Shown: positions 1 through 47,738 of the stretch, piece by piece | How the letters are laid out: each line of letters begins with the position of its first letter | How positions within the stretch are numbered: the first letter of the stretch is position 1 | Assembly (NCBI GenBank): GCA_026393895.1 | Contig: JAPKZG010000034.1 | Location: 1-47,738 of the forward strand | Direction of reading: 5' to 3' | DNA length: 47,738 nt | From: Candidatus Aminicenantota bacterium | GTDB taxonomy: Bacteria; Acidobacteriota; Aminicenantia; Aminicenantales; UBA4085 | Notes under the pieces: model-generated | Database searches by the model: none | Seen by the model: only the letters and a program-made list of their open reading frames with translations | Told to the model about the DNA's origin: nothing | Made by a program: the position numbers and the translations under genes

Positions 1-302
1 CGGCCGCGATCGTCGAGGGCTTCGATTTTCCGCAATCGCCGGCCGCGGATGAACCGGAGGAGGAGAAGAATCCCTATGGCGGCGGCGTAAAACGCATATC
101 GGAGAACCGGCCTGTTTTTCGCGGTCAGCGACGAGGACAGAAATCCCAGAAACGGCCGCTGTTTGGCCCGGATGACTTCCGCAACCAGGAGATAAACGGC
201 CAGACCACCGATCTGGGCGAGGCCGAGAATGGACGCGTTTTTAAAAACGCGGCGGAATTTGTCGAGAAAAACGGAATCGCTGATGGGAGCGGATGAGAGC
301 AT
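1..302 (-). CDS. Membrane protein of unknown function, cut by window edge
   Basis: The minus-strand reading frame is open from ATG 302 to the left edge, about 100 codons, so its C-terminus is missing. The start is set by a strong ribosome binding site (AAGGAGAGG) a few bases upstream. The visible part begins MLSSAPISDSVFLDK and has two hydrophobic segments, at about residues 24-44 and 69-86. The second is followed by a basic stretch (RGRRLRK), as in an inner-membrane protein. I do not recognise the family. It lies downstream of rlmI on the same strand, with about 100 bases between them, so it could be read from that transcript or from its own promoter. Confidence 0.6.
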   Translation of the reverse strand, partial: MLSSAPISDSVFLDKFRRVFKNASILGLAQIGGLAVYLLVAEVIRAKQRPFLGFLSSSLTAKNRPVLRYAFYAAAIGILLLLRFIRGRRLRKIEALDDRG

Positions 303-404
303 AATTTTCCTCTCCTTCCGGCCGGAATAATACGTTTTTCTTTTCCGGAAGGCGCCATTTTATCATAATTCGTCCGGCCCGAACCGATTCCTCTTCGGGA
401 TATT

Positions 405-1604
405 TCAGTCGACGTAGAGAAGCAAACCCTTGAGGTAATCACTCTCCGGATGAAAGATGTTGACCGGATGGTCGGCGGCCTGCCGGTGGCGTCCGAGAAT
501 TCGGACCCGGCGTCCGGCTTCTCCCGCGGCCTGAAAGACGACTTGGCGGAAGAGTTTATCGTCCACGAAATAGGAGCAGGAAAACGTCAGAACGACCGAG
601 GCCGCGGGGCACTTTTGAAAGACGATTCGGTGGATGTCCTTGTATCCGCGGCAGGCGGAAACGACCTCGCTCTTGCGTTTGGCGAAAGCGGGCGGGTCGA
701 GAATGATAAGGTCGTATTCCGTCAGGTCACGTTCTCGGAGGACCTCGAATACGTCCCCGACCGTAAAGATGTTGTCCCGGTTTTCAAATCCGTTCAAAGC
801 GACGTTCGACCGGGCGAGCTCCACGGCCGGGCCGGAAATATCGATGCTGGCGACGGATTCGGCCCCGCCCGCCCAAACGGCGACGGTGAATCCTCCGGTG
901 TAGCAAAACGCGTTCATCACCCGGCGGCCGGGAGCCAGACTCCGGGCCAAGACCCGGTTTTCCCGTTGATCCAGATAGAACCCAGTTTTCTGGGAAGCCG
1001 CGAGGTTGACCTGGAAGCGAAGACCGTTTTCCCGAATCTCGACCATGTCGGCGGGCCGGCCTCGAAGCAGACCTTCAAACGGCGCCATCCCCTCCTCTTT
1101 CCTGGAAGGCAGGTTTGATTTTTCGATGATCGTCTCCGGGGAAATCAGCCGTTCCAAGAGGTCGAGGATCACCGGTTTGAGACGTTCGATTCCGAGGGTG
1201 GAAACCTGGAGAACGAGGACGTTCCCGTACCGGTCGACGATCAGGCCGGGGATCCCGTCGCCTTCACCGTTGATCACCCGGTACGCGTCCGTCGAATCGC
1301 CGAGCGCTCGGGTTCGCAGGGCGATCGCCCTACGAACGGCGTCTTCCAGGGCCTCGTCAGGCGGTGTTTCATCGAACGTGATCATCCGGCCGACAATCGA
1401 GGAACAACGGTTGAAATATCCGCAGCCGAGAAATCCGCCTTTCGCGTCCCGGACGGGAAGAAGGCTTCCGTCTTCGAAGTCGGGAAAACGACGAACGGCC
1501 CCTGAAAAAATCCAATGGTGGCGGTTGCGGATCGCCTTCTCTTTTCCCGGGTGGAGGATGACGGCCTCCGCCCCGGAGCCTTCCGATAAGGATGCGCTCG
1601 TCAT
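405..1604 (-). CDS. rlmI: 23S rRNA (cytosine-5-)-methyltransferase, RlmI-like
   Basis: A class I SAM-dependent methyltransferase of the RlmI/YccW family, whose E. coli member makes m5C1962 in 23S rRNA. An N-terminal PUA-type domain (LHPGKEKAIRNRHHWIFSGA) and a central EEHxx-type domain precede the Rossmann methyltransferase fold. The SAM-binding stretch NAFCYTGGFTVAVWAGGA, the DPPAFAKRK motif IV and the FSCSYFV motif with the catalytic Cys are all visible. The C-terminal ADHPVNIFHPESDYLKGLLL is typical of the family. The length of 399 aa is normal. A longer frame exists upstream, but the ATG at 1604 overlaps the mutT stop as ATGA and is chosen here. It is probably co-transcribed with mutT. 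The exact target nucleotide is inferred from the family. Confidence 0.93.
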   Translation of the reverse strand: MTSASLSEGSGAEAVILHPGKEKAIRNRHHWIFSGAVRRFPDFEDGSLLPVRDAKGGFLGCGYFNRCSSIVGRMITFDETPPDEALEDAVRRAIALRTRALGDSTDAYRVINGEGDGIPGLIVDRYGNVLVLQVSTLGIERLKPVILDLLERLISPETIIEKSNLPSRKEEGMAPFEGLLRGRPADMVEIRENGLRFQVNLAASQKTGFYLDQRENRVLARSLAPGRRVMNAFCYTGGFTVAVWAGGAESVASIDISGPAVELARSNVALNGFENRDNIFTVGDVFEVLRERDLTEYDLIILDPPAFAKRKSEVVSACRGYKDIHRIVFQKCPAASVVLTFSCSYFVDDKLFRQVVFQAAGEAGRRVRILGRHRQAADHPVNIFHPESDYLKGLLLYVD

Positions 1605-1993
1605 CGACGTTGCCGGTTCCGAAGGATTTCGACAAAGGGCCGGTCGGCGGGGGCGAAACTGAACCCGTCGAGGTCGCCGGGAAAAATCCACCGAGCGTCG
1701 GCGTGTTCCCTCAAGACAAACTCCCCCGGTTGCCTGAGAAGCGCGTGAAATGCGGTCAGGACGATACCTTCCGGAGGATCATGATAAGGAAAGGAACCGA
1801 TCCGTTCACCGATTTCGATTTCCAGGTTCAACTCCTCCCTGATTTCGCGGCCCAAGCTCTCCTCAGGCGATTCCCCGGGCTCCGTCTTTCCGCCCGGAAA
1901 TTCCCAAAAACCGCCGAACAGCTTTCCTTCCGGGCGCCGGCAAATAAGGATCCGGCCGTTGTTTTCGATCACGGCGGCGGTCACTTCGATCAT
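1601..1993 (-). CDS. mutT: NUDIX hydrolase, MutT-like (8-oxo-dGTP diphosphatase candidate)
   Basis: A compact 130-aa Nudix protein. The Nudix box spans residues 35-58 with G35, E41, R49-E50 and E53-E54 all in place; the usual Gly after the last Glu pair is Asn here. The N-terminus (VTAAVIENNGRILICRRP) and the FGGFWEFPGGK segment match the MutT group that hydrolyses oxidised dGTP, though the substrate is inferred. It is the first gene of a two-gene unit with rlmI (ATGA overlap). There is no Shine-Dalgarno sequence before ATG 1993. Instead a sigma70-like promoter ends nine bases upstream, suggesting a leaderless mRNA. Confidence 0.85.
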   Translation of the reverse strand: MIEVTAAVIENNGRILICRRPEGKLFGGFWEFPGGKTEPGESPEESLGREIREELNLEIEIGERIGSFPYHDPPEGIVLTAFHALLRQPGEFVLREHADARWIFPGDLDGFSFAPADRPFVEILRNRQRR

Positions 1994-2002
1994 GACCAGG
2001 CC

Positions 2003-2031
2003 ATCGTAGCGATTCTTTTCCCGTTTGGCAA
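2003..2031 (-). promoter_or_regulatory. Sigma70-like promoter for mutT-rlmI
   Basis: On the minus strand TTGCCA (2031-2026) and TACGAT (2008-2003) are separated by 17 bases, each matching the consensus at five of six positions. The -10 ends nine bases before the mutT ATG, so transcription would start about three bases ahead of the codon. Its -35 bases are the same bases used by the opposing glgA promoter. Confidence 0.6.
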
Positions 2032-2054
2032 GACGGCCTCGCCTGGGTTATTAT
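2025..2054 (+). promoter_or_regulatory. Sigma70-like promoter for glgA
   Basis: TTGGCA (2025-2030) and TATTAT (2049-2054) are separated by 18 bases. The -10 ends nine bases before GTG 2064, which has no convincing Shine-Dalgarno sequence, so the transcript would be nearly leaderless. The -35 overlaps that of the divergent mutT promoter base for base. Confidence 0.55.
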
Positions 2055-2063
2055 GCCGATAAG

Positions 2064-3488
2064 GTGAAAATCGTCTTCGTCTCTTCGGAAGCGGCCCCCT
2101 ATGCTAAAACCGGGGGATTGGCGGACGTGGCCTCCGCCCTCCCCAAAGCCCTGGCCGAGGCGGGCCACGAGGTTAAAGTCTTCCTTCCTCTTTATCGGAC
2201 GATCAAGGAACGGTTTCCTCATCTCGCGCTTCGGGTCGCTGGCCGACCCGAAGCGTTTTCCGTCTGGGAAGATCGCGAAGCGTCCGTACCTGTATATTTC
2301 ATCGAACACGATTATTTTTTCAACCGGGGCCATCTCTATTGCACGGCCGCGGGAGACGATCCCGAAAACGGCGATCGATTCGCCTTTTTTTCGCGGTCCG
2401 TTCTCGAAGCGCTGCGGGCGATCGATTTTTCTCCCGAGATCATCCATACCCATGATTGGCAGACGGCCGCGCTCTTTGGCTACAAGAAATTCGTCATGGG
2501 GGATGATCCGTTCTTCCGCGGAACGAAATCGGTATTCACGATTCATAACCTCGCTTACCAGGGTTTGTTCGACCCGGGCGTCCTTGGCCGGATCGGATTG
2601 CCCAAACGCTTGTTCCGCGCGGAGGATCTCGAATTTTTCGGCCGGGTCAACTTTCTGAAGGCCGGAATCCTCTACGCGGATGCGGTCACAACAGTCAGCC
2701 CGCGTTATGCCCGGGAAATTCAAACGCCGGAATTCGGCTGCGGCCTTGACGGGTTGCTCCGGGCCCGGAGAGCCTCCATCCGGGGAATCCTCAACGGCGT
2801 CGACGATTCGATGTGGAACCCGGCCGACGATGCGATGATCGCCGCGCCCTTCGGACCGGATGATCTTGCGGGGAAGAAGAAATGCAAGAAGGCCCTGCTC
2901 GAGGCCTTCGGCTTTGCTCCATCGGTCCCGGAACTTCCCGTGATCGGCATGGTCTCCCGATTGGTTGAGCAGAAGGGACTCGACGTCCTCGTGGACGCGT
3001 TGGACGCTCTGTCCCTACTCGGAATCCGGATCATCATCGTCGGTAGGGGCGATCCCTCGATCGAACGTCAATTGATCATGGCCTTGAACCGGTTTCCTCA
3101 AAACCTCGGCCTTCGGATCACCTATGACGACGCCCTGGCCCGGAAGGTCTTTGCCGGGAGCGATTTTTTCCTCATCCCGTCGCGCTATGAACCCTGCGGC
3201 CTGACGCAGATGTACAGCCAGAAATACGGGGCGGTTCCGATCGTCCGAGCCGTCGGCGGCCTCGACGATACCGTCGAAGAATTCCGGCCCGAGACGGGTG
3301 AAGGAACGGGTTTCAAATTCCAGGATTCCGACTCCGGCGCACTGGTCGAAGCGGTCCGGCGGGCCCTGGGGGCCTGGAAAAACCCCAAATGGATGTCGAT
3401 GCTGAGGCGCAACGGGATGCGCCGGGATTTTTCCTGGAAACGTTCCGCCGGTGCTTATCTCGGCCTATACCGGGAACTCCTCGGGTAA
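2064..3488 (+). CDS. glgA: Glycogen (starch) synthase, GT5
   Basis: Transfers glucose from a nucleotide sugar to the non-reducing end of an alpha-1,4-glucan. The N-terminus begins VKIVFVSSEAAPYAKTGGLADV, containing the KTGGLADV nucleotide-sugar-binding motif seen near residue 15 in bacterial GlgA. The GT5 catalytic region, the C-terminal GT1-like Rossmann domain (VSRLVEQKGLDVL) and the SRYEPCGLTQMYSQKYG motif are present. The length of 474 aa equals the usual bacterial size. GTG 2064 is chosen because family homology begins exactly there and the promoter ends nine bases upstream; a TTG at 2025 is the longer alternative. It lies close to the GH57/galT operon and probably works with it. ADP- versus UDP-glucose use cannot be read from the sequence. 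Confidence 0.93.
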   Translation: MKIVFVSSEAAPYAKTGGLADVASALPKALAEAGHEVKVFLPLYRTIKERFPHLALRVAGRPEAFSVWEDREASVPVYFIEHDYFFNRGHLYCTAAGDDPENGDRFAFFSRSVLEALRAIDFSPEIIHTHDWQTAALFGYKKFVMGDDPFFRGTKSVFTIHNLAYQGLFDPGVLGRIGLPKRLFRAEDLEFFGRVNFLKAGILYADAVTTVSPRYAREIQTPEFGCGLDGLLRARRASIRGILNGVDDSMWNPADDAMIAAPFGPDDLAGKKKCKKALLEAFGFAPSVPELPVIGMVSRLVEQKGLDVLVDALDALSLLGIRIIIVGRGDPSIERQLIMALNRFPQNLGLRITYDDALARKVFAGSDFFLIPSRYEPCGLTQMYSQKYGAVPIVRAVGGLDDTVEEFRPETGEGTGFKFQDSDSGALVEAVRRALGAWKNPKWMSMLRRNGMRRDFSWKRSAGAYLGLYRELLG

Positions 3489-3490
3489 GC

Positions 3491-3512
3491 CGGGCTAAAA
3501 CAGCCCGATTTT
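3491..3512 (+). terminator. Weak intrinsic terminator after glgA
   Basis: CGGGCT (3491-3496) and AGCCCG (3502-3507) form a six-base stem with a five-base loop, followed by ATTTT. It directly follows the glgA stop and overlaps the last codons of the convergent beta-barrel gene. The T tract is short, so efficiency is doubtful. Confidence 0.45.
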
Positions 3513-4355
3513 GAAGCCCAGCGTCACCGCGAATCCCGACAACCCGAGCCGGGCCTGGCGGATATTTTCGTATTCATCCTCCTCCGGCTCCTTTTCGTCA
3601 AAAGCGAGAACGTCGTATGTCCGGGAATAGACGATCTGTCGGACATACCAAATCCGGTGGTTAGTCCCGCTTTCCTCGAAATCCCAGAAATCACCCCGGC
3701 CTTTTTCCGTCCAGTCGCCGATAAACCCGGTGACGGAGGCCAGCCGCCCGGTGATGTTGAGCAATACCGAGAATTTCGGGTCGATGACCCATTCCAGGCC
3801 GATTCCGCCGTGAACGCCGAAACCGGTCCGGAAGGATTCGAAGGAATAGACGTCGCTTCCGCTGAAGCCGAAAAGACTCAAGTCCTGGCGGTGTATGTAG
3901 TTCAACCAGACCAAGTAACAACCGGCGCCGGTGGATAAATCCAGGTGCAAGGAGCCGCCCAAAGAAAGGTCATAATGGACATCGGCCGTGATGGGAAAGA
4001 CCCGGAATTTCGGGCGGATGGTTTCCCCAACGTCGATGATCCCGATATATTCATACTCCGTCTTGCTTTCCTTCATGTGTTCGAAATAGCCGACGCTCAG
4101 GCCCGCCGCGATCCGGTCGCTAAAATGATAAAGAAACTCCCCGGCAAATTGAAAACCGAGGACGGGAACTTCGAATCCGTCCGCAGCGTTGAACTCGTTT
4201 TTAAGATATGCGTTGTATCCGCGGATTCCCCGGGCGAGATCGCCCCCGGTTGCATAATTAAGGCCGCCGGAAAGCTGAAAACTGACGCGGGTCCGGGCCG
4301 AAGTGAAGGAGACGATGGCCAGAACCGTCAGAAAGAGAAGGGTCAAGCGTTTCAT
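3495..4355 (-). CDS. Outer-membrane beta-barrel protein, unknown function
   Basis: A 286-aa protein with a clear Sec signal peptide (MKRLTLLFLTVLAIVSFTSA). It then shows repeated alternating hydrophobic/polar strands with aromatic residues (FQFAGEFLYHFSDRIAAGLS, HLDLSTGAGCYLVWL) and ends in Phe, as beta-barrel substrates of the Bam machinery usually do. I see no enzymatic motif and cannot assign a substrate. An acidic loop (DEKEPEEDEYEN) lies near the C-terminus. Upstream are a possible promoter and a ribosome binding site (AAAGGA), so it can be expressed separately from galT, which ends 84 bases upstream. It is convergent with glgA, with six bases between the stops. Confidence 0.8.
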   Translation of the reverse strand: MKRLTLLFLTVLAIVSFTSARTRVSFQLSGGLNYATGGDLARGIRGYNAYLKNEFNAADGFEVPVLGFQFAGEFLYHFSDRIAAGLSVGYFEHMKESKTEYEYIGIIDVGETIRPKFRVFPITADVHYDLSLGGSLHLDLSTGAGCYLVWLNYIHRQDLSLFGFSGSDVYSFESFRTGFGVHGGIGLEWVIDPKFSVLLNITGRLASVTGFIGDWTEKGRGDFWDFEESGTNHRIWYVRQIVYSRTYDVLAFDEKEPEEDEYENIRQARLGLSGFAVTLGFKIGLF

Positions 4356-4375
4356 CGAAAATTCCTTTCGGGTCT

Positions 4376-4404
4376 AAAATATCCGGAAACCGCCGCCGAA
4401 GCAA
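4376..4404 (-). promoter_or_regulatory. Possible promoter for the beta-barrel gene
   Basis: On the minus strand TTGCTT (4404-4399) and TATTTT (4381-4376) are separated by 17 bases, about 20 bases before ATG 4355. Both hexamers are only partial matches to consensus, so this is tentative. Confidence 0.35.
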
Positions 4405-4439
4405 TAAGCGCTCTGTCGAAGGAGCTCGGGAGAACGCCT

Positions 4440-5501
4440 TCACCCGCGAAGAGCGGCCGCGGCGGACTCGGGGACGATGGGATTGATGAAACACCCCGTC
4501 CCCCATTCGAAACCCGCGACCAGTCCCATGACCGGAAGAACCTCGATGCGCCAATGGACGAACGAGTCGAGACGGGGATCGCCGGGCCGGGCCCCCCGCG
4601 TCACCGGGGCCTGACGAAGGACGATATGGTAGTCCGGATCGGAGGCAACGTCCCGGAGCCGGCTGAGGACAAATTTCATCATTCGGGCCAGTCCGATGAG
4701 TTCCTCATCGGTTGTCTCACGGAACAACGCCGTATGGCGACGCGGAAGGACGTGGGTTTCGTAGGGAAAACGGGAGGCGTAGGGAGCCAGGGCGATGAAG
4801 TCCGGGCCGGTCCGGATCCGTCGCGGGCCGGCTTCTTCGTCTTTGATCAACCGGCAGAAAAAACAGCCGCCCGATTCCCGGGCATGATGTTCCAGTGCGG
4901 AGAGTTCCTCCCAGACCTGTTGGGGAACAACCGGAACGCCCAAAATCTGGGTATGCGGATGTCGGAGGGACGCGCCGGCGAATCCTCCTTTGTTTTTGAA
5001 AATCTGGACGTATTGGATGGTGGAATCCTGTTCGATAGCGCGAAGCCGCCGACGGAAGATGCCGAGGACGTCCCGGATGTGATCGACCGGAAGATCAACC
5101 CATTCCCGGTCGTGGTCGGGCGTGTCGACGACGACTTCGTGAACGCCGGTACCGGGCAGGGATTCGAACAGGCCGCCGGCCCGCTTCTCGGGTGTCGGTT
5201 CTGGTCCGGGAGTCAAGGCGGGAAACTTATTGGGCACGACCCTGACCCGCCAACCCGCTGAATCGGGAACCGGGGATTCGTCCCGCAAGGCTTCGACCTC
5301 GGGCGGCGTCTCCGCTTCGCGTCCTTCGCAGAAGGGACATGAGGTACGGGACACGTCGATCGTCGGAGCGCGGACCGATTGAAAATCGTTCGGCCGGCGG
5401 GCCCGTTCGGGAGCAATCAGGACCCAACGTCCGCTGAGAAAATCACGCCGGAGTTCGGACCCGCCCCTTTCTCCGTTTTCGCCTCGCTCAGCCGACGTCA
5501 T
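4440..5501 (-). CDS. galT: Galactose-1-phosphate uridylyltransferase family protein
   Basis: A HIT-superfamily nucleotidyltransferase of 353 aa, the usual GalT length. Visible are the N-terminal LRRDFLSGRWVLIAPERA block, the zinc pair C55-x2-C58, VVPNKFPAL, and the catalytic HPHTQ motif with H183 as the expected nucleotidylated histidine. A late VHWRIEVLP block replaces the usual HxH-type segment. The start is ATG 5501, overlapping the stop of the upstream GH57 gene as ATGA, so translation is probably coupled. No galK or galE lies in the window. The position behind two GH57 enzymes suggests it interconverts sugar 1-phosphates and nucleotide sugars for glucan metabolism; that role is inference. 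Confidence 0.88.
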   Translation of the reverse strand: MTSAERGENGERGGSELRRDFLSGRWVLIAPERARRPNDFQSVRAPTIDVSRTSCPFCEGREAETPPEVEALRDESPVPDSAGWRVRVVPNKFPALTPGPEPTPEKRAGGLFESLPGTGVHEVVVDTPDHDREWVDLPVDHIRDVLGIFRRRLRAIEQDSTIQYVQIFKNKGGFAGASLRHPHTQILGVPVVPQQVWEELSALEHHARESGGCFFCRLIKDEEAGPRRIRTGPDFIALAPYASRFPYETHVLPRRHTALFRETTDEELIGLARMMKFVLSRLRDVASDPDYHIVLRQAPVTRGARPGDPRLDSFVHWRIEVLPVMGLVAGFEWGTGCFINPIVPESAAAALRG

Positions 5502-7465
5502 GGAGCTTCGCTCAACTCGATCGTGGATTCGTCCGATTCCCCCGGGGGAAGTTCGACCCGGCGGACCCAGACGAGGCAATATCCTTGATGGATCGTATCA
5601 TAATCCTTCTCCGACTGCGAAAGGGTTTGCAGAGGATGGATCCAGAGCTCCGCGGCCGACAAGGGGGCTATGACCAAACGTCCGTGACAAAGATGGACGA
5701 TGTTGCCGTCCGTTTTGATTTCCTCGGGAATCTGGTAGAGATTCCACTCCGAGGCCTGAAGGAAATGGAGCTGGCGGTTGCTCTGGTTTCGGATCAACGT
5801 CCGCACCCGGACTTTAGGGCCTAGCGGGATGATTTCCTTGCGAACGGAAACCGGCGACGCGGCCGAACGCAAAACGATCCTGCCGGACTGCTCAAAAACC
5901 AGGCGATCCTCCTCGACGCGGGCGTCGGCGTGTTCCTCTCCGAATTCGCCCCGCTCCATCTCGTCGCCGGCGGCGATTTGGGCCGGCTTGGCCTCGAGGT
6001 TGTAAAAACGATCCATGGCCGACCTTCGCGGCCGTAGGTCGGGTTTGATCAGGTGGGCGATCCCGGGCGGCAGGGGCTTGGAGATTTCATGGATGCTCTT
6101 TTCTCCATCCGGCTTAGACCCCGTCCCGGCGTCAGCCGGCAGGTGATAGGTCTCCGGCCGGCGGGAGAACACATCGCTCAAGTTGCGGAACAGCGGATAA
6201 TAATCTATTTCGTCCAGCCCGCCGGATTTTCCGGACTTGGCCCAAAGCCCGAAACGGTCGTCGCGGCGGACGAATTCCGTCCGGCCGTCGAGATCATAAT
6301 CGACCTTCATCCACCCCGCTGCGGCCGGACACCGGGATTCGGCTTTCAATAAATGGCCGTAAGCCGCCTCCCGTAGATGGGGAAGATACAGGCCGCCGAA
6401 TACGCCGTGCCAATAGGGATCGTTTCCCTGGCCCCGGAAGAGTTCCCGGGTCGCCTCGGCGTCACCCCCGGCCCGGACGGCGCGCGAAATTCCGTTCATC
6501 CGATCATGCAGACGGCGGCTTTCCGGATATTTACGGAAGAAATCCCGGAAAAATCCGGCCCGGAGAAAACGGCGCGAATCGGAAGCGGGGAGCGTCGTTT
6601 TCAGATGATGGTATTGCCGTGCCTCTCCCGGCTCCAGCACCCATTCCATCATTTCCGCATAGGAGGCGGGCGGCGGATAAATCCGGGCGGCGGGGAGGCG
6701 GGCGTCGACTGCTTCGGCGTAGGTCATCGTCCTGATTTCATTCTCCTCGAGAAAAACGAGGAATTGATCGAGCCACCCTTTCTCGTAAACCCAGGATTTT
6801 GTCCCGGGCCAGAGGCCGAACTTCTCCCCGTCGTCGCCCAACACCGCTAATCCGCCTTTGGCCCGAATTTCATCGAAATAGCGGCCGATCTCCTCTATGT
6901 CGCGGAACGGGATGAGATAGCGCAGTTTTTGATCAATCGGAAGCAAGCGGAGGGGAAATCCTTCGTCCTCCGTGATATAGATATCGTGAAGATCCGTCAC
7001 GCCGGCGGAATGAAAATGGTTTTCATCCAGGAGCGTATATTCAATACCGGCTGAAGCAAGCGTCGAAGCCAGGTTCGGTTCCCAGACGCGTTCGGTCAGC
7101 CAAATTCCCCGGGGCCGGCGGCCGAAATTCTCTTCGAGGTATGCGCTCATCATTTCGATCTGGCCCCGCCGGTCCGCCTCGGGGATGATCGGGAGGATCG
7201 GTTCATAAAAACCGCCCCCGAGGAGCTCCATCTGCCCCTGGGACGTCAATTCGACCAGGAGGTCCCAGGCCTCGCGGCAATGTTCGGCGAAATACTCAAG
7301 CAGGGGGCCCGAATAATGGGCGGAGAACTTCACCCTGGAGTGCGCCTTCATCGCCTTCAAAAACGGCAGGTAGCAATCGGCGACGGCGTTTTCGAACACC
7401 CAGCCGAAATTCCCGACGGGTTGGTGATTGTGAACGCCGAACAAAAACGCGAATTCCCGATTCAT
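5498..7465 (-). CDS. GH57 4-alpha-glucanotransferase
   Basis: A 655-aa protein matching the Thermococcus-type GH57 4-alpha-glucanotransferase layout, whose reference is about 659 aa. GH57 motif 1 is HNHQP (12-16), motif 2 is GGGFYEP (83-89), motif 3 is WLTERVWEP with the expected nucleophile E125, and motif 4 is DDGEKFG with acid/base D211 or D212. The C-terminal half corresponds to the all-beta DUF1925/DUF1926-type domains. It would move maltodextrin segments between glucan chains in the cytoplasm; no signal peptide is present. ATG 7465 overlaps the upstream GH57 stop as ATGA; the longer in-frame extension upstream lacks homology. It shares the operon with a second GH57 enzyme and galT. Confidence 0.9.
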   Translation of the reverse strand: MNREFAFLFGVHNHQPVGNFGWVFENAVADCYLPFLKAMKAHSRVKFSAHYSGPLLEYFAEHCREAWDLLVELTSQGQMELLGGGFYEPILPIIPEADRRGQIEMMSAYLEENFGRRPRGIWLTERVWEPNLASTLASAGIEYTLLDENHFHSAGVTDLHDIYITEDEGFPLRLLPIDQKLRYLIPFRDIEEIGRYFDEIRAKGGLAVLGDDGEKFGLWPGTKSWVYEKGWLDQFLVFLEENEIRTMTYAEAVDARLPAARIYPPPASYAEMMEWVLEPGEARQYHHLKTTLPASDSRRFLRAGFFRDFFRKYPESRRLHDRMNGISRAVRAGGDAEATRELFRGQGNDPYWHGVFGGLYLPHLREAAYGHLLKAESRCPAAAGWMKVDYDLDGRTEFVRRDDRFGLWAKSGKSGGLDEIDYYPLFRNLSDVFSRRPETYHLPADAGTGSKPDGEKSIHEISKPLPPGIAHLIKPDLRPRRSAMDRFYNLEAKPAQIAAGDEMERGEFGEEHADARVEEDRLVFEQSGRIVLRSAASPVSVRKEIIPLGPKVRVRTLIRNQSNRQLHFLQASEWNLYQIPEEIKTDGNIVHLCHGRLVIAPLSAAELWIHPLQTLSQSEKDYDTIHQGYCLVWVRRVELPPGESDESTIELSEAP

Positions 7466-8808
7466 TCCCGGTACCCCCTGGGGCGGCATTCCTCCGGAAC
7501 GGGAAGGCCTTTTGCCCGGTAGGCCGCCGCGATATATTCGAGAAACAATACCTCGAATTCGGGATGGGCTTCTCCCCTCCACCAGAACCAGTCCGACCCT
7601 TCGGCGATCAGGATCTCTTCGATCGGTCCGCAATCCCGACGGGCTCGACTGAGGATGTTCCACCCTTCGTTCTTGGCCGCGTCGCCGATCCACTTGGAAA
7701 AATTCCCGAGCCAGGTCCCGGGAGCGAGGTCGATGTCCCTGAGGTCATCCCGGCGGTCGTGAAGGATGTCGCTGAAGAAGGAAGGTTGGATTCCCTCGGT
7801 CCGGAGCATTAGGCCGTAAAATTCCCGGATGAAAGAAACGCCGTTGTCGGCATAGAAGGGCCACGGGTTTTCTCCGTCCAGGGCCAGGACAAGAATGTCG
7901 TCCGGCCCGGCCGCCCGGCGTTCCGCGATCCTCCGGACCAAATCCGCGGCCGCCTCCCGGGGATTCCAGCAGTTGTACTCGAAGCCGATCAGGTCGGACA
8001 AGACCCGGTCGCGAAAGAAGATCGGCAGCCCTTCGCTCCGGTACGGCGTCCGAAGAAATTCCGCCTTCGGAGCGACGCCGAGGCTCTTCCATAGGATGTT
8101 TTCGTCCGTCACGGCGAACGGAAAACCCGCGTCGGCGGCGGTCTTCGTCACGGCTTTGCTGACGCCTCCTTCCGATGGCCATAACCCGGCGGGCCGGAAA
8201 CCGAAAACCTCTTCAAAATAAGATCCGGCCGTTTCCAAGTGATGACGCGCGTCGTCGGGATACCGGAACGTTTCCCGGGGCAGGATCTGGCCGAAAGCGA
8301 CCCTTAAATCGAAGATCAGCGGCGTCAGGGGATGATAATACGGGGTGGCGGTCAATTCGGCCCGTCGTTCCCGGCCCATTCTCGCGAATCCCGGAAGGAG
8401 GCCGCGTAGGACGCTTTTTTGCCTTTCCAAAAGCCCGTCTTTCGTAGCGGGAAGGGGATCTATCGGTGAAAGGAAGGCCCGCAGGGCGGTCTCCTGGATC
8501 TTTTCCGGATCCCCTTCTCCGGGAGCGAAGCGTCGGAGGCGCGCCAGATCGTTTTCGGTCAATTCTTCCGGATCTTTTTCCAGGGCGGCCTGCACGGGAT
8601 CGACAGCCCGGTTTTCGACGTAATCGCGGATCTGCTCGAGCAGGCACGGGACGAGGTTGAAAGTGCAGGGAAATCCCGTCTCCTCGGCGATCCGGATCAT
8701 CTGATGATAATTCTTCAGGTGGAAATTAACCCAGGGCATCACATATTCAAACGATCCGGGCTTCCGGTAGATCGGCTGATGGAAATGCCAGAGAATCGCA
8801 ACGCGCAT
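7462..8808 (-). CDS. GH57 glycoside hydrolase (alpha-amylase / amylopullulanase-like)
   Basis: A 448-aa GH57 protein distinct from its downstream neighbour. Motifs are HFHQP (8-12), WPSEGGVS with the expected nucleophile E213, and LALDGENPW with expected acid/base D311. The C-terminal GSDWFWWRGE signature is typical of the amylase/amylopullulanase-type GH57 branch. No signal peptide is seen, so it is probably cytoplasmic and acts on alpha-glucans. ATG 8808 is preceded by AAGGGA inside the end of the upstream M28 gene, whose stop lies two bases away. It overlaps the downstream GH57 gene by four bases. Whether it cleaves alpha-1,4, alpha-1,6 or both linkages cannot be told from the sequence. 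Confidence 0.88.
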   Translation of the reverse strand: MRVAILWHFHQPIYRKPGSFEYVMPWVNFHLKNYHQMIRIAEETGFPCTFNLVPCLLEQIRDYVENRAVDPVQAALEKDPEELTENDLARLRRFAPGEGDPEKIQETALRAFLSPIDPLPATKDGLLERQKSVLRGLLPGFARMGRERRAELTATPYYHPLTPLIFDLRVAFGQILPRETFRYPDDARHHLETAGSYFEEVFGFRPAGLWPSEGGVSKAVTKTAADAGFPFAVTDENILWKSLGVAPKAEFLRTPYRSEGLPIFFRDRVLSDLIGFEYNCWNPREAAADLVRRIAERRAAGPDDILVLALDGENPWPFYADNGVSFIREFYGLMLRTEGIQPSFFSDILHDRRDDLRDIDLAPGTWLGNFSKWIGDAAKNEGWNILSRARRDCGPIEEILIAEGSDWFWWRGEAHPEFEVLFLEYIAAAYRAKGLPVPEECRPRGYRE

Positions 8809-8810
8809 GC

Positions 8811-10235
8811 TTAAATCCCTTCTTCCGACGCGATAAAAGCCGCCAGAGCAAGAACGATCGCTCCCAGCTCGAGTTCCCGGGGATGGACCTTGTCCAGCGT
8901 GTCGAGGCCGGAATGGTGCAGATCGAAATAGGTTTGTCCGTTCGGGATGAATCCCATGGGAACGGCGCCTTGGCGAACGATCGGCTCGATATCCGACCCT
9001 CCCCCGCCGGCACGTATTCCCGAAAGGCCCAGACTCCGGAAAACCTCTTCATGGGCCGCGAATTTTTCTCGCGCTTCGGGCGATCCGCCGACGCCGAAAT
9101 AAAGCGGGAGGAATCCCCCTCGGTCCGATTCCATGGCGACGATATGTTTTTCATTTTTTCGCCCCGGATCGGCCGCGTAATCCCGGCCGCCTGAGGCGCC
9201 GAATTCCTCGTTCATGAACATCACCGCACGGATCGTCCGCCGCGGCTTCAAGCCGCAAGCCTGGATCAAGCGCAACGCTTCGACGGCCTGGACGCATCCC
9301 GCCCCGTCGTCATGGGCGCCGACGGCCAGATCCCAGGAATCCAGGTGTCCGCTCAAAAGAACGATTTCCCCGGGTTCGACCGATCCGCGGATCTGACCGA
9401 TCACGTTGGCCGAAAGCGTCGGTTCCAAGTTGGCGCAACTCAGCCTTAGATTGAGGCGAAGGCTCGGGTTTTTCTTGAGACGGGCCGAAAGTGCTTCGGC
9501 GTCTTCGGTGGAAATAGCGGCTGCGGGAATTTTCACGACGGCCGGATCGTATCCGACCATTCCCGTATGGGGGAAATCGTCAATTCGGGGGGTCACGGAA
9601 CGTATCAAGGCGGCGGCCGCGCCGTGCCGGGCCGCTTTCGACGGACCCTCGAAGCGGAAACGAGCGGCTTCTCCGTAAGCCCGGAATGTATCCACGAAAG
9701 TCCGGTCCATCGGCCGGTTGAAAAAGACGACGTCATCCCGGACGGATGGACCTAAACCGTCCAACTCCGCCATCGATGCGACTTCAATCACCCGGGCCGT
9801 GATTCCGCGGGATCCGGGAGTCGGAACACTCCCGCCCAAGGCGGAGATCGTCAAGGAATCGATTTTTCGGCCCGTTTGGTCGAGGATTTCGGCCGATTCT
9901 TCTCCCCGGACCCAATGTTGGACCGACGTCGGTTCCAGCCAGGTTTCAAAACCGAGTTCGTCCATGACCCGGCGCATATGTTCCACCGCGGAGGCCGCCA
10001 CGGGAGAACCGGGCAGGCGCGGTCCGGAGACGCGGACGAGGTCGGAAAGCAAGGCGTAGGCGTTTTCTTTTCGAAGTCCTTCCGACCTAAGAGCGTCGGA
10101 GATTTCAAAATAGGAAACCGGCGCGTCGGCTTCCTTGCGGGTTCCGCTCTCCGGTCCTCCGTTCGGGCAACCGCCGGCGGCAAGGGCCGACAACAGCAAA
10201 CCGGTTAATAGGATGCCTTTCGCCTTGAGATTCAT
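8811..10235 (-). CDS. M28 family zinc aminopeptidase/carboxypeptidase, lipoprotein
   Basis: A 474-aa secreted peptidase. The signal peptide ends in a lipobox (SALAAGGC) with Cys23 as the probable lipidation site. A PA-like insert lies at about residues 150-260, followed by the M28 metal site: H297 and D299 in GHLDSWD, the bridging D309/D310 in HDDGAG, E343/E344 in MNEE, E369-D371 in MESD, and a final His in DLHHSG. All ligands and the general base are present, so it should be active, probably on short peptides in the periplasm. The closest layout is the carboxypeptidase Q/plasma glutamate carboxypeptidase type. It sits two bases upstream of a GH57 gene in the same operon. Confidence 0.88.
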   Translation of the reverse strand: MNLKAKGILLTGLLLSALAAGGCPNGGPESGTRKEADAPVSYFEISDALRSEGLRKENAYALLSDLVRVSGPRLPGSPVAASAVEHMRRVMDELGFETWLEPTSVQHWVRGEESAEILDQTGRKIDSLTISALGGSVPTPGSRGITARVIEVASMAELDGLGPSVRDDVVFFNRPMDRTFVDTFRAYGEAARFRFEGPSKAARHGAAAALIRSVTPRIDDFPHTGMVGYDPAVVKIPAAAISTEDAEALSARLKKNPSLRLNLRLSCANLEPTLSANVIGQIRGSVEPGEIVLLSGHLDSWDLAVGAHDDGAGCVQAVEALRLIQACGLKPRRTIRAVMFMNEEFGASGGRDYAADPGRKNEKHIVAMESDRGGFLPLYFGVGGSPEAREKFAAHEEVFRSLGLSGIRAGGGGSDIEPIVRQGAVPMGFIPNGQTYFDLHHSGLDTLDKVHPRELELGAIVLALAAFIASEEGI

Positions 10236-10250
10236 TTCTTCGATCTTTGC

Positions 10251-10730
10251 TTACGGCTCTTTCGGTTTCAATTTAAAAAACAGCCAGTTGCGGTCGTCCT
10301 TTTCCGCCGGTTTCAATTTCAGAAGAATATAAGGTCCCCGGAGCCGGGTCCCGGTTATTTCGATCCATCGTTTGGCCGGCGTCGCTTCCAGAACACGGTA
10401 GGTCCCGCGGTCCCAGATTTCAACTTTCCCTCCGCCGTATTCTCCGGCCGGGATGGTTCCTTCGAAGGAGGCATATTCTAGGGGATGATCCTCGACTTCT
10501 ACCGCCAAACGCTTCACTCCGGCCTCCGTCGGGGGTTCCTTGGGGACAGCCCAACTCTTCAAAACCCCTCCCTCCTCCAGGCGGAGGTCCCAGTGCAGAT
10601 GCGTGGCCCGATGCTTCTGGATGACGTAAATGAGTTCCGGAGCCGGCACCCCGGCCGAAGTCCCTTTTTTCCCCGCGGGCTCGGGAGTCCGGTCGAACCG
10701 CCTTTTGGTTTGGTAACGTGTCAGTCCCAT
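10251..10730 (-). CDS. Stand-alone DNA ligase D 3'-phosphoesterase (PE) domain protein
   Basis: A 159-aa protein that is essentially only the LigD PE domain. HLHWDLRLEEGGVLKSWAVP carries the metal-binding His residues and the Arg of this family, and EDHPLEYASFEGTIPAGEYG is the second signature. The C-terminus has the ILLKLKPAEKDDRNWLFFKL strand pair. In LigD the PE domain trims 3'-phosphates and 3'-ribonucleotides at DNA ends during end joining; solitary PE proteins are known in archaea and bacteria. No ligase, polymerase or Ku gene is nearby. It lies between AICAR transformylase (42 bases upstream) and the M28 peptidase (15 bases downstream), a context that says nothing about repair. Confidence 0.88.
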   Translation of the reverse strand: MGLTRYQTKRRFDRTPEPAGKKGTSAGVPAPELIYVIQKHRATHLHWDLRLEEGGVLKSWAVPKEPPTEAGVKRLAVEVEDHPLEYASFEGTIPAGEYGGGKVEIWDRGTYRVLEATPAKRWIEITGTRLRGPYILLKLKPAEKDDRNWLFFKLKPKEP

Positions 10731-10772
10731 ATCCGGTTTCCGCAGGAGCCCGGTCTTTTCCGGACGGCCCGG

Positions 10773-11864
10773 TTACCGATGGAGGAAGCAGCGCTCGCAA
10801 TCGACCTCGCCGGGCCGACGGGTGACGATCATCGCTAGGCCCAGGGCGTTAGCCCGATCGATCACTTCCTGGTCCTTGACCGAGCCAAGCGGATAGATAA
10901 TCGCCGTCAGGCCCGATTTCGCCGCCAGCTCGACGACGTCCGGGAAGGGCATGAATGCGTCCGAGGCCAGCACACATCCTTCGGGGCCGTAGCCGCGACG
11001 GGAAATCCGGATGGCGTTCTCGGTCGAATCGATGCGGCTGCGCTGGCCGGAGCCAATGCCGTGAATTCGGTCCTTTGTCCCGATGACGACCGCGTTGGAG
11101 CGGGTGAAAGCAGCGACGTTCCAGGCGAGAATCGCGGCCTGGACTTCGTCGGCCGTAGGTTTCCGGTTAGAAACGACGTCGACGTCCCCCGGCGAAACGA
11201 TCCTGGAGTCGAAACGCTGCTGGACGAGAAGCCCGCCGGCGACGCGCTTGATTTCGAGGCCGTTGTCCCCTGTCGGTCCGTCCATCGCTCCGCCCATCCG
11301 GACGACCCGGAGGGGCTTACGGGCGGTCAGGATTTCCAGCACACCGTCCTCGTATCCGGGCGCATAAACAACTTCGACATTGCGCGCGCTTTCAACCAGG
11401 AGACGAGCCACGGCCTGGTTGACGGGAACATTGAACACGTCGACGGAGCCGAAGTTGGAGAGCGAATCCGCGTTCCAGGCCTTTTCAAAGGCCTCGAGCG
11501 GATCGTCGCCCAGGGCGACGCCGCTCGGCATTTCGTGTTTGATCAGGACAACGACCGTTTTCCCGGGATAAATGGCGGTCAACTTGCCGGCCAGGCGCTG
11601 GCCGAGGTCCATGTCGCCGACGTTGATGTAACCTAGCCCCTTGGTGCCTTCCTGGAGAACGTCGAGGGTGGCCATGTTGGCCCCGAACGCCTTTTCTTCA
11701 ATATAGAACGCGGCCGGGTATCCGGGATTTTCCCCGTAGCGCATGGACAGCCGCTTGAGGAATTGCTGGGTTCCAAAGGTGAGGATTTCGGGAAAATCCT
11801 CCTTGACCTTGGTGAAATACTGTTTCCGGGCGGCTTTGTCGGAGGATTCTTTTTCGGAGCTCAT
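10773..11864 (-). CDS. purH: AICAR transformylase, stand-alone (PurH C-terminal domain only)
   Basis: Formylates AICAR to FAICAR with 10-formyl-THF, the penultimate step of IMP synthesis. Only the transformylase domain is present (363 aa); the MGS-type cyclohydrolase domain of bifunctional PurH is absent. Family marks are RYGENPGYPAAF, the catalytic K109-H110 pair in IKHEMPSGVA, SLSNFGSVDVFNVPV, RSNAVVIGTKDRIHGIGSG, LASDAFMPFPDVVELA and YPLGSVKDQEVIDRA. KHEMPSG replaces the more usual KHENPCG, so the Cys and Asn of that motif are changed while Lys-His is kept. The start overlaps the stop of the upstream PurO-type gene as ATGA, so the two enzymes for consecutive reactions are translationally coupled. 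Confidence 0.9.
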   Translation of the reverse strand: MSSEKESSDKAARKQYFTKVKEDFPEILTFGTQQFLKRLSMRYGENPGYPAAFYIEEKAFGANMATLDVLQEGTKGLGYINVGDMDLGQRLAGKLTAIYPGKTVVVLIKHEMPSGVALGDDPLEAFEKAWNADSLSNFGSVDVFNVPVNQAVARLLVESARNVEVVYAPGYEDGVLEILTARKPLRVVRMGGAMDGPTGDNGLEIKRVAGGLLVQQRFDSRIVSPGDVDVVSNRKPTADEVQAAILAWNVAAFTRSNAVVIGTKDRIHGIGSGQRSRIDSTENAIRISRRGYGPEGCVLASDAFMPFPDVVELAAKSGLTAIIYPLGSVKDQEVIDRANALGLAMIVTRRPGEVDCERCFLHR

Positions 11865-12595
11865 GCATTTTTCCTTTCATTCCGATTGATGATCGCAACC
11901 ATCGGCCGGTCCGGATCGTTACGGGAAATGAAAACGCAGGCCGCGGCGACGCGGAAATCCTCGGGACGGTTTTCGGGACGGAGCGCCTCATAGAACGCCT
12001 CCACGGTCGCCCGGGCCGTGCCTTCGGCTAGGGTCAAGGGCAACGGTTCCCCCCGGAACGCGGGGAGAGGGTTTTGATTCGGCCCGGCGTAGGTCGCGAT
12101 CATCTCCGCGTTGCCGGGGCGAAGCATCGATTCAAAATACAGCCTCCGGGCCGTTCCGTCCGCGGCGCGTTTGATCACGCTGAAGGCTGCCCGGCCGTCG
12201 AGCCAGAGAAGGCCGCTGATGCGCGGTGTGAAAATCGGGGCGTCCGGTTCGAACGACCAATTCCGCAGACCCGCTTCGAGGGCGGCCACGGGATGGCCCG
12301 CCTCCGCCCGGGCGACGTCTTCCGTCTGTTTGCCGTTGCTGACCGCCAGGCGATCGCCGAAGCAGACGGCGGGATAAACGAGCAGGTCGGGGTTGCCAGT
12401 TTTCAGGACTTCAGGGTCCGTCGGTTTTGTCACGATCGCCTTTCCAGCCTGTTCCAGGCGGCGCGCCTGGCTTGATGGGGAGCGTCCTGTTATAGCATAA
12501 ACGACGACGTCGCATTCGTCCGACGGGTCCCTCCCGAGAACGATGACGCGGCCGGGATACTCCATTCGACGCAGAGCTTCAAGGGGATGGGACAT
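11861..12595 (-). CDS. purO: IMP cyclohydrolase, PurO type
   Basis: Closes FAICAR to IMP, the last step of de novo purine synthesis. The protein (about 244 aa) belongs to the IMP_cyclohyd family, unrelated to the PurH N-terminal domain. Visible family blocks are YPGRVIVLG, YAITGRSPSSQARRL, NPDLLVYPAV, the conserved NWSFEPDAPIFTPRISG and the later YFESMLRPGNAEMIATY plus LPAFRGEP. This family was first described in archaea (PurO) and occurs patchily in bacteria. ATG 12595 is chosen; a GTG at 12604 is the alternative. It is the first gene of a long minus-strand run and is followed immediately by AICAR transformylase, completing FAICAR-to-IMP chemistry as two separate proteins. Confidence 0.87.
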   Translation of the reverse strand: MSHPLEALRRMEYPGRVIVLGRDPSDECDVVVYAITGRSPSSQARRLEQAGKAIVTKPTDPEVLKTGNPDLLVYPAVCFGDRLAVSNGKQTEDVARAEAGHPVAALEAGLRNWSFEPDAPIFTPRISGLLWLDGRAAFSVIKRAADGTARRLYFESMLRPGNAEMIATYAGPNQNPLPAFRGEPLPLTLAEGTARATVEAFYEALRPENRPEDFRVAAACVFISRNDPDRPMVAIINRNERKNA

Positions 12596-12730
12596 CGATC
12601 TCACTCTTTCTTTCTATTTACTCGCTCGTTCGGGAAAGCAAAATATCACACGCCCCCCCTGAAGTCAAAGCTGTCGCCGCTATACAAAGGAGGTTCGTTT
12701 GGGCTAGAATCCCGAATTGGAGAAATGTCC

Positions 12731-13492
12731 ATGAAAACTTCCAAGCCCCCGCTCATCGCCTATAAAAACGAAGAATTTCTTCGCTCTCCCGAGGCCCGCA
12801 CCCTCCGGATTCTGAGCGAGTACCTGGAACCGGATAAGCGGTTCGACCGGAACAAGATCAACAGCACGGTGCTTTTCTTGGGCTCGGCCCGGATTCAGGC
12901 CGACGACCGGTCCGCGCCGCTTTCCCGGTATTACCGGGACGCCGAGGAATTGGCTTTCCGGCTCGCCCAATGGGCGATCCCGCTTCGGCCGAAGGGCAAA
13001 AACTTCGTTGTCTGCACGGGCGGCGGCCCGGGGATTATGGAAGCGGCCAACCGGGGGGCGTCCCGGGCGGGCGGAAAGTCGATCGGGATGAACATCTCTC
13101 TTCCCCACGAACAGGCGCCCAACCCCTATATCCCGGAAGACCTTTGCTTTCTCTTCCATTATTTTTTCATGCGGAAATTCTGGCTTGTCAGCCGGGCCCG
13201 GGCGGTCATCGCCTTCCCCGGCGGATACGGGACGCTTGACGAGCTTTTCGAAACGCTGACTTTGATTCAAACGGAGAAAATCGCTCGCGAGGAAGTCGTG
13301 GTGATGCTCTACGGGGAGGAATTCTGGAAAGACGTCGTTGATTTCGATTCCCTGGTGAAAAACAAGACGATTTCCGCTGCCGAGGCAAAAATATTCACCT
13401 ACGCCTCGGACCCGGAAAAAGCGTTCGCTTTCCTCAAAAGGAAGCTGTTCCGGTTCTGCAGCGTTTACGGCCCGCTGCGATTTCAGGGGTGA
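12731..13492 (+). CDS. LOG family protein (nucleotide 5'-monophosphate nucleosidase type)
   Basis: A 253-aa Rossmann-like LOG/lysine decarboxylase-like protein. The family motifs are GGGPGIMEAANRGA and FPGGYGTLDELFETLT, the PGGxGTxxE signature that binds the nucleotide phosphate and catalyses N-glycosidic cleavage. Family members release the base from nucleoside 5'-monophosphates; the plant name refers to cytokinin activation and is not implied here. ATG 12731 is chosen because GGAG lies eight bases upstream; ATG 12725 is an alternative only two bases from that GGAG. It is divergent from purO, separated by about 135 bases that also hold an isolated AAGGAGG and a TATACA hexamer (12681-12686) with no good -35. 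Confidence 0.85.
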   Translation: MKTSKPPLIAYKNEEFLRSPEARTLRILSEYLEPDKRFDRNKINSTVLFLGSARIQADDRSAPLSRYYRDAEELAFRLAQWAIPLRPKGKNFVVCTGGGPGIMEAANRGASRAGGKSIGMNISLPHEQAPNPYIPEDLCFLFHYFFMRKFWLVSRARAVIAFPGGYGTLDELFETLTLIQTEKIAREEVVVMLYGEEFWKDVVDFDSLVKNKTISAAEAKIFTYASDPEKAFAFLKRKLFRFCSVYGPLRFQG

Positions 13493-13536
13493 GGCGTTCT
13501 CCCATCGGGACCGGGAGCAACGGCGGGGCGGTCGTT

Positions 13537-13947
13537 TTACGGAAGCCGCGGCGGGGATTCCGATCCTGCAGAGAACCATCGGCGTCCCGCCGAACTGCGG
13601 ATCAAGAGTCGAACGATCAACCAGCCGGCCAGAATTCCGAGCACATCGGCGGCCGCATCCACAATATCGGCGTTCCGTCCGGGCACGTAGGCTTGATGGA
13701 ATTCGTCCAGTCCGGCCGCCAGGACGCCGATAACGACGAGAGTTCCGAGCCGCCGGCGCGTTCCGAGACGGTCGATCCGGGCAAGTCCATAAAGCAGGCA
13801 AACGCCGAAACCGGCGTAAATGACGAAGTGAAAGAACTTGTCTTGTAGAGGAAAAACGAAGGAAATCGGGATTTGCGGTTGGTCCGATAGGAAATAAATC
13901 AACCCGTAATAGAGGGCGGCGGGAAGGAAAAACCGGATCGTTCGCAT
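13537..13947 (-). CDS. VanZ-like family membrane protein
   Basis: A 136-aa integral membrane protein with about four transmembrane segments. It carries the VanZ-family signature: DKFFHFVIYAGFG near the first third and DEFHQAYVPGRNADIVDAAA after the third segment, followed by the last membrane helix (LGILAGWLIVRLL). Named VanZ proteins confer low-level teicoplanin resistance, but most family members are uncharacterised and no van genes are nearby, so resistance should not be assumed. It is a single gene, convergent with the LOG gene. A consensus TTGACA promoter stands so close to ATG 13947 that the mRNA would be leaderless; no Shine-Dalgarno sequence is present. Confidence 0.82.
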   Translation of the reverse strand: MRTIRFFLPAALYYGLIYFLSDQPQIPISFVFPLQDKFFHFVIYAGFGVCLLYGLARIDRLGTRRRLGTLVVIGVLAAGLDEFHQAYVPGRNADIVDAAADVLGILAGWLIVRLLIRSSAGRRWFSAGSESPPRLP

Positions 13948-13955
13948 GTCTTGAG

Positions 13956-13984
13956 ACGATATCGCCAGCGTCTGTTTTTGTCAA
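13956..13984 (-). promoter_or_regulatory. Sigma70 promoter for the VanZ-like gene
   Basis: On the minus strand a perfect TTGACA (13984-13979), a 17-base spacer and TATCGT (13961-13956). Eight bases separate the -10 from ATG 13947, placing the start site about two bases before the codon. Confidence 0.65.
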
Positions 13985-14141
13985 GAATATCCCGATGGAT
14001 ACGCGTTCTCACCAGGGCCGAACTCATCATGCGGGTCAATCCGTATCATCGCCGGAGATGAGACGCGGCTTCTGAAAATCAACCCTTCGTTCACCGGGGA
14101 AGATGATTCCCCTGGCGTCGGACTCCGGTTATGATCAAGTC

Positions 14142-14789
14142 GTGAAAAAAATGAAGCCGACCCGACGTTGGACACAGGCCCGGTCCGCGGCCCTGGTCCT
14201 GGCTCTCGTTTTCTCATCGGCTTGCGCCGGAGGAAGACTGGGTGCCCGAACATCCGGACAGACGGGTATCGCTTCCTGGTACGGGGCGGATTTTCACGGC
14301 CGCCAGACGTCCAACCGGGAAATCTACAATATGTACGACATGACCGCGGCCCACCCCACTCTCCCCTTCGGAACGCGGGTGATGGTCACTAACCTGGACA
14401 ACGGCCGGGCGGCGGAAGTCCGGATCAACGACCGGGGGCCGTTCATGAAGAACCGCATCCTCGACCTGTCGTATGCCGCGGCCCGGTTGCTCAACATGGT
14501 CGGCTCCGGCACCGCGCCGGTCCGCCTGGAAATCCTGGGCGCAGCGCTGAGGGCGGCCGAGGGGCGGTATATTATCCAAGTCGGCTCGTTCGTCGACGAG
14601 GAGAACGCCCGCGAGCTGAAGGGGAGACTCGGCAAAAAGTATGGAAAAGCGTTCATTTCCGCAACGAGCTTGTCGGGTCAGAATTACTACCGCGTCCGGT
14701 TCCGGGCCGATGAACCATCAGAAACAGAACGCCTTGCCGCCCGTTTGTTCGCCGACGGATTCCCCATTCTCATTTGCAAAGCCGACTGA
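14142..14789 (+). CDS. rlpA: RlpA-like septal-ring lytic transglycosylase with SPOR domain, lipoprotein
   Basis: About 215 aa. The signal peptide ends in VFSSAC with Cys28 as the probable lipid anchor. The double-psi beta-barrel follows (GIASWYGADFHGRQT, TAAHPTLPFGTRVMVTNL, VRINDRGPFMKNRILDLSY), including the Asp and His residues implicated in cleavage of naked glycan strands by Pseudomonas RlpA. The C-terminal 70 residues (YIIQVGSFVDEENARELKGR) are a SPOR domain, which binds denuded septal peptidoglycan. GTG 14142 is chosen because TATGAT (14130-14135) ends six bases before it; ATG 14151 or ATG 14103 are possible. The usual TANGE motif reads TSNREIYN here. It is a single gene, convergent with the tandem outer-membrane paralogs. 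Confidence 0.88.
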   Translation: MKKMKPTRRWTQARSAALVLALVFSSACAGGRLGARTSGQTGIASWYGADFHGRQTSNREIYNMYDMTAAHPTLPFGTRVMVTNLDNGRAAEVRINDRGPFMKNRILDLSYAAARLLNMVGSGTAPVRLEILGAALRAAEGRYIIQVGSFVDEENARELKGRLGKKYGKAFISATSLSGQNYYRVRFRADEPSETERLAARLFADGFPILICKAD

Positions 14790-14917
14790 CGGCCTTCGCG
14801 CTCTCTCCCTCCTCGGACTCGGGAATCAAACCTGCGCATAAATCATAAGCCATACATATTTCTTTGTTGGAAAATCAAATCCTCCGGCGCCGGTCCGGTC
14901 CGCTGACGATTCCCCGG

Positions 14918-16210
14918 TCAATAACTGATCGAAATGCTCGTCCCGCTCCCCGAGCCGAAGCGCGGATTCACGAGCGTGCTGTGAACCGACCCGAACGTAT
15001 ATCTCAGTCCCGCCGACAGATAATAATCATACCCCGTCGCGAGTTGCCTCCTCCGGAGGAGGACTTCCTCCAGGGACGCACCTCCCTTCGGCAGCGCCAG
15101 TTGATCGCGGATGCGTGATCCTCCTCCGTCGATGTTCAAACTCAAGCCCTGAAAAATTCGCCAGGAGATTTCCGCGTCGAGCCTCAAACGGTTTTTCCGG
15201 AAATCATGGAAATAATGCGAACCGGAAAGGGAGGCGCTCAACGAACCCCAGGGACGCTTGAGACCCAGGGCGATCGACAGGGTTTCCTTCCAGAGGGTTT
15301 CCCGGCGCTTGTTGAAGATCGTTTCCTCCCGGTAGCGGAAGAATTCCGGTCCGATGTAATAAAGGAAGCACAGCTGTTTTTTCGTCGATTCCGAATAGGG
15401 AAAAACGTCGTATTCGACGGCCGGCTTGACCGCCAGTTGAAAATCGTAGTTGTTGTAGGTCGAATCGCCGGCCGCCACGGATGCGCCGATCGACCAGTGC
15501 TCGTCCAGGCTGCGGACAACCAGGCCGGAGGCGTTTCGGGATTCGGAAGCGCTTTCATAATGGAATCCTTGATAATCGTAGCCGTTTTTATATCGGCTGA
15601 ATTCCAGGGCCATCCGTATTTTCCATTCGGGGGTGACGCGGTTGGCGGTCGCGCTGCCGTACCAGGATTGGTACTGATAGGACTTTTCGCCGGACAGGAA
15701 TCCGTTGACGCTCAGGCTGAAGACCCAGAAATTCCATGGATCCGCCACGGCCGTCGGCTTGACCTGATCCTCGAAGACGACATCGATGCGCCCGGCAGAC
15801 GGCGTCTGGGCCGCGAAACGCAGGAGCCCCAATTGAAGAAGACGGCCGACTTCTTTCCGGGTCGTTTCGGCCGGCTCTCCCGCGGCCGGACGGTATTTCA
15901 ACGTATCCACGCGGCCTTCGAACATCCGACGGCCGGAAAACAGCAGGGAGACGCAATTCCCATCAGCGTCGCTGGAAGACGTGACTTCCACGACGATCTG
16001 GGCGGAATCCGGGTCGGCCACGACCTCGGCGAAGGGAATCATCGGAGCGAACGAAGCGGCCCCGGGCCCGGAGATGAAAACTTTCAGGTTCCCGGGCGGA
16101 ATCCCGGGTTCCTCGGGACGGTCCTGGGAGAAGCCTGACGACGAAAAAACAAGGACAAGGAGGAAGGCCGCGGCGGCGAAGGAAAGAAATGAGCCAGTAG
16201 TCTTATTCAT
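14918..16210 (-). CDS. Outer-membrane beta-barrel protein, second of two tandem paralogs
   Basis: About 430 aa with a signal peptide (SFLSFAAAAFLLVLVFSSSGFSQ). A periplasmic N-terminal domain (to about residue 150) precedes a beta-barrel-like C-terminal part. It aligns along its length with the upstream gene: shared blocks include NRVTPEWKIRMALEFS, SASGLLVKSL-like segments, FPYSESTKKQL, SGSHYFHD, RIRDQLALPKGGASLEEVLL and RRRQLAT. The N-terminal domain has diverged and lacks the CGSC motif of its partner. It ends in an aromatic Tyr. ATG 16210 is chosen over TTG 16225 because GAGGA lies just upstream, overlapping the stop region of the upstream paralog, so the pair is a coupled operon. Function unknown. 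Confidence 0.8.
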   Translation of the reverse strand: MNKTTGSFLSFAAAAFLLVLVFSSSGFSQDRPEEPGIPPGNLKVFISGPGAASFAPMIPFAEVVADPDSAQIVVEVTSSSDADGNCVSLLFSGRRMFEGRVDTLKYRPAAGEPAETTRKEVGRLLQLGLLRFAAQTPSAGRIDVVFEDQVKPTAVADPWNFWVFSLSVNGFLSGEKSYQYQSWYGSATANRVTPEWKIRMALEFSRYKNGYDYQGFHYESASESRNASGLVVRSLDEHWSIGASVAAGDSTYNNYDFQLAVKPAVEYDVFPYSESTKKQLCFLYYIGPEFFRYREETIFNKRRETLWKETLSIALGLKRPWGSLSASLSGSHYFHDFRKNRLRLDAEISWRIFQGLSLNIDGGGSRIRDQLALPKGGASLEEVLLRRRQLATGYDYYLSAGLRYTFGSVHSTLVNPRFGSGSGTSISISY

Positions 16211-16221
16211 CGAAGTTTTCC

Positions 16222-17526
16222 TCAATGGATGTTGATGCTTACGCCGCCGTTGTCGTTGCCGCCCAGTCGGCCGAAGCGGGGATTTACGACGTTCGTAAAG
16301 GCGGAGCCGAACGTGTAGCTGAGGCCGATTATTGCGTAATAGCTGTAGGACGTGGCGAGCTGACGGCGTTGGAGCAGAATTTCATCCAACGAGGCATTGC
16401 CCTTGACCAACGCGAGCTGGTCGTGAACGCGGGATCCTCCACTGAAGACATAGGCGTTCAAACCCTTGACCAGGTTGAGTTGAACATAGGCGTAAAGGGA
16501 AAGGTTGTTCAGTTTGAGATCATGAAAATAGTGGGATCCGCTGATCGAGCTCGTGATGCTTCCCCATTTTTCTTTGAGGTCGAGGGTGACGGAAAGCGAT
16601 TCGCCCCAGAGATTATCCCGGGCTTTGTCGTAGATCGTCGTTTCCCGGTAGCGGACGTTCTCGAACTGAAGGCGGTAGAGGAACCGGAGCTGGCGGCGCG
16701 AGGACTCGGCGTAAGGGAAAAGATTGTATTCGACGGCCGGTGCCGGGATGAGGCGGAAGCCGATGTTACCGAAGGTGGAGGAATCCGCATCCATCGCAAA
16801 ACCGGCCGACCAATGCGGCCCCAGGCTTTTGACCAGCAACCCGCTGGCGCTGTAAGACTCCTGGGTGCTTTTGATCTCCTCCCCCTCATAGGAAAAGGAA
16901 TCCCGGTTGAAACTGGTCGAAAGCCCCAGGCGGAGTTTCCAATTCTCGGTGATACGGTTGGCCGTGAAGTTGAACCCGAAGCTGTTGTCGGAGTTGGATT
17001 CTTCACCGTTGAAGTATCCTTCGGCGCCGATGTTGAAGAGCCAATGGTCCCATCGATCCCGGAGTCCGGCGGGCTCGCTATCGGGTTGATAGCGAACTTG
17101 AAGGCGGGAGGCGATCGGGGTCCGGGCGACATAGGCGGCCAGGCCCTGTTTGAGAGTCCGGGTCAGGCCTTTCCGGATGTCATCCTCGGTGTCGTCCTGC
17201 TTGGAGAAATACCGGAACGAATCGTCGATTCCGGTAAATCCGTTCTGCCCGATGAACGTCAGGGTGTATTCCGTTCCGCCGGAAGCGGTCGTTTGCGTCG
17301 TGACAAGGACGTGGACATCGGCTTCCTTCCGGTCCCGGACGTAGTTGACGAACGAAATTTCATTCTTGATGTATTCCATGTCGCAGCTTCCGCAAGCGAT
17401 AAAGATCCGGGGAGCGGATTTTTTCAACGTCTCCAGGTCATCCGCCGGCGTCTGGGCCAAGACGGGGAAAACCGCGAATAGAGTTCCTAAAAAAGCGAAG
17501 AATACGAGGCCCGGCTTTAGATGCAT
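16222..17526 (-). CDS. Outer-membrane beta-barrel protein, first of two tandem paralogs, CxxC N-terminal domain
   Basis: A 434-aa protein with signal peptide (LVFFAFLGTLFAVFPVLAQ) and a good ribosome binding site (TGAGGAG). The N-terminal domain holds IFIACGSCDMEYIKNEISFV and VRDRKEADVHVLVTTQTTAS. I associate this arrangement with uncharacterised outer-membrane proteins common in Acidobacteriota, Bacteroidota and Gemmatimonadota; the domain resembles small secreted nucleotide/curli-assembly-like folds but I cannot name it firmly. From about residue 160 the sequence has repeated aromatic beta-strands typical of a barrel. The downstream paralog starts 11 bases after its stop. The CxxC could form a disulfide or bind metal; function unknown. 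Confidence 0.8.
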   Translation of the reverse strand: MHLKPGLVFFAFLGTLFAVFPVLAQTPADDLETLKKSAPRIFIACGSCDMEYIKNEISFVNYVRDRKEADVHVLVTTQTTASGGTEYTLTFIGQNGFTGIDDSFRYFSKQDDTEDDIRKGLTRTLKQGLAAYVARTPIASRLQVRYQPDSEPAGLRDRWDHWLFNIGAEGYFNGEESNSDNSFGFNFTANRITENWKLRLGLSTSFNRDSFSYEGEEIKSTQESYSASGLLVKSLGPHWSAGFAMDADSSTFGNIGFRLIPAPAVEYNLFPYAESSRRQLRFLYRLQFENVRYRETTIYDKARDNLWGESLSVTLDLKEKWGSITSSISGSHYFHDLKLNNLSLYAYVQLNLVKGLNAYVFSGGSRVHDQLALVKGNASLDEILLQRRQLATSYSYYAIIGLSYTFGSAFTNVVNPRFGRLGGNDNGGVSINIH

Positions 17527-17671
17527 AAAATTCTCCTCAAATAGCTCCGTCTATCCCGTCAGTCTGCAATATTTGTGCCCGCCCGGAAAGCTCCGTTTTC
17601 AGGCAAGGTCATCATTTCTTACGCCGGAACGGGAAAAAAAGTTACATGAATGGTAAAAAAACGTTCTCTGG

Positions 17672-17685
17672 CGGCGGGCCCGCCG
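17672..17685. terminator. GC palindrome downstream of the GH63 gene, possible terminator
   Basis: A perfect 14-base palindrome (CGGCGGGCCCGCCG) in the gap between the tandem outer-membrane genes and the GH63 gene. Read on the minus strand it lies about 30 bases after the GH63 stop, and a run of seven T follows some ten bases later. The distance to the T run is longer than in a standard intrinsic terminator. Nothing else is evident in this 190-base gap. Confidence 0.3.
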
Positions 17686-17716
17686 ACTCCCTACCTTTGC
17701 GGTCCTCTTCCTTGAA

Positions 17717-20128
17717 TCAATTCAAGGTTTCGAGCAATTGGAGAAGCACGGCGTGGTTTCCCTCTGGAACATCGAATTTGACCTTGGCTCCGGAAAAAAC
17801 GCGTTTGGGGGCGTTGTCGATCAGCAACTGATATTTGCCCTTCCGGAGGAACTCGATCCGGACCCGGCGGCCGGTCATCGATTTGATTTCAAAGGACACT
17901 TCGTTTTCGGTATAAAGAAAATGGCGGACGACCGCTCCTCCGTCTATCGTGACGATCGGTCGGCCCTCTTCTTTGAGGATAATCTTCTTGCGGGCCACGC
18001 TCACGTCGTAATGACGGCCCTGGATCGAAACGCGAGAAATCGTTCCTTCTTCGTCGGGGCTGATCATACCGAACCGGAACCCTTCCCAGGGCGAAAAATC
18101 AAGGTATTCTTCAATCGCCAGAAGGGCGAACAGCGGTCCCCAGCTTTGAAACCTCTGGCCGGACGCCTCTCCACTCAAGGGATGGAAGTTTTCCGGGGAC
18201 AATTGGAAATTGCGCCAGGCATTGAGGAACAATCCGGCGCTTTTGCGGGCGAATTCAGAGGCTTCGGCGTCGAAGCCGTAAGCCTTGAGGCCCTGATAGA
18301 TCAGGTAGTTTGTCGGAGGCCAAATCGTGCCGCGCCAGTACTGCCGGGACGGATTCTCCGGGTCGTTGAAGACCGGATCATCGCGTGATATGGTCGGGAC
18401 GATGAAGTCCCCCCAAAATTCCTTCGGATTAAGGAGATGCTTGCGGACGAGCTGAGCCCGGTGGTCGTCGGGAATCCGGGCGAGCAGCGGATAAAAATTC
18501 GAGGCGGCCTTGCGGCGGGAAAACCGGCCGTCCCAGTACCGGTCGAAATAGAATCCTTCCCGGCCGTTCCACAGCTGATCGTTGATCAACTTTCGCATGG
18601 ATTCATACTCTTCGAGGTAGGCGTCGTGCTCGGTCCGGTTGTCCAGAATTTCGGCGATTTGGGAAAGGCACCAGGCGTCCAGAGCATACAGGCTGTTGAG
18701 ATCGACGGAGTTAAGAGTGAACGTCCCCGAAGAGGGATTCACCGGAACGTCGTCCCAGTTCGGCAGGTCGTCCTGGCCGGATTCCCATTTGGCCCGAAGT
18801 TCGGCGGACGCGCCGGCTTCCCAGGAGGGTGGGTTGTCCGACACGAGCTTCCTGTCCGATCCCCATTCCAGAAGCCCGTCGCCGTTTCCGTCCCGGCGGG
18901 GCTTCCCGTTGGGGGTCGTCTCCTTCCAAAAGGCATGCCATCTTTTGAGATACGGGTAGGCGAATTCCAAAAGCTCCCGGTCGCCCGATTTCCCGAAAAG
19001 CTTGAGGACGCAATAGGATCCCACCGGAGGTTGGGAACGATCCGGCGTTCCGCCGAAACGGCTTCTCCAATTCGGGATGTTGCCGTTGGGATACTGTGTC
19101 TGGAGAACCGCCCGGACGGCATCCGCGGCGTACCGGTTGCTCTCCAGAGAAAGCTCCAGGCCGTTTAAAAACGAATCCCAGGCGAAAATCTGCCAGTGGT
19201 CCGGTCCGCCTTCGGGCCGGTCGAAAATCCATCGCCGGCCCGCCGGCGTGTACAGGCGATGGGCACCGGCCTGATAAAGCATCATCCAGTGGAGGTTGTT
19301 CGTGACGGCTTCCGCCGCTCCGCCGTACAAGCCTTCCACAACCACCCGCTTCTTTTCATAGCGGTCTTTTTCCTCCGCGATCAGAACGTCGATGGTCTTG
19401 GGATTCTTGTACCGGTAGATGCGCTTCCGGACGTCCTCGGCCTGAACGCCGACGCCGGCGGCGAAATAAACGGCCCGGTCCTCTCCGGGCGGAAAGCTGA
19501 GAGCCGCTTCCAAACCGTCCTTTTCGACTGAGGGCGTACCCGGCCGGTGCGTCCAAAGGACGCAGGTGGAAGCCCTCGGGCCGCGCGATTCGCTGATGAT
19601 CTCCCCTTCCGGGGATATTCGGCAGCGGCCTTCGAAATCCCAGGGAAAATATTGTACGAGGCGGACGGAGACGTTTTTCGGGATGATCAACCGTCCGACC
19701 ACCGCGCCTTCGTCCTGGCGCGACCATTCCAGGAGGAGCAGGTCGGAACGCTTGGACGGCTTGATGAGGATCGGCGTTTCATTTTTTTTGTCGGGCAGGA
19801 TCGGAAGGCCAAGATCAAAACCGATCCGGGCATAGAGCCCGTCGGGGGAATTCGGCCCGATTTCTGAGGCCAGGTAAAAAAAATCGTGACCGTCGGCTTT
19901 TTGGCCGTCTTTCTCGATCTGGAACCGGAAAGCGAACGCGGCGTCCGGGTGCGGGGCCAGGACAAGCCCGCACCATCCCGCAGAGTCAAAGGCGCCGATG
20001 TAGACCTCTTTCCAGGGATAGGCGATTTCGGACCCGGCCGGCGTCCGGAGCCCGATGACCGCCGCTCCCAGCCCGGCCAGGAAGAGAACGGCGCGAAAAA
20101 AACCACGGGCGGTCGATCCCTTTTTCAT
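17717..20128 (-). CDS. GH63-type (alpha/alpha)6 glycoside hydrolase, exported
   Basis: About 803 aa. An N-terminal hydrophobic segment (FFRAVLFLAGLGAAVIGL) looks like a signal peptide or anchor. An N-terminal beta-rich domain is followed from about residue 260 by an (alpha/alpha)6 barrel with family marks: FAWDSFLNGLELS, YPNGNIPNW, RDGNGDGLLEWGSD, and YWRGTIWPPTNYLIYQGL near the C-terminal side. These match the trehalase/GH63-like C-terminal clan, whose bacterial members include glucosylglycerate/mannosylglycerate hydrolases and alpha-glucosidases. A final beta domain covers the last 110 residues. The exact substrate is not readable. ATG 20128 is preferred over TTG 20137; there is no strong Shine-Dalgarno sequence, but a promoter ends eight bases upstream. 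Confidence 0.8.
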   Translation of the reverse strand: MKKGSTARGFFRAVLFLAGLGAAVIGLRTPAGSEIAYPWKEVYIGAFDSAGWCGLVLAPHPDAAFAFRFQIEKDGQKADGHDFFYLASEIGPNSPDGLYARIGFDLGLPILPDKKNETPILIKPSKRSDLLLLEWSRQDEGAVVGRLIIPKNVSVRLVQYFPWDFEGRCRISPEGEIISESRGPRASTCVLWTHRPGTPSVEKDGLEAALSFPPGEDRAVYFAAGVGVQAEDVRKRIYRYKNPKTIDVLIAEEKDRYEKKRVVVEGLYGGAAEAVTNNLHWMMLYQAGAHRLYTPAGRRWIFDRPEGGPDHWQIFAWDSFLNGLELSLESNRYAADAVRAVLQTQYPNGNIPNWRSRFGGTPDRSQPPVGSYCVLKLFGKSGDRELLEFAYPYLKRWHAFWKETTPNGKPRRDGNGDGLLEWGSDRKLVSDNPPSWEAGASAELRAKWESGQDDLPNWDDVPVNPSSGTFTLNSVDLNSLYALDAWCLSQIAEILDNRTEHDAYLEEYESMRKLINDQLWNGREGFYFDRYWDGRFSRRKAASNFYPLLARIPDDHRAQLVRKHLLNPKEFWGDFIVPTISRDDPVFNDPENPSRQYWRGTIWPPTNYLIYQGLKAYGFDAEASEFARKSAGLFLNAWRNFQLSPENFHPLSGEASGQRFQSWGPLFALLAIEEYLDFSPWEGFRFGMISPDEEGTISRVSIQGRHYDVSVARKKIILKEEGRPIVTIDGGAVVRHFLYTENEVSFEIKSMTGRRVRIEFLRKGKYQLLIDNAPKRVFSGAKVKFDVPEGNHAVLLQLLETLN

Positions 20129-20136
20129 CGCCCCCA

Positions 20137-20165
20137 ACTGTAGGCCAAACCTGGGGAAAAATCAA
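20137..20165 (-). promoter_or_regulatory. Promoter for the GH63-type gene
   Basis: On the minus strand TTGATT (20165-20160), 17 bases, TACAGT (20142-20137). Eight bases separate it from ATG 20128, the same geometry as at vanZ, mutT and the next gene. Confidence 0.5.
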
Positions 20166-20204
20166 TGACCGAAGCCGGGAAAAAGAATGCGGAGAAGGAA
20201 AAAA

Positions 20205-20828
20205 TCAAAACAAAATGCGGAAGCCGAATTTCCAGTAGACGACGTGGAGATTGACCCAAATATCTTCGGCGGTGACGCGGAGGTTCGGATCGCGGACGAC
20301 GGTCCGGCAGGGGGCCGTCCGGACGAGGTAATCGATTTCGCTGAAAAATTCCCAGAGAGCGGCCAATCGCCACGAGGCGCCGAATCCGAAGTACCCCCCC
20401 CAGCCGCTCCGGACATTTTGCTCGATGGTCACTTCCGGGAGGGTGACGACCGGGTCGATCCAGAACTTGGTTCCGACATAACCGGTCCCGGCCACGGCAT
20501 AGGGAACGAAGTATCCGTTGCCGCCGAATTCGTACCGGAGTCCGAGCAGGAACGGCGTGACGGCTAGACGGCCGTTGTAGAGCTTCCGGAACGACGACCG
20601 GGACGCGGTCGCCCAATGATCGATCTCGGCGGTCACCGCCAAGCGCGCCGTCAACGGAACGGTCATCGCGAAACCGGTCGCCAGGCCGACGTGTAAATTG
20701 TTTTCCTCGTGGCCAGCGCCGCCTCCTTGAAAGGAAAAAGCCACGCGACGGGATTGGGCGAACGTCGCGCTCCCGAGGAGAAGCAGGGCAACTCCGACGG
20801 TGATCGGGAACCGAAAACGGGAATTCAT
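20205..20828 (-). CDS. Small outer-membrane beta-barrel protein, unknown function
   Basis: A 207-aa protein with a signal peptide (FPITVGVALLLLGSATFAQ), then about eight amphipathic strands rich in Gly and aromatics (FVPYAVAGTGYVGTKFWI, GWGGYFGFGASWRLAALWEF) and a terminal Phe. The pattern and size fit an eight-stranded OmpA/OmpW-like barrel, but I see no specific family motif. ATG 20828 has no Shine-Dalgarno sequence; a TTGACA promoter stands directly upstream. The gene ends about 65 bases before the GH63 gene on the same strand, which has its own promoter. It is divergent from the M20 peptidase gene. Confidence 0.78.
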   Translation of the reverse strand: MNSRFRFPITVGVALLLLGSATFAQSRRVAFSFQGGGAGHEENNLHVGLATGFAMTVPLTARLAVTAEIDHWATASRSSFRKLYNGRLAVTPFLLGLRYEFGGNGYFVPYAVAGTGYVGTKFWIDPVVTLPEVTIEQNVRSGWGGYFGFGASWRLAALWEFFSEIDYLVRTAPCRTVVRDPNLRVTAEDIWVNLHVVYWKFGFRILF

Positions 20829-20836
20829 GAGAAGGC

Positions 20837-20865
20837 ATTTTCGCCGAAGTCGCGGGAACTGTCAA
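20837..20865 (-). promoter_or_regulatory. Sigma70-like promoter for the small beta-barrel gene
   Basis: On the minus strand a perfect TTGACA (20865-20860), 17 bases, GAAAAT (20842-20837), then eight bases to ATG 20828. Transcription would begin about two bases before the start codon. Confidence 0.55.
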
Positions 20866-20932
20866 CCCTCCCGCCATCCGGGATGAATCGCGCCGCTTCT
20901 TGTGGTAGAGTACTGTCGATCCAGGAGGCGCC

Positions 20933-22063
20933 ATGAACCTTCCGATCTATTTCCGTTCCCGACAGGGCGAGATGATCAGCTTTCTCAAGGAGCTCACGCT
21001 CGCCGAATCCCCCACGGGCGACAAAAAAGCGGTTGATGCCTGCAGTGCCGTTTTTATGTCGAAGTGCGCCCGGATCGGCGTCAAGTACACCCGTTATCCC
21101 CAGCGCGGCCGTGGCGATTTCCACTTGATCGAATACCCGGCGAAAACCGACGATCGCCTGGAGGGACGTCTTTTAATTCTGACCCACGTCGATACGGTCT
21201 GGCCGGTCGGCCGTTTGGACCGAATGCCCTTCTATCTCCAGGGAGACAAGATTTTCGGACCGGGCGTGCTGGACATGAAAGCCGGCCTGGTCCTGTCCTA
21301 TTTCGCCCTCCGCGCGCTTCGCGAACTCAATCTGCCCCCGCGGCGCCGGGTGGCCCTGTTTCTCAATTCGACCGAGGAAGCCGGATGCGACGAGGCTGAC
21401 GAGATCATCCGGGCCCAGGCGAAAGCCGCCGACCGGGTCCTTTGCCTGGAACCGGCCCTTCCCGGAGGAGCGCTGAAAGTCCAACGCAAAGGCCGGTGCG
21501 TCGTCCGGTTGGACGTGCAGGGAATCGCGGCCCACGGCGGAAGCCCGGACAGGGGCGTGTCGGCAATCGATGAATTGATGGCCGTTCTCCGGAAAATCCA
21601 AACGCTCCGCTCGGCGGACGTTTCGGTCAATGTCGGGCTGATCGGGGGGGGCGAAAAAGCCAACATCGTCGCCGATGCGGCGTTCGCCGTATGCGATATC
21701 CGCTTCTGGACGAACGAGCAGAAGGTGAAAATCCTCCGTTTCCTCAAAGCCATCGGGCTTTCGGCCCATCGGGCGAAGATCCGGACGACGATCGAAAGCA
21801 CGACGCCGCCGATGGAAAAGACGAAGGTTTCCGACGCTCTCTTTCGGGAAGCCGCGGCCATCGCCGCGGAAATGGGCGTCCGCCTTTCCGGTGGAAAAAC
21901 AGGCGGCGGGTCGGACGGCTCGATCGCGGCCGGCGTCGGCCGGGCCGTTCTTGACGGGCTGGGACCGGACGGGGACGGGATCCACGCGGCCCATGAGCAT
22001 GTTCTCCTCCCCTCCCTAGTCGAGCGGGCCGCCTTGTTGACCGCGTTCCTTCAAAAATTATGA
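20933..22063 (+). CDS. M20 family metallopeptidase (glutamate carboxypeptidase-like)
   Basis: A 376-aa cytoplasmic peptidase of the M20/CPG2 type. Metal ligands and catalytic residues are in THVDTVWPVG (His/Asp), GPGVLDMKAG (bridging Asp), STEEAGCDE (general base Glu then ligand Glu), LCLEPALPGG and the final HAAHEHVLL (His). The middle lid domain contains VQGIAAHGGSPDRGVSAI. A strong ribosome binding site (CAGGAGG) precedes ATG 20933, and an extended -10 (TGG TAGAGT, 20903-20911) lies about 21 bases upstream of the ATG without a clear -35. CPG2-like enzymes remove C-terminal Glu from folates or peptides, but several M20 subfamilies share these motifs, so the substrate is open. Confidence 0.87.
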   Translation: MNLPIYFRSRQGEMISFLKELTLAESPTGDKKAVDACSAVFMSKCARIGVKYTRYPQRGRGDFHLIEYPAKTDDRLEGRLLILTHVDTVWPVGRLDRMPFYLQGDKIFGPGVLDMKAGLVLSYFALRALRELNLPPRRRVALFLNSTEEAGCDEADEIIRAQAKAADRVLCLEPALPGGALKVQRKGRCVVRLDVQGIAAHGGSPDRGVSAIDELMAVLRKIQTLRSADVSVNVGLIGGGEKANIVADAAFAVCDIRFWTNEQKVKILRFLKAIGLSAHRAKIRTTIESTTPPMEKTKVSDALFREAAAIAAEMGVRLSGGKTGGGSDGSIAAGVGRAVLDGLGPDGDGIHAAHEHVLLPSLVERAALLTAFLQKL

Positions 22064-22176
22064 ACTGCCCGCCGGCTTTTTAGGGATACCGCGGCCTCGG
22101 CGACGCCGGATGAGCTGGAAACGGCCGACATTATGGAAAGGAATCCCGGGGTCAGACCGGATAAGCCGGATTCCGT

Positions 22177-22206
22177 TTGACAGGCGCGTTTTTTTTGTGT
22201 TAGCGT
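22177..22206 (+). promoter_or_regulatory. Promoter for the aminotransferase-serA operon
   Basis: Perfect TTGACA (22177-22182), 18-base spacer, TAGCGT (22201-22206) preceded by TG in the extended -10 position. The start site would give a leader of about 60 bases before ATG 22274, which has a strong AAGGAGG site. The rest of the 210-base gap shows nothing I can name. Confidence 0.5.
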
Positions 22207-22273
22207 TACTTCTCAAGAAAATGGAAAAAAAAGTTTTCTGCAAATAGCCACTATCATTACCCAAGGAGGATCC

Positions 22274-23419
22274 ATGATCAAAAAGTACTACCTTCTCTCC
22301 CCCGGCCCGACGCCTGTTCCGTCGAGCGTTCTCGCGGCAGCGGCCGAGCCGATCATCCATCATCGAACGGCAGAGTTCTCCAAGATTTTCATGGAAACCA
22401 CCGAAGGCTTGAAGTACGTCTTCGGGACGAAGGAGGACGTCTACATCCTGACGTCGTCCGGCACGGGCGCGATGGAAGCGGCCGTCTGCAACCTTTGCTC
22501 CCCCGGAGATCAAGTCCTGACGATCAACGCCGGAAAGTTCGGCGAACGCTGGGGTAACCTCTGCAAGGCCTACGGCGTCATCTACAAGGATATCGTCCTG
22601 GATTGGGGAAAAGTCTTGTCCAAGGAAGCGCTGGAAGCAGAGTTGAAGGCCAATCCGGCCATCAAGGTCGTTTTTGCGACTTTGTCGGAGACGTCGTCCG
22701 GACAGATTTTCGACATCCAGGGTTTCGGCGAGGTCGTGGCGAAAACCCCGGCTATCCTCGTCGTCGACGGAATTTCCGGCCTCGGCGCGACTCCGTGCCC
22801 GATGGATGAATGGAAAATCGACGTCTTGCTCACCGGCGCCCAGAAATCGTTCATGATCCCTCCCGGGCTGGCCTATATCGCCGTGAGCCCCAAGGCCTGG
22901 AAACTCGTCGAAACCTCGAAATGCCCGAAGTTCTACTTTGACCTGAAGAAGGCCCGGAAAAACCTCGAAAAACAGACTACTCCCTGGACTCCCGGCATCA
23001 CCCTCATCATCCAGCAGAAAAAGGCACTGGAGATCATCCGGGAGATGGGCCTGGAAAAACTCATGGCCCATCACCGCATTCTGGCCGACGCTACCCGGGC
23101 CGGAGTGAAGGCCCTCGGGCTCGAACTCCTGACCGAGCGGCCGGGCAACATCGTGACCGCGGTGAAAACGCCGGCCGGCATCGATGGGTCCAAGCTCGTC
23201 AAGACGATGCAGAACAAGTATCTGGCCTACATCGCCGGCGCCCAGGACCCGCACAAGGGCGAATTCTTCCGCATCGCCCACCTCGGATACATGGGCGGGT
23301 TCGACATCATCACCGCCCTGACCGCGCTCGAAATGACCCTGACCGACATGGGTTATCCCCTCACGGCCGGAACCTCCATCAAGGCCGCCGAACCGGTCCT
23401 CAGGGAGAATTGGGCATGA
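22274..23419 (+). CDS. Class V PLP aminotransferase (alanine/serine-glyoxylate type), probable phosphoserine aminotransferase
   Basis: A 381-aa fold-type I, class V aminotransferase. The N-terminus (YYLLSPGPTPVPSSV, IIHHRTAEFSKI) and LTSSGTGAMEAAVCNL are typical of the alanine/serine-glyoxylate aminotransferase branch. VVDGISGLGATPCPMDEW supplies the PLP-ring Asp, and TGAQKSFMIPPGLAYIAVS supplies the Schiff-base Lys. The stop overlaps the serA start as ATGA. Pairing with phosphoglycerate dehydrogenase suggests that it makes phosphoserine in place of classical SerC, as known for some SGAT-like enzymes in archaea and bacteria; this is inferred from context. A perfect AAGGAGGATCC ribosome binding site precedes ATG 22274. 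Confidence 0.88.
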   Translation: MIKKYYLLSPGPTPVPSSVLAAAAEPIIHHRTAEFSKIFMETTEGLKYVFGTKEDVYILTSSGTGAMEAAVCNLCSPGDQVLTINAGKFGERWGNLCKAYGVIYKDIVLDWGKVLSKEALEAELKANPAIKVVFATLSETSSGQIFDIQGFGEVVAKTPAILVVDGISGLGATPCPMDEWKIDVLLTGAQKSFMIPPGLAYIAVSPKAWKLVETSKCPKFYFDLKKARKNLEKQTTPWTPGITLIIQQKKALEIIREMGLEKLMAHHRILADATRAGVKALGLELLTERPGNIVTAVKTPAGIDGSKLVKTMQNKYLAYIAGAQDPHKGEFFRIAHLGYMGGFDIITALTALEMTLTDMGYPLTAGTSIKAAEPVLRENWA

Positions 23420-24315
23420 AAAAGATCCTGATCGCCGACGCCCTGGACAAGGAATCCACCGAACTCCTGAAGGCCGTTCCGGGATTCGACGTTATCGTCA
23501 AAACCGGATTAGACGAAGCCGGTCTCGTTCAAACGATTCCCGGCTTCAACGCCGTCGTCGTCCGCAGCGCGAGCAAGATCACCCGCCCGGTAATCGAAGC
23601 TTCCTCGGGATTGGAAATCATCGTCCGGGCGGGGATCGGCCTGGATAACGTCGACGCCGTCGCGGCCAAGGAAAGAAACATCGCAGTCGCCAACACGCCC
23701 TCGGCCACGACCATCTCCGTGGCCGAACACGCCTTCGGTCTCATGCTCGGGGCGGTCCGCCAACACGGCCGGGCCAACGTGACCATGAAACAACACCAAT
23801 GGGAAAAGAAAACGCTCCACGGCACGGAGCTTTTCGGAAAAACCCTCGGGCTGATCGGGGCGGGGCGGATCGGTCTGGCCCTGGCCGAGCGGGCCATCGC
23901 TTTCGGAATGAGGGTCCTGGCTTACGATGTCGTTCCGATCCAGACGAAGCTGGCCGTCGCGCAGGTCCCGCTTGACGACCTCCTCGCTCAAGCCGACATC
24001 TTTTCCCTTCATGTGCCCAAGACGAAAGGCCCGATCCTGGGCGCGGCGGAGTTTGCAAAAATGAAGAATGGCGTCGTCATCGTCAACGCCGCCCGCGGCG
24101 GCGTCATCGACGAAGCCGCCTTGCTCGCGGCCCTGCAGAGCGGCAAGGTCCGGGCTGCGGCCGTCGACGTGTTCGCGAAGGAACCCCCGGAAGATTGGGC
24201 CCTGATCGACCATCCGAACGTCACGGCCACCCCCCATATCGGCGCGCAGGCCGAAGAAGGGCAGAAACGGGCCGGCCTCGAGGTCGTCCGCATTCTTAAG
24301 GAAGCCTTGGCCTAG
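23416..24315 (+). CDS. serA: D-3-phosphoglycerate dehydrogenase, short form
   Basis: A 299-aa D-2-hydroxyacid dehydrogenase. IVRAGIGLDNVDAVAAKERN carries the substrate-binding Arg region, GLIGAGRIGLALAERAIAFG is the NAD Rossmann motif, and NAARGGVIDEAALLAAL with DVFAKEPP and TPHIGAQAEEGQKRA hold the catalytic Arg, Glu and His. It has no C-terminal ASB or ACT domain, so feedback inhibition by serine through an ACT domain is not expected. ATG 23416 overlaps the aminotransferase stop (ATGA). The operon ends in a strong terminator. Together the two genes provide the oxidation and amination steps from 3-phosphoglycerate toward serine; no serB lies in the window. Confidence 0.9.
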   Translation: MKKILIADALDKESTELLKAVPGFDVIVKTGLDEAGLVQTIPGFNAVVVRSASKITRPVIEASSGLEIIVRAGIGLDNVDAVAAKERNIAVANTPSATTISVAEHAFGLMLGAVRQHGRANVTMKQHQWEKKTLHGTELFGKTLGLIGAGRIGLALAERAIAFGMRVLAYDVVPIQTKLAVAQVPLDDLLAQADIFSLHVPKTKGPILGAAEFAKMKNGVVIVNAARGGVIDEAALLAALQSGKVRAAAVDVFAKEPPEDWALIDHPNVTATPHIGAQAEEGQKRAGLEVVRILKEALA

Positions 24316-24345
24316 CCCGCGGGATCCTGAAGCAAAGTTCGTACC

Positions 24346-24389
24346 GGCGGCGGTCCTCCCTCTTCCGGGGAGGATCGCCGCTTTTTTTT
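24346..24389 (+). terminator. Rho-independent terminator after serA
   Basis: GCGGCGGTCCTCCC (24347-24360), loop TCTTCC, then GGGGAGGATCGCCGC (24367-24381) and eight T. The stem has one G-T wobble. It stands about 30 bases after the serA stop and isolates the serine operon from the cysteine desulfurase gene. Confidence 0.85.
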
Positions 24390-24497
24390 CGCGAAGATCA
24401 CGGGGAAATTCAATCCTTAAATTCGATAAGAATAGTATTTTTTTGTCGATTCGGCTAAAATATTCACTGCCCTATTCGGGAAAGCGAGACAAAACCC

Positions 24498-25655
24498 ATG
24501 GTATACCTGGACAACAACGCGACAACCCCGCTCGACCCGGCGGTGGCCGACAAAATGGCGAATTTTATGCGGGAACATTTCGGGAACCCCTCCTCCCTTT
24601 ATCCGATCGGCCGCAAGGCGAAGGAGATGATCAACGAAGCCCGCACCTACGTGGCCGCCGCGGTCGGAGCCTCCAAGGCCTCGATCTATTTCACCGGGTC
24701 GGGGACCGAAGCGGACAACCAGGCGATCCTGGGCGTTATGGACGCCCTTCCCGACAAAAAGGAATTCGTCACGTCGACGATCGAACATCCCGCGGTGGCC
24801 GAAACCGCGGCCTACCTCGAAAGCAAGGGATTCAAGGTGACCTACGTCCCGGTCGATTCGACCGGGACGATCGACCTGGACGCCCTCCGGGCCGCCGTCA
24901 GTCCGCAGACTGGCCTCGTTTCGGTCATGCACGCGAACAACGAGATCGGAACGATCCAGCCGATCGCCGACGTCGTCCGGATCGCCCATGAACAGGGCGC
25001 CCTCGTCCACACGGACGCCGTCCAGTCGTTCGGGAAAATCGCCTTCCGGGCGGATGACCTGGGCGTGGATCTTCTGACGATTTCGTCTCACAAGATTTAC
25101 GGACCGAAGGGGGTCGGCGCGTTGTATGTCCGGAAAGGTACGCCGCTTCGGCCGTTCGTCCACGGGGGCCACCAGGAACGCGGCTTGCGGGCCGGGACGG
25201 AAAATACCATCGGTATTGTCGGCTTCGGCGAAGCTGCCCGGATTCTGCCGCTTCATTTCGAAGCCGACAAGGTCCGTTTGCGGCGGCTGACCGACCGTTT
25301 GAAGACCGGGCTTGAGGCGGCCGTGCCGAAAATCCATTTCAACGGCCATCCCAAACACCGGATTCCGACCACCTTGAGCTATGCCTTTCTCGGATTGGAA
25401 TCCGAGGCCATCCTCCTGTCCCTGGCGACCAAGGGGATTTGCGTGTCCACCGGATCGGCCTGCAGCGAGGAATCCGAGGAAGTCTCCCACGTGCTTCAGG
25501 CGATCGGACTCCGGCCCGAGTTCGCCCGGTCCACCGTCCGGATGTCCCTCGGCCGGTTCAACACGGAAGACGACGTCACTCAGGTTCTGCAGGTGCTTCC
25601 CGAGATCGTGGCCAAACTCCGGAAGATCTCGGCCTGGGACCCGGCCGAATTTTAA
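24498..25655 (+). CDS. Cysteine desulfurase (IscS/NifS type)
   Basis: A 385-aa PLP enzyme that removes sulfur from cysteine and passes it on as a persulfide. N-terminal VYLDNNATTPLDPAV and FGNPSSLYPIGRKAK are signatures. ANNEIGTIQPI and HTDAVQSFGK follow, then the PLP lysine K199 in SSHKIYGPKG and RAGTENTIGI. The catalytic loop STGSACSEESEEVSHVL carries C322 in a group I (NifS/IscS) context. No iscU, iscR or thiI is adjacent, so the acceptor (Fe-S scaffold or tRNA thiolation) is unknown. A GGGAAAG precedes ATG 24498; an isolated TAAAAT (24456-24461) may be its -10. The next gene follows after 17 bases. Confidence 0.9.
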   Translation: MVYLDNNATTPLDPAVADKMANFMREHFGNPSSLYPIGRKAKEMINEARTYVAAAVGASKASIYFTGSGTEADNQAILGVMDALPDKKEFVTSTIEHPAVAETAAYLESKGFKVTYVPVDSTGTIDLDALRAAVSPQTGLVSVMHANNEIGTIQPIADVVRIAHEQGALVHTDAVQSFGKIAFRADDLGVDLLTISSHKIYGPKGVGALYVRKGTPLRPFVHGGHQERGLRAGTENTIGIVGFGEAARILPLHFEADKVRLRRLTDRLKTGLEAAVPKIHFNGHPKHRIPTTLSYAFLGLESEAILLSLATKGICVSTGSACSEESEEVSHVLQAIGLRPEFARSTVRMSLGRFNTEDDVTQVLQVLPEIVAKLRKISAWDPAEF

Positions 25656-25672
25656 ACGGATGGGAAACAAGA

Positions 25673-26557
25673 ATGAGAGAATTTTCTCTATTGAGGATCG
25701 AGGGGCGTCCGGTTTTGATGGACGGCGCCTTCGGCACGGAGTTGATGAAAATCGTGCCTTTGGCCGGACCATGTCCCGAGCTGATTAATATCGAATATCC
25801 GGAAGCGGTCCAGGCGGTCCATCGTGATTATTTTGAGGCGGGCGCGGACGCCGTCACGACCAACTCCCTGGGAGCCAGCCCGCTGAAACTTGCCGCCATG
25901 GGATTGTCCGATCGTGCCCGGGAAGTGAACGCGGCGGCCGCGCGGGTGGCGGTTTCCGTCCGGCCGCCCGGGAAATTCGTCGCTGGTGACGTCGGCTCGA
26001 CGGGTAAATTTCTCCGCCCCCAGGGAGCGCATTCCGAGGCTGAATTCGAAGACGGGTTCGCCGTCCAGGCGGAAGGGCTGGCCGAAGGCGGCGCGGATTT
26101 CATCCTGATCGAGACGATGTTCGACCTGCGCGAAGCCTTGTGCGCCGTCCGCGGCGTCAAACGCGGCGCTCCCGGCCTTCCGGTTTTGGCGACCATGACT
26201 TTCAACCGGACGAAGCGCGGTTTTTTTACCATCATGGGCGACGGATTGGAAAAGTGCGCGCGGGCGTTTGAAGCCGAAGACCTTCCGGCGTTCGGGGCGA
26301 ACTGCTCACTCTCGAGCGGCGACATGGCCGATCTCGTCGCCGCCTGGAAACCGTTGACTTCGACGCCGCTCATCGCCCAGGCCAACGCGGGAAGGCCGGA
26401 AATCGTGGGCGGCCGGGTCGTTTATTCCCAGAGTGAGGATGAATACCTCAGGGAAATCCCCCGCCTCATCCAAAACGGCGCCCGGATCATCGGGGGGTGT
26501 TGCGGAACGACGCCGTCTACCATCCGCCGGATAGCCGCCCTCATCGGGGCGGTTTGA
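25673..26557 (+). CDS. Homocysteine S-methyltransferase domain protein
   Basis: A 294-aa betaine/homocysteine methyltransferase-type barrel. MDGAFGTELMK is the N-terminal family signature; ADAVTTNSLGAS, ANCSLSSGDM and IIGGCCGTTPSTIRRIAALI supply the three zinc-binding Cys (one in ANCS, two in GGCC). The methyl donor is unclear: free-standing proteins of this type use S-methylmethionine, betaine or, in MetH, methylfolate with cobalamin domains that are absent here. ATG 25673 fits the start of homology; an upstream frame extension overlaps the cysteine desulfurase and is rejected. It may form an operon with the cysteine desulfurase. Its last 17 bases overlap the end of the convergent DUF4416 gene. 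Confidence 0.87.
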   Translation: MREFSLLRIEGRPVLMDGAFGTELMKIVPLAGPCPELINIEYPEAVQAVHRDYFEAGADAVTTNSLGASPLKLAAMGLSDRAREVNAAAARVAVSVRPPGKFVAGDVGSTGKFLRPQGAHSEAEFEDGFAVQAEGLAEGGADFILIETMFDLREALCAVRGVKRGAPGLPVLATMTFNRTKRGFFTIMGDGLEKCARAFEAEDLPAFGANCSLSSGDMADLVAAWKPLTSTPLIAQANAGRPEIVGGRVVYSQSEDEYLREIPRLIQNGARIIGGCCGTTPSTIRRIAALIGAV

Positions 26558-27080
26558 GCGTTTCGAGATACGCTTTTCGAACGCTCAGAAAAAACGGAAT
26601 ATGATCCTCGGTCCGAAAATCCGGGTACGTCCATTCCAGGCGCTTGACCCCGGTCTTAGCGAACAATAATTCGAGGTGGGCGTAGATCCCCTTTTGGAGG
26701 GGCGGCCGATGGGAAAATTCCTTGGTCGTCGCCATGAAAAGGGCCGAAGAAGTCAGAATCCCGGGGTCAAGGTTGACCGCCCTCCCTTTCGTTCCGAAGA
26801 CCGCCCGGAGTTCGTCCTCCAGGGTGTTGGTTTCGATTTTAATTTCGGGCAACCGCTCCGGGGCGATCGGGTCCCGAAAAGAGACGAAGCCGCGCCTCAG
26901 GCCGGCGCCCATCTCGGCCTTATAATAATCCGTCCCGGCGAACGGGACGCGCGGTCCACGGCTCTCTATCGGGCCGTAAAGTCCGGCCAATCGCCTTTCG
27001 GCTTCTTCCGCGTGCTCTTCCCTGCCGGCAATGATCCCGCAAATCAGTTTGGCCGGAACGAACGGCCGGATGTCCGCCAT
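26541..27080 (-). CDS. DUF4416 family protein
   Basis: A 179-aa protein matching the uncharacterised DUF4416 family. The N-terminus PAKLICGIIAGREEH, then GPIESRGPRVPFAGTDYYKAEMG, LPEIKIETNTLEDEL, VNLDPGILTSSALFMATTKE and a C-terminal WTYPDFRTEDHIPFFLSVRKAYLE are the blocks I recognise. No transmembrane segment or known catalytic motif is obvious; conserved Asp, Lys and His residues hint at an enzyme. A longer frame reaches 27161, but ATG 27080 is strongly favoured: a TTGAAA-17-TATCGT promoter ends seven bases before it. It is divergent from asnS and convergent with the homocysteine methyltransferase. Confidence 0.78.
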   Translation of the reverse strand: MADIRPFVPAKLICGIIAGREEHAEEAERRLAGLYGPIESRGPRVPFAGTDYYKAEMGAGLRRGFVSFRDPIAPERLPEIKIETNTLEDELRAVFGTKGRAVNLDPGILTSSALFMATTKEFSHRPPLQKGIYAHLELLFAKTGVKRLEWTYPDFRTEDHIPFFLSVRKAYLETLKPPR

Positions 27081-27087
27081 GTTCGGT

Positions 27088-27116
27088 ACGATAGGCGAAA
27101 CCTCTTTCGATTTCAA
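27088..27116 (-). promoter_or_regulatory. Sigma70-like promoter for the DUF4416 gene
   Basis: On the minus strand TTGAAA (27116-27111), 17 bases, TATCGT (27093-27088), and seven bases to ATG 27080. The predicted start site is one base before the codon, so the mRNA would be leaderless. It also settles the start codon of the gene. Confidence 0.6.
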
Positions 27117-27125
27117 GCCGTTCCA

Positions 27126-27154
27126 TTGATTTTCCGGGATCGATCTCCTATAAT
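27126..27154 (+). promoter_or_regulatory. Promoter of the asnS-rimO-pgpA operon
   Basis: TTGATT (27126-27131), 17 bases, and a perfect TATAAT (27149-27154). The start site near 27161 leaves a leader of about 22 bases with AAAGGA before ATG 27183, and rules out the ATG at 27153. It stands back to back with the DUF4416 promoter, nine bases between the two -35 elements. Confidence 0.65.
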
Positions 27155-27182
27155 GAAACAAATTTTCAAAGGATTTTCCGTC

Positions 27183-28445
27183 ATGAAATGGGTTTACATC
27201 GAAGATCTTGCCTCGTCCCAGGACCGGGATGTCGAAATCCGGGGTTGGGTTTACAACACCCGGTCGAGCGGCCGGATCAGGTTCATCCTCGTTCGCGACG
27301 GAACCGGCCTCGTCCAGGCTACGATTTTCAGCAAGGACGACAACGACCCCCTGTTTGAGAAATTCGATTCCCTGACGCAGGAATCATCGCTGATTGTCCG
27401 CGGCCGCGTCCGCGAGGACAAGCGCGCTCCCGGCGGCTATGAGCTCGGCGTTTCCGAGATCGAAATCCTTCAAATCGCCAAGGATTATCCGATCACACCG
27501 AAGGAGCACTCCACGCCGTTCTTGATGGAACACCGCCACCTCTGGCTCCGTTCACGCAAACAGCACGCCGTGCTTCAAGTCCGGGCCGAGGTCGTCCGGG
27601 CGATCCGCAACTTCTTCGACGACCGCGGCTTCCGGCTGATGGACACTCCGATTCTGACGCCCAGCGCTTGTGAAGGGACGACGACGCTGTTTGAAACGAA
27701 ATATTTCGACCAGATGGCCTACCTCAGCCAGAGCGGCCAGCTCTACAACGAAGCCACCGCCGCCGCCTTCGGCAAGGTCTATTGTTTCGGCCCGGCCTTC
27801 CGGGCGGAGAAATCCAAAACCCGCCGCCACTTGATCGAGTTCTGGATGGTCGAACCCGAGGTGGCCTTTGCCACTTTGGAAGATACGATCGAACTCGGCC
27901 AGGACCTGGTCATGTTCATTCTCGACCGGGTGATTTCCAAACGGCGGGCGGACCTGGCGGAGCTCGAACGGGACGTCGCCAAGCTTGAGGCGATCTCCAA
28001 GCCGTTTCCCCGGTTGACCTACGACGAGGCCGTGCCGCGTCTTCAGGAAAAAGGATCGGAAATCCAATATGGCGACGATTTCGGTGCGCCCGAGGAAACC
28101 ATCATCTCCGAGCTTTATTCGAGCCCGGTTTGTGTTACGCATTTCCCGGCGAAAATCAAGGCCTTCTATATGCAGCCGGACGAGAAAAGACCGGACCTGG
28201 CCCTGGGCGTGGATTTTCTTGCCTCGGAAGGATACGGGGAAATCATCGGAGGCGGTCAGCGCATCCATGATCCCGCCCTCCTCGAACAAAGAATCAAGGC
28301 AATCGGGCTTCCGCCCGAACCCTATCAATGGTACATCGATCTGAGAAAGTACGGTTCCTTCCCACATGCCGGATTCGGCCTCGGGGTGGAGCGGGTCGTT
28401 GCCTGGATTTGCGGCATCAAGCACATTGTTGTACAGGATCTACCC
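27183..28445 (+). CDS. asnS: Asparaginyl-tRNA synthetase with damaged C-terminus, read into rimO
   Basis: A class IIb aminoacyl-tRNA synthetase charging tRNA-Asn. An OB-fold anticodon-binding domain (VEIRGWVYNTRSSGRIRFIL) comes first. Motif 1 (RGFRLMDTPILTPSACEG), motif 2 (FRAEKSKTRRHLIEFWMVEP, with AsnRS-type EFW) and motif 3 (GFGLGVERVVAWICG) follow. The expected ending after GIKHI, of the type RETIPFPRxLYRIYP, is missing. Instead the frame runs on without a stop through rimO to 29768. Just past HI, the next frame reads LYRIYP and stop (28429-28449), so about 26 nt seem to have been lost; restoring them gives 430 aa, a normal AsnRS length. Start ATG 27183 follows a promoter and AAAGGA. Whether the lesion is real or an assembly error is open. 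Confidence 0.82.
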
Positions 28446-28449
28446 CTGA
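28428..28449 (+). other. asnS/rimO junction: remnant of the asnS 3' end and overlapping CTGA
   Basis: After the codon for Ile (28425-28427) a single G remains. TTG TAC AGG ATC TAC CCC TGA (28429-28449) then encodes LYRIYP-stop one base out of the asnS frame. The TGA overlaps CTG (28446-28448), which is in the rimO frame, giving CTGA where other genes in this operon have ATGA. Confidence 0.75.
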
Positions 28450-29768
28450 AAAAGCCCGGCCGCACGGCCATCATCAATTTCGGCTGTGCGAAAAACCTGG
28501 TCGACAGCGAAGTGATGGCCGGCTATCTTCTCGCGGCCGGGTATGAAATCGTCCCTGACGCCGCCCGGGCCGACGTCGTCATTCTCAACACCTGCGGCTT
28601 CATCCGGCCGTCACGGGACGAGGCCGACGAGGGTATCCGGGAAGCGATCGCGTTTAAGGCCGGGAGGGGTTCCGTCCGCGTCGTCGTCACCGGCTGTTAC
28701 GCGGAAAAAGAAAAATCTTCCCTTAAGGAACGTTTTCCCGAGGTCGACGCCTGGCTGGGCGTCAAGGATTACGATCAAATCGTCCTGGCCGTCGAAAATC
28801 GGGTTTACCGTCCGGGCGGCCGGACCTTTCTCTACGATCATCTTTCGCCGCGGGCGTTGTCGACGCCGCCGGGTTGGGCGTACCTCAAGGTTTCCGAGGG
28901 ATGCTCGCACGAATGCGCGTTCTGCTCGATTCCGTCGATCAAGGGCCGATACCGGTCCCGGTCGGTTTCCTCGATTGTCGCCGAGGCGCGTTCGCTGGAG
29001 GAGAGGGGCGTCAAGGAAATCGTGCTGATCTCCCAAGATACGACGTATTATGGGCGCGATCGCGGCGCGCGGGACGGTTTCCCCCGTCTGTTGGGGGAAC
29101 TTCTGAAACGGACCGGCCTTCCTTGGATACGGTTCCTTTACGGATATCCCGGGGAAATCACCGATCCTCTTCTCGAGGTGATGGCCGATCCCCGTGTCTG
29201 TCCCTATTTCGACATTCCCTTCCAGCATGCCGCTCCTTCCGTCCTAAGCAAAATGAAACGGGCTATGCCCGGGCCGCAGGCCTTGCGTCTCCTGGAAAAG
29301 ATCCGGAAGCGTCTTCCCGAAGTCGCGATCCGAACTTCGTTGATCGTCGGATTTCCTGGAGAAAGCCGGTCCGAATTCGGACTGCTTGCGAAATTCGTCA
29401 AGGAGGCGCGTTTCGATCACCTGGGTGTATTCGCCTACTGCCGGGAGAAGGGAACCGCGGCGGATATTTTAGGAGATCCCGTTCCGGACGCCGAGAAGGA
29501 ACGGCGGCGGAATGTTCTCATGGAAGAACAGGCCGTCCTCTCGGCCGAAAAACTCAAAGCGTTGCGTGGCCGGACGCTCGATGTGTTATATGAAGCGACA
29601 CGGCCGGATCATCCCGGAGAATTCGTCGGACGGACCCGGTTCCAGGCGCCGGACGTTGACGGCGTCGTCTTCGTCCGGGCGACCGGGGCGGCATGGAAAA
29701 GCCCGCTGCGCCGTGTTAAAATCATTTCGACGGATATGTACGATCTCCGCGGAATTCTTGTAACATGA
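28446..29768 (+). CDS. rimO: Ribosomal protein S12 methylthiotransferase RimO
   Basis: A radical-SAM methylthiotransferase that modifies an Asp of ribosomal protein S12. Numbered from CTG 28446, the N-terminal UPF0004 domain has the auxiliary cluster cysteines C14 (INFGCAKNLVDSE), C50 (LNTCGFI) and C84 (VTGCYAE). The radical-SAM cluster is C153-x3-C157-x2-C160 in EGCSHECAFC, and a TRAM domain ends the protein. FGCAKNLVDSE is the RimO-specific version of this motif. The 440 aa match E. coli RimO. There is no ATG, GTG or TTG between the asnS damage and C14, so it is made either from a CTG start, overlapping the old asnS stop, or as the C-terminal half of a fusion starting at 27183. The stop overlaps pgpA (ATGA). 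Confidence 0.9.
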   Translation: MKKPGRTAIINFGCAKNLVDSEVMAGYLLAAGYEIVPDAARADVVILNTCGFIRPSRDEADEGIREAIAFKAGRGSVRVVVTGCYAEKEKSSLKERFPEVDAWLGVKDYDQIVLAVENRVYRPGGRTFLYDHLSPRALSTPPGWAYLKVSEGCSHECAFCSIPSIKGRYRSRSVSSIVAEARSLEERGVKEIVLISQDTTYYGRDRGARDGFPRLLGELLKRTGLPWIRFLYGYPGEITDPLLEVMADPRVCPYFDIPFQHAAPSVLSKMKRAMPGPQALRLLEKIRKRLPEVAIRTSLIVGFPGESRSEFGLLAKFVKEARFDHLGVFAYCREKGTAADILGDPVPDAEKERRRNVLMEEQAVLSAEKLKALRGRTLDVLYEATRPDHPGEFVGRTRFQAPDVDGVVFVRATGAAWKSPLRRVKIISTDMYDLRGILVT

Positions 29769-30214
29769 AAACGATCGCCGGTCTCATTTCCACGTTTTTC
29801 GGGGCGGGTTACTTCCCGATCGCTCCGGGCACGTTCGCCAGCTTGGAAACGGCTTTGATTTACGGGGTCGCCGCCCGGTGGCTCCCGCTTCTTCCCTACC
29901 TTCTCATTCTCGCGGCCGTTTTCTTGATCGGAACGGCGGCCGCCGATTCCACCGCCCGCATTTTAAAACAGAAGGACCCGCGGCCGATCGTGATTGACGA
30001 GGTCGTCGGGCAGGGAATCGCGCTTTTTTACGCCCCCCCGGGCTGGGAATGGATCGCCGGGGGATTTTTTCTCTTTCGCGTCTTCGACGTTTTTAAACCC
30101 TGGCCGATCCGCCTCCTGGAACGCCTTCCCGGCGGATGGGGAATCATGGCCGACGACGTCCTGGCCGGCGTTTTCAGCGCCCTGGTTCTTCAGGGAATCC
30201 GATGGATCCTGTGA
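29765..30214 (+). CDS. pgpA: Phosphatidylglycerophosphatase A
   Basis: A 149-aa inner-membrane enzyme that dephosphorylates phosphatidylglycerol phosphate in acidic phospholipid synthesis. Signatures are FFGAGYFPIAPGTFAS, VIDEVVGQGIALF with the conserved Asp-Glu pair, and FFLFRVFDVFKPWPI; about four hydrophobic segments are visible. ATG 29765 overlaps the rimO stop as ATGA. Its 3' end overlaps cinA by 13 bases. With plsY and gpsA in the same operon it contributes to a phospholipid synthesis theme. Confidence 0.9.
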   Translation: MKTIAGLISTFFGAGYFPIAPGTFASLETALIYGVAARWLPLLPYLLILAAVFLIGTAAADSTARILKQKDPRPIVIDEVVGQGIALFYAPPGWEWIAGGFFLFRVFDVFKPWPIRLLERLPGGWGIMADDVLAGVFSALVLQGIRWIL

Positions 30215-31458
30215 ACGTCATCATCCTGGCCGTCGGATCCGAGTTGTTGACTCCGTTTCATCAAGATACGAACTCCCTCTATCTGACGCGCCGGCTGAAC
30301 GACCTCGGCCTCGACGTTTCGGAGAAAATCATCGTCGGCGACGAATTCGAAAATCTAGGAAAGGCGTTTCGAAAAGCGCGCGAAGAAGCCGACTTGATCT
30401 TCGTGACCGGCGGTCTCGGCCCGACCGACGACGACCGGACCCGCGAGGCCGTGTCTTCGGTCTTAAAGCGGCCGTTGGAGTTCCGCGAGGACATCCTCCG
30501 GACGATCGAGGAACGGTTTCTCCGTCGGGGAAAGACGATGCCCGCCGCCAACCGGAAACAGGCCGAGGTGATCCGCGGCGCGGAGGTCCTCCCCAATTCC
30601 GCGGGCACGGCGCCCGGCCTCTGGATCGAGGATGAAGCGAAGATCATCGTCCTTCTGCCCGGACCTCCGCCCGAACTCCAGTCGATTTTCGAAACCCAGG
30701 TCCGGACCCGGCTGGCCGGCCGGGAACGGGCTTTTCTAGTCCGAAGAGTCCTGAAAACCTCCGGGTTGACGGAATCCGAAGTCGAAAGCCTGATCGAAGG
30801 ACTTTATCCCCGGGATCCCGCCCGGCGCTTGACCATCCTGGCTTCGCCCGGACAGATCGAACTCCACGTGTCCGCTTTCTCCGGCGTCTCCGCGGCGGAA
30901 GCGGAACGACAGGCGGACGCCCTGACCTCCGAGCTCGGGCGACGCCTCGGCCCGGCCGTTTTTTCGGCCGACGGTTCCGATCTCGAAACAGTCGTGGGCC
31001 GGCTTCTCTCCGCCCGGAAAGAAACGGTCGCCGTCGCCGAATCCTGCACGGGGGGGCTTGTCTGTCGGCGCCTGACCCGGATTCCCGGAAGTTCAACGTA
31101 TTTTCGGGAAGGATTCGTCACCTATGCCAATCAGGCAAAAATAGACCGGCTCGGCGTCCCCGCCCGAACGATCGAATCGTTCGGCGCGGTCAGCCCGGAA
31201 ACGGCCGCGGCGATGGCCGAAGGCGTCCGGCATGTCGCCGGCGCCGATTACGGCCTGGCCGTTACGGGAATCGCCGGTCCCTCCGGAGGAACGGCCGAAA
31301 AACCCGTCGGCCTGGTTTTCTGCGCTGTCGCCGACGCCGAAGCGACCCGACTGGAACACTCTCTTTTTCTCGGCGATCGGACCCGCGTCCAGGATCAATC
31401 CTCGCAAAAAGTCCTCGATATGCTCCGCCGCTTTCTCGAGGAGAAATCGTCCCGATGA
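30202..31458 (+). CDS. cinA: CinA family protein (NMN deamidase / ADP-ribose pyrophosphatase type)
   Basis: A 418-aa two-domain CinA. The N-terminal molybdopterin-binding-like (COG1058) domain has AVGSELLTPFHQDTNS, VTGGLGPTDDDRTREAV and LLPGPPPEL. The C-terminal domain carries AVAESCTGGLVCRRLT, YANQAKIDRLGV, AVSPETAAAMAEG and AVTGIAGPSGG, with the Ser residues linked to NMN deamidation. Both activities belong to pyridine nucleotide repair; the name comes from competence-induced expression in Gram-positives. ATG 30202 is used, with AGGGA nearby; GTG 30211, overlapping the pgpA stop, is an alternative. It overlaps thpR by ATGA. Confidence 0.9.
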   Translation: MDPVNVIILAVGSELLTPFHQDTNSLYLTRRLNDLGLDVSEKIIVGDEFENLGKAFRKAREEADLIFVTGGLGPTDDDRTREAVSSVLKRPLEFREDILRTIEERFLRRGKTMPAANRKQAEVIRGAEVLPNSAGTAPGLWIEDEAKIIVLLPGPPPELQSIFETQVRTRLAGRERAFLVRRVLKTSGLTESEVESLIEGLYPRDPARRLTILASPGQIELHVSAFSGVSAAEAERQADALTSELGRRLGPAVFSADGSDLETVVGRLLSARKETVAVAESCTGGLVCRRLTRIPGSSTYFREGFVTYANQAKIDRLGVPARTIESFGAVSPETAAAMAEGVRHVAGADYGLAVTGIAGPSGGTAEKPVGLVFCAVADAEATRLEHSLFLGDRTRVQDQSSQKVLDMLRRFLEEKSSR

Positions 31459-32018
31459 GAACCTTCATCGCCGTCGATTTGCCGGCCGATATCAAGACCC
31501 GGATTTCCGGCTTCATTCAAAAACTCAAATCGGCCGCGCCCCGGGGAATCGGATGGGCAAACTTTGGGGATTTGCACGTCACCTTAAAATTTCTCGGAGA
31601 AATCGAGGAGTCCTGTCTTTTGGCAATCGGCGAAGCCGTCCGGACCGTTGCCGCGGAAACTCCCATTTTCCCTTTGACAGTCGCCGGGACGGGGGCTTTT
31701 CCCCCGCTTTCCCGGCATCCCCGCGTCCTCTGGATCGGCCTGGAGGACAGCCCGATGCTTCTGGATCTCCAGGGACGCCTGGACAACGCTTTGGAAGCTC
31801 TGGGTTTTCCCCGCGATCAACGGCCGTTTCACCCGCATCTTACGGCGGCTCGGGTCAAATCGGCCGAAGTTCCGTGCATGCTTCTTGACCGGTTGGCGAA
31901 AGATGACGGCGCTTTGTTCGGAAACATGGAGGTCCGGGAGATCGTCGTTTATCAAAGCATCCTGAGACCGGGCGGAGCCGAACATCGGCCGCTTCTTTCG
32001 GGAGCCCTCCGCTCATGA
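31455..32018 (+). CDS. thpR: RNA 2',3'-cyclic phosphodiesterase (2H family)
   Basis: A 187-aa two-histidine phosphodiesterase, formerly called 2'-5' RNA ligase. The two catalytic motifs are HVTL (41-44, in LHVTLKFLGEIE) and HLTA (128-131, in FHPHLTAARV), symmetrically placed as the fold requires. The N-terminus MRTFIAVDLP is typical. ATGA overlaps exist at both ends (cinA upstream, plsY downstream). The enzyme hydrolyses 2',3'-cyclic phosphates on RNA ends; a physiological substrate is not known. Confidence 0.9.
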   Translation: MRTFIAVDLPADIKTRISGFIQKLKSAAPRGIGWANFGDLHVTLKFLGEIEESCLLAIGEAVRTVAAETPIFPLTVAGTGAFPPLSRHPRVLWIGLEDSPMLLDLQGRLDNALEALGFPRDQRPFHPHLTAARVKSAEVPCMLLDRLAKDDGALFGNMEVREIVVYQSILRPGGAEHRPLLSGALRS

Positions 32019-32611
32019 AAATCATATTGCTTTTGTTGTCCTACTTGCTCGGATCCTTTCCGACCGGATATCTGTTGTTCAAATGGACTTCCCGAAAAGA
32101 TATCCGGAGTTTCGGCAGCGGAGCGACGGGGGCGACCAACGTTCTCCGCTTGAAAGGCTGGCGCCTGGCGGTGCCGGTCGCCTTGATTGACGTGATCAAG
32201 GGGGCGGTCCCGGCGCTCGTCGCCTGGCGAACCACTCAAGATCCCGGGTTTGCGGCGCTCTGCGCCTCGGCCTCCGTCGTCGGCCATTGTTTCCCGGTTT
32301 ATATCGGCTTCAAGGGCGGAAAAGGCGTCGCCACCGCCGCCGGAGCGATGTTTTCCCTGGCCCCGGGTCCCGCAGCCCTCAGCTTGGGCGTCTTCGTGTT
32401 CATCGTCGTTCTGACCCGTTATATCTCCCTCGGCTCGATCGCCGCCGCCGCGTTCTTTCCGGTTTTCAGCTTTTTTCTAAAACAGCCCGGGCCGCTGATC
32501 CTAGGAAGTCTCCCGTTCATCGCCGTGATCCTGTTCCGTCATCGCTCCAATATGATCCGACTGTTCAAAGGGACGGAACGAAAGTTTGGAGAAAAGGCGC
32601 CCGTCTCATGA
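32015..32611 (+). CDS. plsY: Acyl-phosphate:glycerol-3-phosphate acyltransferase
   Basis: A 198-aa inner-membrane protein that makes lysophosphatidic acid from acyl-phosphate and glycerol 3-phosphate. The three family motifs are SYLLGSFPTGYLLFK, GSGATGATNVLRLKGW and CFPVYIGFKGGKGVATAAG, with at least five membrane segments and a basic C-terminal tail. It directly precedes gpsA, which makes its substrate, with an ATGA overlap, and overlaps thpR the same way upstream. Confidence 0.93.
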   Translation: MKIILLLLSYLLGSFPTGYLLFKWTSRKDIRSFGSGATGATNVLRLKGWRLAVPVALIDVIKGAVPALVAWRTTQDPGFAALCASASVVGHCFPVYIGFKGGKGVATAAGAMFSLAPGPAALSLGVFVFIVVLTRYISLGSIAAAAFFPVFSFFLKQPGPLILGSLPFIAVILFRHRSNMIRLFKGTERKFGEKAPVS

Positions 32612-33633
32612 AAAACACCTGCGTCGTCGGGGGGGGCAGCTGGGGGTCCGCGTTCGCCTATCACCTGGCGAAAATCGGCTTTCCGGTCCGTCTCTGGATC
32701 CGCGAACCGGAGATCTTCGAGGAAGCCGTCCGGACGCGTCAAAACACGGTTTTTCTCCCCGGGCGGATTTTTCCTGAAAACGCTTCGTTTCATCATGACT
32801 TGAAGGAAGCCGTCTCCGGCGCGAATACCGTTTTTATCGCCGTGCCGTCCACATATTTTCGAAAAGTCTATGCGCATGTGGCCGATTTTCTCCGCCCGGA
32901 CACGGACGTCGTCAGCCTGACCAAAGGCATCGAGAAACGGACCCTTCTCCGGATGAGCGAAATTGTCGCCGCCATTCCCCTTCGTTCCGGCCGAGTCCGG
33001 ATCGGCGTTCTTTCCGGCCCGAGTTTTTCCAAGGAAACGGCCGAAGGACATCCGACGGCACTGGTGATGGCCTCGGCCGACCAGGACCTGGCCCGGCGCG
33101 TCCAGATCTGCTTATCGAATGAACGCTGGCGGATCTATACGAGCCGGGACGTCGTAGGAGTGGAGATCGCCGGAGCCCTGAAGAACATCATCGCCATCGC
33201 CGCCGGTCTTTCCGACGCGATGAATTTCGGATTCAACTCCCGGGCGGCCTTGATGACGCGCGGCCTGGCCGAAATCGCCCGGCTCGGGACGAAACTCGGG
33301 GCCCGCCCGGAGACGTTCGCGGGTCTGGCCGGAATGGGCGATCTCGTCCTCACCTGTACGGGGCCTCTCAGCCGGAACCGGAACGTCGGCTTGGAACTCG
33401 GCCGGGGCCGTCAGCTGGCTGAAATCGTCGGCGGCATGCGGGAGACGGCCGAGGGAATTCCGACGACGGTCTCGGCCCGCGAACTGGCCCGTCGTGAAAA
33501 CATCGACATCCCGATCACCGAGCAAGTTTACCAGGTTTTATACCGCCGGAAAGACCCCCGGCGCGCTTTGACCGACCTTATGACGCGGACTCTCAAGGAC
33601 GAACACGAGAGATCCGGATCGGAGAAACCATGA
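32608..33633 (+). CDS. gpsA: Glycerol-3-phosphate dehydrogenase [NAD(P)+]
   Basis: A 341-aa enzyme that reduces dihydroxyacetone phosphate to glycerol 3-phosphate for phospholipids. The N-terminal dinucleotide motif is VVGGGSWGSAFAYHLAKIG; VSLTKGIEK, VLSGPSFSKETAEGHPTALV and the catalytic Lys in IAGALKNIIAIAAGLSDA follow, then GLAGMGDLVLTCTGPLSRNR. ATG 32608 is chosen over longer in-frame extensions because it overlaps the plsY stop (ATGA) and matches the start of homology. It supplies the substrate of PlsY. The next gene begins with another ATGA overlap. Confidence 0.93.
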   Translation: MKNTCVVGGGSWGSAFAYHLAKIGFPVRLWIREPEIFEEAVRTRQNTVFLPGRIFPENASFHHDLKEAVSGANTVFIAVPSTYFRKVYAHVADFLRPDTDVVSLTKGIEKRTLLRMSEIVAAIPLRSGRVRIGVLSGPSFSKETAEGHPTALVMASADQDLARRVQICLSNERWRIYTSRDVVGVEIAGALKNIIAIAAGLSDAMNFGFNSRAALMTRGLAEIARLGTKLGARPETFAGLAGMGDLVLTCTGPLSRNRNVGLELGRGRQLAEIVGGMRETAEGIPTTVSARELARRENIDIPITEQVYQVLYRRKDPRRALTDLMTRTLKDEHERSGSEKP

Positions 33634-34394
33634 ACCGTTCCCGCTTCATTTCCGGAATCGCCCTCGTGGCCGCGCTCCTGACCGTTTCGGCCTGCATGTC
33701 CTCGGCCAAGAAGCTCGCCCTCGAAAGGGAAAGGGACCCTCAATACCAGTTCGACAAGGCGGCTCTCTGCCTGCAGTACAACATGGTGGACGAATCGTTC
33801 AAATACATCGACCAGGCGCTTGCTTTGAATCCGCGTTTCACCGCCGCCTTGAACCTGCGCGGCCTGGCCTTGATGATGAAAGGCCGGCTTCCGGAAGCGA
33901 TCCAGGCGCTCCAATCGTGCGTGGAAATCAACGCGGCATTTTCCGAGGGATGGAACAATCTGGCGACCGCCTATGATCAGAACGGTCAAAGGGAACCGGC
34001 TGTGGAAGCTTGGAAAAAAGCCTACGGCCTCGATCAGAATTACAACGCGGCGTATAACCTGGCCAAAATAGATTATGAAAACGACCGGAATGACTCCGCC
34101 CTCGACTGGATCAAGAAGGCGATTTCGAAGTTTCCAAAATCGGTCCTGGCCTTCAACCTCCAGGGGCTGATCTATGACGCGATGGAGCGGTATTACGACG
34201 CGATCGGCAGCTTCCAACAAGCGATCAAGCTGTCCCCCACCGAATTGAACGTCCAATACAACCTGGCGACGATATATTACAAGAGAAAAGACTATGCCAA
34301 GGCCCGTGAACTTTTAGAAAAGATCCTGCCCCAGGCGAAAGACGATCTCCGGATCCGAGCGGAGGAATTGTTAAAAAGCCTTCCCAGGTTGTAA
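33630..34394 (+). CDS. TPR-repeat lipoprotein
   Basis: A 254-aa protein with a lipoprotein signal peptide (LLTVSAC, Cys22) followed by about six tetratricopeptide repeats (for example FKYIDQALALNPRFTAALNL, AIQALQSCVEINAAFSEGWN, AIGSFQQAIKLSPTELNVQY). The repeats fill the rest of the chain, so it is a scaffold or assembly factor rather than an enzyme, facing the periplasm. I cannot assign it to PilF/PilW or another specific family. It is the last gene of the asnS operon, coupled to gpsA by ATGA, and ends 13 bases before the convergent metK stop. Confidence 0.83.
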   Translation: MNRSRFISGIALVAALLTVSACMSSAKKLALERERDPQYQFDKAALCLQYNMVDESFKYIDQALALNPRFTAALNLRGLALMMKGRLPEAIQALQSCVEINAAFSEGWNNLATAYDQNGQREPAVEAWKKAYGLDQNYNAAYNLAKIDYENDRNDSALDWIKKAISKFPKSVLAFNLQGLIYDAMERYYDAIGSFQQAIKLSPTELNVQYNLATIYYKRKDYAKARELLEKILPQAKDDLRIRAEELLKSLPRL

Positions 34395-34407
34395 GCGCTC
34401 CCGACCG

Positions 34408-35574
34408 TTACAGGCCGGCGTCGCCGCGGATGGACGTGGCTTTGTCCGTTTGCTCCCAGGTAAATTCGGGTTCCGTCCGTCCGAAATGGCCGTAGGCTGC
34501 CGTTTTTCTGTATCGGGGCTTTTTGAGGTCGAGATGGGCGATGATCCCCTTCGGCGTGAGGGGAAAATAGGCCCGAATGATCTCCCTTATGCGCTCCTCG
34601 GGAATCTTTCCCGTCTCAAACGTGTCGACCATCAGGGAAACGGGCTCGGCGACGCCGATGCAGTAAGCGAGTTGGACCTCGATTTTGTCGGCCACCCCGG
34701 CGGCCACGAGGTTCTTGGCCACATAGCGGGCCATGTAGGAACCGGAACGGTCGACCTTCGAGGGGTCTTTCCCCGAAAAACATCCGCCGCCGTGGGCGCT
34801 GAATCCCCCGTAGGTGTCGACAATGATTTTCCGGCCGGTCAGGCCGGAATCGGCGATCGGCCCGCCCTGTTCAAAACGCCCCGTTCCGTTGATGAAGAAT
34901 TTTGTGTTTCGGTCGATCATGCCGGTCGGAATGACGGGATCGATGACCTGGCGCCTGACGTCTTCGCGAAGATCGCTCATTTTGACGTCGCCATCGTGCT
35001 GGGCGGCGATCACGACGGCTTCGACCCGTTTTGGGACGTTGTTTTCATATTCGACCGTGACCTGGGTTTTTCCGTCCGGCCGGAGATAAGGCAGAATCGC
35101 CCCCTTCCGGACGTCGGTCAACCGGCGGGCCAGGTGATGGGCGAGCATGATCGGCAGCGGCATGAGGACGTCGGTTTCCCGGCAGGCGAATCCGAACATC
35201 AGCCCCTGGTCACCGGCCCCCTGTTCGTGGCCGGACGATTCGTCGACGCCCATGGCGATATCGGGAGATTGCTCGTGAATCGAGCTCAGGACGCAGCAGG
35301 TCTCGTAATCGAACCCGAAATGGGCTTGGGTGTATCCGATGTCCCGGACCGTTTCCCGGACGATTTTTTGAAAATCGCAGTAGGCGTTAGTGGTGATTTC
35401 TCCGGCAAGAAGGACCAGCCCGGTTGTGGCCAACGTTTCGCAAGCGACGCGGCTGTTCGGGTCCTGTCCGAGGATGTCGTCGACGATCGCATCCGAAACC
35501 TGGTCGCAAATTTTATCCGGGTGACCGGGCGTCACGGATTCCGAGGTAAACATGTAACGGCAATGATCAGCCAT
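34408..35574 (-). CDS. metK: S-adenosylmethionine synthetase
   Basis: A 388-aa cytoplasmic enzyme that makes SAM from methionine and ATP. Signatures are [17 protein letters not shown] at the N-terminus, the ATP-binding [12 protein letters not shown], and the phosphate-binding loop [16 protein letters not shown], where the family usually has GGGAFSGKDxTKVDRS. ATG 35574 is preceded by GAGGAG and fits the start of homology; a longer in-frame extension is discarded. No SAM-riboswitch-like structure is apparent in the 98-base gap to the divergent CBM9-like gene. It complements the homocysteine methyltransferase at 25673-26557 in methyl-group metabolism. Confidence 0.94.
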
Positions 35575-35672
35575 GGCTGCTCTCCTCACGGTTCGGACTT
35601 TACGAGCGGCTAGATTAGCACACGGGCCGCCGGGTTGCAATCGCCCCGGAATTGGATTAATTCTATAGCGTC

Positions 35673-36503
35673 ATGAACATCCCGACGTACGGCTGCGCCG
35701 AAGAATTTCTCGTCCATATCGATTGTTTCCGCACGTCCCGCCCTCCCCGTATCGACGGACGCCTCGACGATCGGTGCTGGCGGCGGGCCGTCCGGTCGCC
35801 GCGCTTCGTCGACCTCGTCGACGGGAACCCCGGAACGTTCGACACGCGGATGGCCGCGGTCTGGGATGACGAGGCGTTTTATCTCGCCTACTGGATCGAA
35901 GAACCCGATGTCCGGGCCCGTTTGACCGAACGTGATTCCTTCATCTGGACCGAAAACGATGTGGAACTTTTCATCGCCGGGCCCGACGCCTACTATGAAT
36001 TCCAAATCAACGCCCTGGGGACGATTTACGAGGTCTTCTACGTCTGGCAGGACGCTTATCGCCGAGCCGGGTTTGACCGGCTTCCGGAATTCGACCTATC
36101 GACCCGGAATGTCGACGTCTTGGGAGGATTTCAGGACGCCGTCCGCCATGGCCGCCACCCGCGCGGCAAGCGGTGGGCTTTCATGGACTGGGATTTTCCT
36201 GGTCTTCGTTGGGCCGTGAACGTCGAGGGCTCTCTTAACGACAGCCGGGACATCGACCGCGGCTGGACCGTGGAAGCGGCCTTTCCTTGGAAGGGTTTCG
36301 AGCTCCTGGCCGGAGGACGCCCTCTTCCTCCACGCGACGGGGACGTCTGGCGGATGGACTTTTCCCGTTTCGAGACCGTTTTATCGGCCGGGTCCAGGGT
36401 CTCTCCCGATCCCGGTTGGGCCTTGAACCGGCACGGGGTTTACGATTCCCATCTGCCCGAAGCTTTTTCCTTCGTCCATTTCCGCCGCCCGTCGATAGAT
36501 TGA
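35673..36503 (+). CDS. Carbohydrate-binding family 9-like protein
   Basis: A 276-aa protein with the CBM9/DOMON-like beta-sandwich layout. PPRIDGRLDDRCWRRA, VDLVDG, AAVWDDEAFYLAYWIEEPDV, WTENDVELFIAGPDAYYEFQ, INALGTIYEV and GWTVEAAFPWKGFELL are the recurring family blocks. A C-terminal WRMDFSRFET precedes the final strand. No signal peptide is visible, so the usual link to extracellular sugar binding is uncertain and the ligand is unknown. It has no recognisable ribosome binding site. Upstream are TTGCAA (35635-35640) and weak TAATTC (35658-35663), which may be a promoter. It is divergent from metK. Confidence 0.72.
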   Translation: MNIPTYGCAEEFLVHIDCFRTSRPPRIDGRLDDRCWRRAVRSPRFVDLVDGNPGTFDTRMAAVWDDEAFYLAYWIEEPDVRARLTERDSFIWTENDVELFIAGPDAYYEFQINALGTIYEVFYVWQDAYRRAGFDRLPEFDLSTRNVDVLGGFQDAVRHGRHPRGKRWAFMDWDFPGLRWAVNVEGSLNDSRDIDRGWTVEAAFPWKGFELLAGGRPLPPRDGDVWRMDFSRFETVLSAGSRVSPDPGWALNRHGVYDSHLPEAFSFVHFRRPSID

Positions 36504-36518
36504 ACCGGCCGATTGTGA

Positions 36519-36524
36519 TATTTT
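36519..36524 (+). promoter_or_regulatory. Possible extended -10 for the M16 gene pair
   Basis: TATTTT preceded by TGA in the extended -10 position, ending seven bases before ATG 36532; TAGATT (36496-36501) at 17 bases is a weak -35. The geometry matches the leaderless class seen elsewhere in the window. Confidence 0.35.
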
Positions 36525-36531
36525 AAGATTC

Positions 36532-37881
36532 ATGAATTTGAGAAGCGTGGGGAGGCGGAGCGTCGCCGCGGCGGCGGCTGTGGGCGTTTTAGCCGTTTTT
36601 CTCCCGGCGCAGACGTCGTTTTTTTCCGGCCTCACCCATTACACTCTTAAAAACGGGCTGACCGTCATTTTTCACGAGCATTTTGACCTTCCCGTCGTCT
36701 CCGTGGCCGTCGGATACAACGCCGGTTCGATCCACGAAATGCCCGGCAAGACCGGGGTAGCCTACCTGCTCGAAAAGCTCATGATGTTCGCCGGATCGGC
36801 CAATGTTTCTCCGTTGGAGCACATCTCCTCCATCAACCGCATTGGCGGCACGCTGAACGCCAACGCCCTTGAGGACCAGACCTTGTATTATCAGACGATT
36901 CCATCCAATCATCTGGCCCTCGCCCTCTGGCTCGAATCCGACCGGATGCGGACCCTCGACCTTTCCGAAGAAAAATTCGAAAAAGCCCGGTCCGACCTCC
37001 TTGAGGAGCTGCGGAATCGGAGGACCTCCGAACCTTTTCTCAACAGCCTTCAAACGTTCGATCAGCTCCTCTATTCCGATTTCTCTTTCGGTCATTCCCT
37101 TCTCGGCGACGAGAACGATATCCGCAATCTCACCCTGGAGGACGTCAAGGCGTTTTACGACGCCCGTTACGTCCCCCAAAACGCCGTTCTCTGCATCTCC
37201 GGACAGTTCAATAAAACCCGGGCCCAGGAGTTGGTCGCCCGGTATTTTGAGTCGCTGCCGGGCGTCAAACCTCCGGCCGTGACGTTCGAAACCCCGGTCT
37301 TTCCAAAGACCCCCTTCTCCCGGACCACGGAAGACCCTCTGGCTTCGGCCCCGGCCGTCTTCCTGGGATTCCGGCTCTCCGCGCCCGGCGCGCCGGATTC
37401 GGCCATCCTGACCCTTCTGGATTTCATCTTGATGAAGGGCCGGAGCGCCCGGCTCAACCGGCGCCTATTGAACCGCGAGGCGAAAATCGCGTTTCAGTTG
37501 TCCGGTGGGATCGATCGTCGCTTCAACCGCACCGTTTACAAAATTTTCATCATCGCCAGTCTGCCGCAGATTTCCGCCTGCCTGGACGCGGTTTTCTCCG
37601 AATTGGACAAGATCAAGCGGACATTCCTGAGCGAAACCGAGATCGCCAAAGCCAAGACGCTCTACCGTCAGGATCTTTTCAATCGCACGGCCACTTCCGC
37701 CGACTGGGCGATCTTTTTAATCCAATCGTTCAGGGCCCTTCAGTCGACGGGGCGAACGCTGGACGACCTCGTTCGGGAATCCGACCGGATTTTGAAAGTT
37801 ACGCCTTCCGATATCGTCGCGATCGCGAATCGATACTTCACTCTCGACAACTGCGTCGTCCTCCAGGTTCGGATGAAATAG
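36532..37881 (+). CDS. M16-family peptidase homolog, catalytic motif degenerate
   Basis: A 449-aa exported protein with a signal-like N-terminus (VAAAAAVGVLAVFLPAQ) and the two-lobed M16 insulinase-like fold: YTLKNGLTVIFHEHFDLPVV, then AGSIHEMPGKTGVAYLLEKL. At the place of the zinc motif HxxEH the sequence reads YLLEK (78-82), so both metal-binding His are replaced, although the downstream SDLLEELRNRR helix with its Glu is kept. Hydrolytic activity is therefore unlikely. The second lobe (RSARLNRRLLNREAKIAFQL) resembles the catalytic-subunit branch. It is followed three bases later by a second M16 protein, as in two-component M16 systems. Confidence 0.82.
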   Translation: MNLRSVGRRSVAAAAAVGVLAVFLPAQTSFFSGLTHYTLKNGLTVIFHEHFDLPVVSVAVGYNAGSIHEMPGKTGVAYLLEKLMMFAGSANVSPLEHISSINRIGGTLNANALEDQTLYYQTIPSNHLALALWLESDRMRTLDLSEEKFEKARSDLLEELRNRRTSEPFLNSLQTFDQLLYSDFSFGHSLLGDENDIRNLTLEDVKAFYDARYVPQNAVLCISGQFNKTRAQELVARYFESLPGVKPPAVTFETPVFPKTPFSRTTEDPLASAPAVFLGFRLSAPGAPDSAILTLLDFILMKGRSARLNRRLLNREAKIAFQLSGGIDRRFNRTVYKIFIIASLPQISACLDAVFSELDKIKRTFLSETEIAKAKTLYRQDLFNRTATSADWAIFLIQSFRALQSTGRTLDDLVRESDRILKVTPSDIVAIANRYFTLDNCVVLQVRMK

Positions 37882-37884
37882 ACG

Positions 37885-39324
37885 ATGAATAAACGGCGGA
37901 CTTGGGCGGCCCTGTGTTTGGCGGTCGCCGTATGCGCCGCCTCCGCCCCGGGGCAGGAGCGTTTTCGTCAGAAGATTCCCGCGCCGGATCCCCAGCCGGA
38001 ATTCCGCTTGCCCCGTCTCGAATCGATCACCCTGTCCAACGGCCTTCGGATGACCGTGGTTTTCCGGGAATCGGCGCCCATGACGAGTCTCCATCTGATT
38101 TTTTCCTGCGGGGAACAGGCGTCTCCGGAGAAAACGCCCGGGCTGGCGACCCTGGCGGCCGTGACCTTCGGCCAGGGCACACAGCTTCATTCCGCCGCCG
38201 AAATCGAAGAACGTATCGAGAGCATCGGCGGCTCCTTCGCCGTTTCGGCCGACCAGGACGTCATCCTGCTCGGGTTTCATTTCCTGGAGGAACACCTCGA
38301 CGAAGCTCTGGATCTCATCGCCGAAATGATCCTCCTGCCGCTCATCGGGGACCGTGAAATCAAAATCGTCCAGTCGATGGTGAGTTCCGAGATGACTGCC
38401 GAGGAACGCGACCCCTCTTTTTTGGCCCATCGGTTTCTGGGCGGGTTTCTGTTCCAGGGGCACCCTTACGGAAAATTCGCCTTCGGACGGAGCGGCATTA
38501 AAACATGGACCCCGCGCGATCTCCTCGAATTTTGGGACCGGTATATCCGGCCGAACAACGCCCAAATCGTGTTGACGGGGAGCGTCAACATCAACACGGC
38601 GTCGCGCAAAATATCGCATGTCCTCAACACCTGGAGACCCCGAGACGTAACCCCCGTTCCCCTTCCGCCGCCCCGGCCGCCGGATCGCACCCGGATTTGT
38701 TTTATCGATCTTCCCCAGGCCAGTCAATGCACGATCTGCGCCGGAACGGTTCTTCCGCCGCTTGTTCCGGGAGAACGGTTCGCCCTGATGGCCCTAGGTC
38801 AATTGCTCGGGGGCTCGATCAATTCCCGTTTGTTCTTGAACCTTCGCGAATCGAAGGGATACGCTTATGAAACGTACAGTCGCCCCGAATTTTACCGGGC
38901 CGGCGGGGCGTTCACCGTTCGCGCGGTCGTCCGGCCAGAAGTCGTGGCCGCCTCCGTCCGGGAAATCTTCTCCGAAATCCGGCGTCTGACCCGGGAACCG
39001 GTGTCCCTTGACGAAATCGGGGCGGCAAAATTCATTCTGATGGGCGGATTTCCCATTCAGCTCGATCGTTATGACAATTTCTCGGGATACGTCGCGGCGA
39101 TGAAGGCAGCCGGGGCCGGGGAAGAACTCTGGAGCCGGTTCCCGGAAAACATGCTGGAGGTCGATTCCGACCGCATTCTCCAGACCGCCCAAAAATACCT
39201 GAGCCAGCCGTTCGTCGTGGTCATCGCCGGTTCGGGCAAGCTCTGCCGGGACGGATTGGCCGAATTCGACGAGGTCGAAATATTCGACGCCCGGGGCCAA
39301 CTTCTGGAAACGATTAAAAAGTGA
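37885..39324 (+). CDS. M16-family peptidase homolog, non-catalytic subunit type
   Basis: A 479-aa protein, probably exported (LAVAVCAASAPGQ). It has an M16 N-terminal lobe (ESITLSNGLRMTVVFRESAP, EKTPGLATLAAVTFGQGT) that lacks any HxxEH, and a C-terminal lobe with LNLRESKGYAYETYSRPEFY, the RxxxxxY segment that binds substrate in partner subunits. In known two-subunit M16 peptidases one subunit supplies zinc and the other this Arg/Tyr pair. Here the partner upstream has also lost its zinc ligands. It is co-transcribed with that gene and lies seven bases before FTCD. Confidence 0.85.
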   Translation: MNKRRTWAALCLAVAVCAASAPGQERFRQKIPAPDPQPEFRLPRLESITLSNGLRMTVVFRESAPMTSLHLIFSCGEQASPEKTPGLATLAAVTFGQGTQLHSAAEIEERIESIGGSFAVSADQDVILLGFHFLEEHLDEALDLIAEMILLPLIGDREIKIVQSMVSSEMTAEERDPSFLAHRFLGGFLFQGHPYGKFAFGRSGIKTWTPRDLLEFWDRYIRPNNAQIVLTGSVNINTASRKISHVLNTWRPRDVTPVPLPPPRPPDRTRICFIDLPQASQCTICAGTVLPPLVPGERFALMALGQLLGGSINSRLFLNLRESKGYAYETYSRPEFYRAGGAFTVRAVVRPEVVAASVREIFSEIRRLTREPVSLDEIGAAKFILMGGFPIQLDRYDNFSGYVAAMKAAGAGEELWSRFPENMLEVDSDRILQTAQKYLSQPFVVVIAGSGKLCRDGLAEFDEVEIFDARGQLLETIKK

Positions 39325-39331
39325 GGAGAGA

Positions 39332-41011
39332 ATGATGAAGTTAGTGGAATGCGTCCCGAATTTCAGTGAGGGACGGGACAAGACGAAAATCTCGGCCATC
39401 ACCCGCGAGATCGAAACGGTTCCCGGAATCAAGCTCCTCGACGTGGACCCCGGCGAGTCGACCAACCGGACCGTCGTAACGTTCATCGGAACGCCGGAGG
39501 CGGCCGCCGAGGCGGCCTTCCGCGCGATCCGGAAGGCCGCCGAAGTCATCGACATGCGCCTCCATAAGGGCGCGCACAGCCGCATCGGCGCAACCGACGT
39601 CTGTCCGTTCGTCCCCCTGTCCGGGGTGACGATGGAGGAATGCGTCGCCCTGGCCCGAGAACTCGGCGCCCGGGTGGCCGCGGAACTCGGCCTCCCCGTC
39701 TATTTTTATGAGGAAGCGGCCACGCGGCCCGAGCGGCGCAACCTGGCCGCCGTCCGACAGGGCGAATACGAGGGCTTGGCGGAAAAGCTCAAGGACCCGG
39801 CCTGGGCGCCCGATTGCGGCGAAGCCGTTTTCCTTCCGTCTACCGGTGCGACGATCATCGGCGCGCGGGAGTTTTTGATCGCTTACAACGTCAACCTCAA
39901 CACGCGTGACCGGAAACTGGCCTCCGAGATCGCCTTGAACATCCGGGAAAGCGGCCGGGTGAAGCGCGATAAAAAGGGCGAAATCATCCGGGACGCAAGC
40001 GGGGTTTCGGTCAAGGTCCCCGGGCGTTTTTCCCATATCAAGGCCGTGGGGTGGTACATCGAGGATTACCAACGGGCTCAAATTTCGATCAATTTCACCA
40101 ATTACAAGGTTACGCCGGTTCACGTCGTTTTTGACGATGTCCGGGCTCAGGCGGCGGCGATGGGGCTCCGGGTCACCGGAAGCGAATTGGTCGGCTTGAT
40201 TCCTAAAGAAGCGCTACTTCAGGCCGGCCGGTATTATCTCGAACGCCAGGGAAAAAGCTCCGGCGTTCCGGAAGCGGAGCTCCTCCGGGTTGCCGTCCTC
40301 TCCCTCGGGTTGAGCGACGTCGTTCCGTTCGATCCGGCGAAAAAAATCATCGAATATCAGGTCACCGAAGGGGACGTCCGATTGGTCAGAATGGATCTGC
40401 GGGCGTTCGCCGACGAGTTGTCGATGGAGTCCCCCGCCCCCGGTGGAGGAAGCGTGGCCGCTTACTGCGGCGCCCTTTCGGCCGGACTCTCGTCCATGGT
40501 CGCCAACCTGACGGTCGGTAAAAAAGGGTATGAAAAATCCTGGAGTGAAATGAACCGCCTGGCGACGTCGGCCCAAACCCTGAAAGACGCTTTTCTCCGG
40601 TATGTCGATCTGGACACGGCCGCCTTCAACAAGGTCATGGACGCCCACCGTCTCCCCAAAGCGACGGAAGACCAGGCCCGCCTCCAGGAAATCGCTTTGG
40701 AAGAAGCGACGCGGGAGGCCACCCGGATTCCCTTTGAAGTCCTGAAGAACTGCCTCGCCCTCCTGGAATTGGCCGAAACGGCGGCGAAAAAAGGCAACCG
40801 CAACTCCCTGAGCGACGCAGGCATGGCCGCCTTGGCCGCCCAGGCGGCGGCTTGCGGCGCCTCCTATAACGTTCGCATCAATTTGCCCGGCTTGAAGGAC
40901 GAGACTTATAAAAAATCCATGGCCGCCGAAGCCATGGATTTGCAGCGACAGGTCCGACGTCTCGCCGAGGCCGTCCACAAAAAAATTGAAAAAGAACTTG
41001 AACAGATGTAA
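39332..41011 (+). CDS. ftcD: Fused glutamate formimidoyltransferase / formiminotetrahydrofolate cyclodeaminase
   Basis: A 559-aa bifunctional enzyme that moves the formimino group from formiminoglutamate (histidine breakdown) to THF and then releases ammonia to give methenyl-THF. The transferase half starts KLVECVPNFSEGRD and has the catalytic His82 in LHKGAHSRIGATDVCPF. The cyclodeaminase half starts near residue 360 with LRAFADELSMESPAPGGGSV and includes TDQ-like and NRNSLSDAGMAALAA blocks. The vertebrate enzyme has the same order and a similar length of 541 aa. GGAGAGA precedes ATG 39332. No hutH, hutU or hutI is present. It implies that histidine is used as a source of one-carbon units, consistent with the peptidases around it. 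Confidence 0.93.
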   Translation: MMKLVECVPNFSEGRDKTKISAITREIETVPGIKLLDVDPGESTNRTVVTFIGTPEAAAEAAFRAIRKAAEVIDMRLHKGAHSRIGATDVCPFVPLSGVTMEECVALARELGARVAAELGLPVYFYEEAATRPERRNLAAVRQGEYEGLAEKLKDPAWAPDCGEAVFLPSTGATIIGAREFLIAYNVNLNTRDRKLASEIALNIRESGRVKRDKKGEIIRDASGVSVKVPGRFSHIKAVGWYIEDYQRAQISINFTNYKVTPVHVVFDDVRAQAAAMGLRVTGSELVGLIPKEALLQAGRYYLERQGKSSGVPEAELLRVAVLSLGLSDVVPFDPAKKIIEYQVTEGDVRLVRMDLRAFADELSMESPAPGGGSVAAYCGALSAGLSSMVANLTVGKKGYEKSWSEMNRLATSAQTLKDAFLRYVDLDTAAFNKVMDAHRLPKATEDQARLQEIALEEATREATRIPFEVLKNCLALLELAETAAKKGNRNSLSDAGMAALAAQAAACGASYNVRINLPGLKDETYKKSMAAEAMDLQRQVRRLAEAVHKKIEKELEQM

Positions 41012-41022
41012 ATTGGAAAGCG

Positions 41023-41757
41023 ATGAGGCCAAAAATTACCCTTTATACCACGGGGTTGAAGAAAAGGCTTTGGGCGGTCATCATCCTGGTCGGTGCCTAC
41101 CTCGTGTTCATCGCTCTCGGGGACCTCATTCCCCAATACTGGAATTGGATCGGATTCCGGGCGTTTGAACGCTCGATTCTAACCCTGGGATTCGTGGTCA
41201 TCCTGGTGATCTGCCTGAGCGGCCTGGCTCTCAGCGACAAGCTCTCGACTCTGGCGATCCGGGACGGGTTGACCGGATTTTATAACGCCGTTTACGTGAA
41301 GGCGCGTCTGCAGGAAGAAATCGACCGGTCCGTCCGCTATCGATATCCCTTAAGCCTGCTCGTGATCGATCCGGACGATTTTAAAACCCTGAACGATAAA
41401 TTCGGCCAGGTCGCCGGCGATCAACTCCTCAAATCGTTCGCCACGATGCTCGGTGAGATCGTCCGCGCCTCGGACATCGTCGGACGGATCGGCGGCGATA
41501 ATTTCCTGGTGATCCTGCCCCAGACCGCCGTCCTGGACGCGGCCGCGGTCGCCGAACGGATCCGCAAGGAAACCGCGTTATCCGACTTTCAACTGCTGAC
41601 CCACCGGGAAAAGGTTTACCATTTCACGATTTCCATCGGAGTTTACGGATCTCCACTCCAGAAGCAGACGGCCGACGAGGTGATGGGCCTGGCCGACGCC
41701 GCTCTTTATCGGGCCAAGAAAGAGGGCAAGAACCGAGTCGTTGTCTTTATCAAGTGA
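41023..41757 (+). CDS. Membrane-anchored GGDEF-domain protein (GGDNF variant)
   Basis: A 244-aa protein with two transmembrane segments (about 18-36 and 52-70), a short linker with the DGLTGFYNAVY entry motif, and a GGDEF domain. The signature reads GGDNF (157-161): the fourth position, normally Glu and a metal ligand/catalytic residue, is Asn. The inhibitory site RxxD is intact (RASD, 148-151), five residues before the signature. It may thus bind cyclic di-GMP or GTP without making it, though this cannot be proven from sequence. GGAAAG precedes ATG 41023; FTCD ends 11 bases upstream. The last 51 coding bases are duplicated downstream. Confidence 0.85.
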   Translation: MRPKITLYTTGLKKRLWAVIILVGAYLVFIALGDLIPQYWNWIGFRAFERSILTLGFVVILVICLSGLALSDKLSTLAIRDGLTGFYNAVYVKARLQEEIDRSVRYRYPLSLLVIDPDDFKTLNDKFGQVAGDQLLKSFATMLGEIVRASDIVGRIGGDNFLVILPQTAVLDAAAVAERIRKETALSDFQLLTHREKVYHFTISIGVYGSPLQKQTADEVMGLADAALYRAKKEGKNRVVVFIK

Positions 41758-41791
41758 CCCGGTGATCAATGCGTCGCCCGAGCGGCGACGA
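41707..41791 (+). repeat. 85-bp direct repeat, copy 1 (end of GGDEF gene)
   Basis: Begins TATCGGGCCAAGAAAGAGGG inside the GGDEF gene, runs through its stop and 34 bases beyond, and ends in GCGGCGACGA. Contains a perfect hairpin CGTCGCC-CGAGC-GGCGACG (41772-41790). Copy 2 differs by one extra G and one A-to-G change. Confidence 0.85.
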
Positions 41792-41852
41792 CACAAATGG
41801 TTACGATATGCCCTTCGAGCTATCGTGAATCATTTGGCCGACGGGCCCTCCG

Positions 41853-41938
41853 TATCGGGGCCAAGAAAGAGGGCAAGAACCGGGTCGTTGTCTTTATCAA
41901 GTGACCCGGTGATCAATGCGTCGCCCGAGCGGCGACGA
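41853..41938 (+). repeat. 86-bp direct repeat, copy 2 (intergenic)
   Basis: A near-identical copy 146 bases after the first, lying in the 207-base gap between the convergent GGDEF and znuB genes. The preceding bases (TTGGCCGACG) also resemble the GGDEF gene just before copy 1, so the older duplication may be longer and partly decayed. It repeats the GGDEF stop region and the hairpin (41919-41937). No T run follows on either strand, so the hairpin is not a standard intrinsic terminator. Confidence 0.82.
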
Positions 41939-41964
41939 AAGCCGGGAGTTTCGAGGCCATCATC

Positions 41965-42762
41965 CTATTTTCTCCTTACGATAAATAAAATTCCAAAAAT
42001 CAGAAAGGCGACGAGAACGATCGTCCCCGAGGCCGGCCAATCCAGAACATATGCGGCGCCCAGGCCGAGGATGACCGACAGGGCGGCGACTATCCCGGCG
42101 CCGATGACCGCCGCTTTGAAACGGGAAGCGGTCTGCAACCCCGCCGCCGCCGGTATCACCAACAGCGCGGCGACCAGGAGGATGCCGACGATCTTCATAC
42201 CCAGGACGATAGTCAAAGCGGTCAGGACGGTGATCAACGCGTCCAGCCGGCGGACGGGGACGCCCGCGGCCAGGGCGGCGTCACGGTCGAACGTCATATA
42301 CATGAACCGATGATAGAAAATCAGCGTAACGGCCAGAACCGCGGCGGCCAAAACGACGGATAGAACGACCTCGGCGGGCTCGATGGCCAGGATGTCGCCG
42401 AAGAGGTAACCGAGCAAGGCGGCGTTAAACCGCCCGGAGACAGAGGCCAGAATGACCCCAAGGGCCAACCCGAGACTGCTCAGGATGGCGATGGCCGTGT
42501 CGCCGTAGATACCCGCCGCTTCCTTGAGCTTCATGATTCCCAGAGCGGCCGCGACGGACACGACGAGAGCGACGGCCGTCGGCCATTGGCCGAGGAGCAG
42601 ACCGAGGGCGATCCCGGCGAAAGCGACATGGGAAAGCCCGTGCCCGATCATCGCATCTTTCCGCAACAGGAGAAACACGCCCAGCACGGCGCAGGCCAGG
42701 GCGATGCACAATCCCGCCCCCAGGGCCCGTTGTAAAAACGCGTATTGAAAGAAGGCGTGCAT
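41965..42762 (-). CDS. znuB: Zinc ABC transporter permease
   Basis: A 265-aa ABC-3 family permease with about eight membrane segments. Visible marks include RALGAGLCIALACAVLGVFL, KDAMIGHGLSHVAFAGIALG, the cytoplasmic-loop FDRDAALAAGVPVRRLD used to contact the ATPase, and VGILLVAALLVIPAAAG. It is the last gene of the znuA-znuC-znuB operon and starts 16 bases after the znuC stop. Metal specificity follows from the binding protein, which looks like a zinc type. It is convergent with the GGDEF gene. Confidence 0.88.
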   Translation of the reverse strand: MHAFFQYAFLQRALGAGLCIALACAVLGVFLLLRKDAMIGHGLSHVAFAGIALGLLLGQWPTAVALVVSVAAALGIMKLKEAAGIYGDTAIAILSSLGLALGVILASVSGRFNAALLGYLFGDILAIEPAEVVLSVVLAAAVLAVTLIFYHRFMYMTFDRDAALAAGVPVRRLDALITVLTALTIVLGMKIVGILLVAALLVIPAAAGLQTASRFKAAVIGAGIVAALSVILGLGAAYVLDWPASGTIVLVAFLIFGILFIVRRK

Positions 42763-42778
42763 GGCGCGATGATCGTTT

Positions 42779-43540
42779 TTAATGATGGTGCGAGACGAGA
42801 TGATGGCCCCCGGCCAACATGTCCTTCAAGGCTCCCGAGGAGCAGAAATGATCGTGCGTTCCATGATAAATCAACCTTTGATTGAGGCACGCGACCTTGG
42901 TGATGTGTTTGTTGACGATGCCGATGTCGTGAGTCACCAGAACGATCGTGATCCCCTCGGTCGTATGGAGAGACGCCAGGAGGTCATAGAACCGGTCCTG
43001 CGTTTCCGCGTCGACCCCCGTCGTCGGTTCATCTAAAAACAGGAGTCGCGGTTTTTGAACGATGGCCCGGGCGATGAAGACGCGCTGCTGCTGGCCTCCT
43101 GACAACCGACCGATCCGCCGGTCCTTGAAATCCGCCATATCGACGATCTCCAAGGCGTGGAGAATCGCCGCTTCTTCCTCCGCCCGGGCGATCCGGCGCC
43201 GGCTGGACCGGACGGCCATGGCGACCACCTCCCGGACCGACGCCGGGAATATGGGATCGAAATGAGTCGCCTGTTGGGGAACATATCCGATCATCCCGCG
43301 TTCGGCGAATTCTTCGATGGGCCGGCCCAGAATAGTTACACGCCCGCGGTCGGGTCGGGTGAGGCCCAGGATGATCCGGAGGAGCGTCGTTTTTCCCGAG
43401 CCGTTGGGCCCGAGAATCGCCAGGAAATCGCCCCCCGAAATCGTCAGGGAAACGTCGGAAAGGACGGGAATACCGCCATAAGAGAAAGAAACTCCCTCGA
43501 CACGGATCAATTCTCCCGTTTCAGTTCCCGGCGAAGCCAT
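42779..43540 (-). CDS. znuC: Zinc ABC transporter ATP-binding protein
   Basis: A 253-aa ABC ATPase. Walker A is GPNGSGKTT, the Q-loop lies in GYVPQQATHFDPIFPASVRE, the signature is LSGGQQQR, Walker B is LLFLDEPTTGVD, and the H-loop is LVTHD. VREVVAMA and the C-terminal HHLVSHHH tail are typical of the ZnuC/MntB group. ATG 43540 lies inside the end of znuA with a 20-base overlap, indicating translational coupling. It energises uptake through ZnuB at the inner membrane. Confidence 0.9.
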   Translation of the reverse strand: MASPGTETGELIRVEGVSFSYGGIPVLSDVSLTISGGDFLAILGPNGSGKTTLLRIILGLTRPDRGRVTILGRPIEEFAERGMIGYVPQQATHFDPIFPASVREVVAMAVRSSRRRIARAEEEAAILHALEIVDMADFKDRRIGRLSGGQQQRVFIARAIVQKPRLLFLDEPTTGVDAETQDRFYDLLASLHTTEGITIVLVTHDIGIVNKHITKVACLNQRLIYHGTHDHFCSSGALKDMLAGGHHLVSHHH

Positions 43541-44477
43541 GTTTTAAATTCTCCAGGTTTTCTTCCATCAGGCGGAAAAAAGTCACGCCCCGGGCCGTCT
43601 GCTCCGGATTGAGATTGTGGCCGGGGAAGAGAATCCGGACGTCGGCCCCGATTTCAGCGGCGATCAGCCGGGCCATCTTGTCGCCCGCGGCCGGTTCATA
43701 AAATACGGTTTTCACCCCGCTGGCCTTCGCCCGGGAGATGATCTCCACCATTTCCCTGGGCGTCGGTGCGGCGTCGGGACTCAATCCGTAGACAGCGACC
43801 TGTTTGATCCCGTAACGCCGGGCCAGGTAGGCGAAGGCCGCGTGGCCGGCGACGAAAAATTCCTTTCCGCGAAATTTTTCGAGGTCGGCGCGGAAAGACG
43901 CATCCAAGGCCCGCAGGCGCTCTTTCAAGACGTCCGCGTTGCGGGAAAACAACCCGGCCCCGTCGGGGGCTATTCGCGAAAGCGCGCAGGCAAGGGCGTC
44001 CACGATTGCCTCGTCCTGGCCGAAATCCAACCAGACGTGGGGATCGAATCCTTCGTGGCCGTGGGAGCGGCCGGCCGCGGAGGTGTGTTCGTCCCCGTTC
44101 GTGGCGATCAAGTCCAGGCCGAGGGCGGCTTCCAACCTCGATGTTTTTTTAACGGCCATCCCTTTGATCAGCGAGTCCAGCCAGGGCTCCAGTCCCAGGC
44201 CGATGGAAACCAGGAGGTCGGCCGCTTCGAGCTTGCGGATATCACTGATCCGGGGTTGCCACGTATGGACGTCGATTCCGGGAGGCAGAAGCAAAACGAT
44301 CTCACCACGGTCGCCGATGATTTCCCGGGCAAACTCGGCCAGGGGAAACACGGTCGCCACGACTTTGATCTTGTCTCCGGCCGCTCGGGTAGGCGACGGC
44401 GACGAAGCGGAGGCGTTTACGGGAAAAAACGAGAAGGAAACAATAAGAAGGAACGATGAAAACCTAAGGCGATTCAT
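43521..44477 (-). CDS. znuA: Zinc ABC transporter substrate-binding protein
   Basis: A 318-aa cluster A-I periplasmic binding protein with a classic signal peptide (RFSSFLLIVSFSFFPVNASA). Likely metal ligands are H71 (GIDVHTWQP), H147 (FDPHVWLD), H212 (VAGHAAFAY) and E261 (VFYEPAAGD); three His plus an acidic residue is the zinc pattern rather than the manganese one. A short His-containing loop (DEHTSAAGRSHGHEG) is where ZnuA proteins carry their His-rich stretch. ATG 44477 is preferred over ATG 44486 because the consensus promoter would start transcription near 44483. It heads the znuA-znuC-znuB operon. Confidence 0.9.
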   Translation of the reverse strand: MNRLRFSSFLLIVSFSFFPVNASASSPSPTRAAGDKIKVVATVFPLAEFAREIIGDRGEIVLLLPPGIDVHTWQPRISDIRKLEAADLLVSIGLGLEPWLDSLIKGMAVKKTSRLEAALGLDLIATNGDEHTSAAGRSHGHEGFDPHVWLDFGQDEAIVDALACALSRIAPDGAGLFSRNADVLKERLRALDASFRADLEKFRGKEFFVAGHAAFAYLARRYGIKQVAVYGLSPDAAPTPREMVEIISRAKASGVKTVFYEPAAGDKMARLIAAEIGADVRILFPGHNLNPEQTARGVTFFRLMEENLENLKHGFAGN

Positions 44478-44489
44478 GGAAGCCATCAA

Positions 44490-44518
44490 ATTTTATGGGG
44501 CCCTCCGGGAAATGTCAA
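44490..44518 (-). promoter_or_regulatory. Near-consensus promoter of the znu operon
   Basis: On the minus strand TTGACA (44518-44513), exactly 17 bases, TAAAAT (44495-44490). The start site near 44483 gives a leader of only about five bases before ATG 44477. Confidence 0.7.
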
Positions 44519-44527
44519 ACATTTGAC
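44514..44527. promoter_or_regulatory. Inverted repeat over the znu -35, candidate operator
   Basis: GTCAAA-CA-TTTGAC is a perfect inverted repeat with six-base arms that covers the znuA -35. It lies between the divergent znuA and pepD promoters. A repressor such as Zur bound here could block znu transcription; it does not resemble the classical E. coli or Bacillus Zur box closely. Confidence 0.4.
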
Positions 44528-44538
44528 TGACGCCTTGT

Positions 44539-44567
44539 TTGCCAAGCTTCCCGGGTTATGGCATAAT
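44539..44567 (+). promoter_or_regulatory. Sigma70-like promoter of pepD
   Basis: TTGCCA (44539-44544), 17 bases, CATAAT (44562-44567), each five of six to consensus. It gives a leader of about 20 bases carrying GGAGG before ATG 44594, the standard arrangement in contrast to the leaderless class. Confidence 0.6.
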
Positions 44568-44593
44568 ACACAGACTTGAAATGGAGGTCCTCA

Positions 44594-46051
44594 ATGTCCG
44601 ATATTTTATCCGGGCTTAAGCCCCAACCCCTTTGGAAACACTTCGAGGAAATCTGCCGTATCCCCCACGGCTCCGGCCATGAAAAAGCCCTGGCCGATTA
44701 TGTCCTTGCTTGGGCCAAGGCCTTGAAATTCCCCGCGAAAAAAGACGCGTCGGGAAACGTCATCATCAGCAAGCCGGCCTCCCCCGGGAAGGAATCATCT
44801 CCCGGAGTCATCCTTCAAGGCCATCTCGACATGGTCTGGGAGAAGAATTCCGACGTCGTTCATGACTTTTTAAAGGATCCGATTAAGCCCGTCATCCGGG
44901 ACGGCTGGGTTTGCGCCTCGGGCACGACCCTTGGGGCCGATAACGGCATCGGAGTGGCCGCGGCCATGGAGATTTTTGAAGACTCCGCGCTCGTCCACGG
45001 CCCGCTCGAAGGCCTGTTTACCAGCGAAGAGGAAACCGGTCTGACCGGGGCCCGGGGGATTTCTCTCTCGGCCTTGAAGGGCAAATACCTCCTCAACCTC
45101 GACAGCGAGGAAGAAGGGGCGTTTACAATCGGATGCGCCGGAGGAGCCGACTCAGACTTCACCCTTCCCCTTGCTCGGAAAGCCGTCAAGACCAAGACCG
45201 CCTTCCGATTGATGGTCAGCGGGCTGCGCGGCGGCCATTCCGGCATTAATATCCACGAAGGACGGGCCAACGCCATCAAGATCCTGGCCCGGATCCTCGG
45301 GCAAGCCCAGACCAAATTCACCTTCGCCCTTTACCGGATGGAAGGTGGAAACAAGCACAACGCCATCCCGCGCGAAGCGTGGGCCGAACTTTACGTCGAA
45401 CCGGCGAAAATCAAGGCGTTTTCCTCCTTCCTTCAGGCCGCCGGCGATCAAATCAAGGCCGAATACCATGTCGTCGAACCGGGAATGAAACTCGCGTTCG
45501 ACCCGGTCGAACCGGACCCAAAGGACGTCCCCCTGACGCCGAAAAGCCAGAAATCTCTCCTTGATTTTCTGGCATGTTGCCCTCACGGTGTCATTTCGAT
45601 GAACGCCGAGATCCCGGGCCTTGTCGAAACATCCATTAATCTGGCCGTTCTTCGGACCACCAAGGACAAAGCCAAGATCCTCTGCTCCGGCCGGAGTTCC
45701 GTCGGTTCGGCCCTGGAAGCCCTCCAAAACGTCCTGAAATCGCTGGCGGACATCTGCGGCGCCAAAGTAAAGCAGCCGATGGGATATCCCGGCTGGACGC
45801 CCAACCTCCAATCTCCTCTTCTGCAGAAAATGAAAGCCGTTCACCTCGCCGTGACCGGCAAAGAAGCTGGAGTCCTAGCCATCCACGCCGGCCTCGAATG
45901 CGGCCTGATCGGGAAAAAATATCCGGAAATAGACATGATTTCCCTTGGGCCGACGCTCCAGTATCCTCATTCGCCGGACGAACGGGTCGAGATCGCCTCG
46001 GTCGAAAAATTCTGGAAACTACTCGTCGCTTCCCTCGAAGCGCTCGCCTGA
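44594..46051 (+). CDS. pepD: Aminoacyl-histidine dipeptidase (PepD, M20C)
   Basis: A 485-aa cytoplasmic metallopeptidase that cleaves Xaa-His and other dipeptides. LKPQPLWKHFEEICRIPHGSG is the N-terminal PepD signature. Metal-site blocks are LQGHLDMVWEK, TTLGADNGIGVAAAM (bridging Asp), TSEEETGLTGA (general base and ligand Glu), NLDSEEEGAF and a late HAGLECGLIG. The lid domain includes SGLRGGHSGINIHEGRANAI. All expected residues are present. ATG 44594 follows GGAGG; an upstream ATG at 44576 is discarded because it precedes that site. Together with FTCD it could feed histidine-containing peptides into catabolism. A strong terminator follows. Confidence 0.92.
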   Translation: MSDILSGLKPQPLWKHFEEICRIPHGSGHEKALADYVLAWAKALKFPAKKDASGNVIISKPASPGKESSPGVILQGHLDMVWEKNSDVVHDFLKDPIKPVIRDGWVCASGTTLGADNGIGVAAAMEIFEDSALVHGPLEGLFTSEEETGLTGARGISLSALKGKYLLNLDSEEEGAFTIGCAGGADSDFTLPLARKAVKTKTAFRLMVSGLRGGHSGINIHEGRANAIKILARILGQAQTKFTFALYRMEGGNKHNAIPREAWAELYVEPAKIKAFSSFLQAAGDQIKAEYHVVEPGMKLAFDPVEPDPKDVPLTPKSQKSLLDFLACCPHGVISMNAEIPGLVETSINLAVLRTTKDKAKILCSGRSSVGSALEALQNVLKSLADICGAKVKQPMGYPGWTPNLQSPLLQKMKAVHLAVTGKEAGVLAIHAGLECGLIGKKYPEIDMISLGPTLQYPHSPDERVEIASVEKFWKLLVASLEALA

Positions 46052-46074
46052 CGCCGGGATTCGTCCTCCCCGCT

Positions 46075-46107
46075 CCGTCCCCTTCCGGGGGGACGGGGCT
46101 TTTTTTT
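46075..46107 (+). terminator. Rho-independent terminator after pepD
   Basis: CCGTCCCC (46075-46082), loop TTCCGG, GGGGACGG (46089-46096), then GGC and eight T (46100-46107). Placed 24 bases after the pepD stop. Confidence 0.88.
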
Positions 46108-46120
46108 GGACAACGTCTCC

Positions 46121-46149
46121 TTGAAGTTTGGCCGAGATTCCGTTAGCAT
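46121..46149 (+). promoter_or_regulatory. Promoter of the alpha-2-macroglobulin-like gene
   Basis: TTGAAG (46121-46126), 17 bases, TAGCAT (46144-46149), four of six matches each. The leader of about 22 bases carries GGTGGAGG seven bases before ATG 46178. Confidence 0.45.
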
Positions 46150-46177
46150 GAAAACATTTCAAGGTGGAGGAATCGCC

Positions 46178-47738
46178 ATGGAAAAAACCCGCCCTCGGAT
46201 TTCAGTCGTCGTCCTCGTTTGTCTTGCCTTCCTGGTTCCGGCCTCATGCCGCCGAAAGGCGCCTTCGCGTCTCTCCGGCGCGTCGACCGGCGAAATTCAG
46301 GGCGCTCTTGGAATCGTCCATGCCGGGCCGCGCGGCGCGACTGCGGGAGTGCGGGAATCGGATGAAATCGTCGTCGTGTTCGACCATCCCATGGCCCCCT
46401 TGTCCGAGCGCCCCTTCGAGGACTCCACCGCGGTTTTCAAGATCGATCCCGTAGTCGACGGCTCATTCCGGTGGATGGGGACGAGGACCCTGGCCTTCAT
46501 TCCCAAAGTGCGTCTCCCGTACGCCACGGAATTCAAGGTCACCATTCCTTCCGGCACGCGTTCCCTGGACGGATTCGCTTTGAACGGCGATTACGTTTGG
46601 ACGTTCGAGACCCTGCGGCCGCGGCTCGTCCGCCATCTGCCCGCCGGCGACGAGCAGCAGTTACGCCTGGAAACCGAGGCCGTCCTCGTTTTCAACCAGC
46701 CCATGGACGCCTCGAAGGTCCGGGAATTCGTCTCCTTTTCCGGAGTCGACGAGTCCGGGCGGACGGACCAGCCCGCCTTCGATCTATCCCGTCCGGACGA
46801 GAAAACCCTCAAGGACGCGGACATCCCCGTTCCTCCCGAAAGAGTGGTTATCCTTCATCCCCGAAGCAAGCTCCAGACCGGTTTTTCCTATGCCGTCGAA
46901 CTCAAGTCCGGCCTGACCGGCCGGGAAGGGCGTCTTCCTCTTGCGGAAAACGCCCTGTTTCGTTTTTCCACGTTCAAGCAATTCCGCTTCGAAGGCCTGG
47001 AGGAAGAAGACGGCCGGGATCCCCATCGAGCGCTGGCCTTCAATTTTTCCAACCGGGTCATGTACAAGGAATTCGTCGAAAAGATCCGGATCGAACCCAA
47101 AATTGAAATCCCCGAATATTACCGGGAATGGGACCACGGCAATACGACGCTTTGGGTTTCCCTTCCCCTCCAGCCGGATACCAAATATTCCCTCACCCTT
47201 CCGGCCGACCTCCGGGACGATTTCGGAAACGCCCTGGGCCAGGACGAGTCCTGCTCCTTCACGACCGGCGCCTTGGCCCCCTCCGTTAGTCTGACCACCG
47301 GCACCGGGGTCGTGGAATCCTATGGAGACGCGACGTATCCGCTTTACGCCGTCAACACTCCTGAGGTCAGGGTCCGGGCGGCCCGGGTGATTCCGGAGCA
47401 AGCCATTCCCCTTCTCAATACGCAGAAAATTTTTTCCAGCCGGGATTCGTATATGCCCTATTCCGGATTCTATTCCTATGACCGGCCCCTCCTCCTGAAG
47501 CTGCCGCGAAACGAACGCGGATTCGTCCCGATCGCGCTTCGCGACATCGAGCCCGACGGGCATGGGTTCATTTTTCTCGAGGTCGACACTTATTCCGAAG
47601 ATGAATGGATGCGGTACCCGAAAACGTTCCTGCAATTGACGGAACTCGGTATTTCGGGGAAGTTTTCGCCCGAAAATAACGTCATTTGGGTTTCGGCCTT
47701 GAAAACGGGAGAACCCGAACCGGGAGCCGAGATCGAAA
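46178..47738 (+). CDS. Alpha-2-macroglobulin family lipoprotein, N-terminal part
   Basis: 520 codons to the window edge, so only the N-terminal third or so of a protein that usually exceeds 1,500 aa. The signal peptide ends in LVPASC with Cys24 as lipid anchor. Several Ig-like/MG domains follow: IVVVFDHPMAPLSERPF, AVLVFNQPMDASKVREF and LAFNFSNRVMYKEFVEKIRI are Big_5-type strands. Late GRYDDFGNALG-like and VSALKTGEPEPGAEIE segments match the MG3-type start in bacterial A2M. Family members trap proteases in the periplasm, often beside pbpC. The thioester CxEQ motif would lie outside the window, so it cannot be checked. Start ATG 46178 has a strong GGAGG site. Confidence 0.8.
   Translation, partial: MEKTRPRISVVVLVCLAFLVPASCRRKAPSRLSGASTGEIQGALGIVHAGPRGATAGVRESDEIVVVFDHPMAPLSERPFEDSTAVFKIDPVVDGSFRWMGTRTLAFIPKVRLPYATEFKVTIPSGTRSLDGFALNGDYVWTFETLRPRLVRHLPAGDEQQLRLETEAVLVFNQPMDASKVREFVSFSGVDESGRTDQPAFDLSRPDEKTLKDADIPVPPERVVILHPRSKLQTGFSYAVELKSGLTGREGRLPLAENALFRFSTFKQFRFEGLEEEDGRDPHRALAFNFSNRVMYKEFVEKIRIEPKIEIPEYYREWDHGNTTLWVSLPLQPDTKYSLTLPADLRDDFGNALGQDESCSFTTGALAPSVSLTTGTGVVESYGDATYPLYAVNTPEVRVRAARVIPEQAIPLLNTQKIFSSRDSYMPYSGFYSYDRPLLLKLPRNERGFVPIALRDIEPDGHGFIFLEVDTYSEDEWMRYPKTFLQLTELGISGKFSPENNVIWVSALKTGEPEPGAEIE

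Follow-up and report, generated by a model that had tools for sequence, protein, structure and literature searches.

An M16B protein pair of Candidatus Aminicenantes in which both subunits lack the zinc motif

The window (the whole stretch of 47,738 nucleotides that was analysed, from a Candidatus Aminicenantota genome) contains two adjacent genes encoding M16B proteins, hereafter A and B, neither of which carries the HxxEH zinc motif. We favour, with a probability of roughly 0.5, the interpretation that A and B would form an exported pseudopeptidase clamshell that lost its zinc motif once, in an ancestor, and that has been kept as a non-proteolytic complex holding peptides without cutting them. 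Two components of this interpretation are firmer: judging from the sequences, the pair is very probably not a zinc peptidase, and it is highly likely to be a working complex. That it holds peptides rather than serving purely as a scaffold is about an even call, inclined if anything to holding.

Subunit A, an M16B protein of the catalytic type without HxxEH (449 aa; positions 36532 to 37881, forward strand), was delineated from its open reading frame, Pfam matches, orthologues, tree and structural model, and subunit B, the non-catalytic M16B partner (479 aa; 37885 to 39324, forward strand), from its open reading frame, Pfam matches, adjacency to A and structural match to 3amj_B. Both expected domains scored above the curated Pfam cut-offs in each protein (PF00675 with 56.2 bits and PF05193 with 88.8 bits in A; 47.1 and 105.6 bits, respectively, in B), and A and B together constitute a full M16B pair. 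By sequence, the solved structures nearest to A belong to active subunits or to proteases (4nnz, E = 4.5e-38; 5euf, 2.6e-36; 3amj_C, 2.8e-32), and the inactive subunit 3amj_B (5.2e-19) is among those nearest to B. A 4-base overlap between A and B was found in 35 of 54 pairs; the start codons were chosen by a script in these counts, and the few large gaps are therefore unsure.

Both proteins begin with a signal-peptide-like segment, corresponding to residues 1-27 in A (36532 to 36612, forward strand; judged by eye, without a predictor) and residues 1-23 in B (37885 to 37953, forward strand; likewise read by eye), and hydrophobic N-terminal stretches were found again in A orthologues. Directly behind this segment in B, the alignment of B orthologues delimited the stretch QERFRQKIPAPDPQP (37954 to 37998, forward strand), which recurs in these orthologues in the form QE[RK]FR[RK]xPPxP. 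We rejected this QERFR-PP stretch as a new tail of B because a related linker, FDRSxxPxxGP, is present in fused catalytic M16 proteins, although a narrow text pattern for the stretch matched only 13 of 63 catalytic partners, some of these by chance because the pattern is loose.

The place of HxxEH in A is taken by YLLEK (Y78-L-L-E-K82; 36763 to 36777, forward strand), in which both zinc-binding histidines are absent, and B reads TPGLATLAAVTFGQGT at the same position, again without a zinc motif, as stated in the original prediction for both proteins. The A orthologues of 90 genomes likewise all lack HxxEH; intact motifs among relatives, which the original prediction had named as evidence that would speak against it, did not appear. 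Across these genomes, residue 78 is Y in 66, F in 11, H in 6, S, A and L in two each and Q in one; residue 81 is E in 64, Q in 24, and G and V in one each; residue 82 is N in 72, K in 7, H in 6, T in 2, and R, Y and G in one each. Histidine at both 78 and 82 was found in no genome of the 90. The commonest form of the former motif in the clade is [YF]-[LM]-[LM]-[EQ]-N, YLLEK being a local variant that recurs in two congeneric genomes (G001 and G002), with YLMEK in a third (G003); K82, together with one residue inserted directly after the motif, marks the genus of the window (EKLMM... versus ENLMF...; 36763 to 36785; L020, L023 and L026).

An A orthologue was recovered in 56 of the 59 related genomes searched, the other three (G011, G033 and G047) giving only weaker, paralogue-like matches, and B adjoins A in 55 of these 56 genomes; in the remaining one, A reaches the contig end. 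The 90 genomes mentioned above correspond to 88 of the 94 searched in the Candidatus Aminicenantes order plus two genomes of the class outside this order (G099 and G100). This count covers orthologues with readable motif columns from the related-genome search, the class search and further loci, and was obtained from 93 genomes by removing by hand G114, G062 and G047, as well as the second row of G099, all of them non-catalytic halves of fused proteins. The loci L089 to L097 stand outside the count, several of them being from the same genomes; one, L090 (JARYMI010000002.1), is titled "Clostridiales bacterium" and carries an Aminicenantes A-B locus, so that this genome is probably mislabelled. 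Among the order genomes with completeness of at least 90%, the gene was present in 48 of 49 (hand count), the exception being G033.

Both A and B are under purifying selection, with dN/dS values of 0.075-0.28 for A in nine of ten close pairs, the tenth being saturated, and of 0.04-0.32 for B in ten of ten. The source is a draft genome of 106 contigs, in which one might suspect a gene in decay or an error of sequencing or assembly, but the same loss in 90 of 90 orthologue genomes, with open frames throughout, and the purifying selection on both genes rule out these explanations, whose probability we consider negligible. As far as sequences can tell, the motif loss dates far back, is fixed in the lineage and is not peculiar to the source genome.

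The phylogenetic tree was computed from 98 of 200 rows after the five motif columns had been deleted. It sampled 59 of the 80 rows with HxxEH, together with 31 A and 8 B rows; the HxxEH proteins of the source genome from C64 and C74 were omitted, and the flagged long row from its C19 (L015) was kept. The 31 A rows grouped together as one clade with an SH-aLRT of 99, lying within the HxxEH family beside relatives from Acidobacteriota and Myxococcota, with G099 and G100 branching first, and the motif loss amounts to one label change on the tree. Outside the class, 65 genomes matched at 1e-100; 20 relatives retrieved from among the best of these matches all read HLFEH, and a B-like open reading frame was found in the retrieved stretch of 19 of them. 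Since the outside relatives keep both HLFEH and a B-like open reading frame, and A is nested in the HxxEH family, the ancestor was a normal catalytic pair; the grouping of all A proteins in one clade indicates that the zinc motif loss is single and ancestral in this Aminicenantes lineage. In the same tree, an HxxEH M16 protein (LAHLFEH) from L117 (JAPOYZ010000277.1), titled Candidatus Aminicenantes, grouped with Myxococcota, and its label or binning is doubtful.

The structure predictions proposed with the original prediction indicate that the M16 half-clamshell fold is intact in both A and B. A model of A alone, in which the former motif lies within helix 76-86, reached a pLDDT of 89.4 and matched 5euf_B (Z 46.0, rmsd 2.0, 412 aligned), the active subunit 3ami_A (Z 44.9, rmsd 2.1, 413 aligned) and 4nnz_A (Z 43.6). 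A joined A-B model, for which the TAG between A and B was read as Gln, reached a pLDDT of 84.1 and a pTM of 0.84, and matched presequence proteases with a whole-length TM of about 0.7; the underlying alignment included 12 fused catalytic homologues, which contributed part of the information on how the halves are arranged. The best structural match of the B half was the inactive subunit 3amj_B (Z 42.7, rmsd 1.8, 406 aligned), in agreement with the earlier view of B as the usual non-catalytic type.

Catalysis could in principle be rescued if another catalytic M16 subunit paired with B, or if A bound metal through other residues. The window does retain the general-base Glu position (E81), the distal zinc-ligand Glu position (E159; 37006 to 37008, forward strand, from the alignment of orthologues) and both members of the R/Y pair of B (R321 and Y328; 38845 to 38868, forward strand, from the alignment of B proteins). 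Residue 81 is moreover E or Q in 88 of the 90 genomes; drift at the former general base is thus not unconstrained, which might indicate an unrecognised chemistry. Five other M16 places were found in the genome, each with an HxxEH protein (HFIEH at C34, HFFEH at C19, HLLEH at C64, HVFEH in a fused protein of 929 aa at C61, and HVHEH at C74). The cell is thus not without M16 zinc proteins, but every one of the five has its own second M16 half, adjacent or fused, which leaves no orphan catalytic subunit for B; the proviso of the original prediction, that another gene might supply the zinc chemistry, finds no backing here. The positions conserved in the A clade include no new conserved set of His or Cys, and we rejected a new metal site in A on this ground. 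We also rejected H97 ("MQH"; 36820 to 36822, forward strand) as a new invariant ligand: it is His in 56 of 56 orthologues, two further orthologues having Q or N, but its counterpart in catalytic relatives is the His of "GEH/AEH", and 69% of the catalytic rows have His there. Finally, the distal position is Glu in only 34 of 56 A orthologues, and the Tyr of B has been lost repeatedly. We therefore consider such a rescue improbable. Judged by the motif alone, trace peptidase activity may persist, since in the experiments reported for PttP1/PttP2 in PMC8960859, each single Ala substitution among H, E, H, R and Y lowered activity, and it was the replacement of all five that abolished it.

The fate of the R/Y pair in B differs between its two residues. 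The Arg is invariant, both in the B clade (83 of 83) and in the partners or halves of HxxEH proteins (88 of 88), whereas the Tyr is present in 54 of 83 members of the clade versus 87 of 88 of these partners or halves (counted after discarding duplicates, short or low-scoring matches and rows gapped at these two columns). These counts are non-independent through relatedness, but a tree built from 53 B proteins has about nine changes at the Tyr position, which is still more than one event. It appears from these alignments that catalytic chemistry near the lost zinc site has relaxed in step, at the active-site Tyr of B.

Other parts of the chamber have been retained. In A, the GG-x-x-N-A edge strand is conserved (G105 and G106 in 100%, N109 in 87% and A110 in 90%), as is the helix WLESDRM, and further positions, for instance D177, Y/F298, G325 and F339, are conserved specifically in the A clade and little conserved in catalytic rows. 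We take this edge strand to be the one on which the substrate lies in M16 enzymes. The retention of this strand in A and of the invariant Arg in B makes us lean to peptide binding, although the conserved positions may equally serve folding.

The genes of the window are arranged in the order cinA, ligT, plsY, gpsA, TPR, metK (reverse strand), CBM9-like, A, B, FTCD, GGDEF, ZnuABC-type (reverse strand) and M20, metK being identified by its sequence and the Pfam match of its counterpart. The third gene of the A-B-FTCD order encodes a formiminotransferase-cyclodeaminase (39332 to 41011, forward strand; from Pfam and synteny). In 55 of 58 assessable genomes, among them G099 and G100, the next gene on the strand of B is FTCD, the exceptions being G031, G049 and G037; of the 87 genomes considered for this synteny, 28 had fewer than 600 bases beyond B and one had no B, and these were not assessable. 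By contrast, no FTCD was found downstream of HxxEH relatives in 73 loci, 50 of which had at least 3.5 kb downstream. The cyclodeaminase part is missing from FTCD in the scanned stretches of G015, G100 and G099 (L085, L198 and L199). Two hutH-like genes and one hutU gene are located elsewhere in the genome and not beside FTCD, so that FTCD does not point clearly to a role for A-B, and the A-B-FTCD order could be functional or merely inherited. We regard as doubtful the fuller proposal that A-B might correspond, in bacteria, to the bc1 core proteins, as an exported non-proteolytic M16B machine whose zinc site was remade as a conserved Y-x-x-[E/Q]-N and which gene order would tie to FTCD histidine/one-carbon metabolism across the class.

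The genes of a ZnuABC-type zinc importer (41965 to 44489, reverse strand; PF00950, PF00005 and PF01297) converge on A-B-FTCD, and similar genes occur in many related loci. We rejected this neighbour as a zinc link to A-B, the genes being convergent, on the other strand and accompanied by no further evidence. Two composite open reading frames were observed in passing. In the window, an apparent fusion of 1030 aa (26676 to 29768, forward strand) joins a class II tRNA synthetase (about residues 186-584) to methylthiotransferase-like UPF0004, Radical_SAM and TRAM domains (597-1029); in G007, an open reading frame of 977 aa upstream of A (L082, 3907 to 6837, forward strand) joins M28 and M19 peptidase domains.

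The main rival of peptide holding is scaffolding, in which A-B would be built as a structural component into a larger assembly of the membrane or envelope, like core I and core II of the mitochondrial bc1 complex. Eukaryotes offer a precedent, described in PMC12731061 and PMC11266112, in which neither of two M16B subunits has a working zinc site, and bovine core I, for which PMC12731061 gives YFVEH, likewise has Tyr in place of the first His; bc1 core I chains are also among the fold matches of A (Z about 39). However, no bc1 component gene was found among the flanking genes examined, and the R/Y-pair Arg is kept throughout the B clade, whereas the core proteins lack this pair according to PMC12731061. 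We consider scaffolding a rather unlikely explanation. One could alternatively propose that the inactive pair restrains the five HxxEH M16 proteins by binding peptides or the targets that it shares with them. The presence of these proteins in the same genome fits this idea, and inactive homologues regulating active relatives are a known theme in the account of PMC11266112, but no catalytic M16 gene is co-localised with A-B, and A and B are predicted to be expressed as their own pair, so that a role as decoy or regulator seems improbable.

Under the preferred reading, that of a peptide-holding pseudopeptidase, A and B would be exported to the periplasm by the signals recognised by eye and would form the usual M16B heterodimer clamshell, as their homologues do. 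The M16 chamber would then capture unfolded or peptide segments and hold them without cleavage, and the held segments would be protected or passed to another envelope factor. The original prediction of a non-proteolytic exported complex thus stands as regards the loss of M16 zinc-peptidase chemistry in both subunits, the export signals read by eye and the retained fold, while its two example roles, peptide binder and envelope assembly factor, stay candidates; the conserved A-B-FTCD order was not part of it. An order that keeps a double-inactive pair near-universally alongside other HxxEH M16 proteins would offer a dated and replicated example of a protease turned non-protease while both subunits were conserved together, and a natural experiment on the role of the M16 chamber once cleavage is lost. 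For annotation, the entries of this lineage named "insulinase family protein" that are of the A-B type (several hundred or more, at a guess) should probably not be counted as peptidases.

Among known systems, the nearest sequence relatives of A-B are the HLFEH M16B pairs of other Acidobacteriota, which have the same two-gene layout but keep HxxEH and are not beside FTCD in the loci examined. The bacterial M16B heterodimers SPH2681/SPH2682 and PA0371/PA0372 are likewise two-gene pairs with the same domains and a close fold, but their catalytic subunit carries HxxEH (from alignments to 4nnz and 3ami/3amj). YmfF/YmfH and PttP1/PttP2 resemble A-B in combining one catalytic-type subunit with one bearing the R/Y pair, as reported in PMC8960859, but are active zinc peptidases. 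Both B (52.4 bits) and A (23.3 bits) scored below the cut-off of 285 of the NCBIfam YfmF family NF047422. Section 9 of PMC12731061 presents two-subunit bacterial M16B systems as peptidases with one zinc subunit. No bacterial M16 pair in which neither subunit retains the zinc motif was found in the prokaryote section of that review or in the titles and abstracts searched, nor did we find literature on Aminicenantes M16 peptidases, which reflects the reach of the search and is not proof of absence. Pseudopeptidase M16 pairs are known from mitochondria. The bc1 core proteins, as treated in PMC12731061 and PMC11266112, are the one known case in which both M16B partners lack a working site: like A-B, core I and core II pair as M16B subunits of peptidase descent, with the zinc site absent or altered and the fold kept. 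They differ in being eukaryotic and built into bc1, whereas A-B is bacterial, carries N-terminal export signals (read by eye) and lies beside FTCD, and B retains the Arg of the R/Y pair. A-B would parallel the route by which relatives of the processing peptidase became bc1 core proteins.
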